A model generated the notes under the pieces. The model made no database searches. It was not told where the DNA came from and saw nothing but the letters and a program-made list of their open reading frames with translations. Shown here in pieces: positions 1 to 64,000 of a DNA stretch of 64,000 nt. Made by a program: the position numbers and the translations under genes. The stretch lies in assembly GCF_963378085.1 (NCBI RefSeq), contig NZ_OY726395.1:186001-250000 (forward strand). The letters run 5' to 3'. The stretch is from Mycolicibacterium sp. MU0050 (lineage in GTDB: Bacteria > Actinomycetota > Actinomycetes > Mycobacteriales > Mycobacteriaceae). Position 1 is the first letter of the stretch, and every line of letters starts with the position of its first letter.

Positions 1-1
1 C

Positions 2-145
2 GAATACTGCGCTGGGCAGGCCTCGGGAATTGAGAAGACCGGGCAGCACATGACTGTCAAGCTACTTCCGTCGGACGGTGTGGTCTTCGGCGAGCTTCGA
101 GACATCGCAGACGTCACCTCACACCCACGGTCAGCGGATCGCTGA
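2..145 (+). CDS. possible 3' end of a truncated gene
   Basis: An open frame enters from the left edge and stops with TGA at 143-145, giving about 47 residues without a start codon in the window. The visible part is soluble, with a beta-like stretch (MTVKLLPSDGVVFGELRD). No family is recognised. Third-position GC is lower than in neighbouring genes, so this could be a low-expression or acquired gene, or chance reading. It lies just before a repeat-rich spacer. Confidence 0.33.
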   Translation, partial: EYCAGQASGIEKTGQHMTVKLLPSDGVVFGELRDIADVTSHPRSADR

Positions 146-280
146 TCAACTCCGGCCTGGTCGAAAGGCCGGTCCGCAGTGGCGTTTTGAGCGAGTTTAC
201 TCATCGAGGCTGCGTTCAGCGCGGGAACGTGCGAGTGGCGGGCACGGTGAGCGCAGTTTCGATTGGGCCCTTCACCGAGA

Positions 281-395
281 CTGCGCTGAGCGCGTGAAAG
301 TGCGAGTAGCGCCCTCGCTCAGCGCAGCCTCGGCGAGCCACCCACGCTCAGCGCAGCCTCGGCGAGGCGCCCTCGCTCAGCGCAGCCTCGGCGAG
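281..395. repeat. 29-bp direct repeats plus long inverted repeat
   Basis: Three copies of a 22-bp core (CGCTCAGCGCAG followed by CCTCGGCGAG) begin at 316, 345 and 374, a 29-bp period. The first copy is also the right arm of an inverted repeat whose left arm is 281-292 (CTGCGCTGAGCG). Including the flanking CCGAGA/CCTCGG the arms match at 17 of 18 positions around a 23-nt loop. The spacer 146-425 holds no convincing gene. The repeats lie beyond the stop codon of the minus-strand SDR gene, so they may help end transcription. Confidence 0.7.
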
Positions 396-425
396 AAGCC
401 GAAGAGCCCAAAGAGCCGGAAGCCC

Positions 426-1187
426 CTAGGCGATCGTGATCCCACCATCGACGGCGATGGTCTGCCCCACCACGTAACCACCCGCGGGAGAAGCCAGCCA
501 GACCGCGGTGGCGGCCAGCTCGGCCGGATCGCCGGTGCGGCCCAGCACCACCCGCGGCATCTGCGAGTCCAGGTACCCGGGCTTGTACTCGTCGGTCATC
601 TCCGAGAGGAAGAAGCCCGGCGCCAGGGCGTTGACGCGAATTCCCTTGCGCCCGCCCCACTGCTGGGCCAGGTCACGGGTCAGTCCGATGACGCCGGCCT
701 TGGAGGCGGCGTACGCGGCCTGCGGCAGCTGCGCGGTGGTGATGCCGAGGATGCTGGAGATGTTGATGATCGAGCTCCCCGGACCCATCACCCGGCCACA
801 CGCCTGCGCCATCCAGTACGACCCGTTGAGGTTGATGTCGATGACCTTGCGGAACTCGTCGGGGGTCTCGCGGGTGGCCGGCACCGCGGTGCCCACGCCG
901 GCGTTGTTGATCAGCACGTCGACCTTGCCGAACTTCTCCACGGCGGCGTCCACCAGCGCCTGGCACTGGTCGGGGTCGCCGACGTCGGTGGCCACCGCCA
1001 GCGCGCGCCGCCCGGTCTCCTCGACCAGGGCCGCGGTGTCGGCCATCTTCTCCACCCGCCGGGCGCCGAGCACCACGTCGGCGCCGGCCTCGGCGAAGGC
1101 CCGGGCGAAGGACACCCCCAGCCCGGACGAGGCGCCGGTGACGATGACGACCTTGTCGTCGAGCTTGAACGAATCGAGAACAGACAT
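426..1187 (-). CDS. SDR-family NAD(P)-dependent oxidoreductase
   Basis: A 253-residue classical short-chain dehydrogenase. Visible motifs are the TGASSGLG nucleotide-binding loop (17-24), NNAG (94-97), a Ser at 143/144 and YAASK (Tyr158, Lys162) as catalytic residues. TGASSGLG fits NAD(H) or NADP(H), and the substrate cannot be read from sequence. ATG at 1187 is chosen because GAGGAG precedes it; an in-frame codon 18 nt upstream would add only MRSKHA. It is the third gene of a minus-strand operon after an APH-type kinase and an acyl-CoA dehydrogenase, 63 nt after the latter. It probably oxidises or reduces a hydroxyacyl intermediate of that pathway, by inference. Confidence 0.92.
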   Translation of the reverse strand: MSVLDSFKLDDKVVIVTGASSGLGVSFARAFAEAGADVVLGARRVEKMADTAALVEETGRRALAVATDVGDPDQCQALVDAAVEKFGKVDVLINNAGVGTAVPATRETPDEFRKVIDINLNGSYWMAQACGRVMGPGSSIINISSILGITTAQLPQAAYAASKAGVIGLTRDLAQQWGGRKGIRVNALAPGFFLSEMTDEYKPGYLDSQMPRVVLGRTGDPAELAATAVWLASPAGGYVVGQTIAVDGGITIA

Positions 1188-1250
1188 GGCGTGCTTACTC
1201 CTCATCGGGGCTCGTCGCGCCCCTGCGATCGGGGAACCCGGGGACGTGGG

Positions 1251-2429
1251 TCATGACGGGTTCCTCAGTACCTGACGTGCGATGGCGTACTTGTGCACCT
1301 CGGTCGGCCCGTCGTAGAGCCGGAAGGCGCGCATGTCGGAGAAGATCATCCCAACCGGGGTTTCGTCGGAGATACCCATGCCGCCGAGGATCTGCACGCA
1401 GCGGTCGGCGACCTTGAACAGCTCCTCGGAGACGTACGCCTTGACCATGGAACTCTCGTGGCGACCCTTGGCCCCGCCGTCGAGCGTCCAGCAGGCCCAC
1501 CAGATGGCCAGGCGGCACTGCTGCAGCGCGATCTCGTTGTCGGCGATCATGAAGCTCACGCCCTGGTGCTCGCCGAGCGGCTTGCCGAAACCCGTTCGGG
1601 TGCGGGCATGTTCGATGGCGATGGCCTGGGCGCGGGAGGCGGCGCCGAGCCAGCGCATGCAGTGCGTCAGCCGCGCCGGAGCCAGTCGCAGCTGGGCGTA
1701 GCGCAGCGCCTGGCCGGGCTCGCCCAGCAGCGCCGACTTCGGCAGCCGCAGGTTGTCGAACACCACGACACCGTGGCCCTCGACGTAGTTGCGGTCCATG
1801 GTGTTCATCACGCGCTCGATCTCGATGCCCGGCGTCTGGCCGTCGCACAGGAACAGCGTCGGGCCGTCGGGACCGTGCTCGTTGGGGGCCAGCCGGGCCA
1901 TGATGATCCAGGTGCGGGCCCCGTTGGCCCCGGTGATCAGCCATTTGCGGCCGTTGATCACGTAGTCGGTGCCGTCGAACACGGCCTCGGTCTTGAGCTG
2001 GTTGGGGTCCGAGCCGGCCCCGTCGGGCTCGGTCATGGCGAACACCGAGCGCTGCCGGCCCTCGATCACCGGAAGCAAGAATTCGGAGACCTGCTCCTCG
2101 TTGGCGATCTTGGACAGCAGGAACATGTTGCCCTCGTCGGGGGCCGCGCAGTTCAGCGCCACCGGGCCGAGCGTCGACCAGCCGGCCGCCTCGAACAGCA
2201 CCGCCTGCTCGACGTGGGAGGGTTCCCGGCCGCCGAACCGGCTGGGCGCCTGGAAGGTCAGCAGGCCGGCCTTGCGGGCCAGCTCCACCAGTTCGGTGCG
2301 CAGCTCCTCGGTGGGGCCGTGGCGGGTCAGGCGGGGGTCGGTCTCGTAGGGGATCACCTGTTCGGTGACGAACGAGCGGATCTCGTCGCGCAGGGCGGCC
2401 AGCTCGTCGGAAATGGTGAAGTCGATCAT
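1251..2429 (-). CDS. acyl-CoA dehydrogenase, ACAD10/11-like
   Basis: A 392-residue FAD-dependent acyl-CoA dehydrogenase of normal family length. The N-terminal helical domain, the middle segment with FAMTEPDGAGSDPNQ (around 135-150) and the C-terminal YDGPTEVHKYAIARQ motif are visible. The last motif is typical of the branch containing human ACAD10 and ACAD11. Its start overlaps the end of the upstream kinase gene by 4 bp, implying translational coupling. In mammals the same two domains are fused and act on 4-hydroxyacyl-CoAs by phosphorylation and phosphate elimination. The split pair here is predicted to do likewise. Confidence 0.93.
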   Translation of the reverse strand: MIDFTISDELAALRDEIRSFVTEQVIPYETDPRLTRHGPTEELRTELVELARKAGLLTFQAPSRFGGREPSHVEQAVLFEAAGWSTLGPVALNCAAPDEGNMFLLSKIANEEQVSEFLLPVIEGRQRSVFAMTEPDGAGSDPNQLKTEAVFDGTDYVINGRKWLITGANGARTWIIMARLAPNEHGPDGPTLFLCDGQTPGIEIERVMNTMDRNYVEGHGVVVFDNLRLPKSALLGEPGQALRYAQLRLAPARLTHCMRWLGAASRAQAIAIEHARTRTGFGKPLGEHQGVSFMIADNEIALQQCRLAIWWACWTLDGGAKGRHESSMVKAYVSEELFKVADRCVQILGGMGISDETPVGMIFSDMRAFRLYDGPTEVHKYAIARQVLRNPS

Positions 2430-3454
2430 CGTTCTCCTTCGATCAATTGCTCCGCGCGTTCGAACAGCCGCAGCGTCGCGGTGTGCAGATGGTCACCGAT
2501 TTCCTTGGGCGCCAAGCCGGCTCCCGCGCGAGCGTGGCTGCCCTCCAGGATGATCCCGAGCTTGAAGCAGGCCAGCACGGCGTACCAGTTGATGTTCGAC
2601 AGGTCGCGGGTGGTGTTGCGCGCATACTGCTCCACCAGTTCGTCCGGGGTGCACAGGCCCTCGGATTCCATCAACGCCTGGCCGAGCACGGTGTCCTGAC
2701 CGGGGTAGCGCCACGTCGCCAGCATCCAGCCCAGATCCAGCAGCGGGTCGCCGATGGTGCTCATCTCCCAGTCGACGATGGCCACGAGCTCGGGCCCGGT
2801 GTGCGAGAACATCACGTTGGCGCCGTGGTAGTCGCCGTGCATGATGCCGGGCTGCCACTGGGTGGGCCGGCGCTCGTCGAGCCAGCGGGCCACGCCGTCG
2901 ACGTCGCCGATCTGCGGCCCCGGGTAGTTCTCCAGCGCGGAGTACGACTCGAGTTCGGACAGCCACCGCGGCACCTGCCGCTCCAGGAAGCCCTCCGGCT
3001 TGCCGTAGTCGGCCAGTCCGACCGCCACATGGTCGACGGCGCCGAGACGCGCCAGCGCGTCGGCCATCGACAGGCCCATCGCGTGCTGGATCTTCGGGTC
3101 GCCGGCGTGCAGCGGCGGCAGCCCCTCGCCGGCGTTGAAACCGTCGATGGGCTCCATCAGGTAGAACACCGCGTCGCCGAGCACGTCGGTGTCCTCGCAC
3201 ACCGCGATCAGCCGGGGGTGCGGGACGTCGGTCTGGTCCAGTCCGGCCAACACCTGGGTTTCCCGCAGGATCACCTTGTTGCTGATCGGGCGCAGGTGGC
3301 GGGGCCCGCGTCGAAAGACGTACGGGCGCCCGGCGCGCTCGAAGCGGATCATGATGTTCTGTGTGCCGCCGCCGATTTCGGCGATGTTCTCCAGCGGGCC
3401 TTCACCGAGGCCCTGAGCGTCCATCCACGCGGCGATCTTGTCCTGGTCATCCAC
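2426..3454 (-). CDS. APH-family phosphotransferase (FadE36-type)
   Basis: A 342-residue aminoglycoside-phosphotransferase-fold kinase. The catalytic loop MHGDYHGANVMF (Brenner motif HGDxxxxN) and metal-binding VDWEMSTIGDPLLDL are clear. Despite the fold name, proteins next to acyl-CoA dehydrogenases in this family are thought to phosphorylate hydroxyacyl-CoA rather than antibiotics. The M. tuberculosis counterpart is labelled FadE36 (Rv3761c), a misleading name for a kinase-fold protein. The GTG start at 3454 lies 7 nt after a TAGGTT box on the minus strand, so the transcript is probably leaderless. First gene of the kinase/dehydrogenase/SDR operon. Confidence 0.92.
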   Translation of the reverse strand: MDDQDKIAAWMDAQGLGEGPLENIAEIGGGTQNIMIRFERAGRPYVFRRGPRHLRPISNKVILRETQVLAGLDQTDVPHPRLIAVCEDTDVLGDAVFYLMEPIDGFNAGEGLPPLHAGDPKIQHAMGLSMADALARLGAVDHVAVGLADYGKPEGFLERQVPRWLSELESYSALENYPGPQIGDVDGVARWLDERRPTQWQPGIMHGDYHGANVMFSHTGPELVAIVDWEMSTIGDPLLDLGWMLATWRYPGQDTVLGQALMESEGLCTPDELVEQYARNTTRDLSNINWYAVLACFKLGIILEGSHARAGAGLAPKEIGDHLHTATLRLFERAEQLIEGER

Positions 3455-3477
3455 GGTGCTTAACCTACCGGTTGGTT
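3455..3477 (-). promoter_or_regulatory. leaderless promoter with palindromic operator
   Basis: On the minus strand TAGGTT (3467-3462) is followed by 7 nt and the GTG start of the kinase gene. The -10 box is embedded in a 16-bp near-palindrome, AACCTACCGGTTGGTT (3462-3477), of the form AACCWACCGGTWGGTT. That arrangement suits a TetR-type repressor blocking RNA polymerase. No regulator gene adjoins it, so the binding protein is unknown. Confidence 0.55.
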
Positions 3478-3505
3478 GAAACAGGGGGGCCTGAGGCCGG
3501 GTCGG

Positions 3506-4252
3506 TCAGGCCAGCGAATCCCAGAATCCGGTCAGCGCGGCCGCGGCCCGCTGCGGGTCTTCGAGCATCCACCAGTGCCCGAGCCCGTCGAGCACCGCGG
3601 TGTCGGCCCCGGCCCGTTCGGCCGCGCGTCGCCGCAACTCGGCGCTACCGGTGTAGGGATCCTCCGTGGCCAGGATCGACAAGCCGGGGCGCGCGGCGGC
3701 GTTGGGCAGGTTGGCGCGCGCCTCGTCAAGCCCCGGCGGCACGGCCGAGCGGTAGAGCAACGGGATGGCCCGGGCCATCGCGTCGTCCTGCCCCGCGGCC
3801 ACCTGGGCGGCGACATCGGCCGGGAATCCGAGACCGACGAGGCTCTCGGTGCGGTCCTCGACGGACCCGCCCAGCATCTGCTCGACGAGTTCCTCCCCGG
3901 CGCCGGGCGTCTGCCAGACCTGAGCCAGGTCGTGCCACACGTACTCGGGGTCGAAGAGCCCCAGCGCGTCGGTGGCCCAGCTGCGCACCAGTTCCGGCCG
4001 GTGGATCACGGCGTTCATGACGTGTCCGCCGCCCCAGTCGTGGCCCACCAGGTCGACGGACTCGCCGAGCTCGGTCAGTTCGTTGACCAGCCAGTCGCGG
4101 TAGTCCTGATGGGTGGCGCCGAACCCGTCTGGCAGCGGGGCGCCGAAACCCGGCGGGGACAGCGTGACGATGTCGGTGCGGTCCAGCGCCGCGATCAGCG
4201 GGCCCCAGATGGCGGCGGTTTCCGGGTTTCCGTGCACCAGAACGACGGTCAT
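3506..4252 (-). CDS. alpha/beta hydrolase, epoxide hydrolase/dehalogenase-like
   Basis: A 248-residue alpha/beta hydrolase. The oxyanion-hole motif VHGNPET is at the N-terminus, and the nucleophile elbow GHDWGGG places Asp72 where esterases have Ser. An Asp nucleophile followed by Trp is typical of epoxide hydrolases and haloalkane dehalogenases. The C-terminal GLGHWWMLEDP supplies the catalytic His. ATG at 4252 is preferred over an in-frame GTG at 4270. It ends 51 nt from the start of the upstream kinase operon on the same strand, so it may share its function, but the substrate is unknown. Confidence 0.88.
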   Translation of the reverse strand: MTVVLVHGNPETAAIWGPLIAALDRTDIVTLSPPGFGAPLPDGFGATHQDYRDWLVNELTELGESVDLVGHDWGGGHVMNAVIHRPELVRSWATDALGLFDPEYVWHDLAQVWQTPGAGEELVEQMLGGSVEDRTESLVGLGFPADVAAQVAAGQDDAMARAIPLLYRSAVPPGLDEARANLPNAAARPGLSILATEDPYTGSAELRRRAAERAGADTAVLDGLGHWWMLEDPQRAAAALTGFWDSLA

Positions 4253-4406
4253 GACCAGCCATCCTGGCACAGCGGGGGCCCGGCGTGGATCGGGTCCAGG
4301 GACAACAGGGGCTTCACAGCTGGCTCATAGAATGGGCACAGTGGCGACCCATTGAACACAGAAATACTTGACGGTCATGACTTCATCACCAGCCGAACGT
4401 GTCGTG

Positions 4407-5111
4407 ATGTGCCGTGCCGATGGCAGCCCCATCAACGTGCTGGTGGTCGACGACGAGGCCGTGTTGGCCGAGATGGTGTCGATGGCGCTGCGGTACGAGG
4501 GCTGGTCGATCAGCACCGCCGGTGACGGCGCCGGAGCCATCGCCGCGGCCCGCACCACCCGGCCCGACGTCGTGGTTCTCGACGTCATGCTGCCGGACAT
4601 GAGCGGGCTCGACGTGCTGCGCCGCCTACGCGAGGACCACCCCGGCCTGCCCGTGTTGCTGCTCACCGCCAAGGACGCCATCGAGGACCGCATCGCCGGG
4701 CTGACCGCCGGCGGGGACGACTACGTGACCAAACCCTTCAGCATCGAAGAGGTGGTGTTGCGGCTGCGCGCGCTGCTGCGGCGCACCGGGGTGACCACCG
4801 AGGACAGCGGCGCCCAGATCGTGGTCGGGGACCTGGTCCTCGACGAGGACAGCCATGACGTGACCCGCGCGGGCGAGCCGATCCTGCTGACGTCCACCGA
4901 ATTCGAACTGTTGCGCTTCATGATGCGCAACTCCAAGCGGGTGTTGTCCAAGGCGCAGATCCTGGACCGGGTGTGGAGCTACGACTTCGGCGGTCGGTCC
5001 AACATCGTCGAGCTGTACATCTCATACCTGCGCAAGAAGATCGACAGTGGGCGCGAGCCCATGATCCACACCCTGCGGGGAGCGGGGTATGTCCTCAAGC
5101 CTGCCGGCTGA
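4407..5111 (+). CDS. tcrX: two-component response regulator TcrX
   Basis: A 234-residue OmpR/PhoB-family regulator: receiver domain with acidic pair DD (15-16), phospho-acceptor Asp59 in LDVMLPDMSG and Lys in TKPF, then a winged-helix DNA-binding domain ending GAGYVLKPAG. Sequence and place beside tcrY match M. tuberculosis TcrX (Rv3765c, 234 aa). In-frame TTG 4368 and ATG 4377 lie upstream, but that stretch has poor third-position GC and the 4407 start matches family length. No Shine-Dalgarno is obvious at any of them. The gene overlaps tcrY by 23 bp. In M. tuberculosis the system is linked to iron limitation. Confidence 0.95.
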   Translation: MCRADGSPINVLVVDDEAVLAEMVSMALRYEGWSISTAGDGAGAIAAARTTRPDVVVLDVMLPDMSGLDVLRRLREDHPGLPVLLLTAKDAIEDRIAGLTAGGDDYVTKPFSIEEVVLRLRALLRRTGVTTEDSGAQIVVGDLVLDEDSHDVTRAGEPILLTSTEFELLRFMMRNSKRVLSKAQILDRVWSYDFGGRSNIVELYISYLRKKIDSGREPMIHTLRGAGYVLKPAG

Positions 5112-6624
5112 CGCTGCGGACGGGGCAGCGCGCGAGCAGTCGCCGCGCTGGCGGTCGCCGAGCACCTGGTCGCTGCGCACCCGGCTGGTCGCCGGCCAGG
5201 TCCTCCTGCTCACGTTGGCCTTCATCGTGGTCGGCGTGGCCACCGAGTTGGCGCTGCGGCAGTACCTGATGGACCAGCTGGACTCCGCGCTGTTCGACGC
5301 GGCGCACCGGTCGGTGATGATGTCGCGGTTCCCACCGCCGGCTCCGCCGCCGCCCGATTTTCCGCGCCGCGGCGCCGGCCCCGGCCCGTCGTTCCTGGAT
5401 GCGCCGGGACAGCCGGTCGGGCTGATCTCGGCGGTGGTCGGCGCCGACGGCACGGTGACCGCCGGCGTGCTGACCAGCTCGGGGGAGCGCGGCGAACTCA
5501 GCGCCGCGGCGGTGCGGCAGCTCAGCTCCGTGGTCCCTCGACCCACCCCGGTGACGGTGGTCGCCGACGACATCGGCCGCTACCGCGTACTCGCCTTCCC
5601 CGACCGTCGCGGCAACGTGATCGTGACCGGGCTGCCGAAGACGCAGGTCAACGACACCATGCTGCGGGTGGGGCTGATCTTCGCCCTGGTGGCGGTGGTG
5701 GTCCTGATCGCGGTGTCGATCCTGGGCATCGCCATCACCCGTCGGATGCTGGCGCCGCTGAACCGGGTCGCGGCCACCGCCCGCGAGGTGGCCAACCTGC
5801 CGCTGGACCGCGGCGAGGTGGCGCTGCCGGTGCGGGTGCCCGATCGCGACATCCATCCCGCCACCGAGGTGGGGCAGATGGGCTCGGCGCTCAACCGGAT
5901 GCTCGACCACATCTCCGCGGCGCTGTCGACGCGCCAGGCCAGCGAGACCCGCGTGCGGCAATTCGTCGCCGACGCCAGTCACGAGTTGCGCACCCCGCTG
6001 ACCGCCATCCGCGGTTACGCCGAACTGGCCCAACGGCGCCGCGGCGCCCTGCCGGCCGAGGTGGCCCACGCCATGGGCCGGGTGTCCTCGGAGACCGAAC
6101 GGATGACCAACCTGGTCGAAGACCTGTTGCTGCTGGCGCGCCTCGATTCCGGGCGCCCGCTGGACCGCGAGCAGGTGGATCTCTCGCAGCTGGCCGTCGA
6201 CACCGTCGCCGACGCGCATGTCGCCGGACCGGAGCACGAGTGGAATCTGGATCTGCCCGACGAGCCCGTGGTCGTCGTCGGCGACGCCGCCCGGCTACAC
6301 CAGGTGTTGGCCAACCTGCTGACCAACGCCCGCGTGCACACCCCGCCCGGGACCACCGTCACCCTCGCGCTGACCGCCGACGACACCGAAGCGCTTGTGG
6401 CGGTGCAGGATAACGGCCCCGGAATTCCGGCGGAACTGCAACCGGAGGTGTTCGAGCGGTTCGCGCGCGGGGACTCGTCGCGCTCCCGCAAGGGCGGTAG
6501 CACCGGACTGGGACTGGCGATCGTGGCCGCCGTCGTCAAGGCGCATGGGGGTCGCATCGAATTGCACAGCGTCCCGAACGACACGGTGTTCACCGTGTCG
6601 CTGCCGCGCACACCGGACCCCTGA
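5089..6624 (+). CDS. tcrY: sensor histidine kinase TcrY
   Basis: A 511-residue membrane histidine kinase. The order is a transmembrane helix near 33-57, an extracytoplasmic region with a proline run (PPPAPPPPDF), a second helix near 190-212, HAMP, HisKA with DASHELRTPL (phospho-acceptor His298), then the ATPase domain with N box (LANLLTNA), G1 (DNGPGIP) and G2 (GSTGLGLAI). It begins inside tcrX, so the two are co-translated. It phosphorylates TcrX in response to a signal outside the membrane. The Pro-rich insert in the sensor region is a local feature. Confidence 0.95.
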   Translation: MSSSLPADAADGAAREQSPRWRSPSTWSLRTRLVAGQVLLLTLAFIVVGVATELALRQYLMDQLDSALFDAAHRSVMMSRFPPPAPPPPDFPRRGAGPGPSFLDAPGQPVGLISAVVGADGTVTAGVLTSSGERGELSAAAVRQLSSVVPRPTPVTVVADDIGRYRVLAFPDRRGNVIVTGLPKTQVNDTMLRVGLIFALVAVVVLIAVSILGIAITRRMLAPLNRVAATAREVANLPLDRGEVALPVRVPDRDIHPATEVGQMGSALNRMLDHISAALSTRQASETRVRQFVADASHELRTPLTAIRGYAELAQRRRGALPAEVAHAMGRVSSETERMTNLVEDLLLLARLDSGRPLDREQVDLSQLAVDTVADAHVAGPEHEWNLDLPDEPVVVVGDAARLHQVLANLLTNARVHTPPGTTVTLALTADDTEALVAVQDNGPGIPAELQPEVFERFARGDSSRSRKGGSTGLGLAIVAAVVKAHGGRIELHSVPNDTVFTVSLPRTPDP

Positions 6625-6679
6625 CGCGGCGAATCGGCGTTCTCCGTCCCGGTGTTGCGCGGTGGACCACACTGGGGTC

Positions 6680-8557
6680 ATGGACCCGCACGCACCCGCC
6701 CCGAGCATCGAGGCCGCCCACCGCGAACACGCCGGCACACTGCCGTTCGACGACACCCGGGATTTCGACGACGCCGACCGCGGCTTCCTCGGCGCGCTCG
6801 AACCGTGCGTCATCCGCGCCGCCGACGGTCGCGTGGTGTGGGACAACGACAGCTACGGCTTCCTCGACGGGGAGGCGCCCAGCACCGTGCACCCGAGCCT
6901 GTGGCGGCAGAGTCAACTTTGCGCCAAGCAGGGTCTCTACGAGGTGGTCGAGGGCATCTACCAGGTGCGCGGGCTGGATCTGTCCAACATCAGCTTCGTC
7001 GAGTCCGACACCGGCATCATCGTCATCGATCCGCTGGTGTGCACCGAGACCGCCGCGGCGGCACTGGCGTTGTACCGCAAGCACCGCGGCGACCGTCGGG
7101 TGATCGCGGTCATCTACACCCACAGCCACGTCGACCACTTCGGCGGCGTGCTGGGCGTGACCAGCCAGGCCGAGGTGGATGCCGGCAAGGTCGCCGTGAT
7201 CGCGCCCGAGGGGTTCACCGAACACGCGGTGCAGGAGAACATCTACGCCGGCACCGCGATGGCGCGCCGGGCCGGCTACATGTACGGCGCGGCACTGGCG
7301 CGCGGGCCGCGCGGGCAGGTGGGGTGCGGTCTGGGACAGACGCCGTCGACGGGTGAGGTTGCCATCATCGTGCCGACCCTCGACATCAGGACCACCGGCG
7401 AGACGCACAGCATCGACGGCGTGGTGATCGAGTTCCAGATGGCGCCGGGCACCGAGGCGCCGGCCGAAATGCATTTCTATTTCCCGCAATTCCGCGCGCT
7501 CTGCATGGCCGAGAACGCGACCCACAATCTGCACAACCTGCTGACGTTGCGCGGCGCGCTGGTGCGGGACCCGCGCGCTTGGGCGGGTTATCTCACCGAG
7601 GCGTTGGACAGCTTCGCCGACCGCACCGACGTGGTCTTCGCCTCGCACCACTGGCCGACCTGGGGTGCCGAGCGCATTGTCGAATACCTGTCGCTGCAAC
7701 GGGATCTGTACGCCTACCTGCATGACCAGACTCTGCGTCTGCTCAACCAGGGGCACACCGGGATCGAGATCGCCGAGGACTTCCCGATGCCGCCCGCGCT
7801 GGAACGGGCCTGGCACACCCGCGGTTACTACGGCTCGGTGAGCCACAACGTCAAGGCGGTCTACCAGCGTTACATGGGCTGGTTCGACGGAAACCCCGGT
7901 CGGTTGTGGGCGCATCCGCCGGAGGCGATCGGTCCGCGCTACGTCGAGGCCATGGGCGGTGCCGACCGGGTGGTCGAGATCGCCCAGCGCGCCTTCGACG
8001 ACGGCGATTACCGTTGGGCGGCAACGCTGTTGGATCACTTGATGTTCACCGACGCCGAACATCCCGGCGGTCGGCAGCTCTATGCGGCCACCCTGCAGCA
8101 GTTGGCCTACGGCGCGGAGAACGGGCCGTGGCGCAACTTCTTCCTGGCCGGCGCCACCGAACTCGTCGACGGCAACTTCGGCACCCCCACCCAGTCGGGG
8201 TCCCCGACCATGCTGGCGCAGCTGACCCCGGAGCAGATCTTCGACGCGCTGGCCATCAGCGTCAACGGTCCCCGCGCCTGGCACCTCGACGTGGCCATCG
8301 ACGTGACCTTCGAGGACCTGGGCGTCAACTACCGGCTGACCCTGCGCAACGGCGTGCTGGTGCACCGGAAGCTGCCGGCGAATCCCTCGAGCGCGACCGC
8401 CACGCTGCGACTGGCCGGCAAGGCCCGGCTGCTGGCGTTGGCCGCGGGCGATCAGAGCTCACCGGGGCTGCAGGTCGACGGCGACGTTCAGGCGTTGCAG
8501 CAGTTCACCGAGGTGCTGGACCGGCCGGATCCGGCGTTCAACATCGTCACTCCCTGA
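6680..8557 (+). CDS. alkyl sulfatase, metallo-beta-lactamase fold
   Basis: A 625-residue protein of the SdsA1/Rv3762c alkyl sulfatase family. The binuclear-zinc motif THSHVDHFGG gives His148, His150, Asp152 and His153. A helical dimerisation domain follows (around 380-500) and the last ~110 residues resemble the SCP2-like domain that binds the alkyl chain. The enzyme releases sulfate from linear or secondary alkyl sulfates. No signal peptide is seen. ATG at 6680 gives almost exactly the length of M. tuberculosis Rv3762c. It lies 55 nt after tcrY and its 3' end overlaps the convergent TetR gene by 11 bp. Confidence 0.93.
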   Translation: MDPHAPAPSIEAAHREHAGTLPFDDTRDFDDADRGFLGALEPCVIRAADGRVVWDNDSYGFLDGEAPSTVHPSLWRQSQLCAKQGLYEVVEGIYQVRGLDLSNISFVESDTGIIVIDPLVCTETAAAALALYRKHRGDRRVIAVIYTHSHVDHFGGVLGVTSQAEVDAGKVAVIAPEGFTEHAVQENIYAGTAMARRAGYMYGAALARGPRGQVGCGLGQTPSTGEVAIIVPTLDIRTTGETHSIDGVVIEFQMAPGTEAPAEMHFYFPQFRALCMAENATHNLHNLLTLRGALVRDPRAWAGYLTEALDSFADRTDVVFASHHWPTWGAERIVEYLSLQRDLYAYLHDQTLRLLNQGHTGIEIAEDFPMPPALERAWHTRGYYGSVSHNVKAVYQRYMGWFDGNPGRLWAHPPEAIGPRYVEAMGGADRVVEIAQRAFDDGDYRWAATLLDHLMFTDAEHPGGRQLYAATLQQLAYGAENGPWRNFFLAGATELVDGNFGTPTQSGSPTMLAQLTPEQIFDALAISVNGPRAWHLDVAIDVTFEDLGVNYRLTLRNGVLVHRKLPANPSSATATLRLAGKARLLALAAGDQSSPGLQVDGDVQALQQFTEVLDRPDPAFNIVTP

Positions 8558-9137
8558 CCGGGTGGACGCCGAGTCCACGCAGGCAGAAATTCACCACGTG
8601 TTCGATGTCCCGGGGCTCGGGACGCTGCCCGGCGCCGAAGTAGCGCCGCATGGTGCCCGTGGCGCATTGGAACACCAATTCGGCGTCCGCCGGTGAACGT
8701 CCCAGCGCGGCAACGGGTTCGGCGAGCAGGTCACGCATCGGGGCCATGATCTCGCTGTTGGCGACGCTGCGGTTGGCCGAGGCCGACATCTGCGCGGTGG
8801 TCGCACGGCTGGTGCTCAGCAGGTTCGGGTCGGCCACCTGCTCCAGTACGCCCTCGACCCAGCGGGCGATCTTGCGCGCCGGATCGGACTCCTTGGCCAT
8901 CTGCCGTTGCAGCGAGGCCACCGTGAGCGCCACCCCACGCTCCATCACGGCCACGAACAGTTCGTCCTTGCTGGCGAAGTAGCGGTAGAAGGCCTTGTTC
9001 GACGAATTCGCGGCGGCGACGATGTCGCTGACCCGGGGCGTGGCGGGGGCCACCCGCTGCATCACCTCGACGGCGGCACCGACAATGCGCTCGACTTCCC
9101 CGACGGCGCCCTCGTCGGAAGCACTGCGTGCGGTCAT
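8547..9137 (-). CDS. TetR/AcrR-family transcriptional regulator
   Basis: A 196-residue one-component regulator. The N-terminal helix-turn-helix is recognisable (VSDIVAAANSSNKAFYRYFASKDELF, about 38-63), followed by an all-helical ligand-binding domain with no assignable ligand. It is convergent with the alkyl sulfatase gene and divergent from the histidine phosphatase gene, with a 93-bp spacer where its operator would be expected. Its target could be itself and the phosphatase gene. Confidence 0.9.
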   Translation of the reverse strand: MTARSASDEGAVGEVERIVGAAVEVMQRVAPATPRVSDIVAAANSSNKAFYRYFASKDELFVAVMERGVALTVASLQRQMAKESDPARKIARWVEGVLEQVADPNLLSTSRATTAQMSASANRSVANSEIMAPMRDLLAEPVAALGRSPADAELVFQCATGTMRRYFGAGQRPEPRDIEHVVNFCLRGLGVHPVRE

Positions 9138-9230
9138 GCCTGCTCACCACCCCTGCATCTGCGCCCACCCATGGGCCTTATCGTTGCACGGGCATACCAC
9201 TACTCGGGGATCCAGCGGAGGTTTACCGGA

Positions 9231-9842
9231 ATGCAACTGCTCTTGGTCCGGCATGCCCTGCCGAATCGCAGCGAACACGGTGAGGGGTCGGATCCCGAAC
9301 TGGCCGACGCCGGTTGGGAGCAGGCCCGGCGCCTGCCGGAGGCGCTGAGCCGCTATCCGGTGGCGCGCGTGATCAGCAGTCCGCAGCGGCGCGCCGTGCA
9401 GACGGCCGAACCGCTGGCCGCCGCCCGCGGCCTCGACATCGAGATCGAGCCGCGGCTGGCCGAGTACGACCGGGACATGCCCGGGTATGTGCCCATCGAG
9501 GAGGTCCGCAACGAACGTCCCGAGGACTGGGCCCGGATGTCCGACGGGCACCTGCCGGGCGCCGTCGACGAGGCCGAGTTCCGGGCCCGCATCGGCGCCG
9601 GACTCGCCGACATCGTCGCCACGTCCGACCACGAGGACACGGTCGCGGTGTTCAGCCACGGCGGCGTCATCAACGTCTTGCTGCATGAGATCTTGGGTAC
9701 GCGCCGGCTGCTGTCGTTTCCCATCGACTACGTGTCCGTGACACGGCTGCTGTTCTCGCGGACCGGCCGGGCCAGCGTGGCGGAGGTCAACGGGACCGAG
9801 CACGTCTGGGATTTGCTGCCGCGCAACCAGCGCCGCCGCTAG
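9231..9842 (+). CDS. histidine phosphatase family protein
   Basis: A 203-residue member of the phosphoglycerate-mutase-like superfamily. The catalytic LVRHALPN motif lies at residues 5-12 (His8 forms the phospho-enzyme), SSPQRRAVQTA supplies the second Arg, and FSHGGVINVLL carries the second His. The short SixA/CobC-like size suggests a phosphatase rather than a mutase. ATG at 9231 is preceded by GCGGAGG. Divergent from the TetR gene. Substrate unknown. Confidence 0.88.
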   Translation: MQLLLVRHALPNRSEHGEGSDPELADAGWEQARRLPEALSRYPVARVISSPQRRAVQTAEPLAAARGLDIEIEPRLAEYDRDMPGYVPIEEVRNERPEDWARMSDGHLPGAVDEAEFRARIGAGLADIVATSDHEDTVAVFSHGGVINVLLHEILGTRRLLSFPIDYVSVTRLLFSRTGRASVAEVNGTEHVWDLLPRNQRRR

Positions 9843-9861
9843 GCGACGCGGTCGGTCCGGG

Positions 9862-10200
9862 TCAGAGGCCTGTCCCGAACTTCCGGTTGAGCTTCGCCGC
9901 GCGCCGCAGCTGGAACATCCGCACCGCGCCGACGGCGACGGTGATCAGCCCCCCGGCTACCGCGGCGAACAGGATTGCGACCCCCAGCGGCAAGGTCCAG
10001 TGCCAGCCCAGGAAGGTGAACGCCGTCGACGCCGTGTTCTGCGCGATGAAGATCAGCAACACGATAAGGATCAGGAAACCCAAGATCAGCGCCGTCCAGA
10101 GGGCGGCGGCCTTGGTGAACTTCGTTTCGGCACCGGGTCCCGGCGGCGCCGCGGGCGGCGGGGTGTCGGGAGTCGGTGGCACAGTCGGTTCACTGCTCAT
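9862..10200 (-). CDS. LapA-domain (DUF1049) membrane protein
   Basis: A 112-residue protein with a proline-rich cytoplasmic N-terminus (about 1-27), a hydrophobic helix near 31-53, a second near 65-90 and a basic C-terminal tail (RRAAKLNRKFG). The layout matches the lipopolysaccharide-assembly-protein-A domain family, and its position next to proX matches M. tuberculosis Rv3760. The molecular role in mycobacteria is unknown. It is divergent from proX. Confidence 0.85.
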   Translation of the reverse strand: MSSEPTVPPTPDTPPPAAPPGPGAETKFTKAAALWTALILGFLILIVLLIFIAQNTASTAFTFLGWHWTLPLGVAILFAAVAGGLITVAVGAVRMFQLRRAAKLNRKFGTGL

Positions 10201-10243
10201 ACCGCCATCTTTGTCCTTTCTGGCAAAGAAGCAAACAGTTGTG

Positions 10244-10305
10244 CGGCGTGTTCACGCCGAGTCAAATGCTCCCGGATCGCCGAATCGGCGGATAGGGTCG
10301 GCCGA
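10244..10305 (+). promoter_or_regulatory. proX promoter region with inverted repeat
   Basis: A TAGGGT -10 box (10293-10298) is followed by 7 nt and the ATG of proX at 10306, so proX is probably read from a leaderless transcript. Upstream at 10244-10259 is a 7-bp perfect inverted repeat, CGGCGTG-TT-CACGCCG. It is placed where an activator or repressor could bind in the proX/lapA divergent spacer. Confidence 0.5.
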
Positions 10306-11244
10306 ATGACCACGCGGGCGGTTGCTGCGGTGCTGACTGTTGTCGTGGCCCTGCTGGCGAGCGCGTGCGGCAGTTCCAACCCGCTGGGCGGGGGCAGCGC
10401 ATCCGGTGACCTCAAGACGGTGGTGGTCGGTTCGGCCGACTTCCCCGAGTCGAAGATCATCGCCGAGATCTACGCCCAGGCATTGGAGGCCAACGGCTTC
10501 ACCGTGGGCCGCCAGTTCGGCATCGGCAGCCGGGAGACCTATATCCCGGCGCTGCAGGACTATTCGATCGACCTGGTGCCCGAATACACCGGCAACCTGC
10601 TGAACTACTTCGACCCCGAGGCCACCGCCACCACCCCGGAGGCGGTCGAGCTGGCGCTACACCGGGCGCTGCCGGGCGGGCTGGCCATGCTGACGCCGTC
10701 GCCGGCCGCCGACGTGGACACCGTCGCCGTCACCGCGGCGACGGCCGAACGCTGGAACCTCACGTCCATCGGCGACCTCGCGGCGCACTCCGCGGAGGTC
10801 AAGTTCGGTGCGCCCTCGGAGTTCCTCAGCCGCCGCGAGGGGTTGCCCGGTCTCAAGGAGATCTACGGCCTGGACATCGCGCCGCACAACTTCGTCGCGA
10901 TCAGCGACGGCGGGGGCCCGGCCACCGTCCGCGCGCTGGCCGACGGCACGGTGACCGCGGCCAACATCTTCTCCACCTCGCCGGCGATCGCCCAGCACAA
11001 CCTGGTGGTGCTCGCCGACCCGAAGAACAACTTCCCGGCCGCCAACGTGGTGCCGGTGGTCAGCGCGCAGAAGATGTCGGACGACCTCAAACGGATCCTC
11101 GACGGCGTCTCGGCCGCGCTGACCACGCAGGCCCTGATCGAACTGAACACCTCGGTCTCCGGCAACGCCGGCATCGATCCCGACGAGGCCGCCCGCAACT
11201 GGGTGCGCGACAACGGGTTCGATCAGCCGCTGCCCGGGCGGTGA
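10306..11244 (+). CDS. proX: glycine betaine/choline ABC transporter, binding lipoprotein
   Basis: A 312-residue OpuAC-family substrate-binding protein. A lipoprotein signal ends at the lipobox LLASAC, lipidated Cys21. The mature region begins with TVVVGSADFPESKIIAEIYAQALEANGF, typical of quaternary-ammonium-binding proteins. It captures compatible solutes outside the membrane for ProV/ProW/ProZ, encoded immediately downstream. The order proX-proV-proW-proZ equals M. tuberculosis Rv3759c-Rv3756c. Mature SBPs of this clade can also bind aromatic or polyphenol ligands, so the exact substrate is uncertain. Confidence 0.94.
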   Translation: MTTRAVAAVLTVVVALLASACGSSNPLGGGSASGDLKTVVVGSADFPESKIIAEIYAQALEANGFTVGRQFGIGSRETYIPALQDYSIDLVPEYTGNLLNYFDPEATATTPEAVELALHRALPGGLAMLTPSPAADVDTVAVTAATAERWNLTSIGDLAAHSAEVKFGAPSEFLSRREGLPGLKEIYGLDIAPHNFVAISDGGGPATVRALADGTVTAANIFSTSPAIAQHNLVVLADPKNNFPAANVVPVVSAQKMSDDLKRILDGVSAALTTQALIELNTSVSGNAGIDPDEAARNWVRDNGFDQPLPGR

Positions 11245-11251
11245 GCATCCC

Positions 11252-12364
11252 GTGATCCGGTTCGAGGACGTCACCAAGAAGTTCCCGGACGGCACCGTCG
11301 CCGTCGACCGGTTGAGCCTGGAGGTTCCCACCGGGACGCTGGCCGCGTTCGTCGGGCCGTCGGGGTGCGGCAAGACCACCTCGATGCGCATGATCAACCG
11401 GATGATCGAGCCGACCTCGGGCACGCTGCTGGTCGACGGCCGCGACGTCGCCACGGTGGATCCGGTCAAGCTGCGGCGCGGCATCGGCTACGTCATCCAG
11501 AGCGCCGGCCTGATGCCGCATCAGCGCGTCATCGACAACGTCGCCACCGTGCCGGTCCTGCAGGGCGAGTCCCGCCGCAAGGCCCGGCAGCAGGCCTACG
11601 AGGTGCTGGAGCGGGTCGGTCTGGATCCCAAGTTGGGCAAGCGGTATCCCGCGCAGCTCTCCGGCGGTCAGCAGCAGCGGGTGGGGGTGGCGCGGGCGCT
11701 GGCCGCCGACCCGCCGATCCTGTTGATGGACGAGCCGTTCAGCGCGGTCGACCCGGTGGTCCGTGACGAGCTGCAGGCCGAGATCCGGCGGCTGCAAGGC
11801 GAACTGAAGAAGACGGTCGTGTTCGTCACCCACGACATCGACGAGGCGCTCAAGCTGGGCGACCGGGTGGCGGTGTTCGGCCGCGGCGGCGTGCTGCAGC
11901 AGTACGACCCGCCGGCCCGGCTGCTGTCGAACCCGGCCAACGACTTCGTCGCGGGGTTCGTCGGCGCCGACCGCGGCTACCGCGGTCTGCAGTTCTTCGG
12001 CGCCACCGGCCTGCCGCTGCACGACCTGACGTCCGTCGGCGAGGACGGCGTCGAGGCATTGGCGCTCGAACCCGGGCAGTGGGCGCTGGTGACCAAGGCC
12101 GACGGCAGCCCGTACGCCTGGATCGACGCCGCGGGGGTGGCGCTGCGCCGGTCCGGAAAGTCGTTGTACGACAGCACCATTGCGGGCGGTTCGCTGCTGG
12201 GTCCGGAAGGGACGCTACGGCAGGCGCTGGACGCGGCGCTGTCCTCGCCGTCGGGTCTGGGGGTGGCCGTCGGGGCCGACGGCCGGGTCGCCGGCGGGGT
12301 GCGCGCCGAGGACGTGCTGGCCGCGCTGAGTGCCGCGCGCGAGCAGCGGCAGCGGCAGGGCTAG
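11252..12364 (+). CDS. proV: glycine betaine/choline ABC transporter, ATPase
   Basis: A 370-residue ABC ATPase. Walker A (GPSGCGKTT, around 34-42), a Q-loop, the signature LSGGQQQRV, Walker B (ILLMDEPFSAVD) and the switch His (VTHDIDEA) are all present. The last ~110 residues form an OpuCA-type C-terminal extension with CBS-like sequence, usually linked to ionic-strength sensing. It starts with GTG 7 nt after proX and energises the import of compatible solutes. Confidence 0.95.
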   Translation: MIRFEDVTKKFPDGTVAVDRLSLEVPTGTLAAFVGPSGCGKTTSMRMINRMIEPTSGTLLVDGRDVATVDPVKLRRGIGYVIQSAGLMPHQRVIDNVATVPVLQGESRRKARQQAYEVLERVGLDPKLGKRYPAQLSGGQQQRVGVARALAADPPILLMDEPFSAVDPVVRDELQAEIRRLQGELKKTVVFVTHDIDEALKLGDRVAVFGRGGVLQQYDPPARLLSNPANDFVAGFVGADRGYRGLQFFGATGLPLHDLTSVGEDGVEALALEPGQWALVTKADGSPYAWIDAAGVALRRSGKSLYDSTIAGGSLLGPEGTLRQALDAALSSPSGLGVAVGADGRVAGGVRAEDVLAALSAAREQRQRQG

Positions 12365-12366
12365 CC

Positions 12367-13041
12367 GTGCGTTACCTGCTGACCCACCTCGACGACGCCT
12401 GGGCGCTGACGGTGGTGCACCTGCGGCTGTCGCTGATCCCGATCGTGTTGGGCCTGCTGATCGCGGTACCGCTCGGCGCGCTGGTGCAGCGCACCACCAC
12501 CTGGCGACGGCTGACCACGGTGACCGCCAGCATCATCTTCACCATCCCGTCGCTGGCGCTGTTCGTGGTGTTGCCGTTGATCATTCCCACGCGCATCCTC
12601 GACGAGGCGAACGTCATCGTCGCCCTCACGCTCTACACCGCGGCGCTGCTGGTGCGCGCCGTCCCGGAGGCGCTGGACGCGGTGCCCGCACACGTGCGCG
12701 ACGCGGCCACCGCCGTCGGCTACCGCCGTGTCACGCAGCTGCTCAAAGTGGAGCTGCCGCTGGCGATTCCGGTGCTGGTCGCGAGCCTGCGGGTGGTGGC
12801 GGTGACCAACATCTCGATGGTGTCGGTGGGTTCGGTGATCGGCATCGGCGGCCTGGGCACCTGGTTCACCGAGGGCTATCAGGCCGACAAGAGCGATCAG
12901 ATCGTTGCCGGCATCGTCGCGATCTTCGTACTGGCCGTCGTCGTCGACGCGCTGATCATGCTGGCGGGCCGGGCCATCACGCCGTGGGCGCGGGCCACCC
13001 GCGCGCCCCGCCGCCTGGTCCGCAGCGGGGGCGGCGGATGA
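12367..13041 (+). CDS. proW: glycine betaine/choline ABC transporter, permease
   Basis: A 224-residue permease with about five to six transmembrane helices and the coupling-loop motif of the family (VRDAATAVGYRRVTQLLKVELP, about 108-129). The GTG start is 2 nt after the proV stop. The final codons overlap the proZ start (ATGA), so the two permease subunits are translationally coupled. With ProZ it forms the transmembrane channel. Confidence 0.93.
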   Translation: MRYLLTHLDDAWALTVVHLRLSLIPIVLGLLIAVPLGALVQRTTTWRRLTTVTASIIFTIPSLALFVVLPLIIPTRILDEANVIVALTLYTAALLVRAVPEALDAVPAHVRDAATAVGYRRVTQLLKVELPLAIPVLVASLRVVAVTNISMVSVGSVIGIGGLGTWFTEGYQADKSDQIVAGIVAIFVLAVVVDALIMLAGRAITPWARATRAPRRLVRSGGGG

Positions 13042-13820
13042 ACTTCCTGTCCGATGCGCTGTCGTTCATCTTCACCGCCGCCAACTGGGCCGGCCCGGCG
13101 GGCATGGCTGCCCGCACGTTCGAGCACCTGCAGTACACGGTGCTCGCGCTGCTGTTCTCCGTGCTGATCGCCGTGCCGCTGGGGATGGTGATCGGTCACA
13201 CCGGCCGCGGCACCTTCCTGGTGGTCAGCGGCGTCAACGCGCTGCGGGCGCTGCCCACCCTGGGCGTGCTGCTGCTGGGGGTGTTGTTGTGGGGCCTGGG
13301 GCTGGTGCCGCCGACCGTCGCGCTGATGCTGCTGGGCATCCCGCCGCTGCTGGCCGGCACCTACGCGGGCATCGCCAACGTGGACGCCGCCGTCGTCGAT
13401 GCGGCGCGGGCGATGGGGATGACCGAGCGGCGGGTCCTGCTGCGCGTCGAGACCCCCATCGCGCTGCCGCTGATCCTCGGCGGGCTGCGCACCGCGACCC
13501 TGCAGATCGTGGCCACCGCCACGGTGGCCGCCTACGCCAGCCTCGGCGGGCTGGGCCGCTACCTGATCGACGGCATCAAGATGCGGCAGTTCCACATCGC
13601 GCTGGTGGGTGCCCTGCTGGTCACCGCGCTGGCGCTGATCCTCGACGCCGCCTGCGCGTTGGCGGTGTGGTTGTCGGTGCCCGGATCCGGCCGGCTGCGG
13701 CGGTTCGGCGGGCGGATGCCGCAGCCGTTGCTGAGCGACGAGGTGGCCCTGGAGTCCGGGGAACCGGACCGGTTTGTCGCTGACCGGACTACGCGGCGAC
13801 CACCTCGTCGCTTACGGTAG
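13038..13820 (+). CDS. proZ: glycine betaine/choline ABC transporter, permease
   Basis: A 260-residue permease paralogous to ProW, with six predicted helices and the coupling motif VVDAARAMGMTERRVLLRVETPIALP. It starts at the ATGA overlap with proW and completes the proXVWZ operon. The C-terminal ~35 residues (after SGRLRRFGG) are polar and cytoplasmic. The gene's last bases overlap the promoter of the following gene. Confidence 0.93.
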   Translation: MNFLSDALSFIFTAANWAGPAGMAARTFEHLQYTVLALLFSVLIAVPLGMVIGHTGRGTFLVVSGVNALRALPTLGVLLLGVLLWGLGLVPPTVALMLLGIPPLLAGTYAGIANVDAAVVDAARAMGMTERRVLLRVETPIALPLILGGLRTATLQIVATATVAAYASLGGLGRYLIDGIKMRQFHIALVGALLVTALALILDAACALAVWLSVPGSGRLRRFGGRMPQPLLSDEVALESGEPDRFVADRTTRRPPRRLR

Positions 13821-13824
13821 ACGC

Positions 13825-14418
13825 GTGACTGCTCCCGACAAGACGAAGGACAGCGCCTGGCCGGCGATCCTGACCTGGCGCGCCCACGACCTCCCTCGGA
13901 TGGAGTCGGTGCGGATCGCCCTGTCCGGCAACCGCATCAAAGCCAACGGCCGCATCGTGTCGGCGGCAACCGACAAGTTCCCCGCGTTCGGCGCCTCCTA
14001 CGACCTGGTGACCGACGAGTCGGGAGCCACCAAGCGGCTGTCCATGTCGGTCACGCTGGCCGAGCGGGAGCGGCAACTGTCGATCGCGCGCGACGAGGAG
14101 AACATGTGGCTGGTGCAGGACCACACCGGTCAGACCTCCCGGGCCGCGTTCGACGGCGCGCTGGACGTGGACGTGGTCTTCAGCCCGTTCTTCAACGCGC
14201 TGCCGATCCGACGCACGGGGCTGCACCGCCGCAAGGATTCGGTGACGCTGCCGGTGGTCTACGTGTGGTTGCCGGAGCTCAGGGTGGAGCCGGTGACCAT
14301 CGGCTATAGCAGCGGCGGCGACGGCATCAAGCTGCGCTCACCGGTCTCGCAGACCACCATCACCGTCGACGACGAGGGCTTCCCTATCGACTATCCGGGC
14401 CTGGCAGAGCGGATCTGA
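13825..14418 (+). CDS. conserved mycobacterial protein (Rv3755c-like)
   Basis: A 197-residue soluble protein made mostly of beta-strands, with a putative glycolipid-binding-like pattern of alternating hydrophobic and charged residues ([40 protein letters not shown]). Its position between proZ and tyrA matches M. tuberculosis Rv3755c. The GTG start at 13825 lies 7 nt after a TACGGT box (13813-13818), which argues for a leaderless transcript separate from proZ. Its 3' end overlaps the convergent tyrA by 35 bp. The family resembles DUF1794/putative glycolipid-binding proteins, but no function is established. Confidence 0.85.
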
Positions 14419-15340
14419 TCACCCAGCCGCCGCGCCCCGACGCGGCGAGCGTGTCGCGCCAGTCCTCCTCGCCGATCACGATCCCGACCGTGTTGGGACG
14501 CGTGAAGCTGTCATAGCGGGTGCGCGCGGCGTGCCCCGCCTCGACCAATTCGGCCACCGAGCCGCCGTCGGCCAGCGCACGCCGAGTTTCGGTCAACAGC
14601 TCGATGGTGCGGTCCAGCAGCGGCAGCAGCTCCGGGCCGTTGGTTTCGCACATCGCCCGCACCAGATCCGGGGCGGTGGCCGCAACCCGGGTGCCGTCGC
14701 GGAAGGAGCCGGCGGCCAGCGCGAAGGCCAGCGGCACGTCGGAGGCGATGATCGCCATGGCCTCGGCGGTCAGATGCGGCAGATGCGAGATGGCGGCCGC
14801 CGCGGCGTCGTGTTCGTCGGACCGGGCCGGCACCACGAACGAGCCGCAGTCCAGCGCCAGGTGCATCACCTGCGACCAGACGTGCGGGTCCACGTGATCG
14901 TCGACCGACACCACCCAGGGGGCGTCGATGAAGAGCCGGCCGGTGCCCGCGGCCCAGCCCGAGAACGCGGTGCCGGCCATCGGGTGTCCGCCGACGTAGC
15001 GGTCCAGCAGGCCGGCCTCCCGGACCCCGTCGAGCACCGCGGACTTGACGCTGATGACGTCGGTGAGGGGATTGTCCGGGGCGATCTCGGCGACGTGGGT
15101 CAGCATCGTGGGCAGCGCCGGCATGGGGACCGCCACCACGATCAGAGCACCGGTCTCGGCGGCGCGGACCAGCGTGGCGTCGATGTCGGCGGAGGCGTCG
15201 AAGCCGTCGGCGGTGGCGGCCTGGACGCCGTCGATCGACCGGTTGTAACCGAACACGGTGCGGCCCGCGTTCGCCGCGGCGCGCAGCAATGAGCCGCCGA
15301 TGAGACCGAGACCCAGGACGCAGACGGGGGTGGCTGTCAC
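14384..15340 (-). CDS. tyrA: prephenate dehydrogenase
   Basis: A 318-residue NAD-dependent dehydrogenase that converts prephenate to 4-hydroxyphenylpyruvate in tyrosine synthesis. The Rossmann loop GLGLIGGS (10-17) is clear. The catalytic region [16 protein letters not shown] is present, as is the helical dimerisation half with [12 protein letters not shown]. It lacks the C-terminal ACT domain of some homologues, in keeping with about 300-residue mycobacterial enzymes (Rv3754). It is divergent from the tadA-associated gene and convergent with the Rv3755c-like gene. Confidence 0.94.
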
Positions 15341-15419
15341 GCTGTCCAGATTGGCATACCGGCGGCGCGGGTACCGATCGCCTGGTCAACCGGTAGGTCT
15401 GGGACTACCGTTAGCCCGC

Positions 15420-15944
15420 ATGGGACCCCAGCGGTCGAAGCAGGAAGTACCCACCGAAGCCGGCGCCCCGGACGGCTTCGGTGTCGCAGTGGTGCGCGAG
15501 GACGGCCGCTGGCGGTGCACGGCGCTGCGCGCGCGGGCGCTGAGCAGCCTCACCGCGGCCGAGACCGAGCTGTGCGAACTGCGCAGCGCGGGTGCGGTGT
15601 TCGGGCTGCTCGACATCGACGACGAGTTCTTCATCGTGATGCGCCCGGCCCCCGGCGGCACCCGGATGCTGCTGTCGGATGCCACCGCGGCGCTCGACTA
15701 CGACATCGCGTCCGAGGCGCTGGACAACCTGGACGCCGAGATCGACGACGACGACCTCGAGGATTCCGATCCGTTCGCCGAGGGCGACCTGGCGGTGCTG
15801 TCCGATCTGGGCCTGCACGAGGACGTGCTCAGCGCGATCCTGGCCGAGACCGACCTGTACGCCGACGAGCAGATCACCAGCATCGCCCGCGAGATGGGCT
15901 TCGCCGACGAGCTGTCGGCGGTGCTGGACAAACTGTCTCGGTGA
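15420..15944 (+). CDS. tRNA adenosine deaminase-associated protein (Rv3753c-like)
   Basis: A 174-residue acidic protein with a mixed alpha/beta N-terminal half and a cluster of Asp/Glu (EIDDDDLEDSDPFAEGD, about 107-123), then a helical tail. This family almost always precedes tadA in actinobacteria and is named for that linkage; no activity is known. The ATG at 15420 sits 8 nt after TACCGT (15406-15411), suggesting a leaderless start. Its TGA overlaps the GTG of tadA by 4 bp, so the pair is co-translated. Confidence 0.88.
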   Translation: MGPQRSKQEVPTEAGAPDGFGVAVVREDGRWRCTALRARALSSLTAAETELCELRSAGAVFGLLDIDDEFFIVMRPAPGGTRMLLSDATAALDYDIASEALDNLDAEIDDDDLEDSDPFAEGDLAVLSDLGLHEDVLSAILAETDLYADEQITSIAREMGFADELSAVLDKLSR

Positions 15945-16402
15945 GCGGCGTCCCCGACGACGAGTCGCTGATCCGGGCGGCGTTGGCGGCGGCGCGGACG
16001 GCCGGCCCGCGCGACGTCCCGATCGGTGCCGTCGTCGTCTCCGCCGATGGGGTGGAGCTGGCCCGGGCGGCCAACGCCCGCGAGGCGGCCGGCGACCCGA
16101 CTGCGCACGCCGAGATCCTGGCGCTGCGGGCGGCCGCCGGCGTGCTGGGGGACGGCTGGCGGCTCGAAGGCGCGACCCTGGCGGTCACCGTCGAGCCGTG
16201 CACGATGTGCGCCGGTGCACTCGTGATGGCCCGGGTGGCGCGGGTGGTGTTCGGCGCCTGGGAGCCCAAGACCGGGGCGGTGGGCTCGCTGTGGGATGTG
16301 GTGCGCGACCGCCGGCTGACGCATCGTCCGCAGGTGCGCGGCGGCATCCTGGCCGAGCAGTGCGCGGCCCCGCTGGAGGAATTTTTCGCCCGCCAGCGGT
16401 GA
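15941..16402 (+). CDS. tadA: tRNA-specific adenosine deaminase
   Basis: A 153-residue cytidine/deoxycytidylate-deaminase-fold enzyme that makes inosine at the wobble position of tRNA-Arg(ACG). Zinc ligands His56 and Cys87/Cys90 (PCTMC) and catalytic Glu58 (HAE) are all visible. The GTG start overlaps the stop of the preceding gene (GTGA). Length is normal for TadA. It is the last protein gene before the tRNA-Ser that opens the variable region. Confidence 0.95.
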   Translation: MSGVPDDESLIRAALAAARTAGPRDVPIGAVVVSADGVELARAANAREAAGDPTAHAEILALRAAAGVLGDGWRLEGATLAVTVEPCTMCAGALVMARVARVVFGAWEPKTGAVGSLWDVVRDRRLTHRPQVRGGILAEQCAAPLEEFFARQR

Positions 16403-16420
16403 GCCGCCTGGACACCTCTG

Positions 16421-16488
16421 CCGCGACCGTGCATGTCTCCGGCTGACACACCGACACTTTCTCGTAGTCTGCGCCCGCTCGACACGGT
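16421..16488. repeat. dispersed 68-bp intergenic repeat, degenerate copy
   Basis: This stretch aligns over its whole length, with one gap, to 30523-30590 (for example CCGCGAsCGTGC at the left, GTCTGCGC and CGCTCG at the right). The other copy has 11-bp terminal inverted arms; here the arms are degenerate. It lies just downstream of the tadA stop. The rest of the spacer, 16489-16685, contains no convincing gene. Confidence 0.6.
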
Positions 16489-16685
16489 GCTCACGGCAAC
16501 CAAGGTGCATCAGGGCCTGGCGAAGGACCCGCGGCGCCGAGGCCCCGCTGTGCCGAGATTGCGCTCAGGGTCGCACCGCGGCCACCGGCACAGCCCTGGT
16601 GCTGATCTCGGCGTAGAAACGGGACTTGACGCTGGCCACCGCCGCGATTATGGCCAGTGGGACCTCGGCCGGTAAGCTGCCACAC

Positions 16686-16776
16686 GGTGGCGTGTCCGAG
16701 CGGCCTAAGGAGCACGCCTCGAAAGCGTGTGTGGAGTAACCCTCCACCGTGGGTTCAAATCCCACCGCCACCGCCA
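16686..16776 (+). tRNA. tRNA-Ser(CGA)
   Basis: A type II tRNA with acceptor arms GGTGGCG/CGCCACC, anticodon loop CTCGAAA (anticodon CGA), a long variable arm (GTGGAGTAACCCTCCAC region), the T-loop GTTCAAAT and an encoded CCA at 16774-16776. TAAGCT at 16673-16678 is a plausible -10 box. The gene marks the left edge of a variable region whose right edge is another tRNA-Ser. Confidence 0.96.
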
Positions 16777-16813
16777 AAGCCCGCCGCCTGCGAATGCAGG
16801 TGGGGGGCTTTTT
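16777..16813 (+). terminator. intrinsic terminator after tRNA-Ser
   Basis: A GC-rich hairpin (AAGCCC..CCTGC, loop GAAT, GCAGG..GGGCTT) is followed by a run of T ending at 16813. It follows the tRNA CCA end directly and is the clearest factor-independent terminator in the window. Confidence 0.85.
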
Positions 16814-16961
16814 CAATGCGTGGACTTCACGAGGTGGCCCGGGGCGCGTGGCGGTATCCCTGCAACGCAGGTAGCCGAGTACGCGTGGCCGCGGTCTGGG
16901 AGCCGACGAGCATCGGTGCTGCGCCGGCCGGCGCGAGACCACCCACACCCAGGAGCACGCG

Positions 16962-17933
16962 ATGTCTCAACTGACCAAGGCAAACGGCAAGCTGTCGGAG
17001 ACGCAGTACGAGTCGGTGGGCGTTGCCGCGCCGCCGGCCGCGCCGGCGCCCACCTCCACCACGGAGTATGAGTCGCCCAACGGGCTCGAGCTCAACAATC
17101 CGGATCCCGACGCGGAGTCTTCCGGCGCGACTGCGCTCGCCGTCGGCGAGGACACCGACATCGAGTTCGGGGCCCCCGCACTGACGGAGATCGACGCCGT
17201 CGAGGTGCTGCCGGACGCCATCCTCGGCAGCTATCCCGAACTCGAGAATGTCTCCGAGGTCATCATCGGCGCCGACGAGCGCATCCGCGTCCATGGCACC
17301 GCCACGTATCCCTGGTCGGCGATCGTGCACCTGCGGATCGTCGCGGACAACGGAGCGGTCCTGGGCGGCACCGGGTTCCTCATCAGCCCGCGCACCATCA
17401 TCACCGCCGGGCACTGCGTCTTCCTGCATGAGCGCGGCGGTTGGGCCCGTTCGATCGAGGTGGTCCCGGGCCGCAACGGCGCGCAGCGCCCCTTCGGGAC
17501 GTTCACCGCGCCGCGGGCCTCGCTGCGCAGCGTCACCGGCTGGACCTCGAGCAAGCAGCGCACCCACGACTACGGTGCGATCATCCTGCCCGGCAACGCG
17601 CGTCCGGGCGCGCAGACCGGGACCTTCGGTTTCGCCTCACGCAACGACAACTTCCTGCTGGGGTCCGCGTTGAACCTGTCCGGCTATCCGGGAGACAAGC
17701 CCAACGAGCAGTGGTTCATGGCGCAGCGGACGAAATCGGTTGCGGAAAGGGTGATCACCTACGACATCGACACGGTCGGCGGCCAGAGCGGCTCCCCGGT
17801 CTGGGTGCTGCAGAACAACCAGCGCTACGCGGTCGGGGTCCACACCAACGGCCACACCTCGGGGAATTCGGCGACCCGAATCAACGGCAACGTGTTCGAC
17901 CGGCTCCTGGCCTGGAAGAACGAGGGACAATAG
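16962..17933 (+). CDS. V8-like serine endopeptidase without signal peptide
   Basis: A 323-residue chymotrypsin-fold protease of the glutamyl-endopeptidase (V8) type. Catalytic residues are His151 (ITAGHC), Asp203 (THDYGAI) and Ser276 (GGQSGSP). The first ~105 residues are acidic, low in hydrophobicity and look like a propeptide; the mature fold probably begins around RIRVHGTATYPWSAI. No Sec or Tat signal is visible, which is unusual for this normally secreted family. ATG at 16962 has AGGAG upstream. The next gene, 34 nt on, encodes a small Ig-like protein. Possible roles are an intracellular stress protease or a protein exported by another route. Confidence 0.88.
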   Translation: MSQLTKANGKLSETQYESVGVAAPPAAPAPTSTTEYESPNGLELNNPDPDAESSGATALAVGEDTDIEFGAPALTEIDAVEVLPDAILGSYPELENVSEVIIGADERIRVHGTATYPWSAIVHLRIVADNGAVLGGTGFLISPRTIITAGHCVFLHERGGWARSIEVVPGRNGAQRPFGTFTAPRASLRSVTGWTSSKQRTHDYGAIILPGNARPGAQTGTFGFASRNDNFLLGSALNLSGYPGDKPNEQWFMAQRTKSVAERVITYDIDTVGGQSGSPVWVLQNNQRYAVGVHTNGHTSGNSATRINGNVFDRLLAWKNEGQ

Positions 17934-17967
17934 CCGCAATGGACAAGCCGAGGTCGGTGGGGCGCCT

Positions 17968-18210
17968 GTGGTGACCCTGCGCTTCGAGGATCCCGACGGT
18001 CGCGCCCTGGTGGACGCCACCGTCGGGATCCGCAGCGCGCCTGTGGAAGTGCACGACATCACCGTCAACACCGACGGCGCGGGCCGAGTCCAGTTCGACC
18101 TCGCCGAACCCGGCCACTACGAGTTCTTCGTCGTGGCCGAGGGGGTGGCCCGCACGGTCGGTGCCGACCTCGGCCCCGACGCCGACGGGTCCACCCTGGT
18201 GGTGCGCTGA
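17968..18210 (+). CDS. small beta-sandwich (carboxypeptidase-regulatory-like) protein
   Basis: An 80-residue protein with the pattern of a carboxypeptidase-regulatory/transthyretin-like domain: VTLRFEDPDGRALVDATVGI, then VNTDGAGRVQFDLAEPGHYEFFV. It has no signal peptide and starts with GTG (17968, or the adjacent GTG 17971) 34 nt after the V8-like protease gene. A single such domain standing alone after a protease suggests an inhibitor, chaperone or targeting partner. That is inference, and no function is known. Confidence 0.6.
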   Translation: MVTLRFEDPDGRALVDATVGIRSAPVEVHDITVNTDGAGRVQFDLAEPGHYEFFVVAEGVARTVGADLGPDADGSTLVVR

Positions 18211-18217
18211 GCGGCGA

Positions 18218-18571
18218 CTACCAGAGCACCGCGATGCCGGCCGCGGCGAGCACCAGGATCCCGACGGCGTAGAACATCCCGCGCGGGACGGGCTGCCCGG
18301 TGCGCTTCTGGCGCGCCCCGCCCATCCCGATCAGCCCGCCGATCACCACCAGCAGCACCAGTTTGATGCCCAGCTTCGGGTAATTCAGTTCGATGCCCGC
18401 CGGCCACGGCGCGGCCAGGGCGAGACCGGTCAGCAGCGACACCAGCAGTCCGTAATCCATCACCCGGCTCACCCGGAATTGCCGGGAGACGAACTCGGTG
18501 ACCCAGGCGCCGAACAAGGTGGCGAACCCGATCAGATGAACCAATACAACTACGTCACGTAGTAAGTCCAC
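18218..18571 (-). CDS. small four-helix membrane protein
   Basis: A 117-residue integral membrane protein with about four hydrophobic helices (near 7-25, 40-56, 67-86 and 99-117) and a basic loop with PxxRG. It resembles uncharacterised mycobacterial membrane proteins. It converges with the Ig-like gene (7-bp gap) and is divergent from the TetR gene at 18646. A perfect palindrome lies across its first codons. Confidence 0.7.
   Translation of the reverse strand: MDLLRDVVVLVHLIGFATLFGAWVTEFVSRQFRVSRVMDYGLLVSLLTGLALAAPWPAGIELNYPKLGIKLVLLVVIGGLIGMGGARQKRTGQPVPRGMFYAVGILVLAAAGIAVLW
18549..18563. promoter_or_regulatory. 15-bp palindrome at divergent gene start
   Basis: ACTACGT-C-ACGTAGT is a perfect 7-1-7 palindrome overlapping the first codons of the membrane-protein gene, 83 bp from the divergent TetR start. 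Its position fits an operator for that TetR protein, but it also encodes LLRDVV, so selection on protein cannot be excluded. Confidence 0.4.
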
Positions 18572-18621
18572 ACCCCGATCGTAAGCCGCGACCGCGTTCG
18601 ACCAAACCCCGCACCATTTAC

Positions 18622-18636
18622 GTTACGGCGTGTAAC
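18622..18636. promoter_or_regulatory. inverted repeat upstream of TetR gene
   Basis: GTTAC-GGCGT-GTAAC (5-5-5) ends 9 bp before the GTG start of the TetR gene at 18646, in the position of an autoregulatory operator. Confidence 0.4.
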
Positions 18637-18645
18637 CATAACCGC

Positions 18646-19257
18646 GTGATCGACGAGTCCGCCGTCCGCGGTCGCCCCCGCGACCCGCGCACCGACCGCG
18701 ACATCATGGCGGCCACTCGTCGGCTCCTGGCCCGCGACGGCTACGAGCAGTTGAGCATCGAATCCATCGCCAAGGCGGCCGGCGTCAGCCGGCCCACGGT
18801 GTATCGGCGCTGGCCGTCCAAAGCGCACGTGGTGTTCGACGCGGCGTTCGCCGCCCCGAGGCAGGCCGAATTACCGCCTCCATCAGGGGATTTCGAAACC
18901 GATCTGCGGGCGTTCGTCCGGGGCGCGCTGACGTTCTGGAGCGACCCCGTCGTCGAGGCCGCGGCGCTGGGCATCCTCGCCGAACGGCACCGCAACCCGG
19001 ATCTGCACATCCGCACCCAACAGTTGCTCGACGAGCGCACCCGTACCGCGTTCCGGGAACTGGTACGCGCCGGGGTCGAGCAGGGGGCGGTGGCCCCCGA
19101 TACCGACGTGGACACCATCTATCAGGTGCTCATCGGAACCACCTTCTACCACGCCCAGCTGGGCGGCACCGCCGACCAAGACCTCGCAGATCGACTGTGC
19201 GCCCTGGTCATTCAGGGCGTCCGCTGCGCCCCAACCCGAAAGAAGGCATCGCGATGA
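18646..19257 (+). CDS. TetR/AcrR-family transcriptional regulator
   Basis: A 203-residue regulator with a clear N-terminal helix-turn-helix (IESIAKAAGVSRPTVYRRWPSK, about 42-63) and a TetR_C-like effector domain. It starts with GTG and its stop overlaps the ATG of the DUF1214 gene (ATGA), so it heads a three-gene translationally coupled operon with DUF1214 and sulfotransferase proteins. Two inverted repeats upstream are candidate operators. Confidence 0.92.
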   Translation: MIDESAVRGRPRDPRTDRDIMAATRRLLARDGYEQLSIESIAKAAGVSRPTVYRRWPSKAHVVFDAAFAAPRQAELPPPSGDFETDLRAFVRGALTFWSDPVVEAAALGILAERHRNPDLHIRTQQLLDERTRTAFRELVRAGVEQGAVAPDTDVDTIYQVLIGTTFYHAQLGGTADQDLADRLCALVIQGVRCAPTRKKASR

Positions 19258-20336
19258 GCCACATACCGGAGCTGTCGGCCGCCTACAACGAACTGCTCGA
19301 CGAACTGCGCGCCATCGAGCAGAAGCTGCTCACCGCCGACCCGCCGCTGAGCGAGCCCGACCTGCTCGACGGCTACCGGTTGACGTTCAGCCTGCTGCGC
19401 GTCACCGTCGACGCCTACGTGTGGGGCGACCGGGACAACCCGATCCTGACCGACATCATCGGCCCGTATCTCAAATGGGGCGGCGACAATTCGGACGCCT
19501 TCTATCAACTCGCGCCGTTGGACCCGAACCGCACCTACCGGGTCACCGGAAACCGCGGCGACGCCGCGTACCTGTCGATGACTGTGTACGGCGGACCCGG
19601 CGGCGGGCAGTACAGCAACCGCATCGTCGGCACCATGAACGACCGCAGCCTGGACATCGACGCCGACGGCAACTTCGAGTTCCTGCTCAGCCCCGAACCC
19701 CAGCCGGGCGCCTGGCTGCGACTCGACCCGGACGCGGAGTTCGCGCTGACCCGCGACTACCTCACCGAACCCGGCACCGGCCGCAGGCCCGAATGGAAGA
19801 TCGAGGCGCTGGACCCGCCGCCGCGTCGCCGCGACAGCGCCGAGGACCTGACCCGCCGGCTGCGGGCCGCCAAAACCTGGCTGCGCGAACAGGTGTCGTT
19901 CCTGCCCAGCCGGATCGGGCCGCCCAACGAGATCCACGAGCCGTTCCCGGTGCCCGAGCATGCCTACGGCTGGTCGGCCGCCGACGCCGCCTACGCGATG
20001 GGGGCCTACGAGCTGGGACCCGATCAGGCGCTCGTGGTGACGGGAACCTCACCGGAGTGCGTGTTCTGGAACCTGTGCCTGTGGAACCCGTTCCTGCACA
20101 CCTTCGACCACACCTACGAACGCGTGACCATCAACGGCGCGCAGGTCAGCTACGAGCCCGACGGATCCTGGGAGATCGTCATCAGCGACCGCGATCCGGG
20201 CCACCCCAACTGGGTGTCCACCGCCGGCCGTGCCAGCGGGCTGATCTGGCTGCGCTGGTTCCTGCCCGAACAGACGCCGCAGCGGCCGCAGTGTCGCGTC
20301 GTCGACCTCGCCGAGGCCGCGCGGGGCGCCCGGTGA
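19254..20336 (+). CDS. DUF1214 domain-containing protein
   Basis: A 360-residue soluble protein. The C-terminal half carries DUF1214 features (FWNLCLWNPFLHTFDH, WEIVISDRDPGHPNWVSTAGRASGLIWLRWF). The N-terminal region is helical with a GGDNSDAFYQLAPLDPNRTYRVTG segment. AGAAGG precedes the ATG. Its stop overlaps the GTG of the sulfotransferase gene (GTGA). The biochemical role of DUF1214 is not established. Linkage here to a sulfotransferase suggests handling of a small hydrophobic or hydroxylated compound. Confidence 0.85.
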   Translation: MSHIPELSAAYNELLDELRAIEQKLLTADPPLSEPDLLDGYRLTFSLLRVTVDAYVWGDRDNPILTDIIGPYLKWGGDNSDAFYQLAPLDPNRTYRVTGNRGDAAYLSMTVYGGPGGGQYSNRIVGTMNDRSLDIDADGNFEFLLSPEPQPGAWLRLDPDAEFALTRDYLTEPGTGRRPEWKIEALDPPPRRRDSAEDLTRRLRAAKTWLREQVSFLPSRIGPPNEIHEPFPVPEHAYGWSAADAAYAMGAYELGPDQALVVTGTSPECVFWNLCLWNPFLHTFDHTYERVTINGAQVSYEPDGSWEIVISDRDPGHPNWVSTAGRASGLIWLRWFLPEQTPQRPQCRVVDLAEAARGAR

Positions 20337-21577
20337 CCAGCACGCCGGCGCCGATCCGGTTCACCGACCTAAGCGAGCCGGTGTATCCCGAAGCCGCACA
20401 ACCGATCCGCGACGGCCTGGCCGCCTACAGCGCGACGGTGCAACTGGAACCCGACGTGCTGTGCGCGACCGCCGCCGAGCGCACCGGCCTGCACGACTGG
20501 GGTGACCCCGCGTTCCGCGGCCGCCTCGAGATCCTGTGCACCGCGCTGCGCGACGAAGCCGGGCTGTCCGACGTGGGTACCGCCGTCGTCTTCGAGCAAC
20601 TGGTGGGCAACCTGGTCAACCGGCTGCGGCTGGAGGCGCTGATCGCCGCCCACCCCGAGATCGAGGAGGTGGTGATCGACCGGCCGATCATCATCTGCGG
20701 CCTGCCCCGCACCGGCACCACCCACCTGCACAATCTGCTGGCCGCCGACCCCGGCCTACGGCACCTGCCGTATTGGGAGAGCCTGGAACCGTTCCCGACG
20801 CCCGAGCCCGACGACCCCGAACCCCGGCGGCAGCGCTGCGCCGCCGGCCTCGACCTGCTGCACACCTCGCTGCCGGAGTTCCGCCGCATGCACGACATGA
20901 CCGTCGAGCACGCCCATGAGGAAATCCAGCTGCTGGCCAATGACATTGCCGGCATGTTGTTCGAAACCACCTATCACGTACCGAGTTTCGCGGACCACTA
21001 CAAGTCCACGGATCAGGGACCGTCCTACGCCTACCTCAAGCGCACGCTGCAGGCCCTGCAGTGGCTACGCGGCGGGCGCCGGTGGGTGCTGAAGTCGCCC
21101 CAGCACCTCGAACAGTTCCCGACGCTGGCCGCCACCTTCCCAGACGCCACGTTTGTTGTCACGCATCGCGACCCCGTCGAGGTGACGACCTCGATGCTGA
21201 CCATGATCTGTTATGCGGCGCGGATGTCGACCGCGCGGCCCGACCCGGCCACGCTGACGCGGCACTGGTTGCAGCGCATCGGCGACCTGCTCGACGGGTG
21301 CGTGCGCGACCGTGACGTGCTGCCCGCGCAGCAGTCGATCGACATCCGCTTCGACGACTTCATGGCCGACGAGGAGGGCACGCTGGACACCATCTACCAG
21401 CGCGCCGGCCAACCGCTCGACGACCGGGCCCGCGCCGCGATGCGGGACTTCATGGCCGAGAATCCACGCGGCCGACACGGCGGGGTGATCCACGATCCGG
21501 CGGCGCTCGGGCTGGAGACCGCGGTCGTCGCGCAGCGGTTCGAAAGCTATCGGCGCCGGTTCGTCGATCCGTCATGA
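20333..21577 (+). CDS. sulfotransferase family protein
   Basis: A 414-residue PAPS-dependent sulfotransferase-like protein. The 5'-phosphosulfate loop is IIICGLPRTGTTHLHNLLAADP (near 119-140). The 3'-phosphate motif corresponds to VVTHRDPVEVTTSMLTM. Several mycobacterial paralogues act on lipids or sterol-like acceptors; the acceptor here is unknown. It is translationally coupled to the DUF1214 gene. Confidence 0.88.
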   Translation: MTSTPAPIRFTDLSEPVYPEAAQPIRDGLAAYSATVQLEPDVLCATAAERTGLHDWGDPAFRGRLEILCTALRDEAGLSDVGTAVVFEQLVGNLVNRLRLEALIAAHPEIEEVVIDRPIIICGLPRTGTTHLHNLLAADPGLRHLPYWESLEPFPTPEPDDPEPRRQRCAAGLDLLHTSLPEFRRMHDMTVEHAHEEIQLLANDIAGMLFETTYHVPSFADHYKSTDQGPSYAYLKRTLQALQWLRGGRRWVLKSPQHLEQFPTLAATFPDATFVVTHRDPVEVTTSMLTMICYAARMSTARPDPATLTRHWLQRIGDLLDGCVRDRDVLPAQQSIDIRFDDFMADEEGTLDTIYQRAGQPLDDRARAAMRDFMAENPRGRHGGVIHDPAALGLETAVVAQRFESYRRRFVDPS

Positions 21578-21584
21578 TGATCCG

Positions 21585-21998
21585 ATGACGGTGAAACTGG
21601 ATCTGCTCACACCCGGCATCGAGGTCGCGTTGGTGACCACCCGGCTCCCCGAAATGATCGCGTTCTACGAGAGCTTTCTCGGCCTGCCACCCCAGGGCGA
21701 GGTGGAGTTTCCCGGCGGCTCGCAGCGCCGCTACGCCGTCGGCACCAGCGTCGTCAAACTCGTCAGCTACGACAACCCGCCCCCGGTGCCCGCGGCGCCG
21801 GGGGGCGGCCGGGCCCAGGCCGGGATCCGCTACTTCACCATCGGCGTGAAGAACCTGCGCGAGGTCGCCGACAAGATCGCCGCGTCCCCCTACGAACTGG
21901 TCGAACCGTTGACGGAGTTCGCCCCGGTCCCGGGCATGGGTTGGTTGTTCGTCGCCGACCCGGACGGAAATCACCTCGAGTTCTTCGGAACGCTGTGA
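21585..21998 (+). CDS. VOC/glyoxalase-like protein
   Basis: A 137-residue vicinal-oxygen-chelate fold protein. It shows the two beta-alpha-beta-beta-beta halves; VALVTTRLPEMIAFYESFLGL is the first repeat's helix and LFVADPDGNHLEFFG is the C-terminal metal-ligand strand. It may be a lyase, isomerase or dioxygenase; the reaction cannot be predicted. It starts 8 nt after the sulfotransferase gene and is probably in the same transcript. Confidence 0.82.
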   Translation: MTVKLDLLTPGIEVALVTTRLPEMIAFYESFLGLPPQGEVEFPGGSQRRYAVGTSVVKLVSYDNPPPVPAAPGGGRAQAGIRYFTIGVKNLREVADKIAASPYELVEPLTEFAPVPGMGWLFVADPDGNHLEFFGTL

Positions 21999-22030
21999 TG
22001 AACGCCGCCGCCCGCGGGTAGTAATGGCTC

Positions 22031-23401
22031 ATGGAGCTGATTTCGCCGACCGACCTGATCTTCCTGCTGGGGGAGAGCCGTGAACATCCCATGCACGTCG
22101 GGGGGCTGTCGCTCTACGAGTTGCCGGACGGGGCCGGGCCGGATTTCGTGCGGGAACTGTACGAGGACGTCGTCGCCATCGAGGACTTCCAGCCGACGTT
22201 CCGCAAGCATCCGGCCACCCTGCTCGGCGGGGTCGCCAACGTGGGCTGGGCCTACGACGACGACGTCGACCTGGACTACCACCTGCGCCGTTCGGCGCTG
22301 CCGAGCCCGGGCCGCATCCGCGACCTGCTCGAGCTGACGTCGCGGTTGCACGGCACGCTGCTGGACCGGCACCGCCCGCTGTGGGAGGCCCACCTCATCG
22401 AGGGGGTGCCCGACGGGCGGTTCGCCGTCTACACCAAGGTGCACCACGCGCTGCTCGACGGCGTCTCGGCGCTCAAGCTCACCGAACGCACGCTGGCGAC
22501 CGACCCCGAGGACACCGAGGTGCGCGCGCCCTGGGCGTTGGCGCCCAAGATGCGGTCCCGCAGCAGCGCCGCCTCACCAGTCAACCGGCTGTTGCGCACG
22601 GTCACCGACACCGCCGGCGCGGTGGCCGGGGTGGCGCCGTCGACGATCAAGCTGGCGCGCGCCGCGCTGCTCGAACAGCAATTGACGCTGCCCTTCGGGG
22701 CGCCGAAGACCATCCTCAACGGCAAGATCGGCGGGGCCCGCCGGGTAGCGGCCCAGTCCTGGCCGCAGGATCGGATCAAGCGGGTCAAACGGGCCGCCGG
22801 GGTCACCGTCAACGATGTGGTACTGGCCATGTGCGCCGGCGCGCTGCGCGCCTACCTGCTGGAACGGCAGGCGTTGCCGGATACCCCGCTGATCGCGATG
22901 GTCCCGGTGAGCCTGCGCTCGGAGGCCGACGCCCACGCCGGCGGGAACCAGGTCGGCGCGGTGCTGTGCAATCTGGCCACCGACCTCGAAGACCCCGCGC
23001 TGCGGCTGGCAACCATCAGCGACTCGATGGCCGGCAACAAGAAAGTCTTCGCCGAGCTGCCCAAGATCCAGGCCATGGCGCTGTCGGCCGCGTTGTTGTC
23101 CCCGCTGAGTCTGGTCCTGCTGCCCGGCGTGGTGGGCAACACCCCGCCGCCGTTCAACGTCGTGATCTCCAACGTCCCGGGGCCGCGGCAGCCGATGTAC
23201 TGGAAGGGCGCCCGGCTGACGGGCAACTATCCGCTCTCGATCGCGATGGACGGCCAGGCCGTCAACATCACCCTGGCGTCCAACGCGGACCAACTGGACT
23301 TCGGCATCGTCGGGTGTCGGCGCAGCGTGCCGAGTCTGCAGCGGTTACTCGGCCACCTCGAGGACGCGCTGAAAGATCTCGAGCGCGCCGTCTGCGACTG
23401 A
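22031..23401 (+). CDS. wax ester synthase/diacylglycerol acyltransferase
   Basis: A 456-residue WS/DGAT enzyme that transfers acyl groups from acyl-CoA to diacylglycerol or fatty alcohol for storage lipids. The catalytic HHALLDG motif is at 138-144. The second conserved block around NVVISNVPGPRQPMYW and the C-terminal NADQLDFGIVG stretch are typical. Length is standard for mycobacterial Tgs proteins. Its TGA overlaps the ATG of the next gene by one base. Confidence 0.93.
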   Translation: MELISPTDLIFLLGESREHPMHVGGLSLYELPDGAGPDFVRELYEDVVAIEDFQPTFRKHPATLLGGVANVGWAYDDDVDLDYHLRRSALPSPGRIRDLLELTSRLHGTLLDRHRPLWEAHLIEGVPDGRFAVYTKVHHALLDGVSALKLTERTLATDPEDTEVRAPWALAPKMRSRSSAASPVNRLLRTVTDTAGAVAGVAPSTIKLARAALLEQQLTLPFGAPKTILNGKIGGARRVAAQSWPQDRIKRVKRAAGVTVNDVVLAMCAGALRAYLLERQALPDTPLIAMVPVSLRSEADAHAGGNQVGAVLCNLATDLEDPALRLATISDSMAGNKKVFAELPKIQAMALSAALLSPLSLVLLPGVVGNTPPPFNVVISNVPGPRQPMYWKGARLTGNYPLSIAMDGQAVNITLASNADQLDFGIVGCRRSVPSLQRLLGHLEDALKDLERAVCD

Positions 23402-23892
23402 TGGCGAGGCTCAGCGCGGGGGTGCTGCTGTACCGGTTCGCGGTGGGGAGTAGCGGGGGCGCTGCGGGCGGGGAACTCGAAGTCCTGCTCGCCCATCCCG
23501 GCGGCCCATTCTGGGCGCGCAAGGACGAGGGCGCGTGGTCGGTCCCGAAGGGGGAGTACGGCCCGGATGAGGATCCATGGGCCGCCGCTGCGCGGGAGTT
23601 CGCCGAGGAACTCGGGCTGCCGGTGCCCCGCGGGGAACGGCTGGACCTCGGCGAGGTCAAGCAGGCCGGCGGGAAGGTGGTCACGGTGTTCGCCGTCCAC
23701 GCGGACTTGGACATCACCGAGGCCCGCAGCAACACCTTCGCCCTCGAGTGGCCCCGCGGCTCGGGGCGGATGCGCGAGTTCCCCGAGGTGGACCGGGTGG
23801 CGTGGCTGCCGGTCGAGACCGCGCGGGCCAAGCTGCTCAAGGGCCAGCGGCCCTTCCTCGACCGCCTCCGGACCCACCTCGCCGAAAGGTGA
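23401..23892 (+). CDS. NUDIX hydrolase
   Basis: A 163-residue Nudix protein whose box reads as GEYGPDEDPWAAAAREFAEELGL, the GX5EX7REXXEE pattern, about 46-68. WSVPKGE upstream of the box resembles diadenosine-polyphosphate or diphosphoinositol hydrolases. ATG overlaps the wax-ester-synthase stop (TGATG). The stop codon lies inside a dispersed repeat (AGG TGA AG), so the repeat defines the C-terminus. Confidence 0.9.
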   Translation: MARLSAGVLLYRFAVGSSGGAAGGELEVLLAHPGGPFWARKDEGAWSVPKGEYGPDEDPWAAAAREFAEELGLPVPRGERLDLGEVKQAGGKVVTVFAVHADLDITEARSNTFALEWPRGSGRMREFPEVDRVAWLPVETARAKLLKGQRPFLDRLRTHLAER

Positions 23893-23942
23893 GTTTGGGC
23901 CGGTTTGTGCGAGTGGTTTCCGGCATTCCGTCGATCTCGGCG
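23881..23942 (+). repeat. GTGA-hairpin repeat, copy A
   Basis: A member of a dispersed family with the shape GCCCAAAC-GTGA-GTTTGGGC, then GTGCGAGT, TTCCGGC and CGTCGATCTCGGCG. The 5' hairpin arm is overwritten by the last NUDIX codons (GCCGAAAG), leaving two mismatches in the stem. The remaining spacer to 24012 is short and geneless. Confidence 0.75.
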
Positions 23943-24012
23943 ACACGCTCAGGCCTGAAACGGCAGCGACGGCGCACCCGCGGGGGCGCGCCGTCGCCGG
24001 AAGGTGCTGCGA

Positions 24013-24546
24013 CTACGGGCAGGTCACCTTGATCTCGAAGGGCTTGGTCACCATCTCCATCGGGTTGGCCAGGTCGGCGCCCGAGGCGGTGCCGGTGATG
24101 GTGTAGGTGTTGCCGTCCTTGGAAGCGGTGGCTTCGCCGCCCGGCGCCCCTTCGGCGTAGCCCAGAGCGACGCCGTCGACGCTGCCGAGTCCGACCGAGC
24201 GCACGACGGGCTCATCACCCTCGCTGACCACGGCGCCGATGCCGCCGGCCGGGTCGCCGAGGCCGATCTGGATGTTGCCGCCCATCGCGACGCACGTGGG
24301 GTCACCCTCGATGTTCTGGTCTTGGCCGTCGATGGTGACCTTGGGGCCGTCCACCGCTTCCTTGGCCGCGTCGGTGGCGGAGGTGACCGCGCTCTTGGCG
24401 GTTTCGGTGGCCTCCTCGACGGCGCTCTTGGCGCTCTCGGTGGCCTCGTTCACCCGATCGGAATTGGAACTGTCATTCGAACAGCCGACCAACCCGCCGA
24501 TCAGGATGGCCGCCCCGCTGACAGCGACTGCTAGCGCTCGCTTCAC
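24013..24546 (-). CDS. lpqH: LpqH-family 19-kDa lipoprotein antigen
   Basis: A 177-residue lipoprotein. The signal peptide ends at lipobox GLVGC (lipidated Cys22). A helical linker of repeated A-T-E-S-A-K-S-A-V follows (about 34-60), then the LpqH fold with GPKVTIDGQDQN, SVGLGSVDGVALGY and PFEIKVTC. The cysteine pair (DPTCVA and VTC) should form the family's disulfide. GTG at 24546 is chosen because AAAGGAG is 7 nt upstream and it matches the MKR start of M. tuberculosis LpqH. Cell-envelope lipoprotein, TLR2 agonist in pathogens. First of three tandem paralogues. Confidence 0.92.
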   Translation of the reverse strand: MKRALAVAVSGAAILIGGLVGCSNDSSNSDRVNEATESAKSAVEEATETAKSAVTSATDAAKEAVDGPKVTIDGQDQNIEGDPTCVAMGGNIQIGLGDPAGGIGAVVSEGDEPVVRSVGLGSVDGVALGYAEGAPGGEATASKDGNTYTITGTASGADLANPMEMVTKPFEIKVTCP

Positions 24547-24594
24547 CACTGTTCTCCTTTTGTCGTGATCCGCCGGGGTCGGCGAATCCCTCAA

Positions 24595-24622
24595 AAAGTA
24601 TGGTCGGCGGTCCCGCGATCAA
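24595..24622 (-). promoter_or_regulatory. promoter of lpqH
   Basis: On the minus strand TTGATC (24622-24617) and TACTTT (24600-24595) are separated by 16 nt, a good match to a housekeeping sigma-factor promoter. The start site would fall near 24588, leaving about 40 nt of leader. The surrounding spacer (24595-24709) is unusually AT-rich for this genome. Confidence 0.5.
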
Positions 24623-24709
24623 CCGGGAAATGAAAAAATTGTTTGCTGTACGCCGATAGTCATATGAAAACAGCGGTATCGACTTTTGCTCCGCGAGGGC
24701 GGAATCCGG

Positions 24710-25150
24710 TCAGCAGGCCACCTTGATCGAGAATGTGCCGGTGGTCCGGAAGCTGGGGGCGTCCGTGGCGAAACCGTCGGCGCTGCCGGTGACGGTGTAG
24801 GTGTTCCCGCTCATCGTGACCTCTGCCTCGTCGTCCCCGAGGCCGCGGTTGTAGCTGCCGGTGAAGCCGCCGAGTTCCCGGACGGATACCGATTCCGCGA
24901 TCAGCCCCTCGGCGTTGGAGATCACCAGGGTGCTGCCGGAGGTGTCGTCGCCGGTGGTGATGGTGGTCTGCGACCCCGCGGGGGTGCAGGACACCGAATC
25001 GAACTCGCCGAGATTGTTGTCGTTGATGGTGATCTCCGCGGTTCCGGAAACCAGCTCACCCGGCGGCGGGGTGTACTCCTCGGAGCCCGAGGAACAACCC
25101 GCCAGCACCGTCGCGCCGACCGCGGCGACGACCAAATATGAATACTTCAC
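24710..25150 (-). CDS. LpqH-like lipoprotein, paralogue 2
   Basis: A 146-residue lipoprotein with lipobox VLAGC (Cys19) and an LpqH-like core: GTAEITINDNN, SVSCTPAG, VEVTMSGNTYTVTGSA-like strand and a terminal FSIKVAC. The linker after Cys19 is much shorter than in lpqH. Same strand and same fold as its two neighbours, but strongly diverged. Envelope location is inferred from the lipobox. Confidence 0.85.
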   Translation of the reverse strand: MKYSYLVVAAVGATVLAGCSSGSEEYTPPPGELVSGTAEITINDNNLGEFDSVSCTPAGSQTTITTGDDTSGSTLVISNAEGLIAESVSVRELGGFTGSYNRGLGDDEAEVTMSGNTYTVTGSADGFATDAPSFRTTGTFSIKVAC

Positions 25151-25218
25151 CAGGGCAATGTATCCGGGCCGCGGGCGGCGGGGTCCCGTTTTGCCGTCGC
25201 GTCGTCGGCGTTGCGCGG

Positions 25219-25740
25219 TCAGGGGCAGGTCACCGTGAGCTCGAACGGCATCTCGACGGGCTGGGCCGGGTCGGCGTCATCGGCGGACTCGGTGCCCATG
25301 CCGGTGCCCTTCACGGTGTACCGGTTGCCGTCGCGGGTGGCCTCCGGATCCGGTGAGACGCCCTCGAGGAAGATGAGCGACGGCCCGTCGGAACCCGGTT
25401 CGCCGATACTCACCGACTTCACCGCGGGCGTCTCTTCGTCGGTCACCACGACGGAGGTGTCCTGCGCGGCGGCGATGGTGATGGTGGTGACGCCGGCGTC
25501 GGTCTGACAGGTGATCGACGAGATCTCACCGATGTCGGAGGACCCGAAGGTGACGCGATCGCCGTCTGCGGGCCCGCCCTCGGCGGGCGCGGCGCCCGGC
25601 GCGGTGTCCGCGGGCGCCGAGGTCGTCCCCGCCGTACCGGCGGTCTCGGTGCTGTCGGAGGTCTCGGCGTCCTGCGAGGAGCAACCGGCGAGCAGGGCGA
25701 GGGCCACGGCGCAACCGCCGGCGAGAACTGAATGCTTCAT
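25219..25740 (-). CDS. LpqH-like lipoprotein, paralogue 3
   Basis: A 173-residue lipoprotein, lipobox LLAGC (Cys20), followed by a Thr/Ala/Pro/Glu-rich linker of about 45 residues and the LpqH-like domain (VTFGSSDIGEISSITCQ, GNRYTVKGTG, ending FELTVTC). The Thr/Pro-rich linker is the kind that is mannosylated in mycobacterial lipoproteins. First in transcription order of the three-gene lipoprotein array. Confidence 0.88.
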   Translation of the reverse strand: MKHSVLAGGCAVALALLAGCSSQDAETSDSTETAGTAGTTSAPADTAPGAAPAEGGPADGDRVTFGSSDIGEISSITCQTDAGVTTITIAAAQDTSVVVTDEETPAVKSVSIGEPGSDGPSLIFLEGVSPDPEATRDGNRYTVKGTGMGTESADDADPAQPVEMPFELTVTCP

Positions 25741-25826
25741 GCGTCGAGTATGACGGTGGCCGCGCCGCGGAATCCGGCGGACCGATCGACTCGCCTAAAC
25801 TGGCCGCATCGGAAGGGGTCGATGCG

Positions 25827-27795
<1,969 letters not shown>

Positions 27796-27804
27796 GCCCA
27801 CCCC

Positions 27805-27868
27805 GCGCCCAAAGGTGAGTTTGGGCCGAAAAGTGCGAGTAGTTTCCGGCTTTTCGTCGATCTCGGCG
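27805..27868 (+). repeat. GTGA-hairpin repeat, copy B, with duplicated 5' part
   Basis: A full element, with stem GCCCAAAG/GTTTGGGC (one mismatch) and loop GTGA. A second copy of only the first 13 bases (GCCCAAAGGTGAG) lies at 27784-27796, where it supplies the tgt stop codon. The 8-bp gap between them suggests partial duplication or two insertions. Confidence 0.75.
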
Positions 27869-27875
27869 TGGAGGC

Positions 27876-27912
27876 GTGCACGCTGACCTGCGTCGTTCTT
27901 AGACGCGTGCAC
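27876..27912 (+). promoter_or_regulatory. nested inverted repeats upstream of P450 gene
   Basis: An outer perfect 8-bp inverted repeat (GTGCACGC 27876-27883 with GCGTGCAC 27905-27912) encloses an inner one (GCGTC-GTTCTTA-GACGC, 27890-27906). They end 9 bp before the P450 ATG at 27922. This is where a repressor responding to a P450 substrate could bind. Confidence 0.45.
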
Positions 27913-27921
27913 AATAAGAAC

Positions 27922-29154
27922 ATGACCGGTGCGCAGGGCCTCGCCGAACCCAAGGAACTGCTTCTTCGTCTGCTCGACCCCGCCACTCGGGCCGACCCGT
28001 ATCCGCTCTACAGCGAAATCCGGGAGCGCGGCCCCATCGTGATGCCGGAGTCGAACTTCGCGGTGTTCGGCACCTTCGCCCAGTGCGACGAGATCCTGCG
28101 CCACCCGGCCTCGGCCAACGACCGGCTCAAGTCCACCGTCGCGCAGCGGGCCATCGCCGCCGGGCAGCCCGCCCGGCCGTTCGGACAGCCCGGCTTTCTG
28201 TTCCTCGACCCGCCCGATCACACCCGCCTGCGCAAGCTGGCGCAGCAGGCGTTCGCGCCCAAGGTGGTCAAGGCCCTCGAGTCGGAGATCGTCGCGCTGG
28301 TCGACGGGCTGCTCGCCGAGCTGGAACCGGGTGCGGAGTTCGACGCGATCGCCGGGCTGGCCTACCCGCTGCCGGTGGCGGTGATCTGCCGCCTGCTGGG
28401 TGTCCCGCTGGCCGACGAGCCGCAGTTCAGTGCGGCTTCCGGGCTGCTGGCCCAGGGCCTGGACCCGTTCATCACGTTCACCGGTGAGGTGTCCGACTCG
28501 TTCTCCGATCGCCTGGAAGCCGGCCGCTGGCTGCGCGGCTACCTGCACGATCTGGTGGATCAGCGCCGCGGGGACCCGCGCGAGGATCTGATCTCCGCGC
28601 TGATCGCCGCCGAGGAGGACGGCGATCAGCTGACCGAGGACGAGATCGTGGCCACCTGCAACCTGCTGCTGATCGCGGGGCACGAGACGACGGTCAACCT
28701 GATCGCGAACGCCATCCTGGCCATGCTGCGCGAGCCCCGGCATTGGGCGGCGCTGAGCTCCGATCCCGGGCGCGCGTCGGCCATCGTCGAGGAGACGTTG
28801 CGCTTCGACCCGCCGGTGCAGCTGTCCAGCCGGGTCGCCACCACCGACATGACCATCGACGGAGTCACGGTCCCCGCCGGCGATTCCCTGATGGTGATGA
28901 TGGCCTCCGCCCAACGGGATCCTCAGATGTACGACAACCCGGACACGTTCGACCCCGACCGCGGCCCCATCCGGCACCTGGCCTTCGGGCTGGGGCCACA
29001 CTTCTGTCTCGGCGCCCCGCTGGCGCGGCTGGAGGCCACGATCGCGTTGTCCGCGCTGACCGCCCGCTTCCCCAAAGCCCAACTGGCCGGCGAGCCGGTC
29101 TACAAGCCGAACGTCACCCTGCGCGGGATGGCCACGTTACCGGTGGCCGTCTGA
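27922..29154 (+). CDS. cytochrome P450
   Basis: A 410-residue soluble bacterial P450. The I-helix motif LLIAGHETTVN, the ExxR motif in IVEETLRFDPPVQ and the heme loop FGLGPHFCLG (heme ligand Cys362) are present. ATG at 27922 is preferred because the upstream in-frame sequence lies in repeat and operator DNA. No ferredoxin or reductase gene is adjacent, so electrons must come from elsewhere. Substrate unknown. The 3' end overlaps the convergent amine oxidase gene by 18 bp. Confidence 0.92.
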   Translation: MTGAQGLAEPKELLLRLLDPATRADPYPLYSEIRERGPIVMPESNFAVFGTFAQCDEILRHPASANDRLKSTVAQRAIAAGQPARPFGQPGFLFLDPPDHTRLRKLAQQAFAPKVVKALESEIVALVDGLLAELEPGAEFDAIAGLAYPLPVAVICRLLGVPLADEPQFSAASGLLAQGLDPFITFTGEVSDSFSDRLEAGRWLRGYLHDLVDQRRGDPREDLISALIAAEEDGDQLTEDEIVATCNLLLIAGHETTVNLIANAILAMLREPRHWAALSSDPGRASAIVEETLRFDPPVQLSSRVATTDMTIDGVTVPAGDSLMVMMASAQRDPQMYDNPDTFDPDRGPIRHLAFGLGPHFCLGAPLARLEATIALSALTARFPKAQLAGEPVYKPNVTLRGMATLPVAV

Positions 29155-30507
29155 CAACTCGGCGATGACGGCGTTGGCCGCGCGTTCCCCGGCGTCGACC
29201 GCGCCCTCCATGTAGGCGCTCCACCGCGTCGCTGTATCGGTTGAGGCCCAATGGATCACGCCGATCGGCGCGGCCAGCGCGGAGCCGTAGGCGGTCCACA
29301 CCAGCGGTCCGCAGTTGGCGTTGTAGCAGCCGCGGGTCCATTGCCGCTCGGACCACTCGCCGTCGACGTAGGCCTCCGGGCGGGCGGCGCGCGGCCCGAG
29401 GTGCCGGACCAGCTCCGCGGTCAGCGCCGCGCGCCGCTGCTCCTCGGGCAGCTGCGAGCACACGCGGGCCTGCTCGCCCTCCAGGAACAGCAGGATCACA
29501 CCGTGCGCATCGCCGGGAACCCCGCTGTCGTTGGACATTCGGGCCGGGCCGACGTCGGAGATGATCTGTCCGTTGAGGCCGTCGGCGCGCCAGAACGGCT
29601 CGTCGTAGACGAAGAAGGCCTTCATCGCCGACCCGTTCGGGAGTCGCTGGGTGAGCTGATCGCGCCGCCCCGGCAGCGGTGGGTCGTACATGATCCGACC
29701 GGCCAGGGTCGGTGAGATCGCGACGATGACCCTTCGCGCCCGGGCGATCAGGCCGCCGCGGCAGTGCACGGTGACCCGGTCGCGGCCGTGCCCGATCAGC
29801 TGCACCGGCGCGTCGAGAACGATGTGCTCGGCGATCAATGCCGCCAATCGGCGGGGGATCTCGCCGGTGCCGCCGACGAACCGGGTGGTCTGCGCGCCGC
29901 CCTCGGACTCGGCGAACAGCTCCGCGGTGACCCCGCAGGTCTGGATGGTGAACAGCAGGTGCAGCAGTGACACCTCGACGGTCGGCACCGCCAGGATGCC
30001 CACCGTGCAGATCTCCAGTAGCGTGCGCGCCACCGGCGAGAGTCCCTGCTCGTCGTACCAGGCGCCGGCGGTGACCGCGTCCCAGTCGGCCGCCCGCGGG
30101 GCCAGCCACGGTGCGGCCGGCGGCACCTCGGCCGCCATCTCGTCGAGCCGGCGCAGCACCCGCTCCAGCTCGGCGAGTTCGCCGCTGAAACGGGCGTGAA
30201 ACGCATTCTCCCGCAACACTCCCGAGCCATCCAGCTCGTAGGAGGTCTCGCCGTCGTCGTACTGCGGGAAGGTCGGCACGCCCAGTTCCTCGGCCAGCGC
30301 GAACATCCGGTGGTGGGTGTCGCCGATCCACTGGGCGCCGATGTCGACCGGTAACCCGGGCAGCGCCTCCTCGGTGAGGATGCGCCCGCCCACCCGGTTG
30401 TCGGCCTCCAGGATCAGCGGCCGCAGGCCGGCCGCCAGCAGGGTGCGCGCCGCGATCAGCCCCGAAAGACCGGCTCCGACAACGACGACGTCCGCCTCGT
30501 GCGCCAT
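29137..30507 (-). CDS. flavin monoamine oxidase family protein
   Basis: A 456-residue FAD-dependent amine oxidase. The dinucleotide-binding motif VVVVGAGLSGLIAARTLLAAG is at the N-terminus, with VGGRILT following, and the substrate/FAD region IGAQWIGDTHH is present. The C-terminal RGCYNANCGP holds a Cys where MAO-type enzymes attach FAD covalently, and IHWASTDTATRWSAYMEGAVDAGERAA is the typical end. ATG at 30507 has AAGGG at ideal spacing. It probably oxidises a primary amine or polyamine to the aldehyde, with H2O2. Confidence 0.9.
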   Translation of the reverse strand: MAHEADVVVVGAGLSGLIAARTLLAAGLRPLILEADNRVGGRILTEEALPGLPVDIGAQWIGDTHHRMFALAEELGVPTFPQYDDGETSYELDGSGVLRENAFHARFSGELAELERVLRRLDEMAAEVPPAAPWLAPRAADWDAVTAGAWYDEQGLSPVARTLLEICTVGILAVPTVEVSLLHLLFTIQTCGVTAELFAESEGGAQTTRFVGGTGEIPRRLAALIAEHIVLDAPVQLIGHGRDRVTVHCRGGLIARARRVIVAISPTLAGRIMYDPPLPGRRDQLTQRLPNGSAMKAFFVYDEPFWRADGLNGQIISDVGPARMSNDSGVPGDAHGVILLFLEGEQARVCSQLPEEQRRAALTAELVRHLGPRAARPEAYVDGEWSERQWTRGCYNANCGPLVWTAYGSALAAPIGVIHWASTDTATRWSAYMEGAVDAGERAANAVIAELSDGHR

Positions 30508-30522
30508 GGCCATCACCCTTCA

Positions 30523-30590
30523 CCGCGAGCGTGCGCGTCCCCGGTCCGACACGCCGACCGAATCCCGTGGTCTGCGCACGCTCGGCGCGA
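30523..30590. repeat. dispersed 68-bp repeat with terminal inverted arms
   Basis: Fills nearly all the spacer between the transporter ATPase gene and the amine oxidase gene. Its ends carry an 11-bp perfect inverted repeat, CGAGCGTGCGC and GCGCACGCTCG. A degenerate copy lies at 16421-16488. A transcript of either strand could form a long hairpin. Confidence 0.65.
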
Positions 30591-30595
30591 CCCCG

Positions 30596-31360
30596 CTACA
30601 GCGGGTTGAGGATGCGCTGGAGGAACTGCCGGGTCCGTTCCTGGGTGGGATCGCCGATCACTTGCGCGGGCGGACCCTGCTCCAGGATCACCCCGCCGTC
30701 GGTGAACAGCACCTGATCGGAGACCTGCCGGGCGAACTGGATCTCGTGGGTCACCACCACCAGGGTCCACCCCTGTTCGGCGAGGTCCTTGATCACCGAC
30801 AGCACCTCGCCGACCAACTCGGGGTCCAGCGCCGAGGTCGGCTCGTCGAACAGCACCACCTTGGGCCGCATCGCCAATGCCCGCGCGATCCCGACCCGCT
30901 GCTGCTGGCCCCCGGACAGTTGGTACGGGTACTGATCGCGTTTGTCGGCCAACCCCACCTGACGCAGCAGCTCGACGCCCTCGGCCTCGACCTCGGCCCG
31001 GGGACGCTTCTGCACGACGAGCGGCCCCTCGGTGACGTTCTGCAGGACCGTCTTGTGCGGGAACAGGTTGTGCGACTGGAACACCATGCCGCTCTGGGCG
31101 CCGTAGCGCCGCAGCTGATCGCGGGACAGCGGCCCGGCGAAATCGAGTTCCACGTCGCCCACCTGGATCTGCCCGCGGTCGGGGCGGTCCAGGGCGTTGA
31201 GGGCGCGCAGGAGCGTGGTCTTACCGGAGCCGGACGGGCCGATGATGGTCGTCACCGAGCCCTGGGCCACGGTGAACGACACCCCCTTGAGCACTTCGTT
31301 GTCGCCGAACGCCTTCCACACGTCCCGGGCGGCGACACGGTTCTCGGATGCTGTGCTCAC
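30596..31360 (-). CDS. polar amino acid ABC transporter, ATPase
   Basis: A 254-residue ABC ATPase of the GlnQ type: Walker [10 protein letters not shown] (41-49), signature [10 protein letters not shown], Walker [15 protein letters not shown] and switch His (VVTHEIQFA). The GTG start at 31360 overlaps the stop of the upstream fused binding-protein/permease gene (GTGA). The two genes form a complete importer, probably for glutamine or a similar polar amino acid. Confidence 0.92.
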
Positions 31361-32856
31361 TTGGCCACGAACCTTTCCAGTCGGTGTTCGACGCGGCTCT
31401 GCCCGAACGACAAAGCCAGGCAGATCACCCAGTAATAAACCGCCGCGGTGCCGTACAGCGCGAAGAACTCGAAGGTGGGTGCGGCGGCGATCTGGGCGGT
31501 GCGCAACAGCTCGGTCACCAGGATGGTCGACGCCAGCGAGGTGTCCTTCACCAGCGATATCAGCGTGTTGGACAGCGGCGGCACGGCCACCCGCGCGGCC
31601 TGCGGCAGCACGATCCGCTGCAAGGTCGTCGAATACCCCATGCCGATGGTCTGCGCGGCCTCCCATTGGCCCTTGGGGATGCTCAGGATGGCCGCGCGGA
31701 TCACCTCGGCCGCATACCCGCCGACGTTCAGGCTGAAGGCGATCACCGCCGCCGGGAACGGGTCGATGCGGATGCCGAGTTCGGGCAGCGCGTAGAACAC
31801 GATGAACAGCTGCACCAGCAGCGGGGTACCGCGGATGATCGAGATGTAGAGCCGGGAGACGTTCTGCAGCAGCCGGTTCGACGAGATCCGTGCCAGCGCG
31901 ACCAGCAGCGCGAGCACCAGCCCGATGGCGAAACTGATGATGGTCAGCGGGATGGTCATGGTGATCGCGGCCTTCGCCAGCGGCCACAGATTGTCCGCGA
32001 TGAGCCGCCACACCGAGCGCGGCTGCGCCCCCGCGGCGGCCGCATCTCCCGCCGCGGCGACGCTGGAGGCGTCGGCGTTGAGGTACCGCTGCGAGATCGC
32101 GCTCAGGGTGCCGTCGGCGCGCAATTCGTCGAGCGCCGCGTTCAACTCCGGCAGCAGCCCGCTGTCCTTGCGCGCGGCGAAGCCCTGCTCGCTGATCTCA
32201 CCGGTGGTGGCGGCGATCTTCACCCCGGGATCGCCGGTCTCGGCCAGGTAGGCGTAGACGGCGATGCTGTCGTTGATGACCAGGTCGACCCGGCCCTGGC
32301 TGAGCAGCTTGATCGCCTGGGTGAAGCCCTCGACGGCCTCGACCCGAGCCCCGTTGTCGCGGGCCACCTGAGCCCAGTTGCTGGTCGCGGTCTCGCCGGC
32401 GACCTTGCCCTCGATGTCGGCCAGCGAGGCGATGCTGGTGTCGTCGGCGCGGGTGACGATGACGCCCTCGCCGACGGCGTAGGGCTCGGACATGTCGTAG
32501 CGGTCCTGCCGCTCCGGGGTGATGGTCACCTGGTTGGCGACGACGTCGAAGCGGTTGGCCCCCAACGCGGCGAAGATCGAATCCCAAGGGGTTTCGACGA
32601 ACTCGACCGGCACGCCCAGGCGTTCGCCGACCGCCTGCGCCACGTCGACGTCGTAACCGGTGAGCGCGTTGGTGGCCGGGTCGTGGTAGCTGAACGGCGC
32701 ATAGACGCCCTCGGTGCCCACCCGCAGCACGCCGGCGGCCGCCACCGGATTGTCGGTGTCCTGGGTGGAGGACCCGCAGGCCGTCAGCATCCCGGCCAGC
32801 AGCGCGACGAGCACGGCGATCGGTGACAGCGCTCGCCGCCGCAGGGAGTAGCTCAT
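31357..32856 (-). CDS. amino acid ABC transporter, fused binding protein-permease
   Basis: A 499-residue fusion. A lipoprotein signal ends in MLTAC (Cys27), so the N-terminus is lipid-anchored outside. Residues about 40-270 form a SBP_bac_3 binding domain ([32 protein letters not shown]). An Ala-rich linker leads to an inner-membrane permease domain (about 285-495) with the coupling motif [25 protein letters not shown]. One polypeptide thus supplies both SBP and permease. ATG at 32856 is chosen over an in-frame start 24 nt upstream because it gives a normal signal peptide. Confidence 0.92.
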
Positions 32857-32911
32857 CCGGCGGACGGTAGCAACCGGCACCGTCGACGGGAAGGGTTCGG
32901 CGCAAGCCGGG

Positions 32912-33793
32912 TCAGGTGGGGCGGTAGATCCACGGCCTGCGGGGCAGCCGCGCCGGATCGAACTCGTCGAGCATGCCCGCCACCGTCGCCGACCGGTAAC
33001 CCAGCGAATCGGCGATGCGCCGCAGGGCGCCCCCGACGCCGATCTCGGCCAGCGTCACCGCCCCATCGCGTTTGGCCAGCCGTTTGCCGTCCGCGTTGAG
33101 CACCAGCGGCACATGGGCGTAGATCGGGATTGAAAAACCCAGCAGCGCAGCGAGATACGCCTGCCGGGGCGACGACGGCAGCAGGTCGTCGCCGCGCACC
33201 ACTTGGTCGATGCCGGCTGCGGCGTCGTCGACCACCACCGCCAGGTTGTAGGCCGGCACGCCGTCGCCGCGGCGCAGCACCAGGTCGTCCACCACACCGG
33301 TGTAGCTGCCGTGCAGCACGTCGGTGACGGTGTACTCGGTGGTGTCCGCGCGCAACCGCAGCGCCGGCGGCCGGCCAGCGCTGCGGCGTTGGACGCGTTG
33401 GGTGTCGGTGAGATCCCGGCACGTACCCGGATAGGCGCCCTCGGGGGCGTGTGGGGCCCGCGGCGCCGACAGGATGTCCTTTCTGCTGCAATAGCATTCG
33501 AACGTCAGGCCGCGTTGGCGCAGGCGTTCGATGGCGGCGTCGTAGCGGGCCCCGTGCGCGGTCTGATACTCCGTCGGGGTGTCCCAATCCAGCCCGAGCG
33601 CGGCCAGGTCGGCGAGCTGGCGGGCCGCCACCTCGGGGAACGTGCGGTCGTCGAGGTCCTCGACCCGCATCAGGAACCGACGGCCGGTGGAACGGGCGAA
33701 CAGCCAGGCCAGCACCGCGGTGCGCAGGTTGCCGATGTGCAGATCGGCCGACGGGCTCGGGGCGAACCGGCCCGCACCGGGGGAGCGGGACAC
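32912..33793 (-). CDS. gluQRS: glutamyl-Q tRNA(Asp) synthetase
   Basis: A 293-residue GluRS paralogue lacking the anticodon-binding domain. It keeps the catalytic core: [15 protein letters not shown] (HIGH-like), an adenylate site, CYCSRKD as part of the zinc site, and KRLAKRDG (KMSKS-like). Enzymes of this type attach glutamate to queuosine-34 of tRNA-Asp. Presence with tgt in the same 7 kb fits one tRNA-modification route. It starts with GTG. Confidence 0.9.
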
Positions 33794-33889
33794 GCCGTGA
33801 AAGTTACCGGACGCGCCGCGAGTTCGGTTGTTCGCGGTGCTCCTCGAGCGATGCGTACAACAAGGAAACGCTCGGCGCGGGGAGCAGAG

Positions 33890-34534
33890 CTACCCCACGC
33901 GGGTGGCCAGCCCGATGAGCGCCTCCTCGACGCACTCGTCCCAACGCGCACCGACCTCGTGGACGCCGTGCTCGCCCGCGAACGCGCTGGAGACCACCAC
34001 GTCGGGGCGCAGCGTGGCCAGTTGCCGCAGACTGCGGGTCAAAGAATCCGCCTCGCTGATCGGTGGGATGAAGCCGGCGAACCAGCGCCCGTCGCCGCCG
34101 AGCAACAGCGTGTCCCCGGTGAACAGGTATCGCTTGCCGTCCGCGCCGGGCACCAGATAGCAGGTGCTGCCCGGGCTGTGTCCGGGCGTGGGGATCACCT
34201 CGATGCCGTTGTCGTCGGTGTGCCGGTCGGCGAGGGGGACCTCGACGTGGGCGTGCACGCCGATCTCGTCGAGTTCGGCCGCCGGGGCGTGCAACTGGGA
34301 TCCGAACCTCGCCGTGATGGCCGCCAGCATGGGGCCGGCCTCGTCGCGGTGGGACAGGTATTGGTGGGACAGGCCGCCGAGGCGGTCGAGGTCGGGGAAG
34401 TCGGCGTCGGTGAGGGTGGAGTAGAACAGCACGTTGCCTGCCGGTGCGCCAGTCCACAGGTAAGCGTGGGTGGTCAGGCCGGGAAACGGTGCGTCGGGCC
34501 GGGTTTCCCACAGGTCGGGGCGAAGCTGTCGCAT
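33890..34534 (-). CDS. MBL-fold hydrolase with altered metal site
   Basis: A 214-residue metallo-beta-lactamase-fold protein. The usual HxHxDH is replaced by SHQYLSHRDE (His57, His62, Asp64). The later ligands remain: TPGHSPGS and TGDTLL. This variant is known in several MBL subfamilies, so it may bind one metal only. A strong Shine-Dalgarno (AAGGAGG) sets ATG 34534. Substrate unknown. Confidence 0.82.
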   Translation of the reverse strand: MRQLRPDLWETRPDAPFPGLTTHAYLWTGAPAGNVLFYSTLTDADFPDLDRLGGLSHQYLSHRDEAGPMLAAITARFGSQLHAPAAELDEIGVHAHVEVPLADRHTDDNGIEVIPTPGHSPGSTCYLVPGADGKRYLFTGDTLLLGGDGRWFAGFIPPISEADSLTRSLRQLATLRPDVVVSSAFAGEHGVHEVGARWDECVEEALIGLATRVG

Positions 34535-34678
34535 GGTGTCCTCCTTCGTCGGGCTGAGTCCACCCTGCAACCTGAAGTGTTGTTCAGGTCAAGGTTGCGA
34601 TGAGATTCGTCGGTTGCGTAGGTCTGAATGACGCCGGGGTCTTCTCAGACCGGGTGACTTCGATGAAGGATGGGATAC

Positions 34679-35728
34679 GTGGACCTACCCGTACTGCCCC
34701 CCGTGGACCCCATGCTCGCCAAGGCCGTGGCGAAGGTGCCCGACGAGCCCGGCGCGTGGTCCTACGAACCGAAATGGGATGGGTTCCGCGCCCTGGTGTT
34801 CCGGGACGGCGACGAGGTGGTCCTGCAATCGCGCAACGGCAAGGACCTCGGCCGCTACTTCCCCGAACTCATCGAGGCGCTGCGCGCCGAAACGTCGCCG
34901 CGCTGCGTGCTGGACGGCGAAATCGTGGTGCCCCGCCAGATCGACGGGCGGACCCGGCTGGACTGGGATTCGTTGTCGCAGCGCATCCATCCCGCGGCCA
35001 GCCGGGTCAAGATGCTCGCCGAGCAGACGCCGGCGCACTTCATCGGTTTCGACGCCCTGGCCGCCGGGGATACGTCCCTGATGACCGCGCCGTTCCGGGA
35101 TCGTCGTCGTGCCCTCGGCGACCTGATCCAGCAGCAGGGCTGGTGCCACGTCACCCGGACCACCGAGGACCCGGAACTGGGTGCGCACTGGTTGACCACG
35201 TTCGAGGGCGCCGGCCTGGACGGGGTGATCGCCAAGCGTCTCGACGGCACCTACCTGCCGGGTAAGCGGGAGATGGTCAAGATCAAGCACGCCCGCGACG
35301 CCGACTGCGTGGCCATCGGATACCGCATCCACAAGAGCGGCGAGGGGATCGGGTCGATCCTGCTGGGGCTCTACCGCGACGACGGCGAGTTGCAGATGGT
35401 CGGTGGCGCAGCGTCGTTCACCGCCAAGGCCAGACTGCAGTTGCTCGCCGAGCTCGAACCGCTGCGCAAGGCCGACGACCTGGTGTACGACGGCGAGCCC
35501 AGCCGGTGGAACTCCGCGGCCGACAAACGCTGGATCCCGATCCGGCCGGAGAAGGTCGCCGAGGTGGCCTACGACCAGATGGAGGGCACCGGCGATGCGT
35601 GGCAACGCTTTCGGCACACCGTGAAGTTCCTCCGCTGGCGCCCGGACCGCGACCCGCGCAGCTGCACCTTCGATCAGCTCGACGTGCCGGTGCACTACGA
35701 CCTCTACGACGTTCTGGAGTCCTCGTAA
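34679..35728 (+). CDS. ligC: ATP-dependent DNA ligase LigC
   Basis: A 349-residue minimal ligase. The nucleotidyltransferase domain has EPKWDGFR (Lys32 forms the AMP adduct), LDGEIVV and the DGVIAKRLDGTY segment with motif V KIKH. An OB-fold domain follows. GTG at 34679 is preferred over ATG 34670: GAAGGA is well spaced before it, and the protein then begins MDLPVLPPV as in M. tuberculosis LigC (Rv3731). It joins nicked DNA, probably after the short gap-filling polymerase encoded next. The TAA overlaps the primC ATG by one base. Confidence 0.93.
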   Translation: MDLPVLPPVDPMLAKAVAKVPDEPGAWSYEPKWDGFRALVFRDGDEVVLQSRNGKDLGRYFPELIEALRAETSPRCVLDGEIVVPRQIDGRTRLDWDSLSQRIHPAASRVKMLAEQTPAHFIGFDALAAGDTSLMTAPFRDRRRALGDLIQQQGWCHVTRTTEDPELGAHWLTTFEGAGLDGVIAKRLDGTYLPGKREMVKIKHARDADCVAIGYRIHKSGEGIGSILLGLYRDDGELQMVGGAASFTAKARLQLLAELEPLRKADDLVYDGEPSRWNSAADKRWIPIRPEKVAEVAYDQMEGTGDAWQRFRHTVKFLRWRPDRDPRSCTFDQLDVPVHYDLYDVLESS

Positions 35729-36774
35729 TGGCTTCCAAGGCAACCGAAATCGACGTCGACGGGATCAAGGTCCGGGTCACCAGTCCGGACAAGCCGTTCT
35801 TTCCCGAGCTGGGTGCCGACGGCGTCAAGGGCCGGCTCATCGAGTACTACCGCACCGTGGCGCAGGGGCCGATGCTCACCGCGGTGCGGGACCGGCCCAC
35901 GCACCTGCAGCGGTTCCCGGACGGCATCGACGGCGAGGAGGTGTACCAGAAGCGGCTGCCGCAGAAGCGGCCCGACTACCTCGAATCCTGCACGGTGACC
36001 TTTCCGTCCGGGCGGACCGCCGACGCGCTCAAGGTGACCCACCCCGCGGCGATCGTGTGGGCGGCGCAGATGGGCACCGTGACGCTGCACCCGTGGCCGG
36101 TGCGCTGCCCGGACACCGAACACCCCGACGAGCTGCGCATCGATCTCGACCCGCAGCCCGGCACCGGGTTCGTCGAGGCCCGCACCGTCGCCGTCGACGT
36201 GCTCAAGCCGCTGCTCGACGAGCTGGGCCTGGTCGGCTACGCGAAAACCTCCGGCGGCCGCGGCGTCCACGTCTACCTGCGGATCACGCCGGACTGGGAT
36301 TTCATCGCCGTGCGGCGGGCCGGCATTGCGCTGGCGCGCGAGATCGAGCGGCGGGCGCCGGAGCAGGTCACCACCTCGTGGTGGAAGGAGGAGCGCGGCA
36401 AGCGCATCTTCGTCGACTTCAACCAGAACGCGCGGGACCGGACCATGGCGTCGCCGTACTCGGTGCGACGCACGCCGATCGCGACGGTGTCGATGCCGCT
36501 GACCTGGAAGGAGCTGGCCGGCGCCGATCCCGACGACTACACGATGCTGACGGTGCCCGACCTCGTCGCGCGGCGCGAGGACCCGTGGGCCGACATCGAC
36601 GGCAGTGCGCAGTCGCTGCAACCGCTGCTGGACATAGTCGCCGCCGACGAGGAGCGCGGGCTCGGTGACATGCCGTACCCGCCGAGCTATCCGAAGATGC
36701 CGGGTGAACCGCCGCGCGTGCAGCCGTCCAAGAAGGTCGCCGAGCACTGGGACGACGACGGCAATCCCCGTTAG
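35728..36774 (+). CDS. primC: LigD-polymerase-like primase-polymerase PrimC
   Basis: A 348-residue archaeo-eukaryotic primase-type polymerase, a stand-alone relative of the LigD Pol domain and of Rv3730c. Metal-binding Asp139 and Asp141 (RIDLDPQPG), SGGRGVHVYL and VDFNQNARDRTMASPYSVRRTP are conserved. It fills short gaps with ribonucleotides in base-excision repair. It is on the same strand as ligC and overlaps it by 1 bp, making a gap-filling and sealing operon. A ligD gene or Ku is not in the window. Confidence 0.92.
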   Translation: MASKATEIDVDGIKVRVTSPDKPFFPELGADGVKGRLIEYYRTVAQGPMLTAVRDRPTHLQRFPDGIDGEEVYQKRLPQKRPDYLESCTVTFPSGRTADALKVTHPAAIVWAAQMGTVTLHPWPVRCPDTEHPDELRIDLDPQPGTGFVEARTVAVDVLKPLLDELGLVGYAKTSGGRGVHVYLRITPDWDFIAVRRAGIALAREIERRAPEQVTTSWWKEERGKRIFVDFNQNARDRTMASPYSVRRTPIATVSMPLTWKELAGADPDDYTMLTVPDLVARREDPWADIDGSAQSLQPLLDIVAADEERGLGDMPYPPSYPKMPGEPPRVQPSKKVAEHWDDDGNPR

Positions 36775-36964
36775 CGCCGCCAGATTGCGGTGAGGGCTGG
36801 TAGCGCCGCCAGATAGCCGACCATCCTCCGGGGTAGCTGCGCCAGATTGCGGTGAGGGCTGTGCGGAAGGCCCGACGACAGCCCTGGTGTGCATCTCGAG
36901 GCAAGGGGCCGGCCGCTCGAAGCGAGGGGCGGCCAGGGGCGGCCGCTCGAAGCGAGGGGCGGCC
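36772..36964. repeat. intergenic direct repeats after primC
   Basis: Two short arrays. From the primC stop, TAGCGCCGCCAGAT recurs at 36772 and 36801, with a variant, TAGCTGCGCCAGATT, near 36834. The trailing GCGGTGAGGGCTG appears twice. Then a 30-bp unit containing GGCCGCTCGAAGCGAGGGGC is present twice in tandem (36904-36934 and 36935-36964), abutting the pepA-like stop codon. It fills the spacer between two convergent genes, and no gene is seen in it. Confidence 0.6.
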
Positions 36965-36967
36965 GGT

Positions 36968-38023
36968 CTACGTCACCGGACCGGGCACCAGCGTCACCTT
37001 TGCGGCGCGGGGCACCCCGTTGGGCTGCAACCAGGCCACGTCGATCACATCGCCGGGGTAGCGGGCGTCGAGCATGCTGGTCAGGTCGTTGGCGGAGCTG
37101 ATCGGCCGGCCGTCGATCGCCACGATGATGTCCCCGGCGCGCAGCCCGGCCACATCGGCCGGTCCGCCGCGCAGCAACGATCGCACCGGAAGTCCGCGCG
37201 AACCGCGCCGCGGGTTGGCGTCGACGCCGATACCGAGCATGGCCGACGGACCGATGTGCACCTCGGCCGACGGGATGCCCGCGCGGATCTGGTTTGCCAC
37301 GTCGAGGACCCGGTTGATGGGGATCGCGAAGCCCTGCCCGCCGGGCGTGACCTGGCCGTCGAGGCGGAAGTTCACGGTGGCCGCGGCGTTCATCCCGATG
37401 ACCTGGCCGGCGCTGTTGACCAACGCGCCGCCCGAATCCCCGGAGCGCAGGTTCGTCGAGGATTCGATGAGGCCGCCCAGCGCGTGCGAGCTGCCGGTCA
37501 GCTCGTCTTCGGCCTCGATGGTGCGGTCCAGCGCGGTGATCTCGCCCGTCTCGTGGGTCAGCGCGGCGCCGGTGCCGTTGGCGTTGCCGATGGTCATCAC
37601 CGGTTCACCGAGCATGACGGTGTTGGAGTCGCCGAGCGGCGCGACCGGCAGACCGCTGGCACCGCGCAGCCGCAGCAACGCGATGTCGTCGCTGCGGGCG
37701 TAGCCCACCACGTCGGCGTCGAAGCCCTGTCCGGTGGCCACGCTGGTGGCCCGGATGACGTTCGCGCCCTGGACGACGTGGTGATTGGTCAGCACCAGCC
37801 CGTCAGGGCTGACCACAATGCCGGTGCCGTTGCCGATGACGCCTTGGAAGTCGTTCATCGTCGTGATCTGCACCAGGGTGGGCTCCACCTGCGCGATCGC
37901 CAGCGCTGGGTCGAACGGGGCGGCCTGCGCCGACGTCGGGAGCGTCAAAGGCGCCACCAAGGCGAGCAGTAACGCGCTCAACACGCACAGGGCTGCTCGA
38001 TGTGCTCGACGAATCGGTGCCAT
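36968..38023 (-). CDS. PepA-like secreted trypsin/PDZ serine protease
   Basis: A 351-residue HtrA-like protease with a signal peptide (1-35, cleavage after SAQA-A). The trypsin domain has catalytic His82 (TNHHVV), Asp113 (SDDIAL) and Ser197 (RSGDSGGAL). A C-terminal PDZ domain (about 260-345) carries GLRAGDIIVAIDGRPI. Overall length and GFAIPI match the PepA (Mtb32A) family. Exported or surface protease; substrates unknown. Confidence 0.92.
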   Translation of the reverse strand: MAPIRRAHRAALCVLSALLLALVAPLTLPTSAQAAPFDPALAIAQVEPTLVQITTMNDFQGVIGNGTGIVVSPDGLVLTNHHVVQGANVIRATSVATGQGFDADVVGYARSDDIALLRLRGASGLPVAPLGDSNTVMLGEPVMTIGNANGTGAALTHETGEITALDRTIEAEDELTGSSHALGGLIESSTNLRSGDSGGALVNSAGQVIGMNAAATVNFRLDGQVTPGGQGFAIPINRVLDVANQIRAGIPSAEVHIGPSAMLGIGVDANPRRGSRGLPVRSLLRGGPADVAGLRAGDIIVAIDGRPISSANDLTSMLDARYPGDVIDVAWLQPNGVPRAAKVTLVPGPVT

Positions 38024-38098
38024 GACTTGCCTCTCGGCTCAAACGTCGGGTTTGTTACCCCTATCTTGCCTGGCCGAGCCGATTTGAAACGGAAAGTC

Positions 38099-39163
38099 TT
38101 ACGCCGACGTCACGCCGCGGGGAAGGATCAGCGGCAGATCGTTGTACGTGACGATGCCCGGCGGGGCGGCGACCACCGCCGGAATGGCGTTGAGCGGCGG
38201 CGTAGCGGTCATGATGTGGCCCAACACCATGAATTCCTCCAGGGTGGTGGCCTCGAAGTCCGGCGGCGGCAGGAAGCCGACCTTCATGGTGACGGTGGGA
38301 CGGCCGGCGACCTCGATCACCCAGCCGTCCTGGTCGATCTGCCAGTCGGGCTCGAGGGTCTGGCCCTTGCGCCAGCGGACGTTGACCTCCACCACCGTCT
38401 TGCCTCCGACGATGCCCTTCCAGCTGGCGTAGACCCCGGCGACGCCGCCGGCGGGGATGGTCCACGAACCGAGGTCGAGGTCCTCGGTGGTCTGGGCGTA
38501 TTCGGCGTCGCAGCGCACGTCGTCGAGTTCGACGTCGAGCGCGTCGGCGATCAGGCGGACCGCCTCCCCGAAGACCCCGGTGCCGTGGGCGGTCATGGCC
38601 TGCAGGTCCGGGCTGTCGATCGGTTGCCCGAAGCCCACCGGCTTCTCGGTGGCGGGGGAGTCGTAGAAGGTGGTGTCGGCGGCCTCGTTGATGGTGATCT
38701 TGTCGACCCGATCGCAGATGCCCGCGGCGACCACGGCCAGCTGATTGATGTAGCCGGGGCTGATCCCGGAACCGAACATGCTCGAGCCGCCGCGCTCGCA
38801 GGCCTCGGCGATGCGGCCGCGGCCCGCGCCCTGGTTGTGGCCGGTGATGAACGACGCGGTGGACACCACGTTGATCCCGGCCTCGAGGATCCGGACCAGT
38901 TCGTCGACGTCGATCCACATCGGGTTGTAGACGACGACGTCGGGCTTGAGGGCCAAGAGCTCATCGACGTTGTTGGTGGCGGTGACGCCGAGCGGTTCGA
39001 TGCCCACCAACTCGCCCACGTCGCGACCGGCCTTCTCCGGGGACCAGGCGTAGCACCCGACGAGCTGGTAGTTCGGGTTGGCCGCCAGCGCCGCTACCGA
39101 GCTCTTCCCGACGTTGCCGGTGGTCCACTGGACGACGCGATAGGGGGTGGCGGCTTTCGACAC
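38099..39163 (-). CDS. dihydrodipicolinate reductase-like protein
   Basis: A 354-residue protein with an N-terminal Rossmann fold (YRVVQWTTGNVGKSSVAALAANPNYQLVGCYAW) of the DapB type and a long C-terminal domain. This family is common in mycobacteria in lipid- or sterol-related settings and does not replace DapB in lysine synthesis. GTG at 39163 is chosen for AGAAGGAG upstream. It is divergent from a TetR gene; a palindrome overlaps its likely promoter. Confidence 0.85.
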   Translation of the reverse strand: MSKAATPYRVVQWTTGNVGKSSVAALAANPNYQLVGCYAWSPEKAGRDVGELVGIEPLGVTATNNVDELLALKPDVVVYNPMWIDVDELVRILEAGINVVSTASFITGHNQGAGRGRIAEACERGGSSMFGSGISPGYINQLAVVAAGICDRVDKITINEAADTTFYDSPATEKPVGFGQPIDSPDLQAMTAHGTGVFGEAVRLIADALDVELDDVRCDAEYAQTTEDLDLGSWTIPAGGVAGVYASWKGIVGGKTVVEVNVRWRKGQTLEPDWQIDQDGWVIEVAGRPTVTMKVGFLPPPDFEATTLEEFMVLGHIMTATPPLNAIPAVVAAPPGIVTYNDLPLILPRGVTSA

Positions 39164-39226
39164 TCGAGGCTCCTTCTGGTGGGGCGGTCGCTGCGCTCGG
39201 GCGCACGGTGCGACAGTTTTCCACGA

Positions 39227-39240
39227 ACGTTGGAAACGTA
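39227..39240. promoter_or_regulatory. operator-like repeat over DapB-like promoter
   Basis: ACGTT-GGA-AACGT (39227-39239) is a perfect inverted repeat. On the minus strand TACGTT (39240-39235) is a -10-like box for the DapB-like gene, so the repeat covers the box and start site. A TetR gene is divergent 200 bp away and is the likely binder. Confidence 0.4.
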
Positions 39241-39435
39241 GCACGGCTGTGGTTTGACTCACAATGCCACGGTCGGGTGATTTTGGGCGTTCGTCGCCAA
39301 ATCTGGTGCGCGCCTGGCGGTCTGCGGGCAGGAATCCGCCAGAAGGCTGGACGTCTGCTGTGAAATTGCCTGGAGCGAGATGACTGATCCCGCGCCTTGC
39401 GGGGACCGTGCATCAGACCGGCTATCTTGGCGGTG

Positions 39436-40134
39436 GTGACCCGACAACGCGACGAGCCGGCCAAGCCGACCGCCCCAGGCGACGCGCCGCGGCGGCGCCG
39501 CGGTCGCCCGCCGCGCATCGATCACGCCCAGATCGTGGCCGCCGCCCGCGCCATTCCCCCGGCGGAACTGACGATGCAGGCCGTCGCCGACGCCCTCGGT
39601 GTCGACCGGACGTCGCTGCACTACTACGTCGGCGATCGGGACGGGCTGCTCGAGCTCCTGGTCACCGACCTTTTCGAGACCGAGTTGTGCCGCGCCGAGC
39701 TGCCCGAGGACGGCAGTTGGCCCGACCTCGTCCGCGCCTACGCCACCGCGATCCACAACGGCGTGCTGAATGTCCGGCCCACCAGCCCCCACTTCCGGCT
39801 GCGCGGCACCGGCAGCCTGGCGCTGGCCGAACGGGTCCTGGAGTCGCTGACCGGCGCCGGTTTCGGTGTCGAGGACGCGGGGCGGATCCTGACCTTGGTC
39901 TCCGGAATCGCCTTCTCGGCGGCGCATGACCTGCTCGGTGGTGAGCAATCGAAGTTGCAGCAGCATCCCGAGGTGGCGCGCGCGCTCACCGAGGTCGCCG
40001 AGGGCGAGTTCCCGCTGCTCGGGGCTGTGGTGGCGCAGCGGGCCGCCGCGGGCGCGGCGGCCGACGATTTCACGTTCAGCCTCGACGTGGTGATCGCCGG
40101 GCTGCAGCAGAGACTGGCCAAGTCGAGCGACTAG
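39436..40134 (+). CDS. TetR/AcrR-family transcriptional regulator
   Basis: A 232-residue regulator. The N-terminal arm is basic (PRRRRGRPPRID), followed by the helix-turn-helix LTMQAVADALGVDRTSLHYYVGDRDGL. A TetR_C-like ligand domain completes it. TATCTT (39423-39428) precedes GTG 39436 by 7 nt, which supports a leaderless start there. It is divergent from the DapB-like gene and convergent with lucA (4-bp overlap). Confidence 0.9.
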   Translation: MTRQRDEPAKPTAPGDAPRRRRGRPPRIDHAQIVAAARAIPPAELTMQAVADALGVDRTSLHYYVGDRDGLLELLVTDLFETELCRAELPEDGSWPDLVRAYATAIHNGVLNVRPTSPHFRLRGTGSLALAERVLESLTGAGFGVEDAGRILTLVSGIAFSAAHDLLGGEQSKLQQHPEVARALTEVAEGEFPLLGAVVAQRAAAGAAADDFTFSLDVVIAGLQQRLAKSSD

Positions 40135-40883
40135 GGGGTCTTGCTGGGCCGACGGTTGCGCAGGCCGCGTCGGGTCCGCTTCCCCGTCGGGCCCGCGGCT
40201 TCCTCCGACTCGTCCGCTGCGGCGGGCTCTGCCGACTCGGCAGGGTCGGCAGCGTCGGCAGCGTCGGCAGCGTCGGAGTCGGTGGCCTCGGTTTCGTCGG
40301 CGCGCTCCTCAGTCGACGCATCGGCGGCCTCGGACGCGTCGGCGTCGGCCGTCTGTTCGTCGCCTGAAGCGTCGCCGTCCTGCGCCTCGTCGGCCTCCGC
40401 GGCGGCGGCCTTCTTGCGTCCACGCTCCCGCTTGGGCTTGAGGGGTTTGGGCGGTGGCGGTGGCAGTTCCGCGGCGTAGGCCAGATAGAACGCGGCCGCG
40501 CCGAGCAGTGCGATCGCCGCGGCGGCGCCGTAGGCGGCGAACAGTCCGCGACCGTAGACGTCGAGGTCCAGCCAGATCTCGGCGATGGCCGCGGCGACGA
40601 TCAGCGCACCGGCGGCGACATGGCCGACGATCGACCAACCGCGCAGCGTCAACGCCAATTGCGGGGTGCCGAACTCGGGTTTGCGGGTCTTGGCCAGCGT
40701 GAGCGCCACGGGCAGCGCCGTCAGGCCCAGCAGCAGACCGGTGATGATCCGGGCGGCGGTGCCGACACCGTGCGGCCAGCTGCCGAGCAGCTCCCACCAG
40801 CGCGGAAGCACGAAAAAGAAATACAGCGCCGCTACGACCAGGAACGAGAGCGCGTGCCAGGTCACCGCGATTCCGCGCCGCAT
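40131..40883 (-). CDS. lucA: lipid uptake coordinator LucA
   Basis: A 250-residue membrane protein with about four helices in the first 145 residues (for example near 8-27, 44-62, 78-98 and 110-138) and a long cytoplasmic Ala/Glu/Asp-rich tail (about 165-235) framed by basic segments (KPKRERGRKK and KRTRRGLRNRR). Position between tRNA-Ser and the SRP RNA/aspC pair matches M. tuberculosis lucA (Rv3723), which stabilises Mce transporters for fatty-acid and cholesterol uptake. GAGGAGG precedes the ATG. The repeated acidic tail is low-complexity and likely disordered. Confidence 0.88.
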   Translation of the reverse strand: MRRGIAVTWHALSFLVVAALYFFFVLPRWWELLGSWPHGVGTAARIITGLLLGLTALPVALTLAKTRKPEFGTPQLALTLRGWSIVGHVAAGALIVAAAIAEIWLDLDVYGRGLFAAYGAAAAIALLGAAAFYLAYAAELPPPPPKPLKPKRERGRKKAAAAEADEAQDGDASGDEQTADADASEAADASTEERADETEATDSDAADAADAADPAESAEPAAADESEEAAGPTGKRTRRGLRNRRPSKTP

Positions 40884-40945
40884 GCCCCTCCTCGGATTTG
40901 AGACGTCCGGGGTGCCGGCGGACGGCCGACACCCCGGACCGAGTG

Positions 40946-41031
40946 CGGAGGATGCGGGATTTGAACCCGCGAGGGCTATTAACCCAACCCGCGTTCCAGG
41001 CGAGCGCCATAGGCCACTAGGCGAATCCTCC
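40946..41031 (-). tRNA. tRNA-Ser(GGA)
   Basis: Read on the minus strand: acceptor arm GGAGGAT/ATCCTCC, anticodon loop CTGGAAC (anticodon GGA), a long variable arm and T-loop GTTCAAAT. CCA is not encoded (CAC follows). Second tRNA-Ser of the window and right border of the variable region. Confidence 0.95.
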
Positions 41032-41091
41032 GTCGGCAATGGTAACCGAGGACGCGGCCAAGCCCGAACCGCTGCCGGATTCCGGGGGTGA

Positions 41092-42543
<1,452 letters not shown>

Positions 42544-42693
42544 GTCCCGCCATCGTCGGACCGACTGTGCCCGATTGCGCGGCCTCCTCCGCGGGACTCG
42601 TGCCTCGTCCCGCCATCGTCGGACCGACTGTGCCCGATTGCGCGGCCTCCTCCGCGGGACTCGTGCCTCGTCCCGCCATCGTCGGACCGACTG
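42544..42693 (+). repeat. 63-bp tandem repeat, 2.4 copies
   Basis: Two identical 63-bp units begin at 42544 and 42607, and a 24-bp partial third begins at 42670. Each unit holds a 7-bp inverted repeat (GTCCCGC/GCGGGAC). The array fills the aspC-dnaX spacer and its truncated end abuts the TAACCT box of dnaX. Confidence 0.9.
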
Positions 42694-42708
42694 GGTAACC
42701 TGCTCGAC

Positions 42709-44691
42709 GTGGCTCTCTACCGCAAGTACCGACCGGCAACCTTCGCCGAAGTTGTGGGGCAGGAGCACGTCACCGCACCGTTGTCCACGGCGCTGCAGGC
42801 CAACCGCATCAACCACGCGTACCTGTTCTCCGGACCACGGGGCTGCGGCAAGACGTCCTCGGCGCGAATCCTGGCCCGTTCGCTCAACTGCGAGCAGGGG
42901 CCCACACCGGAGCCGTGCGGGGTGTGCGCCTCCTGCCAGGCGTTGGCGCCCAACGGCGGCGGCAGCGTCGACGTCACCGAGCTCGACGCGGCGAGCCACG
43001 GCGGTGTGGACGACACCCGCGAACTCCGGGACCGCGCCTTCTACGCACCGGCGCAGTCCCGCTACCGCATCTTCATCATCGACGAAGCGCACATGGTCAC
43101 CACCGCCGGTTTCAACGCGCTGCTCAAAATCGTCGAGGAGCCGCCGGAACACCTGATCTTCGTCTTCGCCACCACCGAGCCGGAGAAGGTGCTACCCACC
43201 ATCCGGTCGCGGACGCATCACTACCCGTTCCGCCTGCTGGCGCCGCGCACCATGCGGACGCTGATCGAGAAGATCACCGCCGCGGAGAACCTCAACGTCG
43301 ACGACGCGGTGTATCCGCTGGTCATCCGCGCCGGCGGCGGCTCCCCGCGCGACACGCTCAGCGTGCTCGACCAGCTGCTGGCCGGGGCGGAGGGCGACCA
43401 CATCGGCTATCAGCGGGCGCTGGCGCTGCTGGGTGCCACCGACGTCGCCCTGATTGACGACGCGGTCGAGGCGCTGGCCGCCGGCGACGCCGCGGCGTTG
43501 TTCGGTGCGGTGGAGGCGGTCATCGACGCGGGCCATGATCCACGCAGATTCGCCACCGACCTGCTCGAGCGGTTCCGCGACCTGATCATCCTGCAGGCCG
43601 TCCCGGACGCGGTGACCAGCGGTGTGGTCGACGCCCCCGAGGATGTCCTGGACAAGATGCGGGACCAGGCCGCCCGGATCGGCCCGGCCACGCTGACCCG
43701 TTACGCCGAGGTGGTGCACGCCGGCCTCGGTGAGATGCGCGGTGCCACCGCACCGCGACTGCTGTTGGAGGTGGTGTGCTCGCGGTTGTTGCTGCCGTCG
43801 GCCAGCGACACGGAGTCGGCACTGCTGCAACGCATCGAACGCATCGAAACCCGGTTGGACATCTCGATTCCCGCGGCCGAGGGCGGCGACGCGAACGGCG
43901 CCGGGCGCGCGCCCCGGCAGTTTGTCCGCAAAACCCAGCAGGCGGCCCAGCCCGCTCCCGCCGCCGAGCCCGCCGCACCGCAGCCCCCGGCGTCGGCGCC
44001 CCCGCCGCAGCCACCGGCTCCCCAGGAATCGCAGGAACGGTCCGCGTCGCAGCAGCCACCGCGAGCACCGGCCGCCGCGGCGCCGCCGGTCCGGCCCGCC
44101 CCGGCAGCCCCGCCGCCGGCGCAAGAGCCGGTGACCCCGCCGGCCCCGCCGCCCGCGCAACCCCCGGCGGCCCAGACGCCGCCTGCCCCGCAGCCATCGC
44201 CGGCGGAGCCGGAACCGACCGGCGCCGCACCGGGGCAGCCGAATGCCGCTGCGGTGCGCAGCATGTGGCAGACGGTGCGGGAGAAGGTCCGCAACCTGCG
44301 CCGGCCGACCGACGTCATGCTCGACGGCGCCACCGTGCTGGCGGTCGAGGGCGACCTGTTGATCCTGAGCCACCCGGCCGCGCCGCTGGCCCGGCGGCTC
44401 AACGAGGAACGCAACGTCGAGATCATTCGAGAGGCCCTCAAGGATGCCCTCGGGGTGAACTGGCGGGTGCGTTGCGACGCCGGGGGAGCAGAGCCTCCCG
44501 CCCCGTCCGCAGCCCCGGCAGCCCGCCGGGCGGCCCCACCACCGCCGACGGTCGACGAGCGTGCCGAGGAAGAAAGCATGCTGGCCGAGGCGGCGGCCGA
44601 CGACTCCACGGCCGGACCGCGGCGTGACCCGGAAGAGGCGGCGCTGGAACTCCTGCAGACCGAGTTGGGCGCCCGCAAGATCGAGGGCTGA
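42709..44691 (+). CDS. dnaX: DNA polymerase III subunits gamma and tau
   Basis: A 660-residue clamp-loader ATPase. It has Walker A GPRGCGKTS, a zinc module with CEQGPTPEPCGVCASC, DEAH (IIDEAHMV) and sensor 1. The C-terminal tau part has a long Pro/Ala/Gln-rich linker (about 400-510) then a polymerase-binding domain. GTG at 42709 is 7 nt after TAACCT (42696-42701), a leaderless start. No A-rich slippery heptamer for programmed frameshifting was noticed, so a single tau-like product is likely. Confidence 0.94.
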   Translation: MALYRKYRPATFAEVVGQEHVTAPLSTALQANRINHAYLFSGPRGCGKTSSARILARSLNCEQGPTPEPCGVCASCQALAPNGGGSVDVTELDAASHGGVDDTRELRDRAFYAPAQSRYRIFIIDEAHMVTTAGFNALLKIVEEPPEHLIFVFATTEPEKVLPTIRSRTHHYPFRLLAPRTMRTLIEKITAAENLNVDDAVYPLVIRAGGGSPRDTLSVLDQLLAGAEGDHIGYQRALALLGATDVALIDDAVEALAAGDAAALFGAVEAVIDAGHDPRRFATDLLERFRDLIILQAVPDAVTSGVVDAPEDVLDKMRDQAARIGPATLTRYAEVVHAGLGEMRGATAPRLLLEVVCSRLLLPSASDTESALLQRIERIETRLDISIPAAEGGDANGAGRAPRQFVRKTQQAAQPAPAAEPAAPQPPASAPPPQPPAPQESQERSASQQPPRAPAAAAPPVRPAPAAPPPAQEPVTPPAPPPAQPPAAQTPPAPQPSPAEPEPTGAAPGQPNAAAVRSMWQTVREKVRNLRRPTDVMLDGATVLAVEGDLLILSHPAAPLARRLNEERNVEIIREALKDALGVNWRVRCDAGGAEPPAPSAAPAARRAAPPPPTVDERAEEESMLAEAAADDSTAGPRRDPEEAALELLQTELGARKIEG

Positions 44692-44700
44692 GCCGCGCGG

Positions 44701-45018
44701 TCAGTGCCCCACGAGCTTCAGGCCGATCACGCAGCCGACGATGCCGAGGATGAGCAGGACCTTGGCGATCGAGGCGGCCTCGGAGCCGGTGATCATCCCG
44801 AACGCCACCGTGAGTGAGGCGCCGATGCCCACCCAGACGGCGTAGCTGGTCCCGGTGGGCAGGTCGCGCATGGCGATCGCCAGCCCGCCCATCGAGATCA
44901 CCGCGGCGACCCCGAACACCAGGGACGGCACCAGCCGGGTGAAGCCCTCGGACTTACCCAGCGCGATCGCCCAGACCGCCTCGAAAACCGCGGAGACGAC
45001 GAGAATCAACCAGGCCAT
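44701..45018 (-). CDS. gdx: guanidinium exporter (SMR family)
   Basis: A 105-residue four-helix small-multidrug-resistance protein (SugE/Gdx clade). The conserved Glu13 in VSAVFEAVWAI is the proton/substrate site, and GTSYAVWVGIGA and the Trp pattern fit Gdx rather than EmrE. A guanidine-III riboswitch lies in its 5' leader, so it should export guanidinium and be induced by it. GGAGGTGT precedes the ATG. It converges with dnaX. Confidence 0.9.
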   Translation of the reverse strand: MAWLILVVSAVFEAVWAIALGKSEGFTRLVPSLVFGVAAVISMGGLAIAMRDLPTGTSYAVWVGIGASLTVAFGMITGSEAASIAKVLLILGIVGCVIGLKLVGH

Positions 45019-45031
45019 GGCACACCTCCGT

Positions 45032-45076
45032 GGCCCCGTCTTGTCGCTGTCCGGGTACGGCGGCCCCCTCGTCCGG
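45032..45076 (-). promoter_or_regulatory. guanidine-III riboswitch
   Basis: On the minus strand the three conserved blocks of the ykkC-III class occur in order: CCGGACGAGG, GCCGTACCCGG and ACAAGACGG, with the closing GGGGCC. The aptamer ends 8 nt before the GGAG of the gdx ribosome site, fitting control of translation. TATCTT at 45086-45081 would start transcription at the first aptamer bases. Confidence 0.9.
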
Positions 45077-45180
45077 TGTCAAGATATGACGGCCTTCACG
45101 CTAGCACCGGCCGGCGTCGCCGCGATGGTGAGATTTGCCACCACCGCCGCGGGACCGGCGGTGCTGCGGCGCAGTCGATT

Positions 45181-46500
45181 TCAGGCCTGCCACCACGGCC
45201 GCAGCGGCAGACCGCCGTCGTTGCCGCGGCCGTCGAGCTTGACTGCCAGCACCTGATGCAACTGCACGACGTTGGTCTCGAAACCCAGCCGCGAGCCGGC
45301 CATGTACAGGCCCCACACCTTCGCGGTGGGCAGTCCGACCTCGGCGACGGCCTCGTCCCAGTTGGCCACCAGGTTGCGGCACCAGTCCCGCAGCGTCAGC
45401 GCGTAATTCATCCGCAGGTTCTCTTCGTGCAGCACTTCCAAGCCGCCGACGTCCTGCATCTCGGTGATGATCCGACCGGAACCCGTGAGCTCCCCGTCCG
45501 GGAAGACGTAGCGGTCGATGAACCCGCCGGCCGCCGCCCCGCTGCGGTTGTTCGGCCGGGTGATGCAGTGGTTGAGCAGCAGGGCACCGGTGCGCATCTT
45601 CGAGGAGAGGAACTCGAAGTACGCGGGATAGTTGGCCACCCCGATGTGCTCGGTCATGCCGATGGAGGACACCGCGTCGAAGCCGGATTCGGTGACGTCG
45701 CGGTAGTCGCTGTGGCGGACCTCGGCCAGGTCCGACAGCCCTTCCTCGATGATCTTCTGCTGTGCCCAGGCGGCCTGCTCGGCCGACAGCGTGGCACCGA
45801 TGGCCCGCACCCCGCGGCGCGCGGCGTAGCGCACCATGCCACCCCAGCCGCAGCCCACGTCCAGCAGGCGATCGCCTTCCTTGAGCCGCAGCTTCTCGAA
45901 CACCAGCCGGTACTTGTTCTCCTGAGCTTCCTCGAGGGTCGCCTCGGGCTCCGGATAGCAGGCGCAGGTGTAGGTCATCGACGGCCCGAGCACCAGCTCG
46001 TAGAACCGGTTGGAGACGTCGTAGTGGTGATGGATCACCTCGGCGTCGCGAGACTTACTGTGCCGCAGTCCTTCTGCGATGCGCCGCCAGCGCGGCAGCG
46101 CCTCCTGCGGCGGGGGCGCGATGGGCTTGAGCCGCTCCAGCCCGATCGACCGGATGATCTGGGCCAGCGTCCGCGCCGAGGGCCGGCGGAAGTTCAGCTT
46201 GTGCGCGAGGGACGTCAGCAACTCGTAGGGATCGCCCGGGTGGACACCGTAGGCCTCCAGGTCGCCGGAGACATACGCGCGGGCCAGGCCCAGATCACCG
46301 GGGGCGGTGGCCAGGTAGGTGGTGCCGCGGGGGGTCAGCAGGTTCAGCCCCAGCGGGGCGTCCTCGGGGCCGGCCGAACTGCCGTCGTAGGCGGTGAAGC
46401 GCAGCGGGGTGCCCTCGTCGTCGGCCGTGAAGAGCTTGAGGATTTCGGCCAGCTTCAGCTTTCCGCTGCCGGTGGTCGGTTGTTCCTTGAATGTGGTCAT
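45181..46500 (-). CDS. bfaB: SAM-dependent fatty-acid methyltransferase BfaB
   Basis: A 439-residue enzyme of the cyclopropane-fatty-acid synthase family. The SAM site is LLDVGCGWGGM, with HHHYDVSNRFYELVLGPSMTYTCACY as the typical substrate/bicarbonate region. Position and pairing match Rv3720, which adds a methyl group to oleoyl chains for tuberculostearic acid (also called tmsB/ufaA1). Its start overlaps the partner oxidoreductase by 4 bp. Confidence 0.9.
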   Translation of the reverse strand: MTTFKEQPTTGSGKLKLAEILKLFTADDEGTPLRFTAYDGSSAGPEDAPLGLNLLTPRGTTYLATAPGDLGLARAYVSGDLEAYGVHPGDPYELLTSLAHKLNFRRPSARTLAQIIRSIGLERLKPIAPPPQEALPRWRRIAEGLRHSKSRDAEVIHHHYDVSNRFYELVLGPSMTYTCACYPEPEATLEEAQENKYRLVFEKLRLKEGDRLLDVGCGWGGMVRYAARRGVRAIGATLSAEQAAWAQQKIIEEGLSDLAEVRHSDYRDVTESGFDAVSSIGMTEHIGVANYPAYFEFLSSKMRTGALLLNHCITRPNNRSGAAAGGFIDRYVFPDGELTGSGRIITEMQDVGGLEVLHEENLRMNYALTLRDWCRNLVANWDEAVAEVGLPTAKVWGLYMAGSRLGFETNVVQLHQVLAVKLDGRGNDGGLPLRPWWQA

Positions 46501-47885
46501 CGCCGCTGTACCGCCTTCGCGTAGAGATCCAGGAGACGTGAGTCGGGGTCGTAGGTCTTCTTGGCCGTTTTGTAGGCCTCGCCGCCGTAGAGTTCGTCGA
46601 ACTCCTCCGGGGAGTAGTACGCATCGGAATACAGGGACTTGTGTCCGTCGAGTTCGCTGACCTTCTTCTCGATGATGCGGTTGGTGTGGCCCGGGGTGGG
46701 ACCGACCGGGACCGACGACCAGAAGCCGATGTTGACGTAGCTGACGTCCGGCTGGATGGGGTACAGCGGCCAGCGATTCTGGTCACGTAACCGCAACGGG
46801 CACAACCAGATCGGCTCGATCGGGACGGTGTCCAGGAACCACTGCAGGAACTCGACGCTGCGCTCGATGGGCACTTCGATGTCCTGTACCACGCGCTCGC
46901 GCGGCGGGCGGCCGTTGCGCTTCTCGATCCGGTCGGCGATGTTGAAGCGGTGGTCGTAGCCGATCAGCTTCCAATAGAAGCTGCTGCGTCGCAGTCGGCG
47001 CGGCCAGAATCGGCGGATCCGCGGATTCTGCGCACCGAATGCGCGGGAACACCAGAACCAGTCGGTGTCCCAGCGCCAGAGATAATCGTGGATGGTCAGC
47101 CGGTCGTGCTTGCCGGACCCGTCGGGGCCGTCGTGCTGAATCGAGCGGTAGTAGATCTGGCTTCCGGTGTAGTCGCTGACCGGTCTGGTGGTCTTGGTCT
47201 TGCGGCCCAGGCATAGATAGGACTCGTCGGCGCTGAAGACCACCCCGTCGAGGTAGTCCACCGGCGTCCCGTCGTGACCACCGGTGTCGATGATGCGTTC
47301 CATCGCGGCGATGAGAGCGCCCAACGAGTGGAAGCGCAGGTGCTCGACGGCCACGAACGGCGCCACCTGCTCCAGTTCGATCTTCAGCCGCACCGAATAG
47401 CCCAGCGTCCCGTAGGAATTCGGGAAGCTGCGGAACAATTCGCTGTGCTGCTCGGGGCTCGCAGTCACCACCTCGCCCGCGCCGGTCAGGATGTCCATCT
47501 CGAGCACCGATTCGTGCGGCAACCCGTTGCGGAACGACGTCGACTCGATGCCCATGCCGGTGACCGCCCCGCCGAGCGTGATGGTCTTGAGCTGCGGCAC
47601 CACCAGCGGCGCCAGGCCGTACGGCAGGGTCGCGGCGACCAGGTCCTCGTAGGTGCACATGCCGGCCACGTCGGCGGTGCGCGCGTCGGGGTCGACGGCG
47701 ATCACGCCCGTCAGACCCGAGACGTCCAGGCCGGGGGCATCGCTTTTGCCGCGGGCGCGGAACAGATTGGAAGTCGGCTTGGCCAGCCGCACGGTGGCCG
47801 ACGGGGGTATCGCGCGGTAGCTCGCGAGGAGACGTTCGACGCCACGGGCGTGAGCCGAGAGTGCGTCAGTTTCTGGAACAGACAC
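46497..47885 (-). CDS. bfaA: FAD-binding 10-methylene fatty-acid reductase BfaA
   Basis: A 462-residue FAD_binding_4 oxidoreductase. The flavin-binding region AVDPDARTADVAGMCTYEDLVAATL and TITLGGAVTGMGIES is typical of the VAO/DWARF1-like group. Homologue of Rv3719. It reduces the 10-methylene intermediate made by BfaB to 10-methylstearate. It is translationally coupled with bfaB and divergent from the SRPBCC gene. Confidence 0.9.
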   Translation of the reverse strand: MSVPETDALSAHARGVERLLASYRAIPPSATVRLAKPTSNLFRARGKSDAPGLDVSGLTGVIAVDPDARTADVAGMCTYEDLVAATLPYGLAPLVVPQLKTITLGGAVTGMGIESTSFRNGLPHESVLEMDILTGAGEVVTASPEQHSELFRSFPNSYGTLGYSVRLKIELEQVAPFVAVEHLRFHSLGALIAAMERIIDTGGHDGTPVDYLDGVVFSADESYLCLGRKTKTTRPVSDYTGSQIYYRSIQHDGPDGSGKHDRLTIHDYLWRWDTDWFWCSRAFGAQNPRIRRFWPRRLRRSSFYWKLIGYDHRFNIADRIEKRNGRPPRERVVQDIEVPIERSVEFLQWFLDTVPIEPIWLCPLRLRDQNRWPLYPIQPDVSYVNIGFWSSVPVGPTPGHTNRIIEKKVSELDGHKSLYSDAYYSPEEFDELYGGEAYKTAKKTYDPDSRLLDLYAKAVQRR

Positions 47886-47974
47886 AGATATACGCTAGTC
47901 GCAGAGCGCGGTCGATGCGACCGCTCGGCGGGCGCGTCCCGCCGGATCACCGTCGAATTCGAGGAGTTTTCCCC

Positions 47975-48412
47975 ATGGGACAGGTCAGCGCCACCAGCAC
48001 GGTCCTGATCAACGCCGCCCCGGACGCGGTGCTCGCCGCCGTCGCCGATTACCAGGACGTGCGGCCCAAGATCCTGTCGTCGCACTACAGCGACTACGAG
48101 GTGCTGCAGGGTGGGGTCGGTGCGGGGACCGTCGCCAAGTGGAAGCTGCAGGCGACCAAGTCCCGCGTCCGCGAGGTCCAGGCCAACGTCGACCTCGCGG
48201 GCAAGACCGTCATCGAGAAGGACGCGAACTCCACGATGATCACCAACTGGACCGTCGCGCCGGCCGGCACCGGCGCCACCGTCACGGTCAAGACGTCCTG
48301 GCAGGGCGCCGGCGGCGTCAAGGGCATCTTCGAGGGGATCTTCGCCCCGCTGGGGCTGAAGAAGATCCAGGCCGAGGTGCTCGAGAACCTGAAGAAGCAG
48401 CTGGAGGGCTGA
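47975..48412 (+). CDS. SRPBCC-family protein (Rv3718c-like)
   Basis: A 145-residue START/Bet v1-like fold protein with the N-terminal SATSTVLINAAPDAVLAAVADYQ pattern and a C-terminal long helix (LKKIQAEVLENLKKQLEG). The family binds hydrophobic ligands in a cavity. GAGGAG sits upstream of ATG 47975. Next to bfaA as in M. tuberculosis, so a lipid ligand is plausible. No enzyme motif. Confidence 0.88.
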   Translation: MGQVSATSTVLINAAPDAVLAAVADYQDVRPKILSSHYSDYEVLQGGVGAGTVAKWKLQATKSRVREVQANVDLAGKTVIEKDANSTMITNWTVAPAGTGATVTVKTSWQGAGGVKGIFEGIFAPLGLKKIQAEVLENLKKQLEG

Positions 48413-48478
48413 CTTCGGCCGAGGGGTGCGTTGCGCGCGGGGCTACTGCCGCTACGGGTGCACGCAGCGAATTCCCGC

Positions 48479-49249
48479 TCAGGCCGTCGACGGCTGCGTC
48501 GCCAAATAGGCCACGATGCCGCGGACGACGGCGCTGGCGTACTTCTGCCGGCCGGACTCGCTGGTGATCAACCCGACGTCGGCCGGGTTCTTCATGTTGC
48601 CCAGCTCCACCAGGATCGCCGGGTACTGCGCGAGGTTGAGCCCGGCGATATCGGAGCGCGGGTTGAGCCCGTTGGTGCCGATGTAGTTCGCGGCCGGGAT
48701 GCCGGAGGCCACCAGCTGATCCCGCATGGTCTGGGCCAGCCGGACCGCCGGGCCGGCCTGCGCCTGGTTCAGCGGCGGGTTGGAGTACAGGATGTGGAAG
48801 CCGCGGCCCGAGGCCGGTCCGCCGTCTGCGTGGATGGAGACGATCGCGTGCGGGCGCACCGAATTGGCCAGCGCGGCCCGCTGATCGACGCACGGACCCG
48901 CGGAGTTGTCGTCGCCGCGGGACATCGCGGTGCGCACGCCGTGGCGCATCAGCTCCGCCCGGATCCGCAGCGTGGTGTCCCAGGTGAAGCTGTGCTCGGG
49001 GTAGCCGTCGTCGGTGGCGCTGCCGCTGGCCTGGCAGTCCTTGGTGCCGCCGCGCCCGGTCGGGACCTGCCGGCTGTTGTGCGACGCCTCGTTGACCGCG
49101 TTGTGGCCCGGATCGAGGAAGACGATCTTGCCGGCAACCGACGGCACGGCATGGGCGACGGGAGCACTCTGCGGTGCGAGGAGCGAGGACGCGAGAAGCA
49201 CGACGGCGGCCAGGGGAGCGCCGACACGCAGGCAGGCAGGTACGTGCAC
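48479..49249 (-). CDS. ami1: N-acetylmuramoyl-L-alanine amidase Ami1
   Basis: A 256-residue secreted zinc amidase (Amidase_3). Signal peptide about 1-34 (PVAHA-VPS). The zinc ligands are in FLDPGHN, the Glu of PEHSF and IVSIHADG; the catalytic Glu is in ILVELGNMKN. It cuts the lactyl-peptide bond of peptidoglycan during cell separation. Homologue of Rv3717. It has no separate cell-wall-binding domain. Divergent from ybaB-recR. Confidence 0.92.
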   Translation of the reverse strand: MHVPACLRVGAPLAAVVLLASSLLAPQSAPVAHAVPSVAGKIVFLDPGHNAVNEASHNSRQVPTGRGGTKDCQASGSATDDGYPEHSFTWDTTLRIRAELMRHGVRTAMSRGDDNSAGPCVDQRAALANSVRPHAIVSIHADGGPASGRGFHILYSNPPLNQAQAGPAVRLAQTMRDQLVASGIPAANYIGTNGLNPRSDIAGLNLAQYPAILVELGNMKNPADVGLITSESGRQKYASAVVRGIVAYLATQPSTA

Positions 49250-49360
49250 TCGGCCAACGTAGCCCGGCGCCGTCTACCCTTGAAGACACGAAGGCGTCGA
49301 AACGCCGATGCGCAACCAAGTCGAGACTCGGCTGCAACCAACACGTAAGGGGACCTGAGC

Positions 49361-49699
49361 ATGCAACCCGGTGAAGGCACACCTGACATGTCGGCGCTGC
49401 TGGCACAGGCCCAGCAGATGCAGCAGAAGTTGATGGAGGCCCAGGAGCAGCTGGCCAACACCGAGGTGCGCGGTCAGGCCGGCGGCGGGCTGGTGCAGGT
49501 CACTGTGAAGGGCAGTGGCGAGGTGATCGGCGTCGCGATCGATCCGAAGGTGATCGATCCGGAGGACCCCGAGACCCTGCAGGACCTGATTGTCGGCGCG
49601 ATCGCCGACGCGGCCAAGCAGGCGACCATCCTGGCGCAGTCCCGGCTCGGTCCGCTGGCCAGCGGCATGGGCAACGCCCTGGGAATGCCGGGATTCTGA
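49361..49699 (+). CDS. ybaB: YbaB/EbfC nucleoid-associated protein
   Basis: A 112-residue DNA-binding protein with the family pattern [27 protein letters not shown] and [19 protein letters not shown]. It forms dimers that bind DNA and often precedes recR. AAGGGGACCTGAGC precedes ATG 49361; the internal ATG 49388 is an alternative start. The recR start is 12 nt downstream. Confidence 0.92.
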
Positions 49700-49711
49700 C
49701 TTTGGTCCGCC

Positions 49712-50323
49712 ATGTTTGAGGGTCCGGTTCAAGACCTGATCGACGAGCTGGGCAAGCTGCCGGGAATCGGCCCGAAGAGCGCGCAGCGGATCGCGTTTCA
49801 TCTGTTGTCGGTGGAGCCGCCCGACATCGACCGGCTGACGGCGGCGCTGGGCCGGGTGCGCGACGGGGTGACGTTCTGCGAGGTCTGCGGCAACGTCTCC
49901 GATGAGCAGCGCTGCCGGATCTGCGCCGACCCCCGCCGCGACGGCACCCTGGTGTGTGTCGTGGAGGAACCCAAGGATGTGCAGGCCGTCGAGCGGACCC
50001 GCGAATTCCGCGGCCGCTACCACGTCCTCGGCGGCGCGCTGGATCCGCTGTCCGGGATCGGGCCCGAGCAGTTGCGAATCCGCGAGTTGCTCAACCGGAT
50101 CGGGGAACGCGTCGACGGGGTGGACATCGCCGAGGTGATCATCGCCACCGACCCCAACACCGAGGGCGAGGCGACCGCGACGTACCTGGTGCGCATGCTG
50201 CGGGACATCCCCGGGCTGAGCGTGACGCGCATCGCCTCGGGCCTGCCGATGGGCGGCGACCTCGAGTTCGCCGACGAGCTGACGCTGGGCCGCGCGCTGG
50301 CGGGCCGGCGCGCCATGGCCTGA
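49712..50323 (+). CDS. recR: recombination mediator RecR
   Basis: A 203-residue DNA-repair protein: helix-hairpin-helix ([18 protein letters not shown]), C4 zinc finger ([16 protein letters not shown]), Toprim domain with VVEEPKD and [15 protein letters not shown], and a C-terminal Walker-B-like tail. With RecO it loads RecA at gaps. The dispersed repeat copy C starts 11 nt after its stop. Confidence 0.94.
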
Positions 50324-50333
50324 CCCCACCTTC

Positions 50334-50397
50334 GCGCCCAAACGTGAGTTTGGGCCGCTTTGTGTGAGTAACTTCCGGCAATACGTCGATTTCGGCG
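50334..50397 (+). repeat. GTGA-hairpin repeat, copy C
   Basis: The stem is perfect: GCCCAAAC-GTGA-GTTTGGGC, an 8-bp stem with a GNRA-type tetraloop in RNA. The rest follows the family pattern (GTGTGAGT, TTCCGGC, CGTCGATTTCGGCG). It lies between recR and the DUF559 gene, and is mirrored by copy D at the other end of that gene. Confidence 0.8.
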
Positions 50398-50441
50398 CGA
50401 GGCCCGACGGTGTTGTCATGCCCGTCGGCAACCATGCGCCC

Positions 50442-51356
50442 ATGACGGAGATATTTCTTGGCAGGGAGGCCGTGGGAGACGGGCTGCGGCAAAGAGATCT
50501 ACGGCGGTTCTACCGCTCGGTGTTTCGGGGTGTGCATGCTCCCAAATGGGCGGCCCTGACGTTGCAGGACCGCACGACGGCGGCATGGTTGGCGACGGAC
50601 CGCACCGGTGTGATCGCGGGGATCGCGGCGTCGGCGCTGCACGGTGCGGAATGGGTGAAAGACACCGAGCCGATCGAGGTCCTCGCGGGGGACCGTCGGG
50701 GACAGCCCGGCCTGATCGTGCGCCGCGACCGGATCGGTGACGACGAGCGGACCGTCATCGCCGGTCTGCCCGTGACCACCCCGGCGCGCACCGCCTTCGA
50801 CCTGGGCCGTCACCTGAAGCGCCCGGAGGCACTCGCGCGGATGGACGCCTTGATGCGGGCGGCGCCCTACGCCGTCGACGACGTCCAGGCGCTGGCCGCG
50901 CGCTACGGCCCGGTTCGCGGCGTGCGACAACTCCGGGAATTACTCCCGCTGGTCGACGCAGGTGCCGCGTCCCTTCCCGAAAGCCGCCTGCGGCTGCGGC
51001 TGATCGACGATGGACTGCCGGTGCCGGAGACTCAGATCGCGGTGTACGCCGACGAGGGTTGGTTGGTGGGGTACCTCGACATGGGTTGGCGCGGAATCAA
51101 ACTCGCGGTGGAGTACGACGGCGATCAGCACCGCACCGACCGTCGGCAATATGTCCGGGACATCCGCCGCCTGCCGCTCATGGAGAGTCTGGGATGGGAG
51201 GTGGTGCGGGTGGTCAAGGAAGACCGCCCGGCGGAGGTTCTGCAGCGGGTACGAGCCGCTTACCTGAGACTGACCGACGTCGAGACGGACGATTTTGCGG
51301 AAGTTACTCGCAAAAACTGGCCCAAACGTGAGTTTGGGCGAGAGGGGGCGGCCTGA
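50442..51356 (+). CDS. AbiEi-like/DUF559 endonuclease-fold protein
   Basis: A 304-residue protein. The N-terminal half resembles AbiEi antitoxin-type winged-helix regions (LRQRDLRRFYRSVFRGVHAP, AALHGAEW, TPARTAFDLGRHL). The C-terminal half is a DUF559/Vsr-like PD-(D/E)XK-type domain (VEYDGDQHRTDRRQYVRDIRRLPLMESLGWEVVRVVKEDR). ATG 50442 is chosen; in-frame GTG 50364 lies inside repeat C, and ATG 50418 is an alternative. The last ~20 residues are encoded by repeat copy D. This family is multi-copy in mycobacteria and its function is unknown. Confidence 0.82.
   Translation: MTEIFLGREAVGDGLRQRDLRRFYRSVFRGVHAPKWAALTLQDRTTAAWLATDRTGVIAGIAASALHGAEWVKDTEPIEVLAGDRRGQPGLIVRRDRIGDDERTVIAGLPVTTPARTAFDLGRHLKRPEALARMDALMRAAPYAVDDVQALAARYGPVRGVRQLRELLPLVDAGAASLPESRLRLRLIDDGLPVPETQIAVYADEGWLVGYLDMGWRGIKLAVEYDGDQHRTDRRQYVRDIRRLPLMESLGWEVVRVVKEDRPAEVLQRVRAAYLRLTDVETDDFAEVTRKNWPKREFGREGAA
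51278..51340 (-). repeat. GTGA-hairpin repeat, copy D, inverted
   Basis: Copy D lies in reverse orientation, overlapping the 3' end of the DUF559 gene. The order reads GACG-like tail, GCGGAAG, TTACTCGC, then the hairpin. The hairpin arms are perfect, and its loop still reads GTGA on the plus strand, unlike the rest of the element. The gene's TGA is 14 bases past the repeat's end. Confidence 0.75.
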
Positions 51357-52064
51357 CTAGACGCGGCGGGGCGCGGCCAACCGCTCGCGGCGCAACTGCT
51401 CCACCTCGGGCAGATCCAGCGGCGGCAGCGGGCCCACCACCTTGGCCAGCAGATGGTCGGCCAGTTCCGGATTGCGGGCCAGGCAGCAGCCGTGTAGATA
51501 GGTGGCCACCACGCTGCCCTGCACCGCGCCGTCGTAGCCGTCCCCGGCCCGGTTGCCCGCCCCCTTGGTCACCCGCGACAACGGTCGCGCCCCGGACCCC
51601 AAAACTGTTCCGCCGCGGTGGTTTTCGAAGCCGGTCAGCGGCTGGGTCAGGCCGTCGATCAGCGGCTCTGCCGCCACCTCGCCGATGCTGCGGACCTCCT
51701 GCGGGCTGGTGGTGACGTCCAGCATCCCCACCCCGTCGACGCGTTCGCCGGCCGAGGTCTCATACCAATGCCCGAGCACCTGGATGGCCGCGCAGATCGC
51801 CAGCACCGGGGCCCCGCGCTCGGCGGCGCGCTGCAGGCCGGGGTAACGCAGCAGGTGCTTGGTGGCCAGCCGCTGCGCGTAGTCCTCGGCGCCGCCCAGC
51901 GCGTAGAGATCCAACGACTCCGGCACCGGGTCGGCCAGCGTGATCTCGACGATCTCGGCGTCGATGCCGCGCAGCCGCAGCCGCTGCCGCAGGACCACCG
52001 CGTTGCCGCTGTCGCCGTAGGTGCCCATGACGTCGGGTAGCACCAACCCGATCCGGACGGTCAT
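51357..52064 (-). CDS. gatD: lipid II glutamine amidotransferase subunit GatD
   Basis: A 235-residue class I glutaminase. Catalytic Cys91 is in VLAICAAIQVLG; the His is in VATYLHGCC. Together with MurT it converts D-isoglutamate to D-isoglutamine in lipid II. ATG overlaps the murT stop (ATGA), so the complex is made together. Homologue of the gene once named cobQ2 (Rv3713). Confidence 0.94.
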   Translation of the reverse strand: MTVRIGLVLPDVMGTYGDSGNAVVLRQRLRLRGIDAEIVEITLADPVPESLDLYALGGAEDYAQRLATKHLLRYPGLQRAAERGAPVLAICAAIQVLGHWYETSAGERVDGVGMLDVTTSPQEVRSIGEVAAEPLIDGLTQPLTGFENHRGGTVLGSGARPLSRVTKGAGNRAGDGYDGAVQGSVVATYLHGCCLARNPELADHLLAKVVGPLPPLDLPEVEQLRRERLAAPRRV

Positions 52065-53302
52065 CGCGCCGCCTCCCCGCCGATGCGCCGGTTCAGTTGC
52101 AAGAAGGCCGTGTAGTTGGCCACCACCTCGATATGGCCGACGGGGCAGGAGGCGATCGCGGCGACGGTGTCGTGCACCAACGTGTGCTTCACCCCGGCGT
52201 AGCCGAGCCGGACCGCGAGGTCGGTGCCCCGCTCCCCGGCGGCCACCACGGGCTGCGCCGGTTCGACGAAGTGCTCGAAGTTGACGTCCCACAGCCACGA
52301 CAGGTCCTCGCCGTCGGGCACCTGCCCGTTGACCGCGATCACCACGCCCGCCGCCGAGGGGTCCACCATCGACAGCGCCTCCTGCCAGCCGGCCGGGTTC
52401 TTGGCGAGCAGGATCCGCGCGGTGTGGGCGCCCACGCGCACCGTTCGGTACCGGCCGGCGACCTCCTCGACGCTGCCGGCGGCGGCCACCGCGGCGGCCG
52501 GTGCGGCGCCCAGCGCGACGGCGGCGGCGACGGCCTGGGCGGCGTTGCCGCGGTTGACGGCGCCGGGCAGGGCCAGCGTCATCGGCAGCGCCAGGCCCTC
52601 CGGGCCGTAGAGGACGTCGTCGTCGAACCGCCATTGCGGGCTGGGGCGCTTGAAGTCGGTGCCGGTGGAGAACCAGTGCTCGCCCTCGCGGACGATGATC
52701 TCCCCGCTGCGCGGACAGCTGACCGAGTCGCCGGACCAGCCCCCGCCGGCGGCCACCCAGATGACGTTGGGGCAGTCGTAGGCGGCCGAGGTCATCAGCA
52801 CGTCGTCGCAGTTGGCGACGACGACGGCGTCGGGGTGCCGGGCCAGGCCCGCGCGCAGGGTGCGTTCGATGTGGTTGATCTCACCGACCCGGTCGAGCTG
52901 ATCCCGCGACAGGTTCAGCAGCACGATGACCTCGGCGGCCACCGCGTCGAGCACGTGCGGGACGTGCATCTCGTCGACCTCGAGGGCGGCCAGCGGCGCG
53001 TCACGGCCCGCGGCCAGGGCCGCGATCAGGCCCGCGTCCATGTTGGCGCCCTCGGCGTTGGTGGCGACCGGACCCAGGGTGGCCAGCGCGGCCGCGGTCA
53101 TCCCGGTGGTGGTGGATTTGCCGTTCGTACCGGTGATCACGACGGTGCGGCGCCCGGCGCCGAGTTGGCGCAGCAGGGACTTGTCCAGCGTCATCGCCAC
53201 CAGCCCGCCGATCATCGCCCCCGCGCCGCGGCCGGTGACCCGTGAGGCCCAGCGCGCGGCGGAGCCGGCGGCCAGTGCGAGACGTCCCCGGGTGGTGATC
53301 AC
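52061..53302 (-). CDS. murT: lipid II isoglutaminyl synthase subunit MurT
   Basis: A 413-residue Mur-ligase-like protein. The ATP loop is VVITGTNGKSTTT; LNLSRDQLDRVGEINHIE is the central-domain signature, and the C-terminal DUF1727 domain contacts GatD. The usual zinc-ribbon region is reduced to few Cys (DCPNV, SCPRSG). It activates the D-Glu carboxylate with ATP. Confidence 0.93.
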   Translation of the reverse strand: MITTRGRLALAAGSAARWASRVTGRGAGAMIGGLVAMTLDKSLLRQLGAGRRTVVITGTNGKSTTTGMTAAALATLGPVATNAEGANMDAGLIAALAAGRDAPLAALEVDEMHVPHVLDAVAAEVIVLLNLSRDQLDRVGEINHIERTLRAGLARHPDAVVVANCDDVLMTSAAYDCPNVIWVAAGGGWSGDSVSCPRSGEIIVREGEHWFSTGTDFKRPSPQWRFDDDVLYGPEGLALPMTLALPGAVNRGNAAQAVAAAVALGAAPAAAVAAAGSVEEVAGRYRTVRVGAHTARILLAKNPAGWQEALSMVDPSAAGVVIAVNGQVPDGEDLSWLWDVNFEHFVEPAQPVVAAGERGTDLAVRLGYAGVKHTLVHDTVAAIASCPVGHIEVVANYTAFLQLNRRIGGEAAR

Positions 53303-53401
53303 GCCGAGAGTTTATGTCGCGCCCGCGGCGGCGTCTCGACACGGTTTTGCACAGTGCCGCCATGGCTCGGATTTGTCACCGGTGCGTGCCATCCTGACCC
53401 T

Positions 53402-54388
53402 GTGAGCCACTTCTGGGGTCGACCCGCTGCCGAGTCCGGGCAGGGCTGGGCGGTCGTCGACGTGGAGACATCCGGATTCCGACCCGGGCAGGCCCGGGCG
53501 CTGAGTATCGCGGTGCTGGCCCTGGGGCCGGACGGGCAGGTCGAGGAGTCGCTGGCCAGCCTGCTGAACCCCGGTGTGGACCCCGGTCCCACGCACGTGC
53601 ACGGGATCACCGCCGAGATGCTGGAGGAGCAGCCGACGTTCGCCGACATCGCCGCCGAGGTGGCGGAGTTGCTGAACGGTCGCACGCTGGTCGCGCACAA
53701 CGTCGGCTTCGACTACGCCTTCCTGGCGGCGGAGGCCGAACTCGCCCACACCGCGCTGCCCGTCGACACCGTGATGTGCACCGTCGAACTGTCGCGCCGA
53801 CTGGAACTCGGCCTGGACAACCTGCGGTTGGAGACGCTGGCCCGGCACTGGGGAGTGGCCCAGACCCGGCCGCACGACGCCTTCGACGACGCGCTGGTGC
53901 TGTCCCGGATCCTGACGCCGGCACTGCAGCGGGCCCGTGAACGCGACGTGTGGGTGCCGGTGCGGCCGGTCACCCGCCGGCGGTGGCCCAGCGGTCGGGT
54001 CACCCACGACGAGCTTCGCCCGCTGAAGATGCTGGCCTCGCGGATGCCGTGCCCGTATCTCAACCCCGGCCGCTACGTGCGGGGCCGGCCGCTGGTGCAG
54101 GGCATGCGGGTGGCGCTGTCCGCGGAATGCACCCGGACCCATGAGGAGCTCGTCGAGCGGATCCTGCACGCCGGGCTGGCCTACTGCGACAACGTCGACC
54201 CCGAAACCTCGCTGGTGATCTGCAACGAGGCCGCGCCTCAGCAGGGCAAGGGTTACCTCGCACGCGAACTCGGTGTTCCGGTGGTCCCCGACAGCGAGTT
54301 CATGATCAACGTGCGAGAGGTGGCCGGCGGCACCGGAATCGACGAATTCGTCGACACCGTCGACGGGCAGCAGTACGCGCTGTTCTGA
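53402..54388 (+). CDS. dnaQ: DnaQ-like 3'-5' exonuclease with BRCT-like tail
   Basis: A 328-residue DEDDh exonuclease. Motif I is VVDVETSG (Asp20, Glu22), motif II HNVGFDYAFL, motif III PHDAFDDALV. The C-terminal ~90 residues (LVQGMRVALSAECTRTHEELVERILHAGLAY) look like a BRCT domain. Length equals M. tuberculosis Rv3711c (329 aa). In mycobacteria proofreading is done mainly by DnaE1's PHP domain, so this enzyme has a repair or accessory role. Confidence 0.9.
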   Translation: MSHFWGRPAAESGQGWAVVDVETSGFRPGQARALSIAVLALGPDGQVEESLASLLNPGVDPGPTHVHGITAEMLEEQPTFADIAAEVAELLNGRTLVAHNVGFDYAFLAAEAELAHTALPVDTVMCTVELSRRLELGLDNLRLETLARHWGVAQTRPHDAFDDALVLSRILTPALQRARERDVWVPVRPVTRRRWPSGRVTHDELRPLKMLASRMPCPYLNPGRYVRGRPLVQGMRVALSAECTRTHEELVERILHAGLAYCDNVDPETSLVICNEAAPQQGKGYLARELGVPVVPDSEFMINVREVAGGTGIDEFVDTVDGQQYALF

Positions 54389-54437
54389 GCAGCTCCGCCC
54401 GCGCCGCGAATCGGTGACCCGCGCCGAAAACGAGGAA

Positions 54438-54473
54438 GGCCACCGTGTCACCGCTCGGGGCGACCCGGTGGCC
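54438..54473. terminator. hairpin between convergent genes
   Basis: GGCCACCG (54438-54445) and CGGTGGCC (54466-54473) form an 8-bp perfect stem with a 20-nt loop, without a T tract. It lies between the convergent dnaQ-like and SHOCT genes and could end both transcripts. Confidence 0.6.
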
Positions 54474-54492
54474 TCCGGGGGAAGTGGGGAAA

Positions 54493-54885
54493 CTAGCTGA
54501 GCGCCTTGGCTTTCAGCGTGTCGAACTCGGCCTGCGTGATGGTGCCGGTCTCCAGCAGGTTCTTGGCGTCGGCGATCTCCTGAGCCGGTGAGCGCCCGGC
54601 GGCCTGACGGATGTACTCGTCGGTCTGGCGCTGTGCGGACTGCGCCGCTTCCCGGGCGCGCTCGGCCATGCCCCGGCCGCGCGCGATCAGATACACCAAC
54701 GCCGTCAGGTACGGGAACACGATCAGGAAGACCACCCAGATGGCCTTGAGCCAGCCGGAGGTTTTGTGGTCGCGCCAGAACAGGTCGACGATGATGTTGA
54801 ACAGGATCAGCAGGTAGGCGATGAACGCGAAGATGACGAGCGAATACCAGATCAGACCCCAGAACGAGTCCCAGTCGAAGTCCAT
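54493..54885 (-). CDS. SHOCT/PLDc_N-type membrane protein
   Basis: A 130-residue protein with two N-terminal helices (about 12-36 and 48-66) resembling the phospholipase D N-terminal membrane module and a C-terminal SHOCT-like domain (EIADAKNLLETGTITQAEFDTLKAKAL). Common in actinobacteria, function unknown. The SHOCT motif is often a docking element. Confidence 0.85.
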   Translation of the reverse strand: MDFDWDSFWGLIWYSLVIFAFIAYLLILFNIIVDLFWRDHKTSGWLKAIWVVFLIVFPYLTALVYLIARGRGMAERAREAAQSAQRQTDEYIRQAAGRSPAQEIADAKNLLETGTITQAEFDTLKAKALS

Positions 54886-55001
54886 TGACGGCTCCTTGTC
54901 GCAGGCAGGGACGCTGTAACTGACGTCCGCGACAGATTATCGGCGCCGCGATCGGGCACGGCGGCGAAAACGAGTCGGCCGTGGCCTTATTGTGACTTGA
55001 G

Positions 55002-56864
<1,863 letters not shown>

Positions 56865-56881
56865 TCAGACCGGCGCATCGC

Positions 56882-56927
56882 AAAAGACCCGCGACGGGTA
56901 GCCAGTCTGGATCAGACCCCGTCGCGG
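56882..56927 (-). terminator. attenuator hairpin upstream of leuA
   Basis: Minus-strand arms CCGCGACGGG (56927-56918) and CCCGTCGCGG (56898-56889) are a perfect 10-bp stem followed by GTCTTTTG. The left arm overlaps the last codons of the leader peptide. A smaller GTCTG-ATC-CAGAC hairpin sits in the loop. A ribosome waiting at the upstream Leu codons would cover the left arm and let transcription continue. Confidence 0.75.
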
Positions 56928-56953
56928 CGCCCGAGGAGGAGCACACGCTGCAC
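56912..56953 (-). CDS. leuL: leu operon leader peptide
   Basis: A 13-codon frame, MQRVLLLGRRDGV, with three consecutive CTC (Leu) codons at 56941-56933. GTG 56953 lies 7 nt after TACAGT, so translation can start at the first transcript base. An internal GTG at 56944 could also start it. It is the sensor of charged tRNA-Leu in the proposed attenuator. Too short to be found by length-based gene prediction. Confidence 0.75.
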   Translation of the reverse strand: MQRVLLLGRRDGV

Positions 56954-56960
56954 GTCAGAC

Positions 56961-56966
56961 ACTGTA
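56961..56966 (-). promoter_or_regulatory. -10 box of leuA leader transcript
   Basis: TACAGT on the minus strand (56966-56961) matches TANNNT. With 7 nt to the leader GTG, it implies a leaderless leader-peptide transcript. Confidence 0.6.
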
Positions 56967-57130
56967 CTCCGGTGCGGCGGCGGCGCCAAAACTCGGTATA
57001 CGCGCACAACGGTGGCCGGGACCGGCGCGCCGGCGGCCCGGCACTGCGCTCCATTTTCCTGCCTCCGGCCGCGGGTGGCGGCCGATAAGATTCAGGACCA
57101 TCGGCGGTGGCCGGTCAAAAAGGGGGCGGG

Positions 57131-57718
57131 GTGGAACGGAAGCGCAGCGCAACACGTCGGCCGGCCGCGCGCAGTCGAATCCTGGCCGCCGTACTGGCCG
57201 TGGCCGTGCTGACCGGCTGCCAGCAGGCGGCGTCCGGTCCGGATATTTCCGAGGAGAAGGCACCCACGATGGATCTGGCGCAACTGCCGACGCTGAAGCA
57301 AACCCAGGCCCAGATGCTCGAATTGATCTTCGCGGTCGAACGCGAGATCTCCCAGCTGGTGCCGGCCCTGAAGCCGTGGTGGTGGAACCGCCAATACAGC
57401 GCTCTGCATTGCGAAGGAGGGATGGGGCTGGGGTTCCCCAGCCTGGTCTCCGAGCACGCCCTGTCGGACGCCGAATGGGAGCTGGTCTACCCGGTGGTGC
57501 AACGGCTGGCCGCCGAGGCCGGGCTGGCCTCCGCCGGCGGTTTCCAAAATCAGTCGGGCAACCACGATGCCCGGATCTACAGCGGCGACGGGCGGATGTT
57601 GATGTTCGCCAGCCGGAAGGCCACGCTGCTGAGCGCTGACATCTCGTGCCGGCGCACCGACGACGGGTCGGTCTGGGTGGGCGAGGAGATCCCGATGCCG
57701 CCGAACCCGCAGCCCTGA
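57131..57718 (+). CDS. LppA-like lipoprotein
   Basis: A 195-residue lipoprotein. The signal ends in VLTGC (Cys29), followed by an LppA-like domain: MLELIFAVEREISQLVPALKPWWWN, ALSDAEWELVYPVVQRLAAEAGL and ARIYSGDGRMLMFASRKATLLSADISC. GTG 57131 is preferred for AAGGGGG upstream. TAAGAT at 57086-57091 is a -10 candidate. It heads a three-gene cluster with a DUF1023 hydrolase and a membrane-anchored protein and may be its surface partner or immunity factor (inference). Confidence 0.8.
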   Translation: MERKRSATRRPAARSRILAAVLAVAVLTGCQQAASGPDISEEKAPTMDLAQLPTLKQTQAQMLELIFAVEREISQLVPALKPWWWNRQYSALHCEGGMGLGFPSLVSEHALSDAEWELVYPVVQRLAAEAGLASAGGFQNQSGNHDARIYSGDGRMLMFASRKATLLSADISCRRTDDGSVWVGEEIPMPPNPQP

Positions 57719-57742
57719 CCCACGGCTGGTGAGGATCGGCAC

Positions 57743-59563
57743 ATGACGATGTGGCTCAGCCAGATCGAATCCTGGGATGTCGGGTCGCTGCGCACCATCG
57801 CCGGCGAGCTCACCACCGAGCTCGGCGCCGCCCGCCGCGCCGCCGACCAGCTCGGACAGGTGGCGTTGCTGCCGGGCTGGGAATCGCCTGCCGCCGACGT
57901 CGCCCGGGAGCGGGTGCGAACGGCCAGAGCGCACGTGCTCGACGACGCCGCGGTACTCGGCGCGGTGCAGCAGTTGGCCGAGGAGACCGCCGCGGCGGTG
58001 ACCAAGCTGCAGAACGACCTGGCCGCCATCCGGGACGAGGTCGCGGCCTCCGACGGGCATCTGCGGTTGTCGGACTCCGGGCGGGTCACCATCATCGGTA
58101 CCGCCGAGGAGATCGAAAAGTGGCAGGCCAAGGCCGACGACATCGAGGCGCGCGCCCAGGCGCTGTTGCGGTTGGCCGACGACATCGACGCCGACTGCCG
58201 GGAGGTGTTCGGCAACATCGAGGCCGGCAAGGTGACGGCCGCGGGTGCCCCCGACTACGACAGCGCCTACCGCGCCGGCGAGCAGCAGTCGGGGCTGTCG
58301 GCGCCCTACCCGCCCGAGGGGGACGGCACCCAGCCCCGCGACGTCACCGCGTGGTGGAACGCGTTGACGCCCGAGGAACAGGCGAAAGTCCAACGCGAGC
58401 ACCCGGATTGGCTCAACCGCGACGGGGTTCCCACCCCGATCCGCCACGGTGTCAACCGCCCGGCGATGGAGCGGGAGCTGGCCGCGGCACAGGCCGCGCT
58501 GGACGCCCACCCCAGTTTCGAGCAGTTCCGCGCGGCCCACCCCGAGCTGTCCGAGGCCGCGGCACGGGCCGCACACTCCACCTTGGTACTGCCGGAAACC
58601 GAGCGGCTCAACGAGATCCGCGGTGTGCACACCTCCCTGCTCAAGGACCCCAACCGCCCCGAGCTCGGGTACGACCCCGACAAGTTCCTCATGCACTTCC
58701 AACCCGGCGAACACGAGGTCTTCGCCGTCGTGGCCACCGGAAACCCCGACGAGGCCAAGCATGTCACCGTCACCACCCCGGGGATGAACACCCACGCCGA
58801 CAGCCTGCCGTCGATGGTCGGTGAGGCGGGGGCGCTCAAGGGGGAGATGGAGCGGCAGCTGAACGCGGCGCGCAAGTTCGGGGAGTCGGTATCGACGATC
58901 GCTTGGTTCGGTTATGACCCGCCCGACACCAGCGACCTGAGCGTGTTCGGCGCGGCCAGCGAGGACCGCGCCAACGCCGGTGCCGTCGACCTGGCCGACT
59001 TCTACCGAGGGATCAACGCCACCAATGTGAACGGTGCCGACGTGCACCTCTCGGCGTTCGGACACTCCTACGGGTCGACGACCACCGCGCAGGCGCTCAA
59101 CGAACTCGGCGAGAAGGGCGTGGTCGACGACGCGGTGTTCTACGGCTCGCCCGGGCTGGGGCACGCCAACGAGAAGCTGCTCGGGGTGTTCCCCACCTTC
59201 ATCAACGACGAGAACGACCTGTTCCTCGATGAGGGGCGCGGATACGTGATGTCCGCCGATCAGGACTGGGTGTCGCAGGGCGGCACGGTGGGCGGGATCC
59301 CGTTGCCCGGCCTGGTCGATGTGGGCCCGCACGGGCCGCGGACGACCACGTTGCCGCTGGAACAGCTCAGCACCTCGGCCGTCACCACCCCCGACGGGCT
59401 GGCCCGCGACGGCGCGGTGGGGCATTCGGAGTATCCGCGCACGTTCGACGCGCCGCGGCCCGACGGCACCAGCGAACCCAGGCTCCGCACCACCGGCTAC
59501 AACCTGGCGATCGTCGGGGCGGGGCTGGCCGACGAGGAGCCGGAGCTGCTGGTTCGCAAGTAG
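57743..59563 (+). CDS. DUF1023 alpha/beta hydrolase with helical N-terminus
   Basis: A 606-residue protein. Residues 1-160 are helical, begin like WXG100/ESX-type domains (MWLSQIESWDVGSL, LPGWESPAADVARERV) and contain coiled-coil stretches. The C-terminal DUF1023 domain is an alpha/beta hydrolase with nucleophile Ser442 in FGHSYGSTT. VFYGSPGLGHANEKL and VGHSEYP are later conserved stretches; VGHSEYP may hold the catalytic His. No signal peptide. The fold pairing suggests a type VII-linked secreted esterase or lipase; substrate unknown. Confidence 0.85.
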   Translation: MTMWLSQIESWDVGSLRTIAGELTTELGAARRAADQLGQVALLPGWESPAADVARERVRTARAHVLDDAAVLGAVQQLAEETAAAVTKLQNDLAAIRDEVAASDGHLRLSDSGRVTIIGTAEEIEKWQAKADDIEARAQALLRLADDIDADCREVFGNIEAGKVTAAGAPDYDSAYRAGEQQSGLSAPYPPEGDGTQPRDVTAWWNALTPEEQAKVQREHPDWLNRDGVPTPIRHGVNRPAMERELAAAQAALDAHPSFEQFRAAHPELSEAAARAAHSTLVLPETERLNEIRGVHTSLLKDPNRPELGYDPDKFLMHFQPGEHEVFAVVATGNPDEAKHVTVTTPGMNTHADSLPSMVGEAGALKGEMERQLNAARKFGESVSTIAWFGYDPPDTSDLSVFGAASEDRANAGAVDLADFYRGINATNVNGADVHLSAFGHSYGSTTTAQALNELGEKGVVDDAVFYGSPGLGHANEKLLGVFPTFINDENDLFLDEGRGYVMSADQDWVSQGGTVGGIPLPGLVDVGPHGPRTTTLPLEQLSTSAVTTPDGLARDGAVGHSEYPRTFDAPRPDGTSEPRLRTTGYNLAIVGAGLADEEPELLVRK

Positions 59564-59627
59564 CTGCGGACCTCGGGGGCCGCTGAGCGACGGCCGCCTG
59601 GCCAAACCCGACTACAGTTGGCCGGCG

Positions 59628-60077
59628 ATGGGCTTCAAACGGCGCGTGTGGGTATACCTCGCAGTGGTGGTGCTGGCGGTCGGCGCGCTGGTGCTGAACG
59701 AGACGGTCTTCAACCGGACCTCCGAGGAATGCAAGCCGGTGCGTGAGCTGCTGGAGTTCAACCACGCGCAGGCCCAGGAGATCGACGAGATCGAGCAGAA
59801 CTCCGGCCAGGACGCCGGGGTCATCGAATATCAGGAGTGGGCCGACGGGCTGGCCGAGCGGGCGGGCAAGGTCACCGATCCCGCGTTGGCGGTCAGCGCG
59901 ATCCGGGTGGCCGACCTGGCGTCGCGGTTCGCGATCAAACTTCCGCAGCTGCGCGCCGAGTCCGGATCCGGCCCCGCGCCCGGGCAACACACACCGCCGA
60001 TCGTCTACGAGATGTACCTGGTGAACGCTCAGATCACCGAGGAAATCAACAAGCTGTTGGAGGCCTGCCCGAACTGA
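59628..60077 (+). CDS. small membrane-anchored protein
   Basis: A 149-residue protein with one N-terminal helix (about 7-24) and a soluble helical domain ([25 protein letters not shown], then AISVIRVADLA-like helices and a terminal Cys at 147). The two cysteines (ECK and EACPN) could pair outside the membrane. TACAGT at 59613-59618 lies 9 nt before the ATG. No family is recognised. Third gene of the LppA/DUF1023 cluster. Confidence 0.72.
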
Positions 60078-60133
60078 GGCCGCCGCCGCCGCGATCACGG
60101 GCGGGAAAACCAGAGTGCATGCCTCACCTATCC

Positions 60134-60168
60134 TTGATGGGGCCGAATCTCCGGGACGGCCCCATCAA
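60134..60168 (+). promoter_or_regulatory. 12-bp inverted repeat in ask leader
   Basis: TTGATGGGGCCG (60134-60145) and CGGCCCCATCAA (60157-60168) are perfectly complementary with an 11-nt loop. It lies 30 nt before the ask GTG. TATCCT (60129-60134) overlaps its left end, so it may be an operator at the start site or an RNA hairpin in the leader. No T tract, so not a simple terminator. Confidence 0.6.
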
Positions 60169-60198
60169 AGCAACGCCGACAACCAGGAAGGGTCGACT

Positions 60199-62516
<2,318 letters not shown>

Positions 62517-62525
62517 CCCCCTCCC

Positions 62526-63653
62526 ATGCGCCGAAACGTGAGTTTGGGCCGCAAAGTGCGAGTGGGTTTCGGCATAGCGTCGATCTCGGCGTTGCTGGCG
62601 GCGGCCCCGGCGGCCGCCACGCCCGAGGTGCAGCTGCAGCCCGGGCAGGTGTTGCGCATCGGGCCGATCGCCGGGACCGGGACACCGACCCGGGACTATG
62701 GCATCGGCGCGACCGACCTGTGCGAGTTCATGGAGTTCCCCACCGAGCTGCTGCAGGTGTGCGGCGACAGCTTTGCCGGTCCGGGGGTGGGGCTGGGCCG
62801 CTGGTTCTCGCCGATCGCGCTACACGTCGACCGGTCCTCGCTGGGTGCGCCCGACGGCATCCGCTACACGGGCGTCACCGGGATCGACGCGCCCCTGCTG
62901 GACGAGCCGACACCACCCGGCTGGTCGCAGCTGCCGTCGGGCGTGATCGAGATCAACCGGCAGAACTACCTGCTGATCACCACCACCCACCGATTGGTGC
63001 CGCAGGGCTCCCGATTGGTGAAAGCCGAAGCCGCACAGGGCCGTTGGCTGACCGTGCCGGGCTCGCATCGGCCCCCCGAGCACGCCGACGGGCGGCAGTC
63101 GCAGGTCAGCGGCTACTACGACCCGATCCCGACTCCGGACTCGGAGACCGGCTGGGTCTACATCGTGGCCAACAACTTCGACCGCAGCGCGCCGGTGTCG
63201 CTGTACCGCGTGCCGCCCGGCGAGTTCACCGACCGGGCCGCTTGGCAGGGCTGGTCGGCGCTGCCGGGCCCCGACGGCGGGTGGGGCAAGCCCCCCACGC
63301 CGCTGTGGCCCGACCTGGTGGGGGAGATGAGCATCCGGCAGATCGACGGCAAGACCGTGCTGTCCTACTTCAACGGCAGCACCGGGAACATGGAGGTCCG
63401 GGTGGCCGACGACCCCACCGGACTGGGCACGGCCCCGGTGACCACGGTGGTGCGCGCCGACGTGTGGCCGGACCCGGCCGAACACCTACCGCCGCCGCAG
63501 GACAACCGGCTGGCCCAGCCGTACGGCGGCTATATCTCGCCGGCCTCCACGCTGGAGGACGTGCGGGTGTTCGTCAGTCAGTGGAACACCGAGTCGCGCG
63601 AGCACGCGCCGTACCGCGTCATCCAGTTCGCGGTGCACCCGTACCGGCGGTGA
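62526..63653 (+). CDS. DUF4185 secreted protein (Rv3707c-like)
   Basis: A 375-residue protein with a signal peptide (about 1-31, APAAA-TPEV) and a beta-rich DUF4185 domain resembling five-bladed propeller folds (LPSGVIEINRQNYLLITTTHR, GWVYIVANNFDRS, GEMSIRQIDGKTVLSYFN). Homologue of Rv3707c by position and fold. Residues 1-22 are encoded by dispersed repeat E. The ATG precedes the repeat's first base by 2 nt. Enzymatic activity, if any, is unknown (distant glycosidase-like propellers). Confidence 0.85.
   Translation: MRRNVSLGRKVRVGFGIASISALLAAAPAAATPEVQLQPGQVLRIGPIAGTGTPTRDYGIGATDLCEFMEFPTELLQVCGDSFAGPGVGLGRWFSPIALHVDRSSLGAPDGIRYTGVTGIDAPLLDEPTPPGWSQLPSGVIEINRQNYLLITTTHRLVPQGSRLVKAEAAQGRWLTVPGSHRPPEHADGRQSQVSGYYDPIPTPDSETGWVYIVANNFDRSAPVSLYRVPPGEFTDRAAWQGWSALPGPDGGWGKPPTPLWPDLVGEMSIRQIDGKTVLSYFNGSTGNMEVRVADDPTGLGTAPVTTVVRADVWPDPAEHLPPPQDNRLAQPYGGYISPASTLEDVRVFVSQWNTESREHAPYRVIQFAVHPYRR
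62528..62591 (+). repeat. GTGA-hairpin repeat, copy E
   Basis: The family pattern is complete (GCCGAAAC-GTGA-GTTTGGGC, then GTGCGAGT, TTTCGGC, CGTCGATCTCGGCG), with one stem mismatch. It lies 11 nt after the asd stop and encodes residues 1-22 of the DUF4185 protein, including its basic and early hydrophobic signal segments. Confidence 0.8.
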
Positions 63654-63720
63654 CGCTTCACAGAGAATTCATATCCCCAACAAAGGTGGCTCCGCGCCGG
63701 TGCCGGGCACCATGGCAGGC

Positions 63721-64000
63721 ATGAGCGATACATCTGAGCCCACGACGCCGGTCACCACCACGGCCGAACCGGTGGCCGCGACCGTCGAACGCAAGCCGCA
63801 GCGCCTCTACCAGGTGGCCGCGTGGGTCGCGATCGTGGCGGGGACGCTGGTCATCGTCGCGGTCATCTTCTTCTCCGGCTTCCTGCTCGGCAAGGCCTCC
63901 GACCGCGGCCACGGCCACTTCGGCCACCATCACCATCCGGGAATGATGATGAAACCCGACCGCGGTGGGCCGATGGGGCCGCCGATGATGCGCCCGGACG
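63721..64000 (+). CDS. His/Met-rich single-pass membrane protein, truncated
   Basis: The frame runs off the right edge after 93 residues. A Thr/Pro-rich N-terminus is followed by one hydrophobic helix (about 33-58, VAAWVAIVAGTLVIVAVIFFSG) and a tail with clustered His (RGHGHFGHHHHPG) and Met (MMMKPD, MGPPMM). His and Met clusters suggest copper or other metal binding on the outer face. An in-frame ATG at 63712 is an alternative start. Position matches the Rv3706c region. Confidence 0.8.
   Translation, partial: MSDTSEPTTPVTTTAEPVAATVERKPQRLYQVAAWVAIVAGTLVIVAVIFFSGFLLGKASDRGHGHFGHHHHPGMMMKPDRGGPMGPPMMRPD

Follow-up and report, generated by a model that had tools for sequence, protein, structure and literature searches.

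In the window (the whole 64-kb stretch of DNA analyzed here), a gene encoding a DUF559 protein lies between two copies of a terminal repeat. We propose, with a probability of roughly two in three, that such genes and their repeats constitute a family of mobile elements of ~1 kb in the Actinomycetes, in which the terminal repeats would be the substrate of the element's own nuclease, in a manner like that of the REP/RAYT systems but with an unrelated enzyme. The features of the window locus and the other repeat copies of the window are listed in Table 1; the names of the two neighboring genes, which we take to be recR and cobQ2, come from the M. tuberculosis comparison of the earlier note.

Table 1. 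Features of the window (window coordinates equal G000:C1 coordinates minus 186000).
Feature	Position	Strand	Evidence or remark
Repeat copy C, upstream terminal repeat	50334-50400	+	Covariance model R1, 83.8 bits, all 67 positions
Repeat copy D, inverted downstream terminal repeat	51275-51341	-	R1, 70.4 bits, all 67 positions
DUF559 protein gene, 304 aa	50442-51356	+	Bracketed by copies C and D
recR (presumed), left neighbor, reference for site comparison	49712-50323	+	ORF; homologues in 115/118 genus genomes
cobQ2-like gene (presumed), right neighbor, convergent with recR	51357-52061	-	tblastn: same protein adjoins recR in relatives
P1-like putative promoter	50413-50435	+	TTGTCATGC, 8 nt, AACCAT, then ATG 50442
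Solo copy, window-type repeat	23879-23945	+	R1, 78.9 bits (G000:C1:209879-209945)
Solo copy, window-type repeat	27805-27871	+	R1, 84.8 bits (G000:C1:213805-213871)
Solo copy, window-type repeat	62528-62594	+	R1, 77.2 bits (G000:C1:248528-248594)
Solo copy, L208-type repeat (different family)	30524-30585	+	BLAST, 87% identity, query 118-178 (G000:C1:216524-216585)

A start of the DUF559 gene at GTG 50364 was rejected, while ATG 50442 fits the homologues. Because the gene starts at this ATG, copy C lies wholly upstream of it, and copy D codes for approximately residues 278-300 of the 304 residues of the protein. The earlier note had placed the two copies at opposite ends of the gene, with copy D encoding the last ~20 residues, and both statements hold (Table 1). 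Copy C consists of a hairpin with a 7-bp stem (GCCCAAA-CGTGAG-TTTGGGC) and a tail with the core TGTGAGT and CGTCGATTTCGGCG. The two copies share the 20-nt hairpin GCCCAAACGTGAGTTTGGGC without a mismatch, at 50336-50355 and 51320-51339, and the inverted arms (50324-50397 and 51278-51351) extend over 74 nt with 73% complementarity. The hairpins of C and D run in the same direction on the + strand and the inversion is confined to the tails of ~45 nt, so that the description of C and D as an inverted pair of hairpin repeats is right for the tails and wrong for the hairpins. Relative to the tail, the hairpin loop has two forms, GTGAG and CTCAC, of which C and D have one each. With up to 3 mismatches, an 18-nt hairpin matched the window 5 times, compared to 0.03 expected, and none of 100 shuffles reached 5. 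A partial second hairpin half, CGCCCAAAGGTGAGCCCAC, was also noticed at ~27785-27805, directly 5' of the solo copy at 27805.

In the 5.22-Mb genome, 31 copies scored at least 65 bits with the covariance model R1, which was made from 67 aligned columns of 29 genome copies; the next match scored 46 bits, and all others 33.6 bits or less. Five of these 31 strong copies fall within the 64-kb window (Table 1). The spread is uneven: the contig has a single strong copy (2341559) between ~1.97 and 3.89 Mb. The window-type solo copies do not in general lie near DUF559 genes; only 2 of 30 loci of the repeat did, and these are the bracketing pair itself. The window repeat is a modest hairpin (z -1.70 relative to shuffles) and the L208-type repeat folds in a likewise unremarkable way (z -0.37), while three other repeat families fold far better than their shuffles (z -9.57, -4.17, and -11.97). 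A role as RNA structure was considered for the window repeat and is unsupported, because RNAalifold found no compensated pair among 13; its consensus also differed and was without the 7-bp stem. The scan of the window at Rfam gathering thresholds gave four known RNAs, none of them at the repeat, and a guanidine-III riboswitch (RF01763, 48.7 bits) lies at 45030-45095 on the minus strand. The M. intracellulare rep-PCR primers in the accessible part of PMC10117815 did not match the repeat by eye. By crude gene calls, gaps between convergent genes hold 14 of the 26 classifiable window-type loci (of 30; baseline 0.18, p 3.8e-5) and 9 of the 21 classifiable L208-type loci (of 22; baseline 0.18, p 0.007).

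The association between DUF559 genes and flanking repeats was assessed in Mycobacterium, taken broadly, with the best 30 genus loci and the best 80 of 247 stretches encoding a relative in named genomes, one locus being from an unplaced Actinomycetes bin. At the 109 of these 110 loci with enough flank on both sides, the upstream flank was aligned to the downstream flank in both orientations in 200-nt windows. A matching repeat pair was found at 79/109 DUF559 loci vs. 10/279 control genes of the same loci at a score of 20, at 62/109 vs. 0/279 at a score of 30, and at 46/109 vs. 0/279 at a score of 40; when the genes were clustered at 80% DNA identity, 54 of 71 clusters passed a score of 20. Control genes were used because cross-pairs within the genus (360/3000 at score 20 and 159/3000 at score 30) are a poor control, given that related loci share repeat families. 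Against the reading as mobile units it should be counted that 30/109 loci were without a pair at the given sensitivity. Repeats therefore flank DUF559 genes far above the expectation from control genes; a lack of such enrichment had been named by the earlier note as grounds for refutation. What is enriched is a DUF559 gene between repeats of its own lineage and not the window repeat in general, which flanks just one of the eight relatives in this genome.

Given that hairpins are plentiful near gene ends in high-GC genomes, such pairs might be attributed to chance or to generic intergenic hairpins. The counts at score 30 refute this for the set as a whole, and the upstream and downstream copies are alike in sequence, beyond shape; we regard this explanation as hardly credible, although single weak loci may be due to chance. 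The aligned stretches had a median length of 68 nt, and many were near-palindromes with sequences that varied by lineage. Terminal inverted repeats, as in insertion sequences and MITEs, are present: the best score was in the inverted orientation at 30/79 loci and in the direct orientation at 49/79, and both orientations reached a score of 20 at 48/79 loci because many of the repeats are near-palindromic. A central ACTCGCACTT-like core occurred in 29/79 repeats and a GACACGCC core in 14/79. The stop codon fell inside the aligned downstream stretch at 57/67 loci checked, a pattern that includes the window; it looks as if the repeat often supplied the end of the DUF559 gene. R1 was found inverted at both ends of L094-L096, L098-L102, and L124-L128 (L124 and L128 being duplicates of L099 and L102, respectively), clearly at a single end of L097 (contig edge), L103, and L129, and as two weak matches on the same strand at L132.

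Similarity of the repeats tracked the identity of the proteins (Spearman 0.40; 0 of 1000 permutations reached this value) among 67 of the 79 paired loci. In the protein comparison, 14/110 loci were affected by stops in the matched stretch or lacked the motif, and L151 and L175 were left out as mis-framed. Similar repeats were found in 107 locus pairs, of which 85 also had neighboring genes in common and 22 showed none; these pairs do not count as independent observations, and 8 of the 22 include a locus whose flank extends over no more than 1.5 kb. In the clearest of seven pairs inspected, L172/L182, the limits of homology coincide with the outer edges of the repeats.

This genome has eight DUF559 relatives (a ninth match proved to be a repeat copy with no gene). 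Bracketing pairs are found at the window gene and at L206, L207, L208 (paralogue at G000:C1:3830072), and L210; L204, L205, and L209, 3/8 of the relatives here, are without a pair and count against the reading as mobile units. With the best 40 of 103 candidates scored, the L208-type repeat was present at no fewer than 32 places, two of which are the flanks of L208, the L206-type repeat at a minimum of 3 places, the L207-type repeat in at least 6 rows, and the L210-type repeat, among the matches listed, at one place, its own upstream copy. Across genomes, when the best 43 candidates per genome were considered, at least 10 copies of the window-type repeat were found in 9/10 genomes with a window-type DUF559 vs. 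8/108 without (Fisher p 2.5e-8). The latter 8 genomes count against the pairing; they hold orphan repeats or an enzyme of unrecognised type. G067 (at least 43 window-type repeats) and G051 (21 such repeats; 87% complete) have no recognised window-type DUF559, and loss of the enzyme, leaving orphan repeats, is possible in both. At the level of sequence, the anatomy of the units, the pairing of repeat and gene, and the lineage-specific repeats with dispersed copies are evident.

An unrelated transposase might instead move the repeats in trans, DUF559 having been caught between two copies as a passenger. The layout at a single locus would look identical, and the 8/108 genomes with many window-type copies and no window-type DUF559 are in its favor. 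It would however require that the same protein family was caught repeatedly throughout a bacterial class, on each occasion with a new repeat, while control genes were not. Such trapping is very unlikely, and it fits the data badly, as does chance.

Twenty loci outside the genus were also read, with flank windows of 300 nt compared to 200 nt inside the genus. Sixteen were counted, L282 (contig fragment), L287 and L290 (contig edges; L287 had earlier scored 40), and L299 (no ORF with the motif) being left out. Own-flank pairs passed at 12/16 loci vs. 5/240 cross-pairs between different loci at a score of 25, and at 9/16 vs. 1/240 at a score of 30. The repeat of L286 is a long palindrome of 56 nt, and that of L294 is a short inverted array such as TTGATCATGCAG. 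For dispersal, seven non-genus repeats were joined as one query and compared to eight genomes, with the best 40 candidates scored. Dispersed matches numbered at least 123 in G146 (many overlapping within arrays), at least 80 in G289 (a palindrome, each place being counted on both strands), and at least 53 in G176, 35 in G252, 26 in G166, 14 in G129, and 11 in G233. The joined query had no match in G000, which carries other DUF559 lineages. Among the matches listed, the repeat of each genome's own enzyme accounts for all or most of them.

The window protein is composed of an AbiEi-like N-terminal part and a C-terminal nuclease domain of the Vsr/EDxHD type (residues ~177-280). The Pfam scan yielded MTES_1575, DUF559, and AbiEi only, PF04480 scoring 20.8 bits (cut-off 20.6) and PF18741 and PF09407 falling below their cut-offs. 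In the AF2 model (mean pLDDT 89.2), the best structural match of the Vsr-type domain among the top 1000 Foldseek chains was the homing endonuclease I-Bth0305I, the best matches of the protein being Vsr-like and AbiEi-like, and the overall match to 3r3p is by fold. Comparison of homologues revealed invariant acidic and histidine residues. The DUF559 proteins accordingly combine a predicted Vsr fold, also that of the catalytic domain of EDxHD homing endonucleases, with conserved residues of catalytic type, the motif being invariant, active-site-like, and conserved across homologues. A DUF559 relative was found in 118/118 Mycobacterium genomes sampled (E 1e-10), and a profile of 38 proteins matched 136/197 Actinomycetes genomes sampled, 10 of the 197 belonging to the genus. 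Source annotations describe these proteins as hypothetical, DUF559, or AbiEi-family antitoxin. No phage match to DUF559 was found among 50,697 phage records, and the five plasmid records with a match were all below 60% identity. An antisense transcript of M. tuberculosis Rv3714c is described in the part of PMC8210147 consulted.

Members of the AbiEi family bind inverted repeats that lie upstream of the operon encoding them. The DUF559 protein might by analogy be a domesticated regulator, whose AbiEi-like domain binds the palindromes of its own promoter, the repeats being operators or terminators and the dispersed copies having regulatory or 3'-end functions. Both the N-terminal AbiEi match and the preference of the copies for convergent-gene gaps would agree with such a role. 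It nevertheless gives no account of the downstream repeat, the invariant nuclease motif, the lineage-specific repeats, or the non-homologous sites, and we consider it improbable.

Upstream of the genes, TGTCGG was found just 5' of the start codon at 49/110 loci, compared to 5/110, and the motif that precedes the start codon aligns as TGTCGGTG-N8-CAcnAT. In the part of PMC5656591 consulted, the RecA-independent, PafBC-linked DNA-damage promoter P1 is given the consensus tTGTCRgtg-8nt-TAnnnT. The strict form, TTGTCRGTG-N8-TANNNT, occurred at none of 107 loci. The form TGTCRG-N10-[TC]ANNNT, which also accepts C at the first -10 position, occurred at 53/107 loci vs. 0/107 control windows, a count that is partly fitted in that the form was defined after the loci had been viewed. 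The core TGTCRG alone was found in 62/107 upstream windows, 14/107 control windows, and 11/107 on the opposite strand. The window copy, which was read by eye, fits P1 in TTGTCR and in spacing, lacks gtg, and has A for T at the first -10 position. It is a putative promoter resembling the mycobacterial P1, and the DUF559 unit may be induced by DNA damage. In addition, a DnaA-box-like motif (TGTGGATA or T.ATCCACA) was noticed just 5' of DUF559 at 19/108 loci (L130, L135, L146, L153, L157, L158, L161, L174-L177, L186-L188, L193, L195, L197, L200, and L202), compared to 0/108 control windows and 0/108 downstream; it may tie the DUF559 gene to the initiation of replication.

The earlier note had called for a comparison of sites with and without the cassette, and such sites were found for two other units, L100 (a window-type enzyme in G053, not at the recR site) and L139 (M. 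chubuense). The flanks just outside their repeats were joined and compared to 297 genus genomes. Among the matches listed, the alignment ran across the junction in at least 13 genomes for L100 and at least 31 for L139, with 57 fewer to 11 more bases than the joined flanks (13/13) and 5 fewer to 37 more (31/31), respectively. The repeats of the units were absent from all 44 junctions listed, the best scores being 10 (L100) and 11 (L139), compared to a maximum of 12 for 95% of random 75-nt windows; these sites were chosen by junction-spanning alignment, and sites bearing a solo repeat could split the alignment and be missed. In the alignments viewed (12 for L100 and 6 for L139), two convergent genes almost abut, and a short local duplication is seen at three of the 12 L100 junctions. 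Inspection by eye of the junction alignments, in which the relatives are only ~71-79% identical, revealed no target-site duplication. Eleven other listed genomes have two separate matches to the L139 flanks with gaps of ~0.6-8.8 kb, none of solo size; by coordinates, the gap contains a DUF559 relative in three of them (G026, G036, and G098), and no DUF559 was found in the gaps of G018 and G383. The site comparisons L061/L163 and L048/L125 hinted at a solo repeat in one member and a unit in the other, but they were inexact and were set aside. At sequence level, the units occupy non-homologous sites and the sites of relatives are without gene or repeats; we read the junctions as insertions of whole units, the direction of change at the empty sites probably being gain.

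At the recR-cobQ2 site, a DUF559 relative was found within 1.5 kb in 16/30 recR loci read, with differing repeat families. Two of the 14 other loci have recR-cobQ2 gaps of just 82 and 111 bp with hairpin-like sequences of other families, one convincing, in that it folds far better than its shuffles, and one that does not (z -4.56 and -1.26). The convincing hairpin, that of G070, has at least 4 matches in its genome, and in G062 a repeat that is 75% like it is separated by ~45 bp from the matching portion of a DUF559 gene. L225, L226, L233, and L241 have ~460-490 bp of other sequence in place of DUF559, those of L225, L233, and L241 being alike by eye, so this gap receives other DNA too. In G004, two partial DUF559 matches (G004:C1:5571368-5574829) close to recR (5575716) suggest a split or decayed unit. 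The earlier note had cautioned that the gene may be old and the repeats later arrivals. The site is indeed old, as the 16/30 loci indicate, while a later arrival of the repeats fits poorly with the co-divergence of repeat and protein. Because the gene at recR-cobQ2 is old and was kept in many species, the window unit may be immobile now.

The same observations bear on the possibility that the DUF559 protein is a homing endonuclease, which would cut a solo repeat so that repair from a repeat-gene-repeat donor, with the repeats as homology arms, copies the gene. In favor of homing, the structure that matches best belongs to a homing endonuclease whose target is ~60 bp, and at the recR-cobQ2 site some species have units while two others have solo-like repeats and no gene, the G062 repeat being similar to one of these. 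However, all 44 joined-flank genomes listed were repeat-free, which points to insertion into naive sites too or to loss of the repeats, and homing leaves the multiplication of the solo repeats unexplained. An empty allele without an intact target repeat (44/44 listed, although solo-bearing sites could be missed) is also unlike that of a homing endonuclease. I-Bth0305I itself is a mobile-intron homing enzyme (PDB name "Mobile intron protein"), whereas the DUF559 gene is free-standing, with two bracketing repeats, dispersed copies, and the repeat-free empty sites read here. Homing as the sole explanation is therefore unlikely; homing into solo repeats is possible alongside movement of whole units by their own nuclease.

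The mobile cassette of nuclease and terminal repeats, in the REP/RAYT layout, that the earlier note had envisaged is supported by the enrichment of repeat pairs, the co-variation of repeat and protein, and the empty sites of two other units. Such a unit would consist of a quasi-palindromic or hairpin terminal repeat of ~60-65 bp, a short promoter, a single nuclease gene, and a second repeat copy that would frequently overlap the stop codon. Most likely, the AbiEi-like part would bind and the Vsr/EDxHD-type domain would cut the repeat of its own lineage. Cutting would move or copy the whole unit and yield solo repeats, which would settle chiefly in short gaps between convergent genes, and through the P1-like motif of about half of the loci the activity might rise upon DNA breaks. 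For the joining step our guess would be break repair, possibly end joining. We infer that the DUF559 protein binds and cuts its own repeats and moves its unit because one enzyme with one repeat in many copies is the signature of REP/RAYT.

In the REP/RAYT systems (REPtrons and TIRtrons), as described in the part of PMC3733652 consulted, a nuclease gene lies between two palindromic or terminal repeats that can be dispersed in many copies. The DUF559 units are similar in that the gene is bracketed by two copies of a genome-dispersed palindromic repeat, with several families per genome. They differ in that the enzyme is of the Vsr/EDxHD type with an AbiEi-like part and has no Y1 HUH tyrosine transposase domain by Pfam, that the window-family repeats are ~65 nt with no GTAG in the consensus of 29 window-type copies, and that CGTC, a terminal tag in REP/RAYT, sits inside the tail of the window repeat. 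The main text of PMC3733652, as far as accessible, makes no mention of mycobacteria, actinobacteria, or corynebacteria. Caulobacter VsrA, which has a DUF559 domain and was reported to cause a DNA-damage response (PMC12907096, in part), belongs with Vsr to the same fold family as the window protein, and the accessible part of that paper contains no repeat association. Unlike Vsr, the window gene has no methyltransferase next to it, and unlike AbiE toxin-antitoxin systems its unit has no AbiEii toxin gene, the neighbors being recR and the cobQ2-like gene. The structured Myt-1 stem-loop family of M. tuberculosis (72 nt, 75 copies; PMC2267715, in part) is like the DUF559-flanking repeats in being short, multi-copy, and structured. 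Among the papers listed from the open-licence literature, which includes few subscription journals, none connects DUF559 genes with genomic repeats; this is weak evidence of novelty.

We lean, with some reserve, toward regarding these units as a separate class of mobile DNA in the Actinomycetes, in which Vsr/EDxHD nucleases, possibly switched on by damage, spread the palindromes of their own lineage without any known transposase. If so, such nucleases would seed genomes with tens or more of solo repeats, mainly between convergent genes, and would be the source of a share of the short repeats dispersed in these genomes. The DUF559 family, present in all Mycobacterium genomes sampled and in most of those of the class, would gain a testable job, and the link to a damage promoter would tie the spread of repeats to DNA breaks. 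As every lineage combines a single enzyme with a single repeat of ~60 bp, the specificity of recognition lends itself to in vitro mix-and-match. The units would then have evolved independently as a counterpart of REP/RAYT that is built on an unrelated enzyme, from which it could be learned which rules of repeat and enzyme are general.
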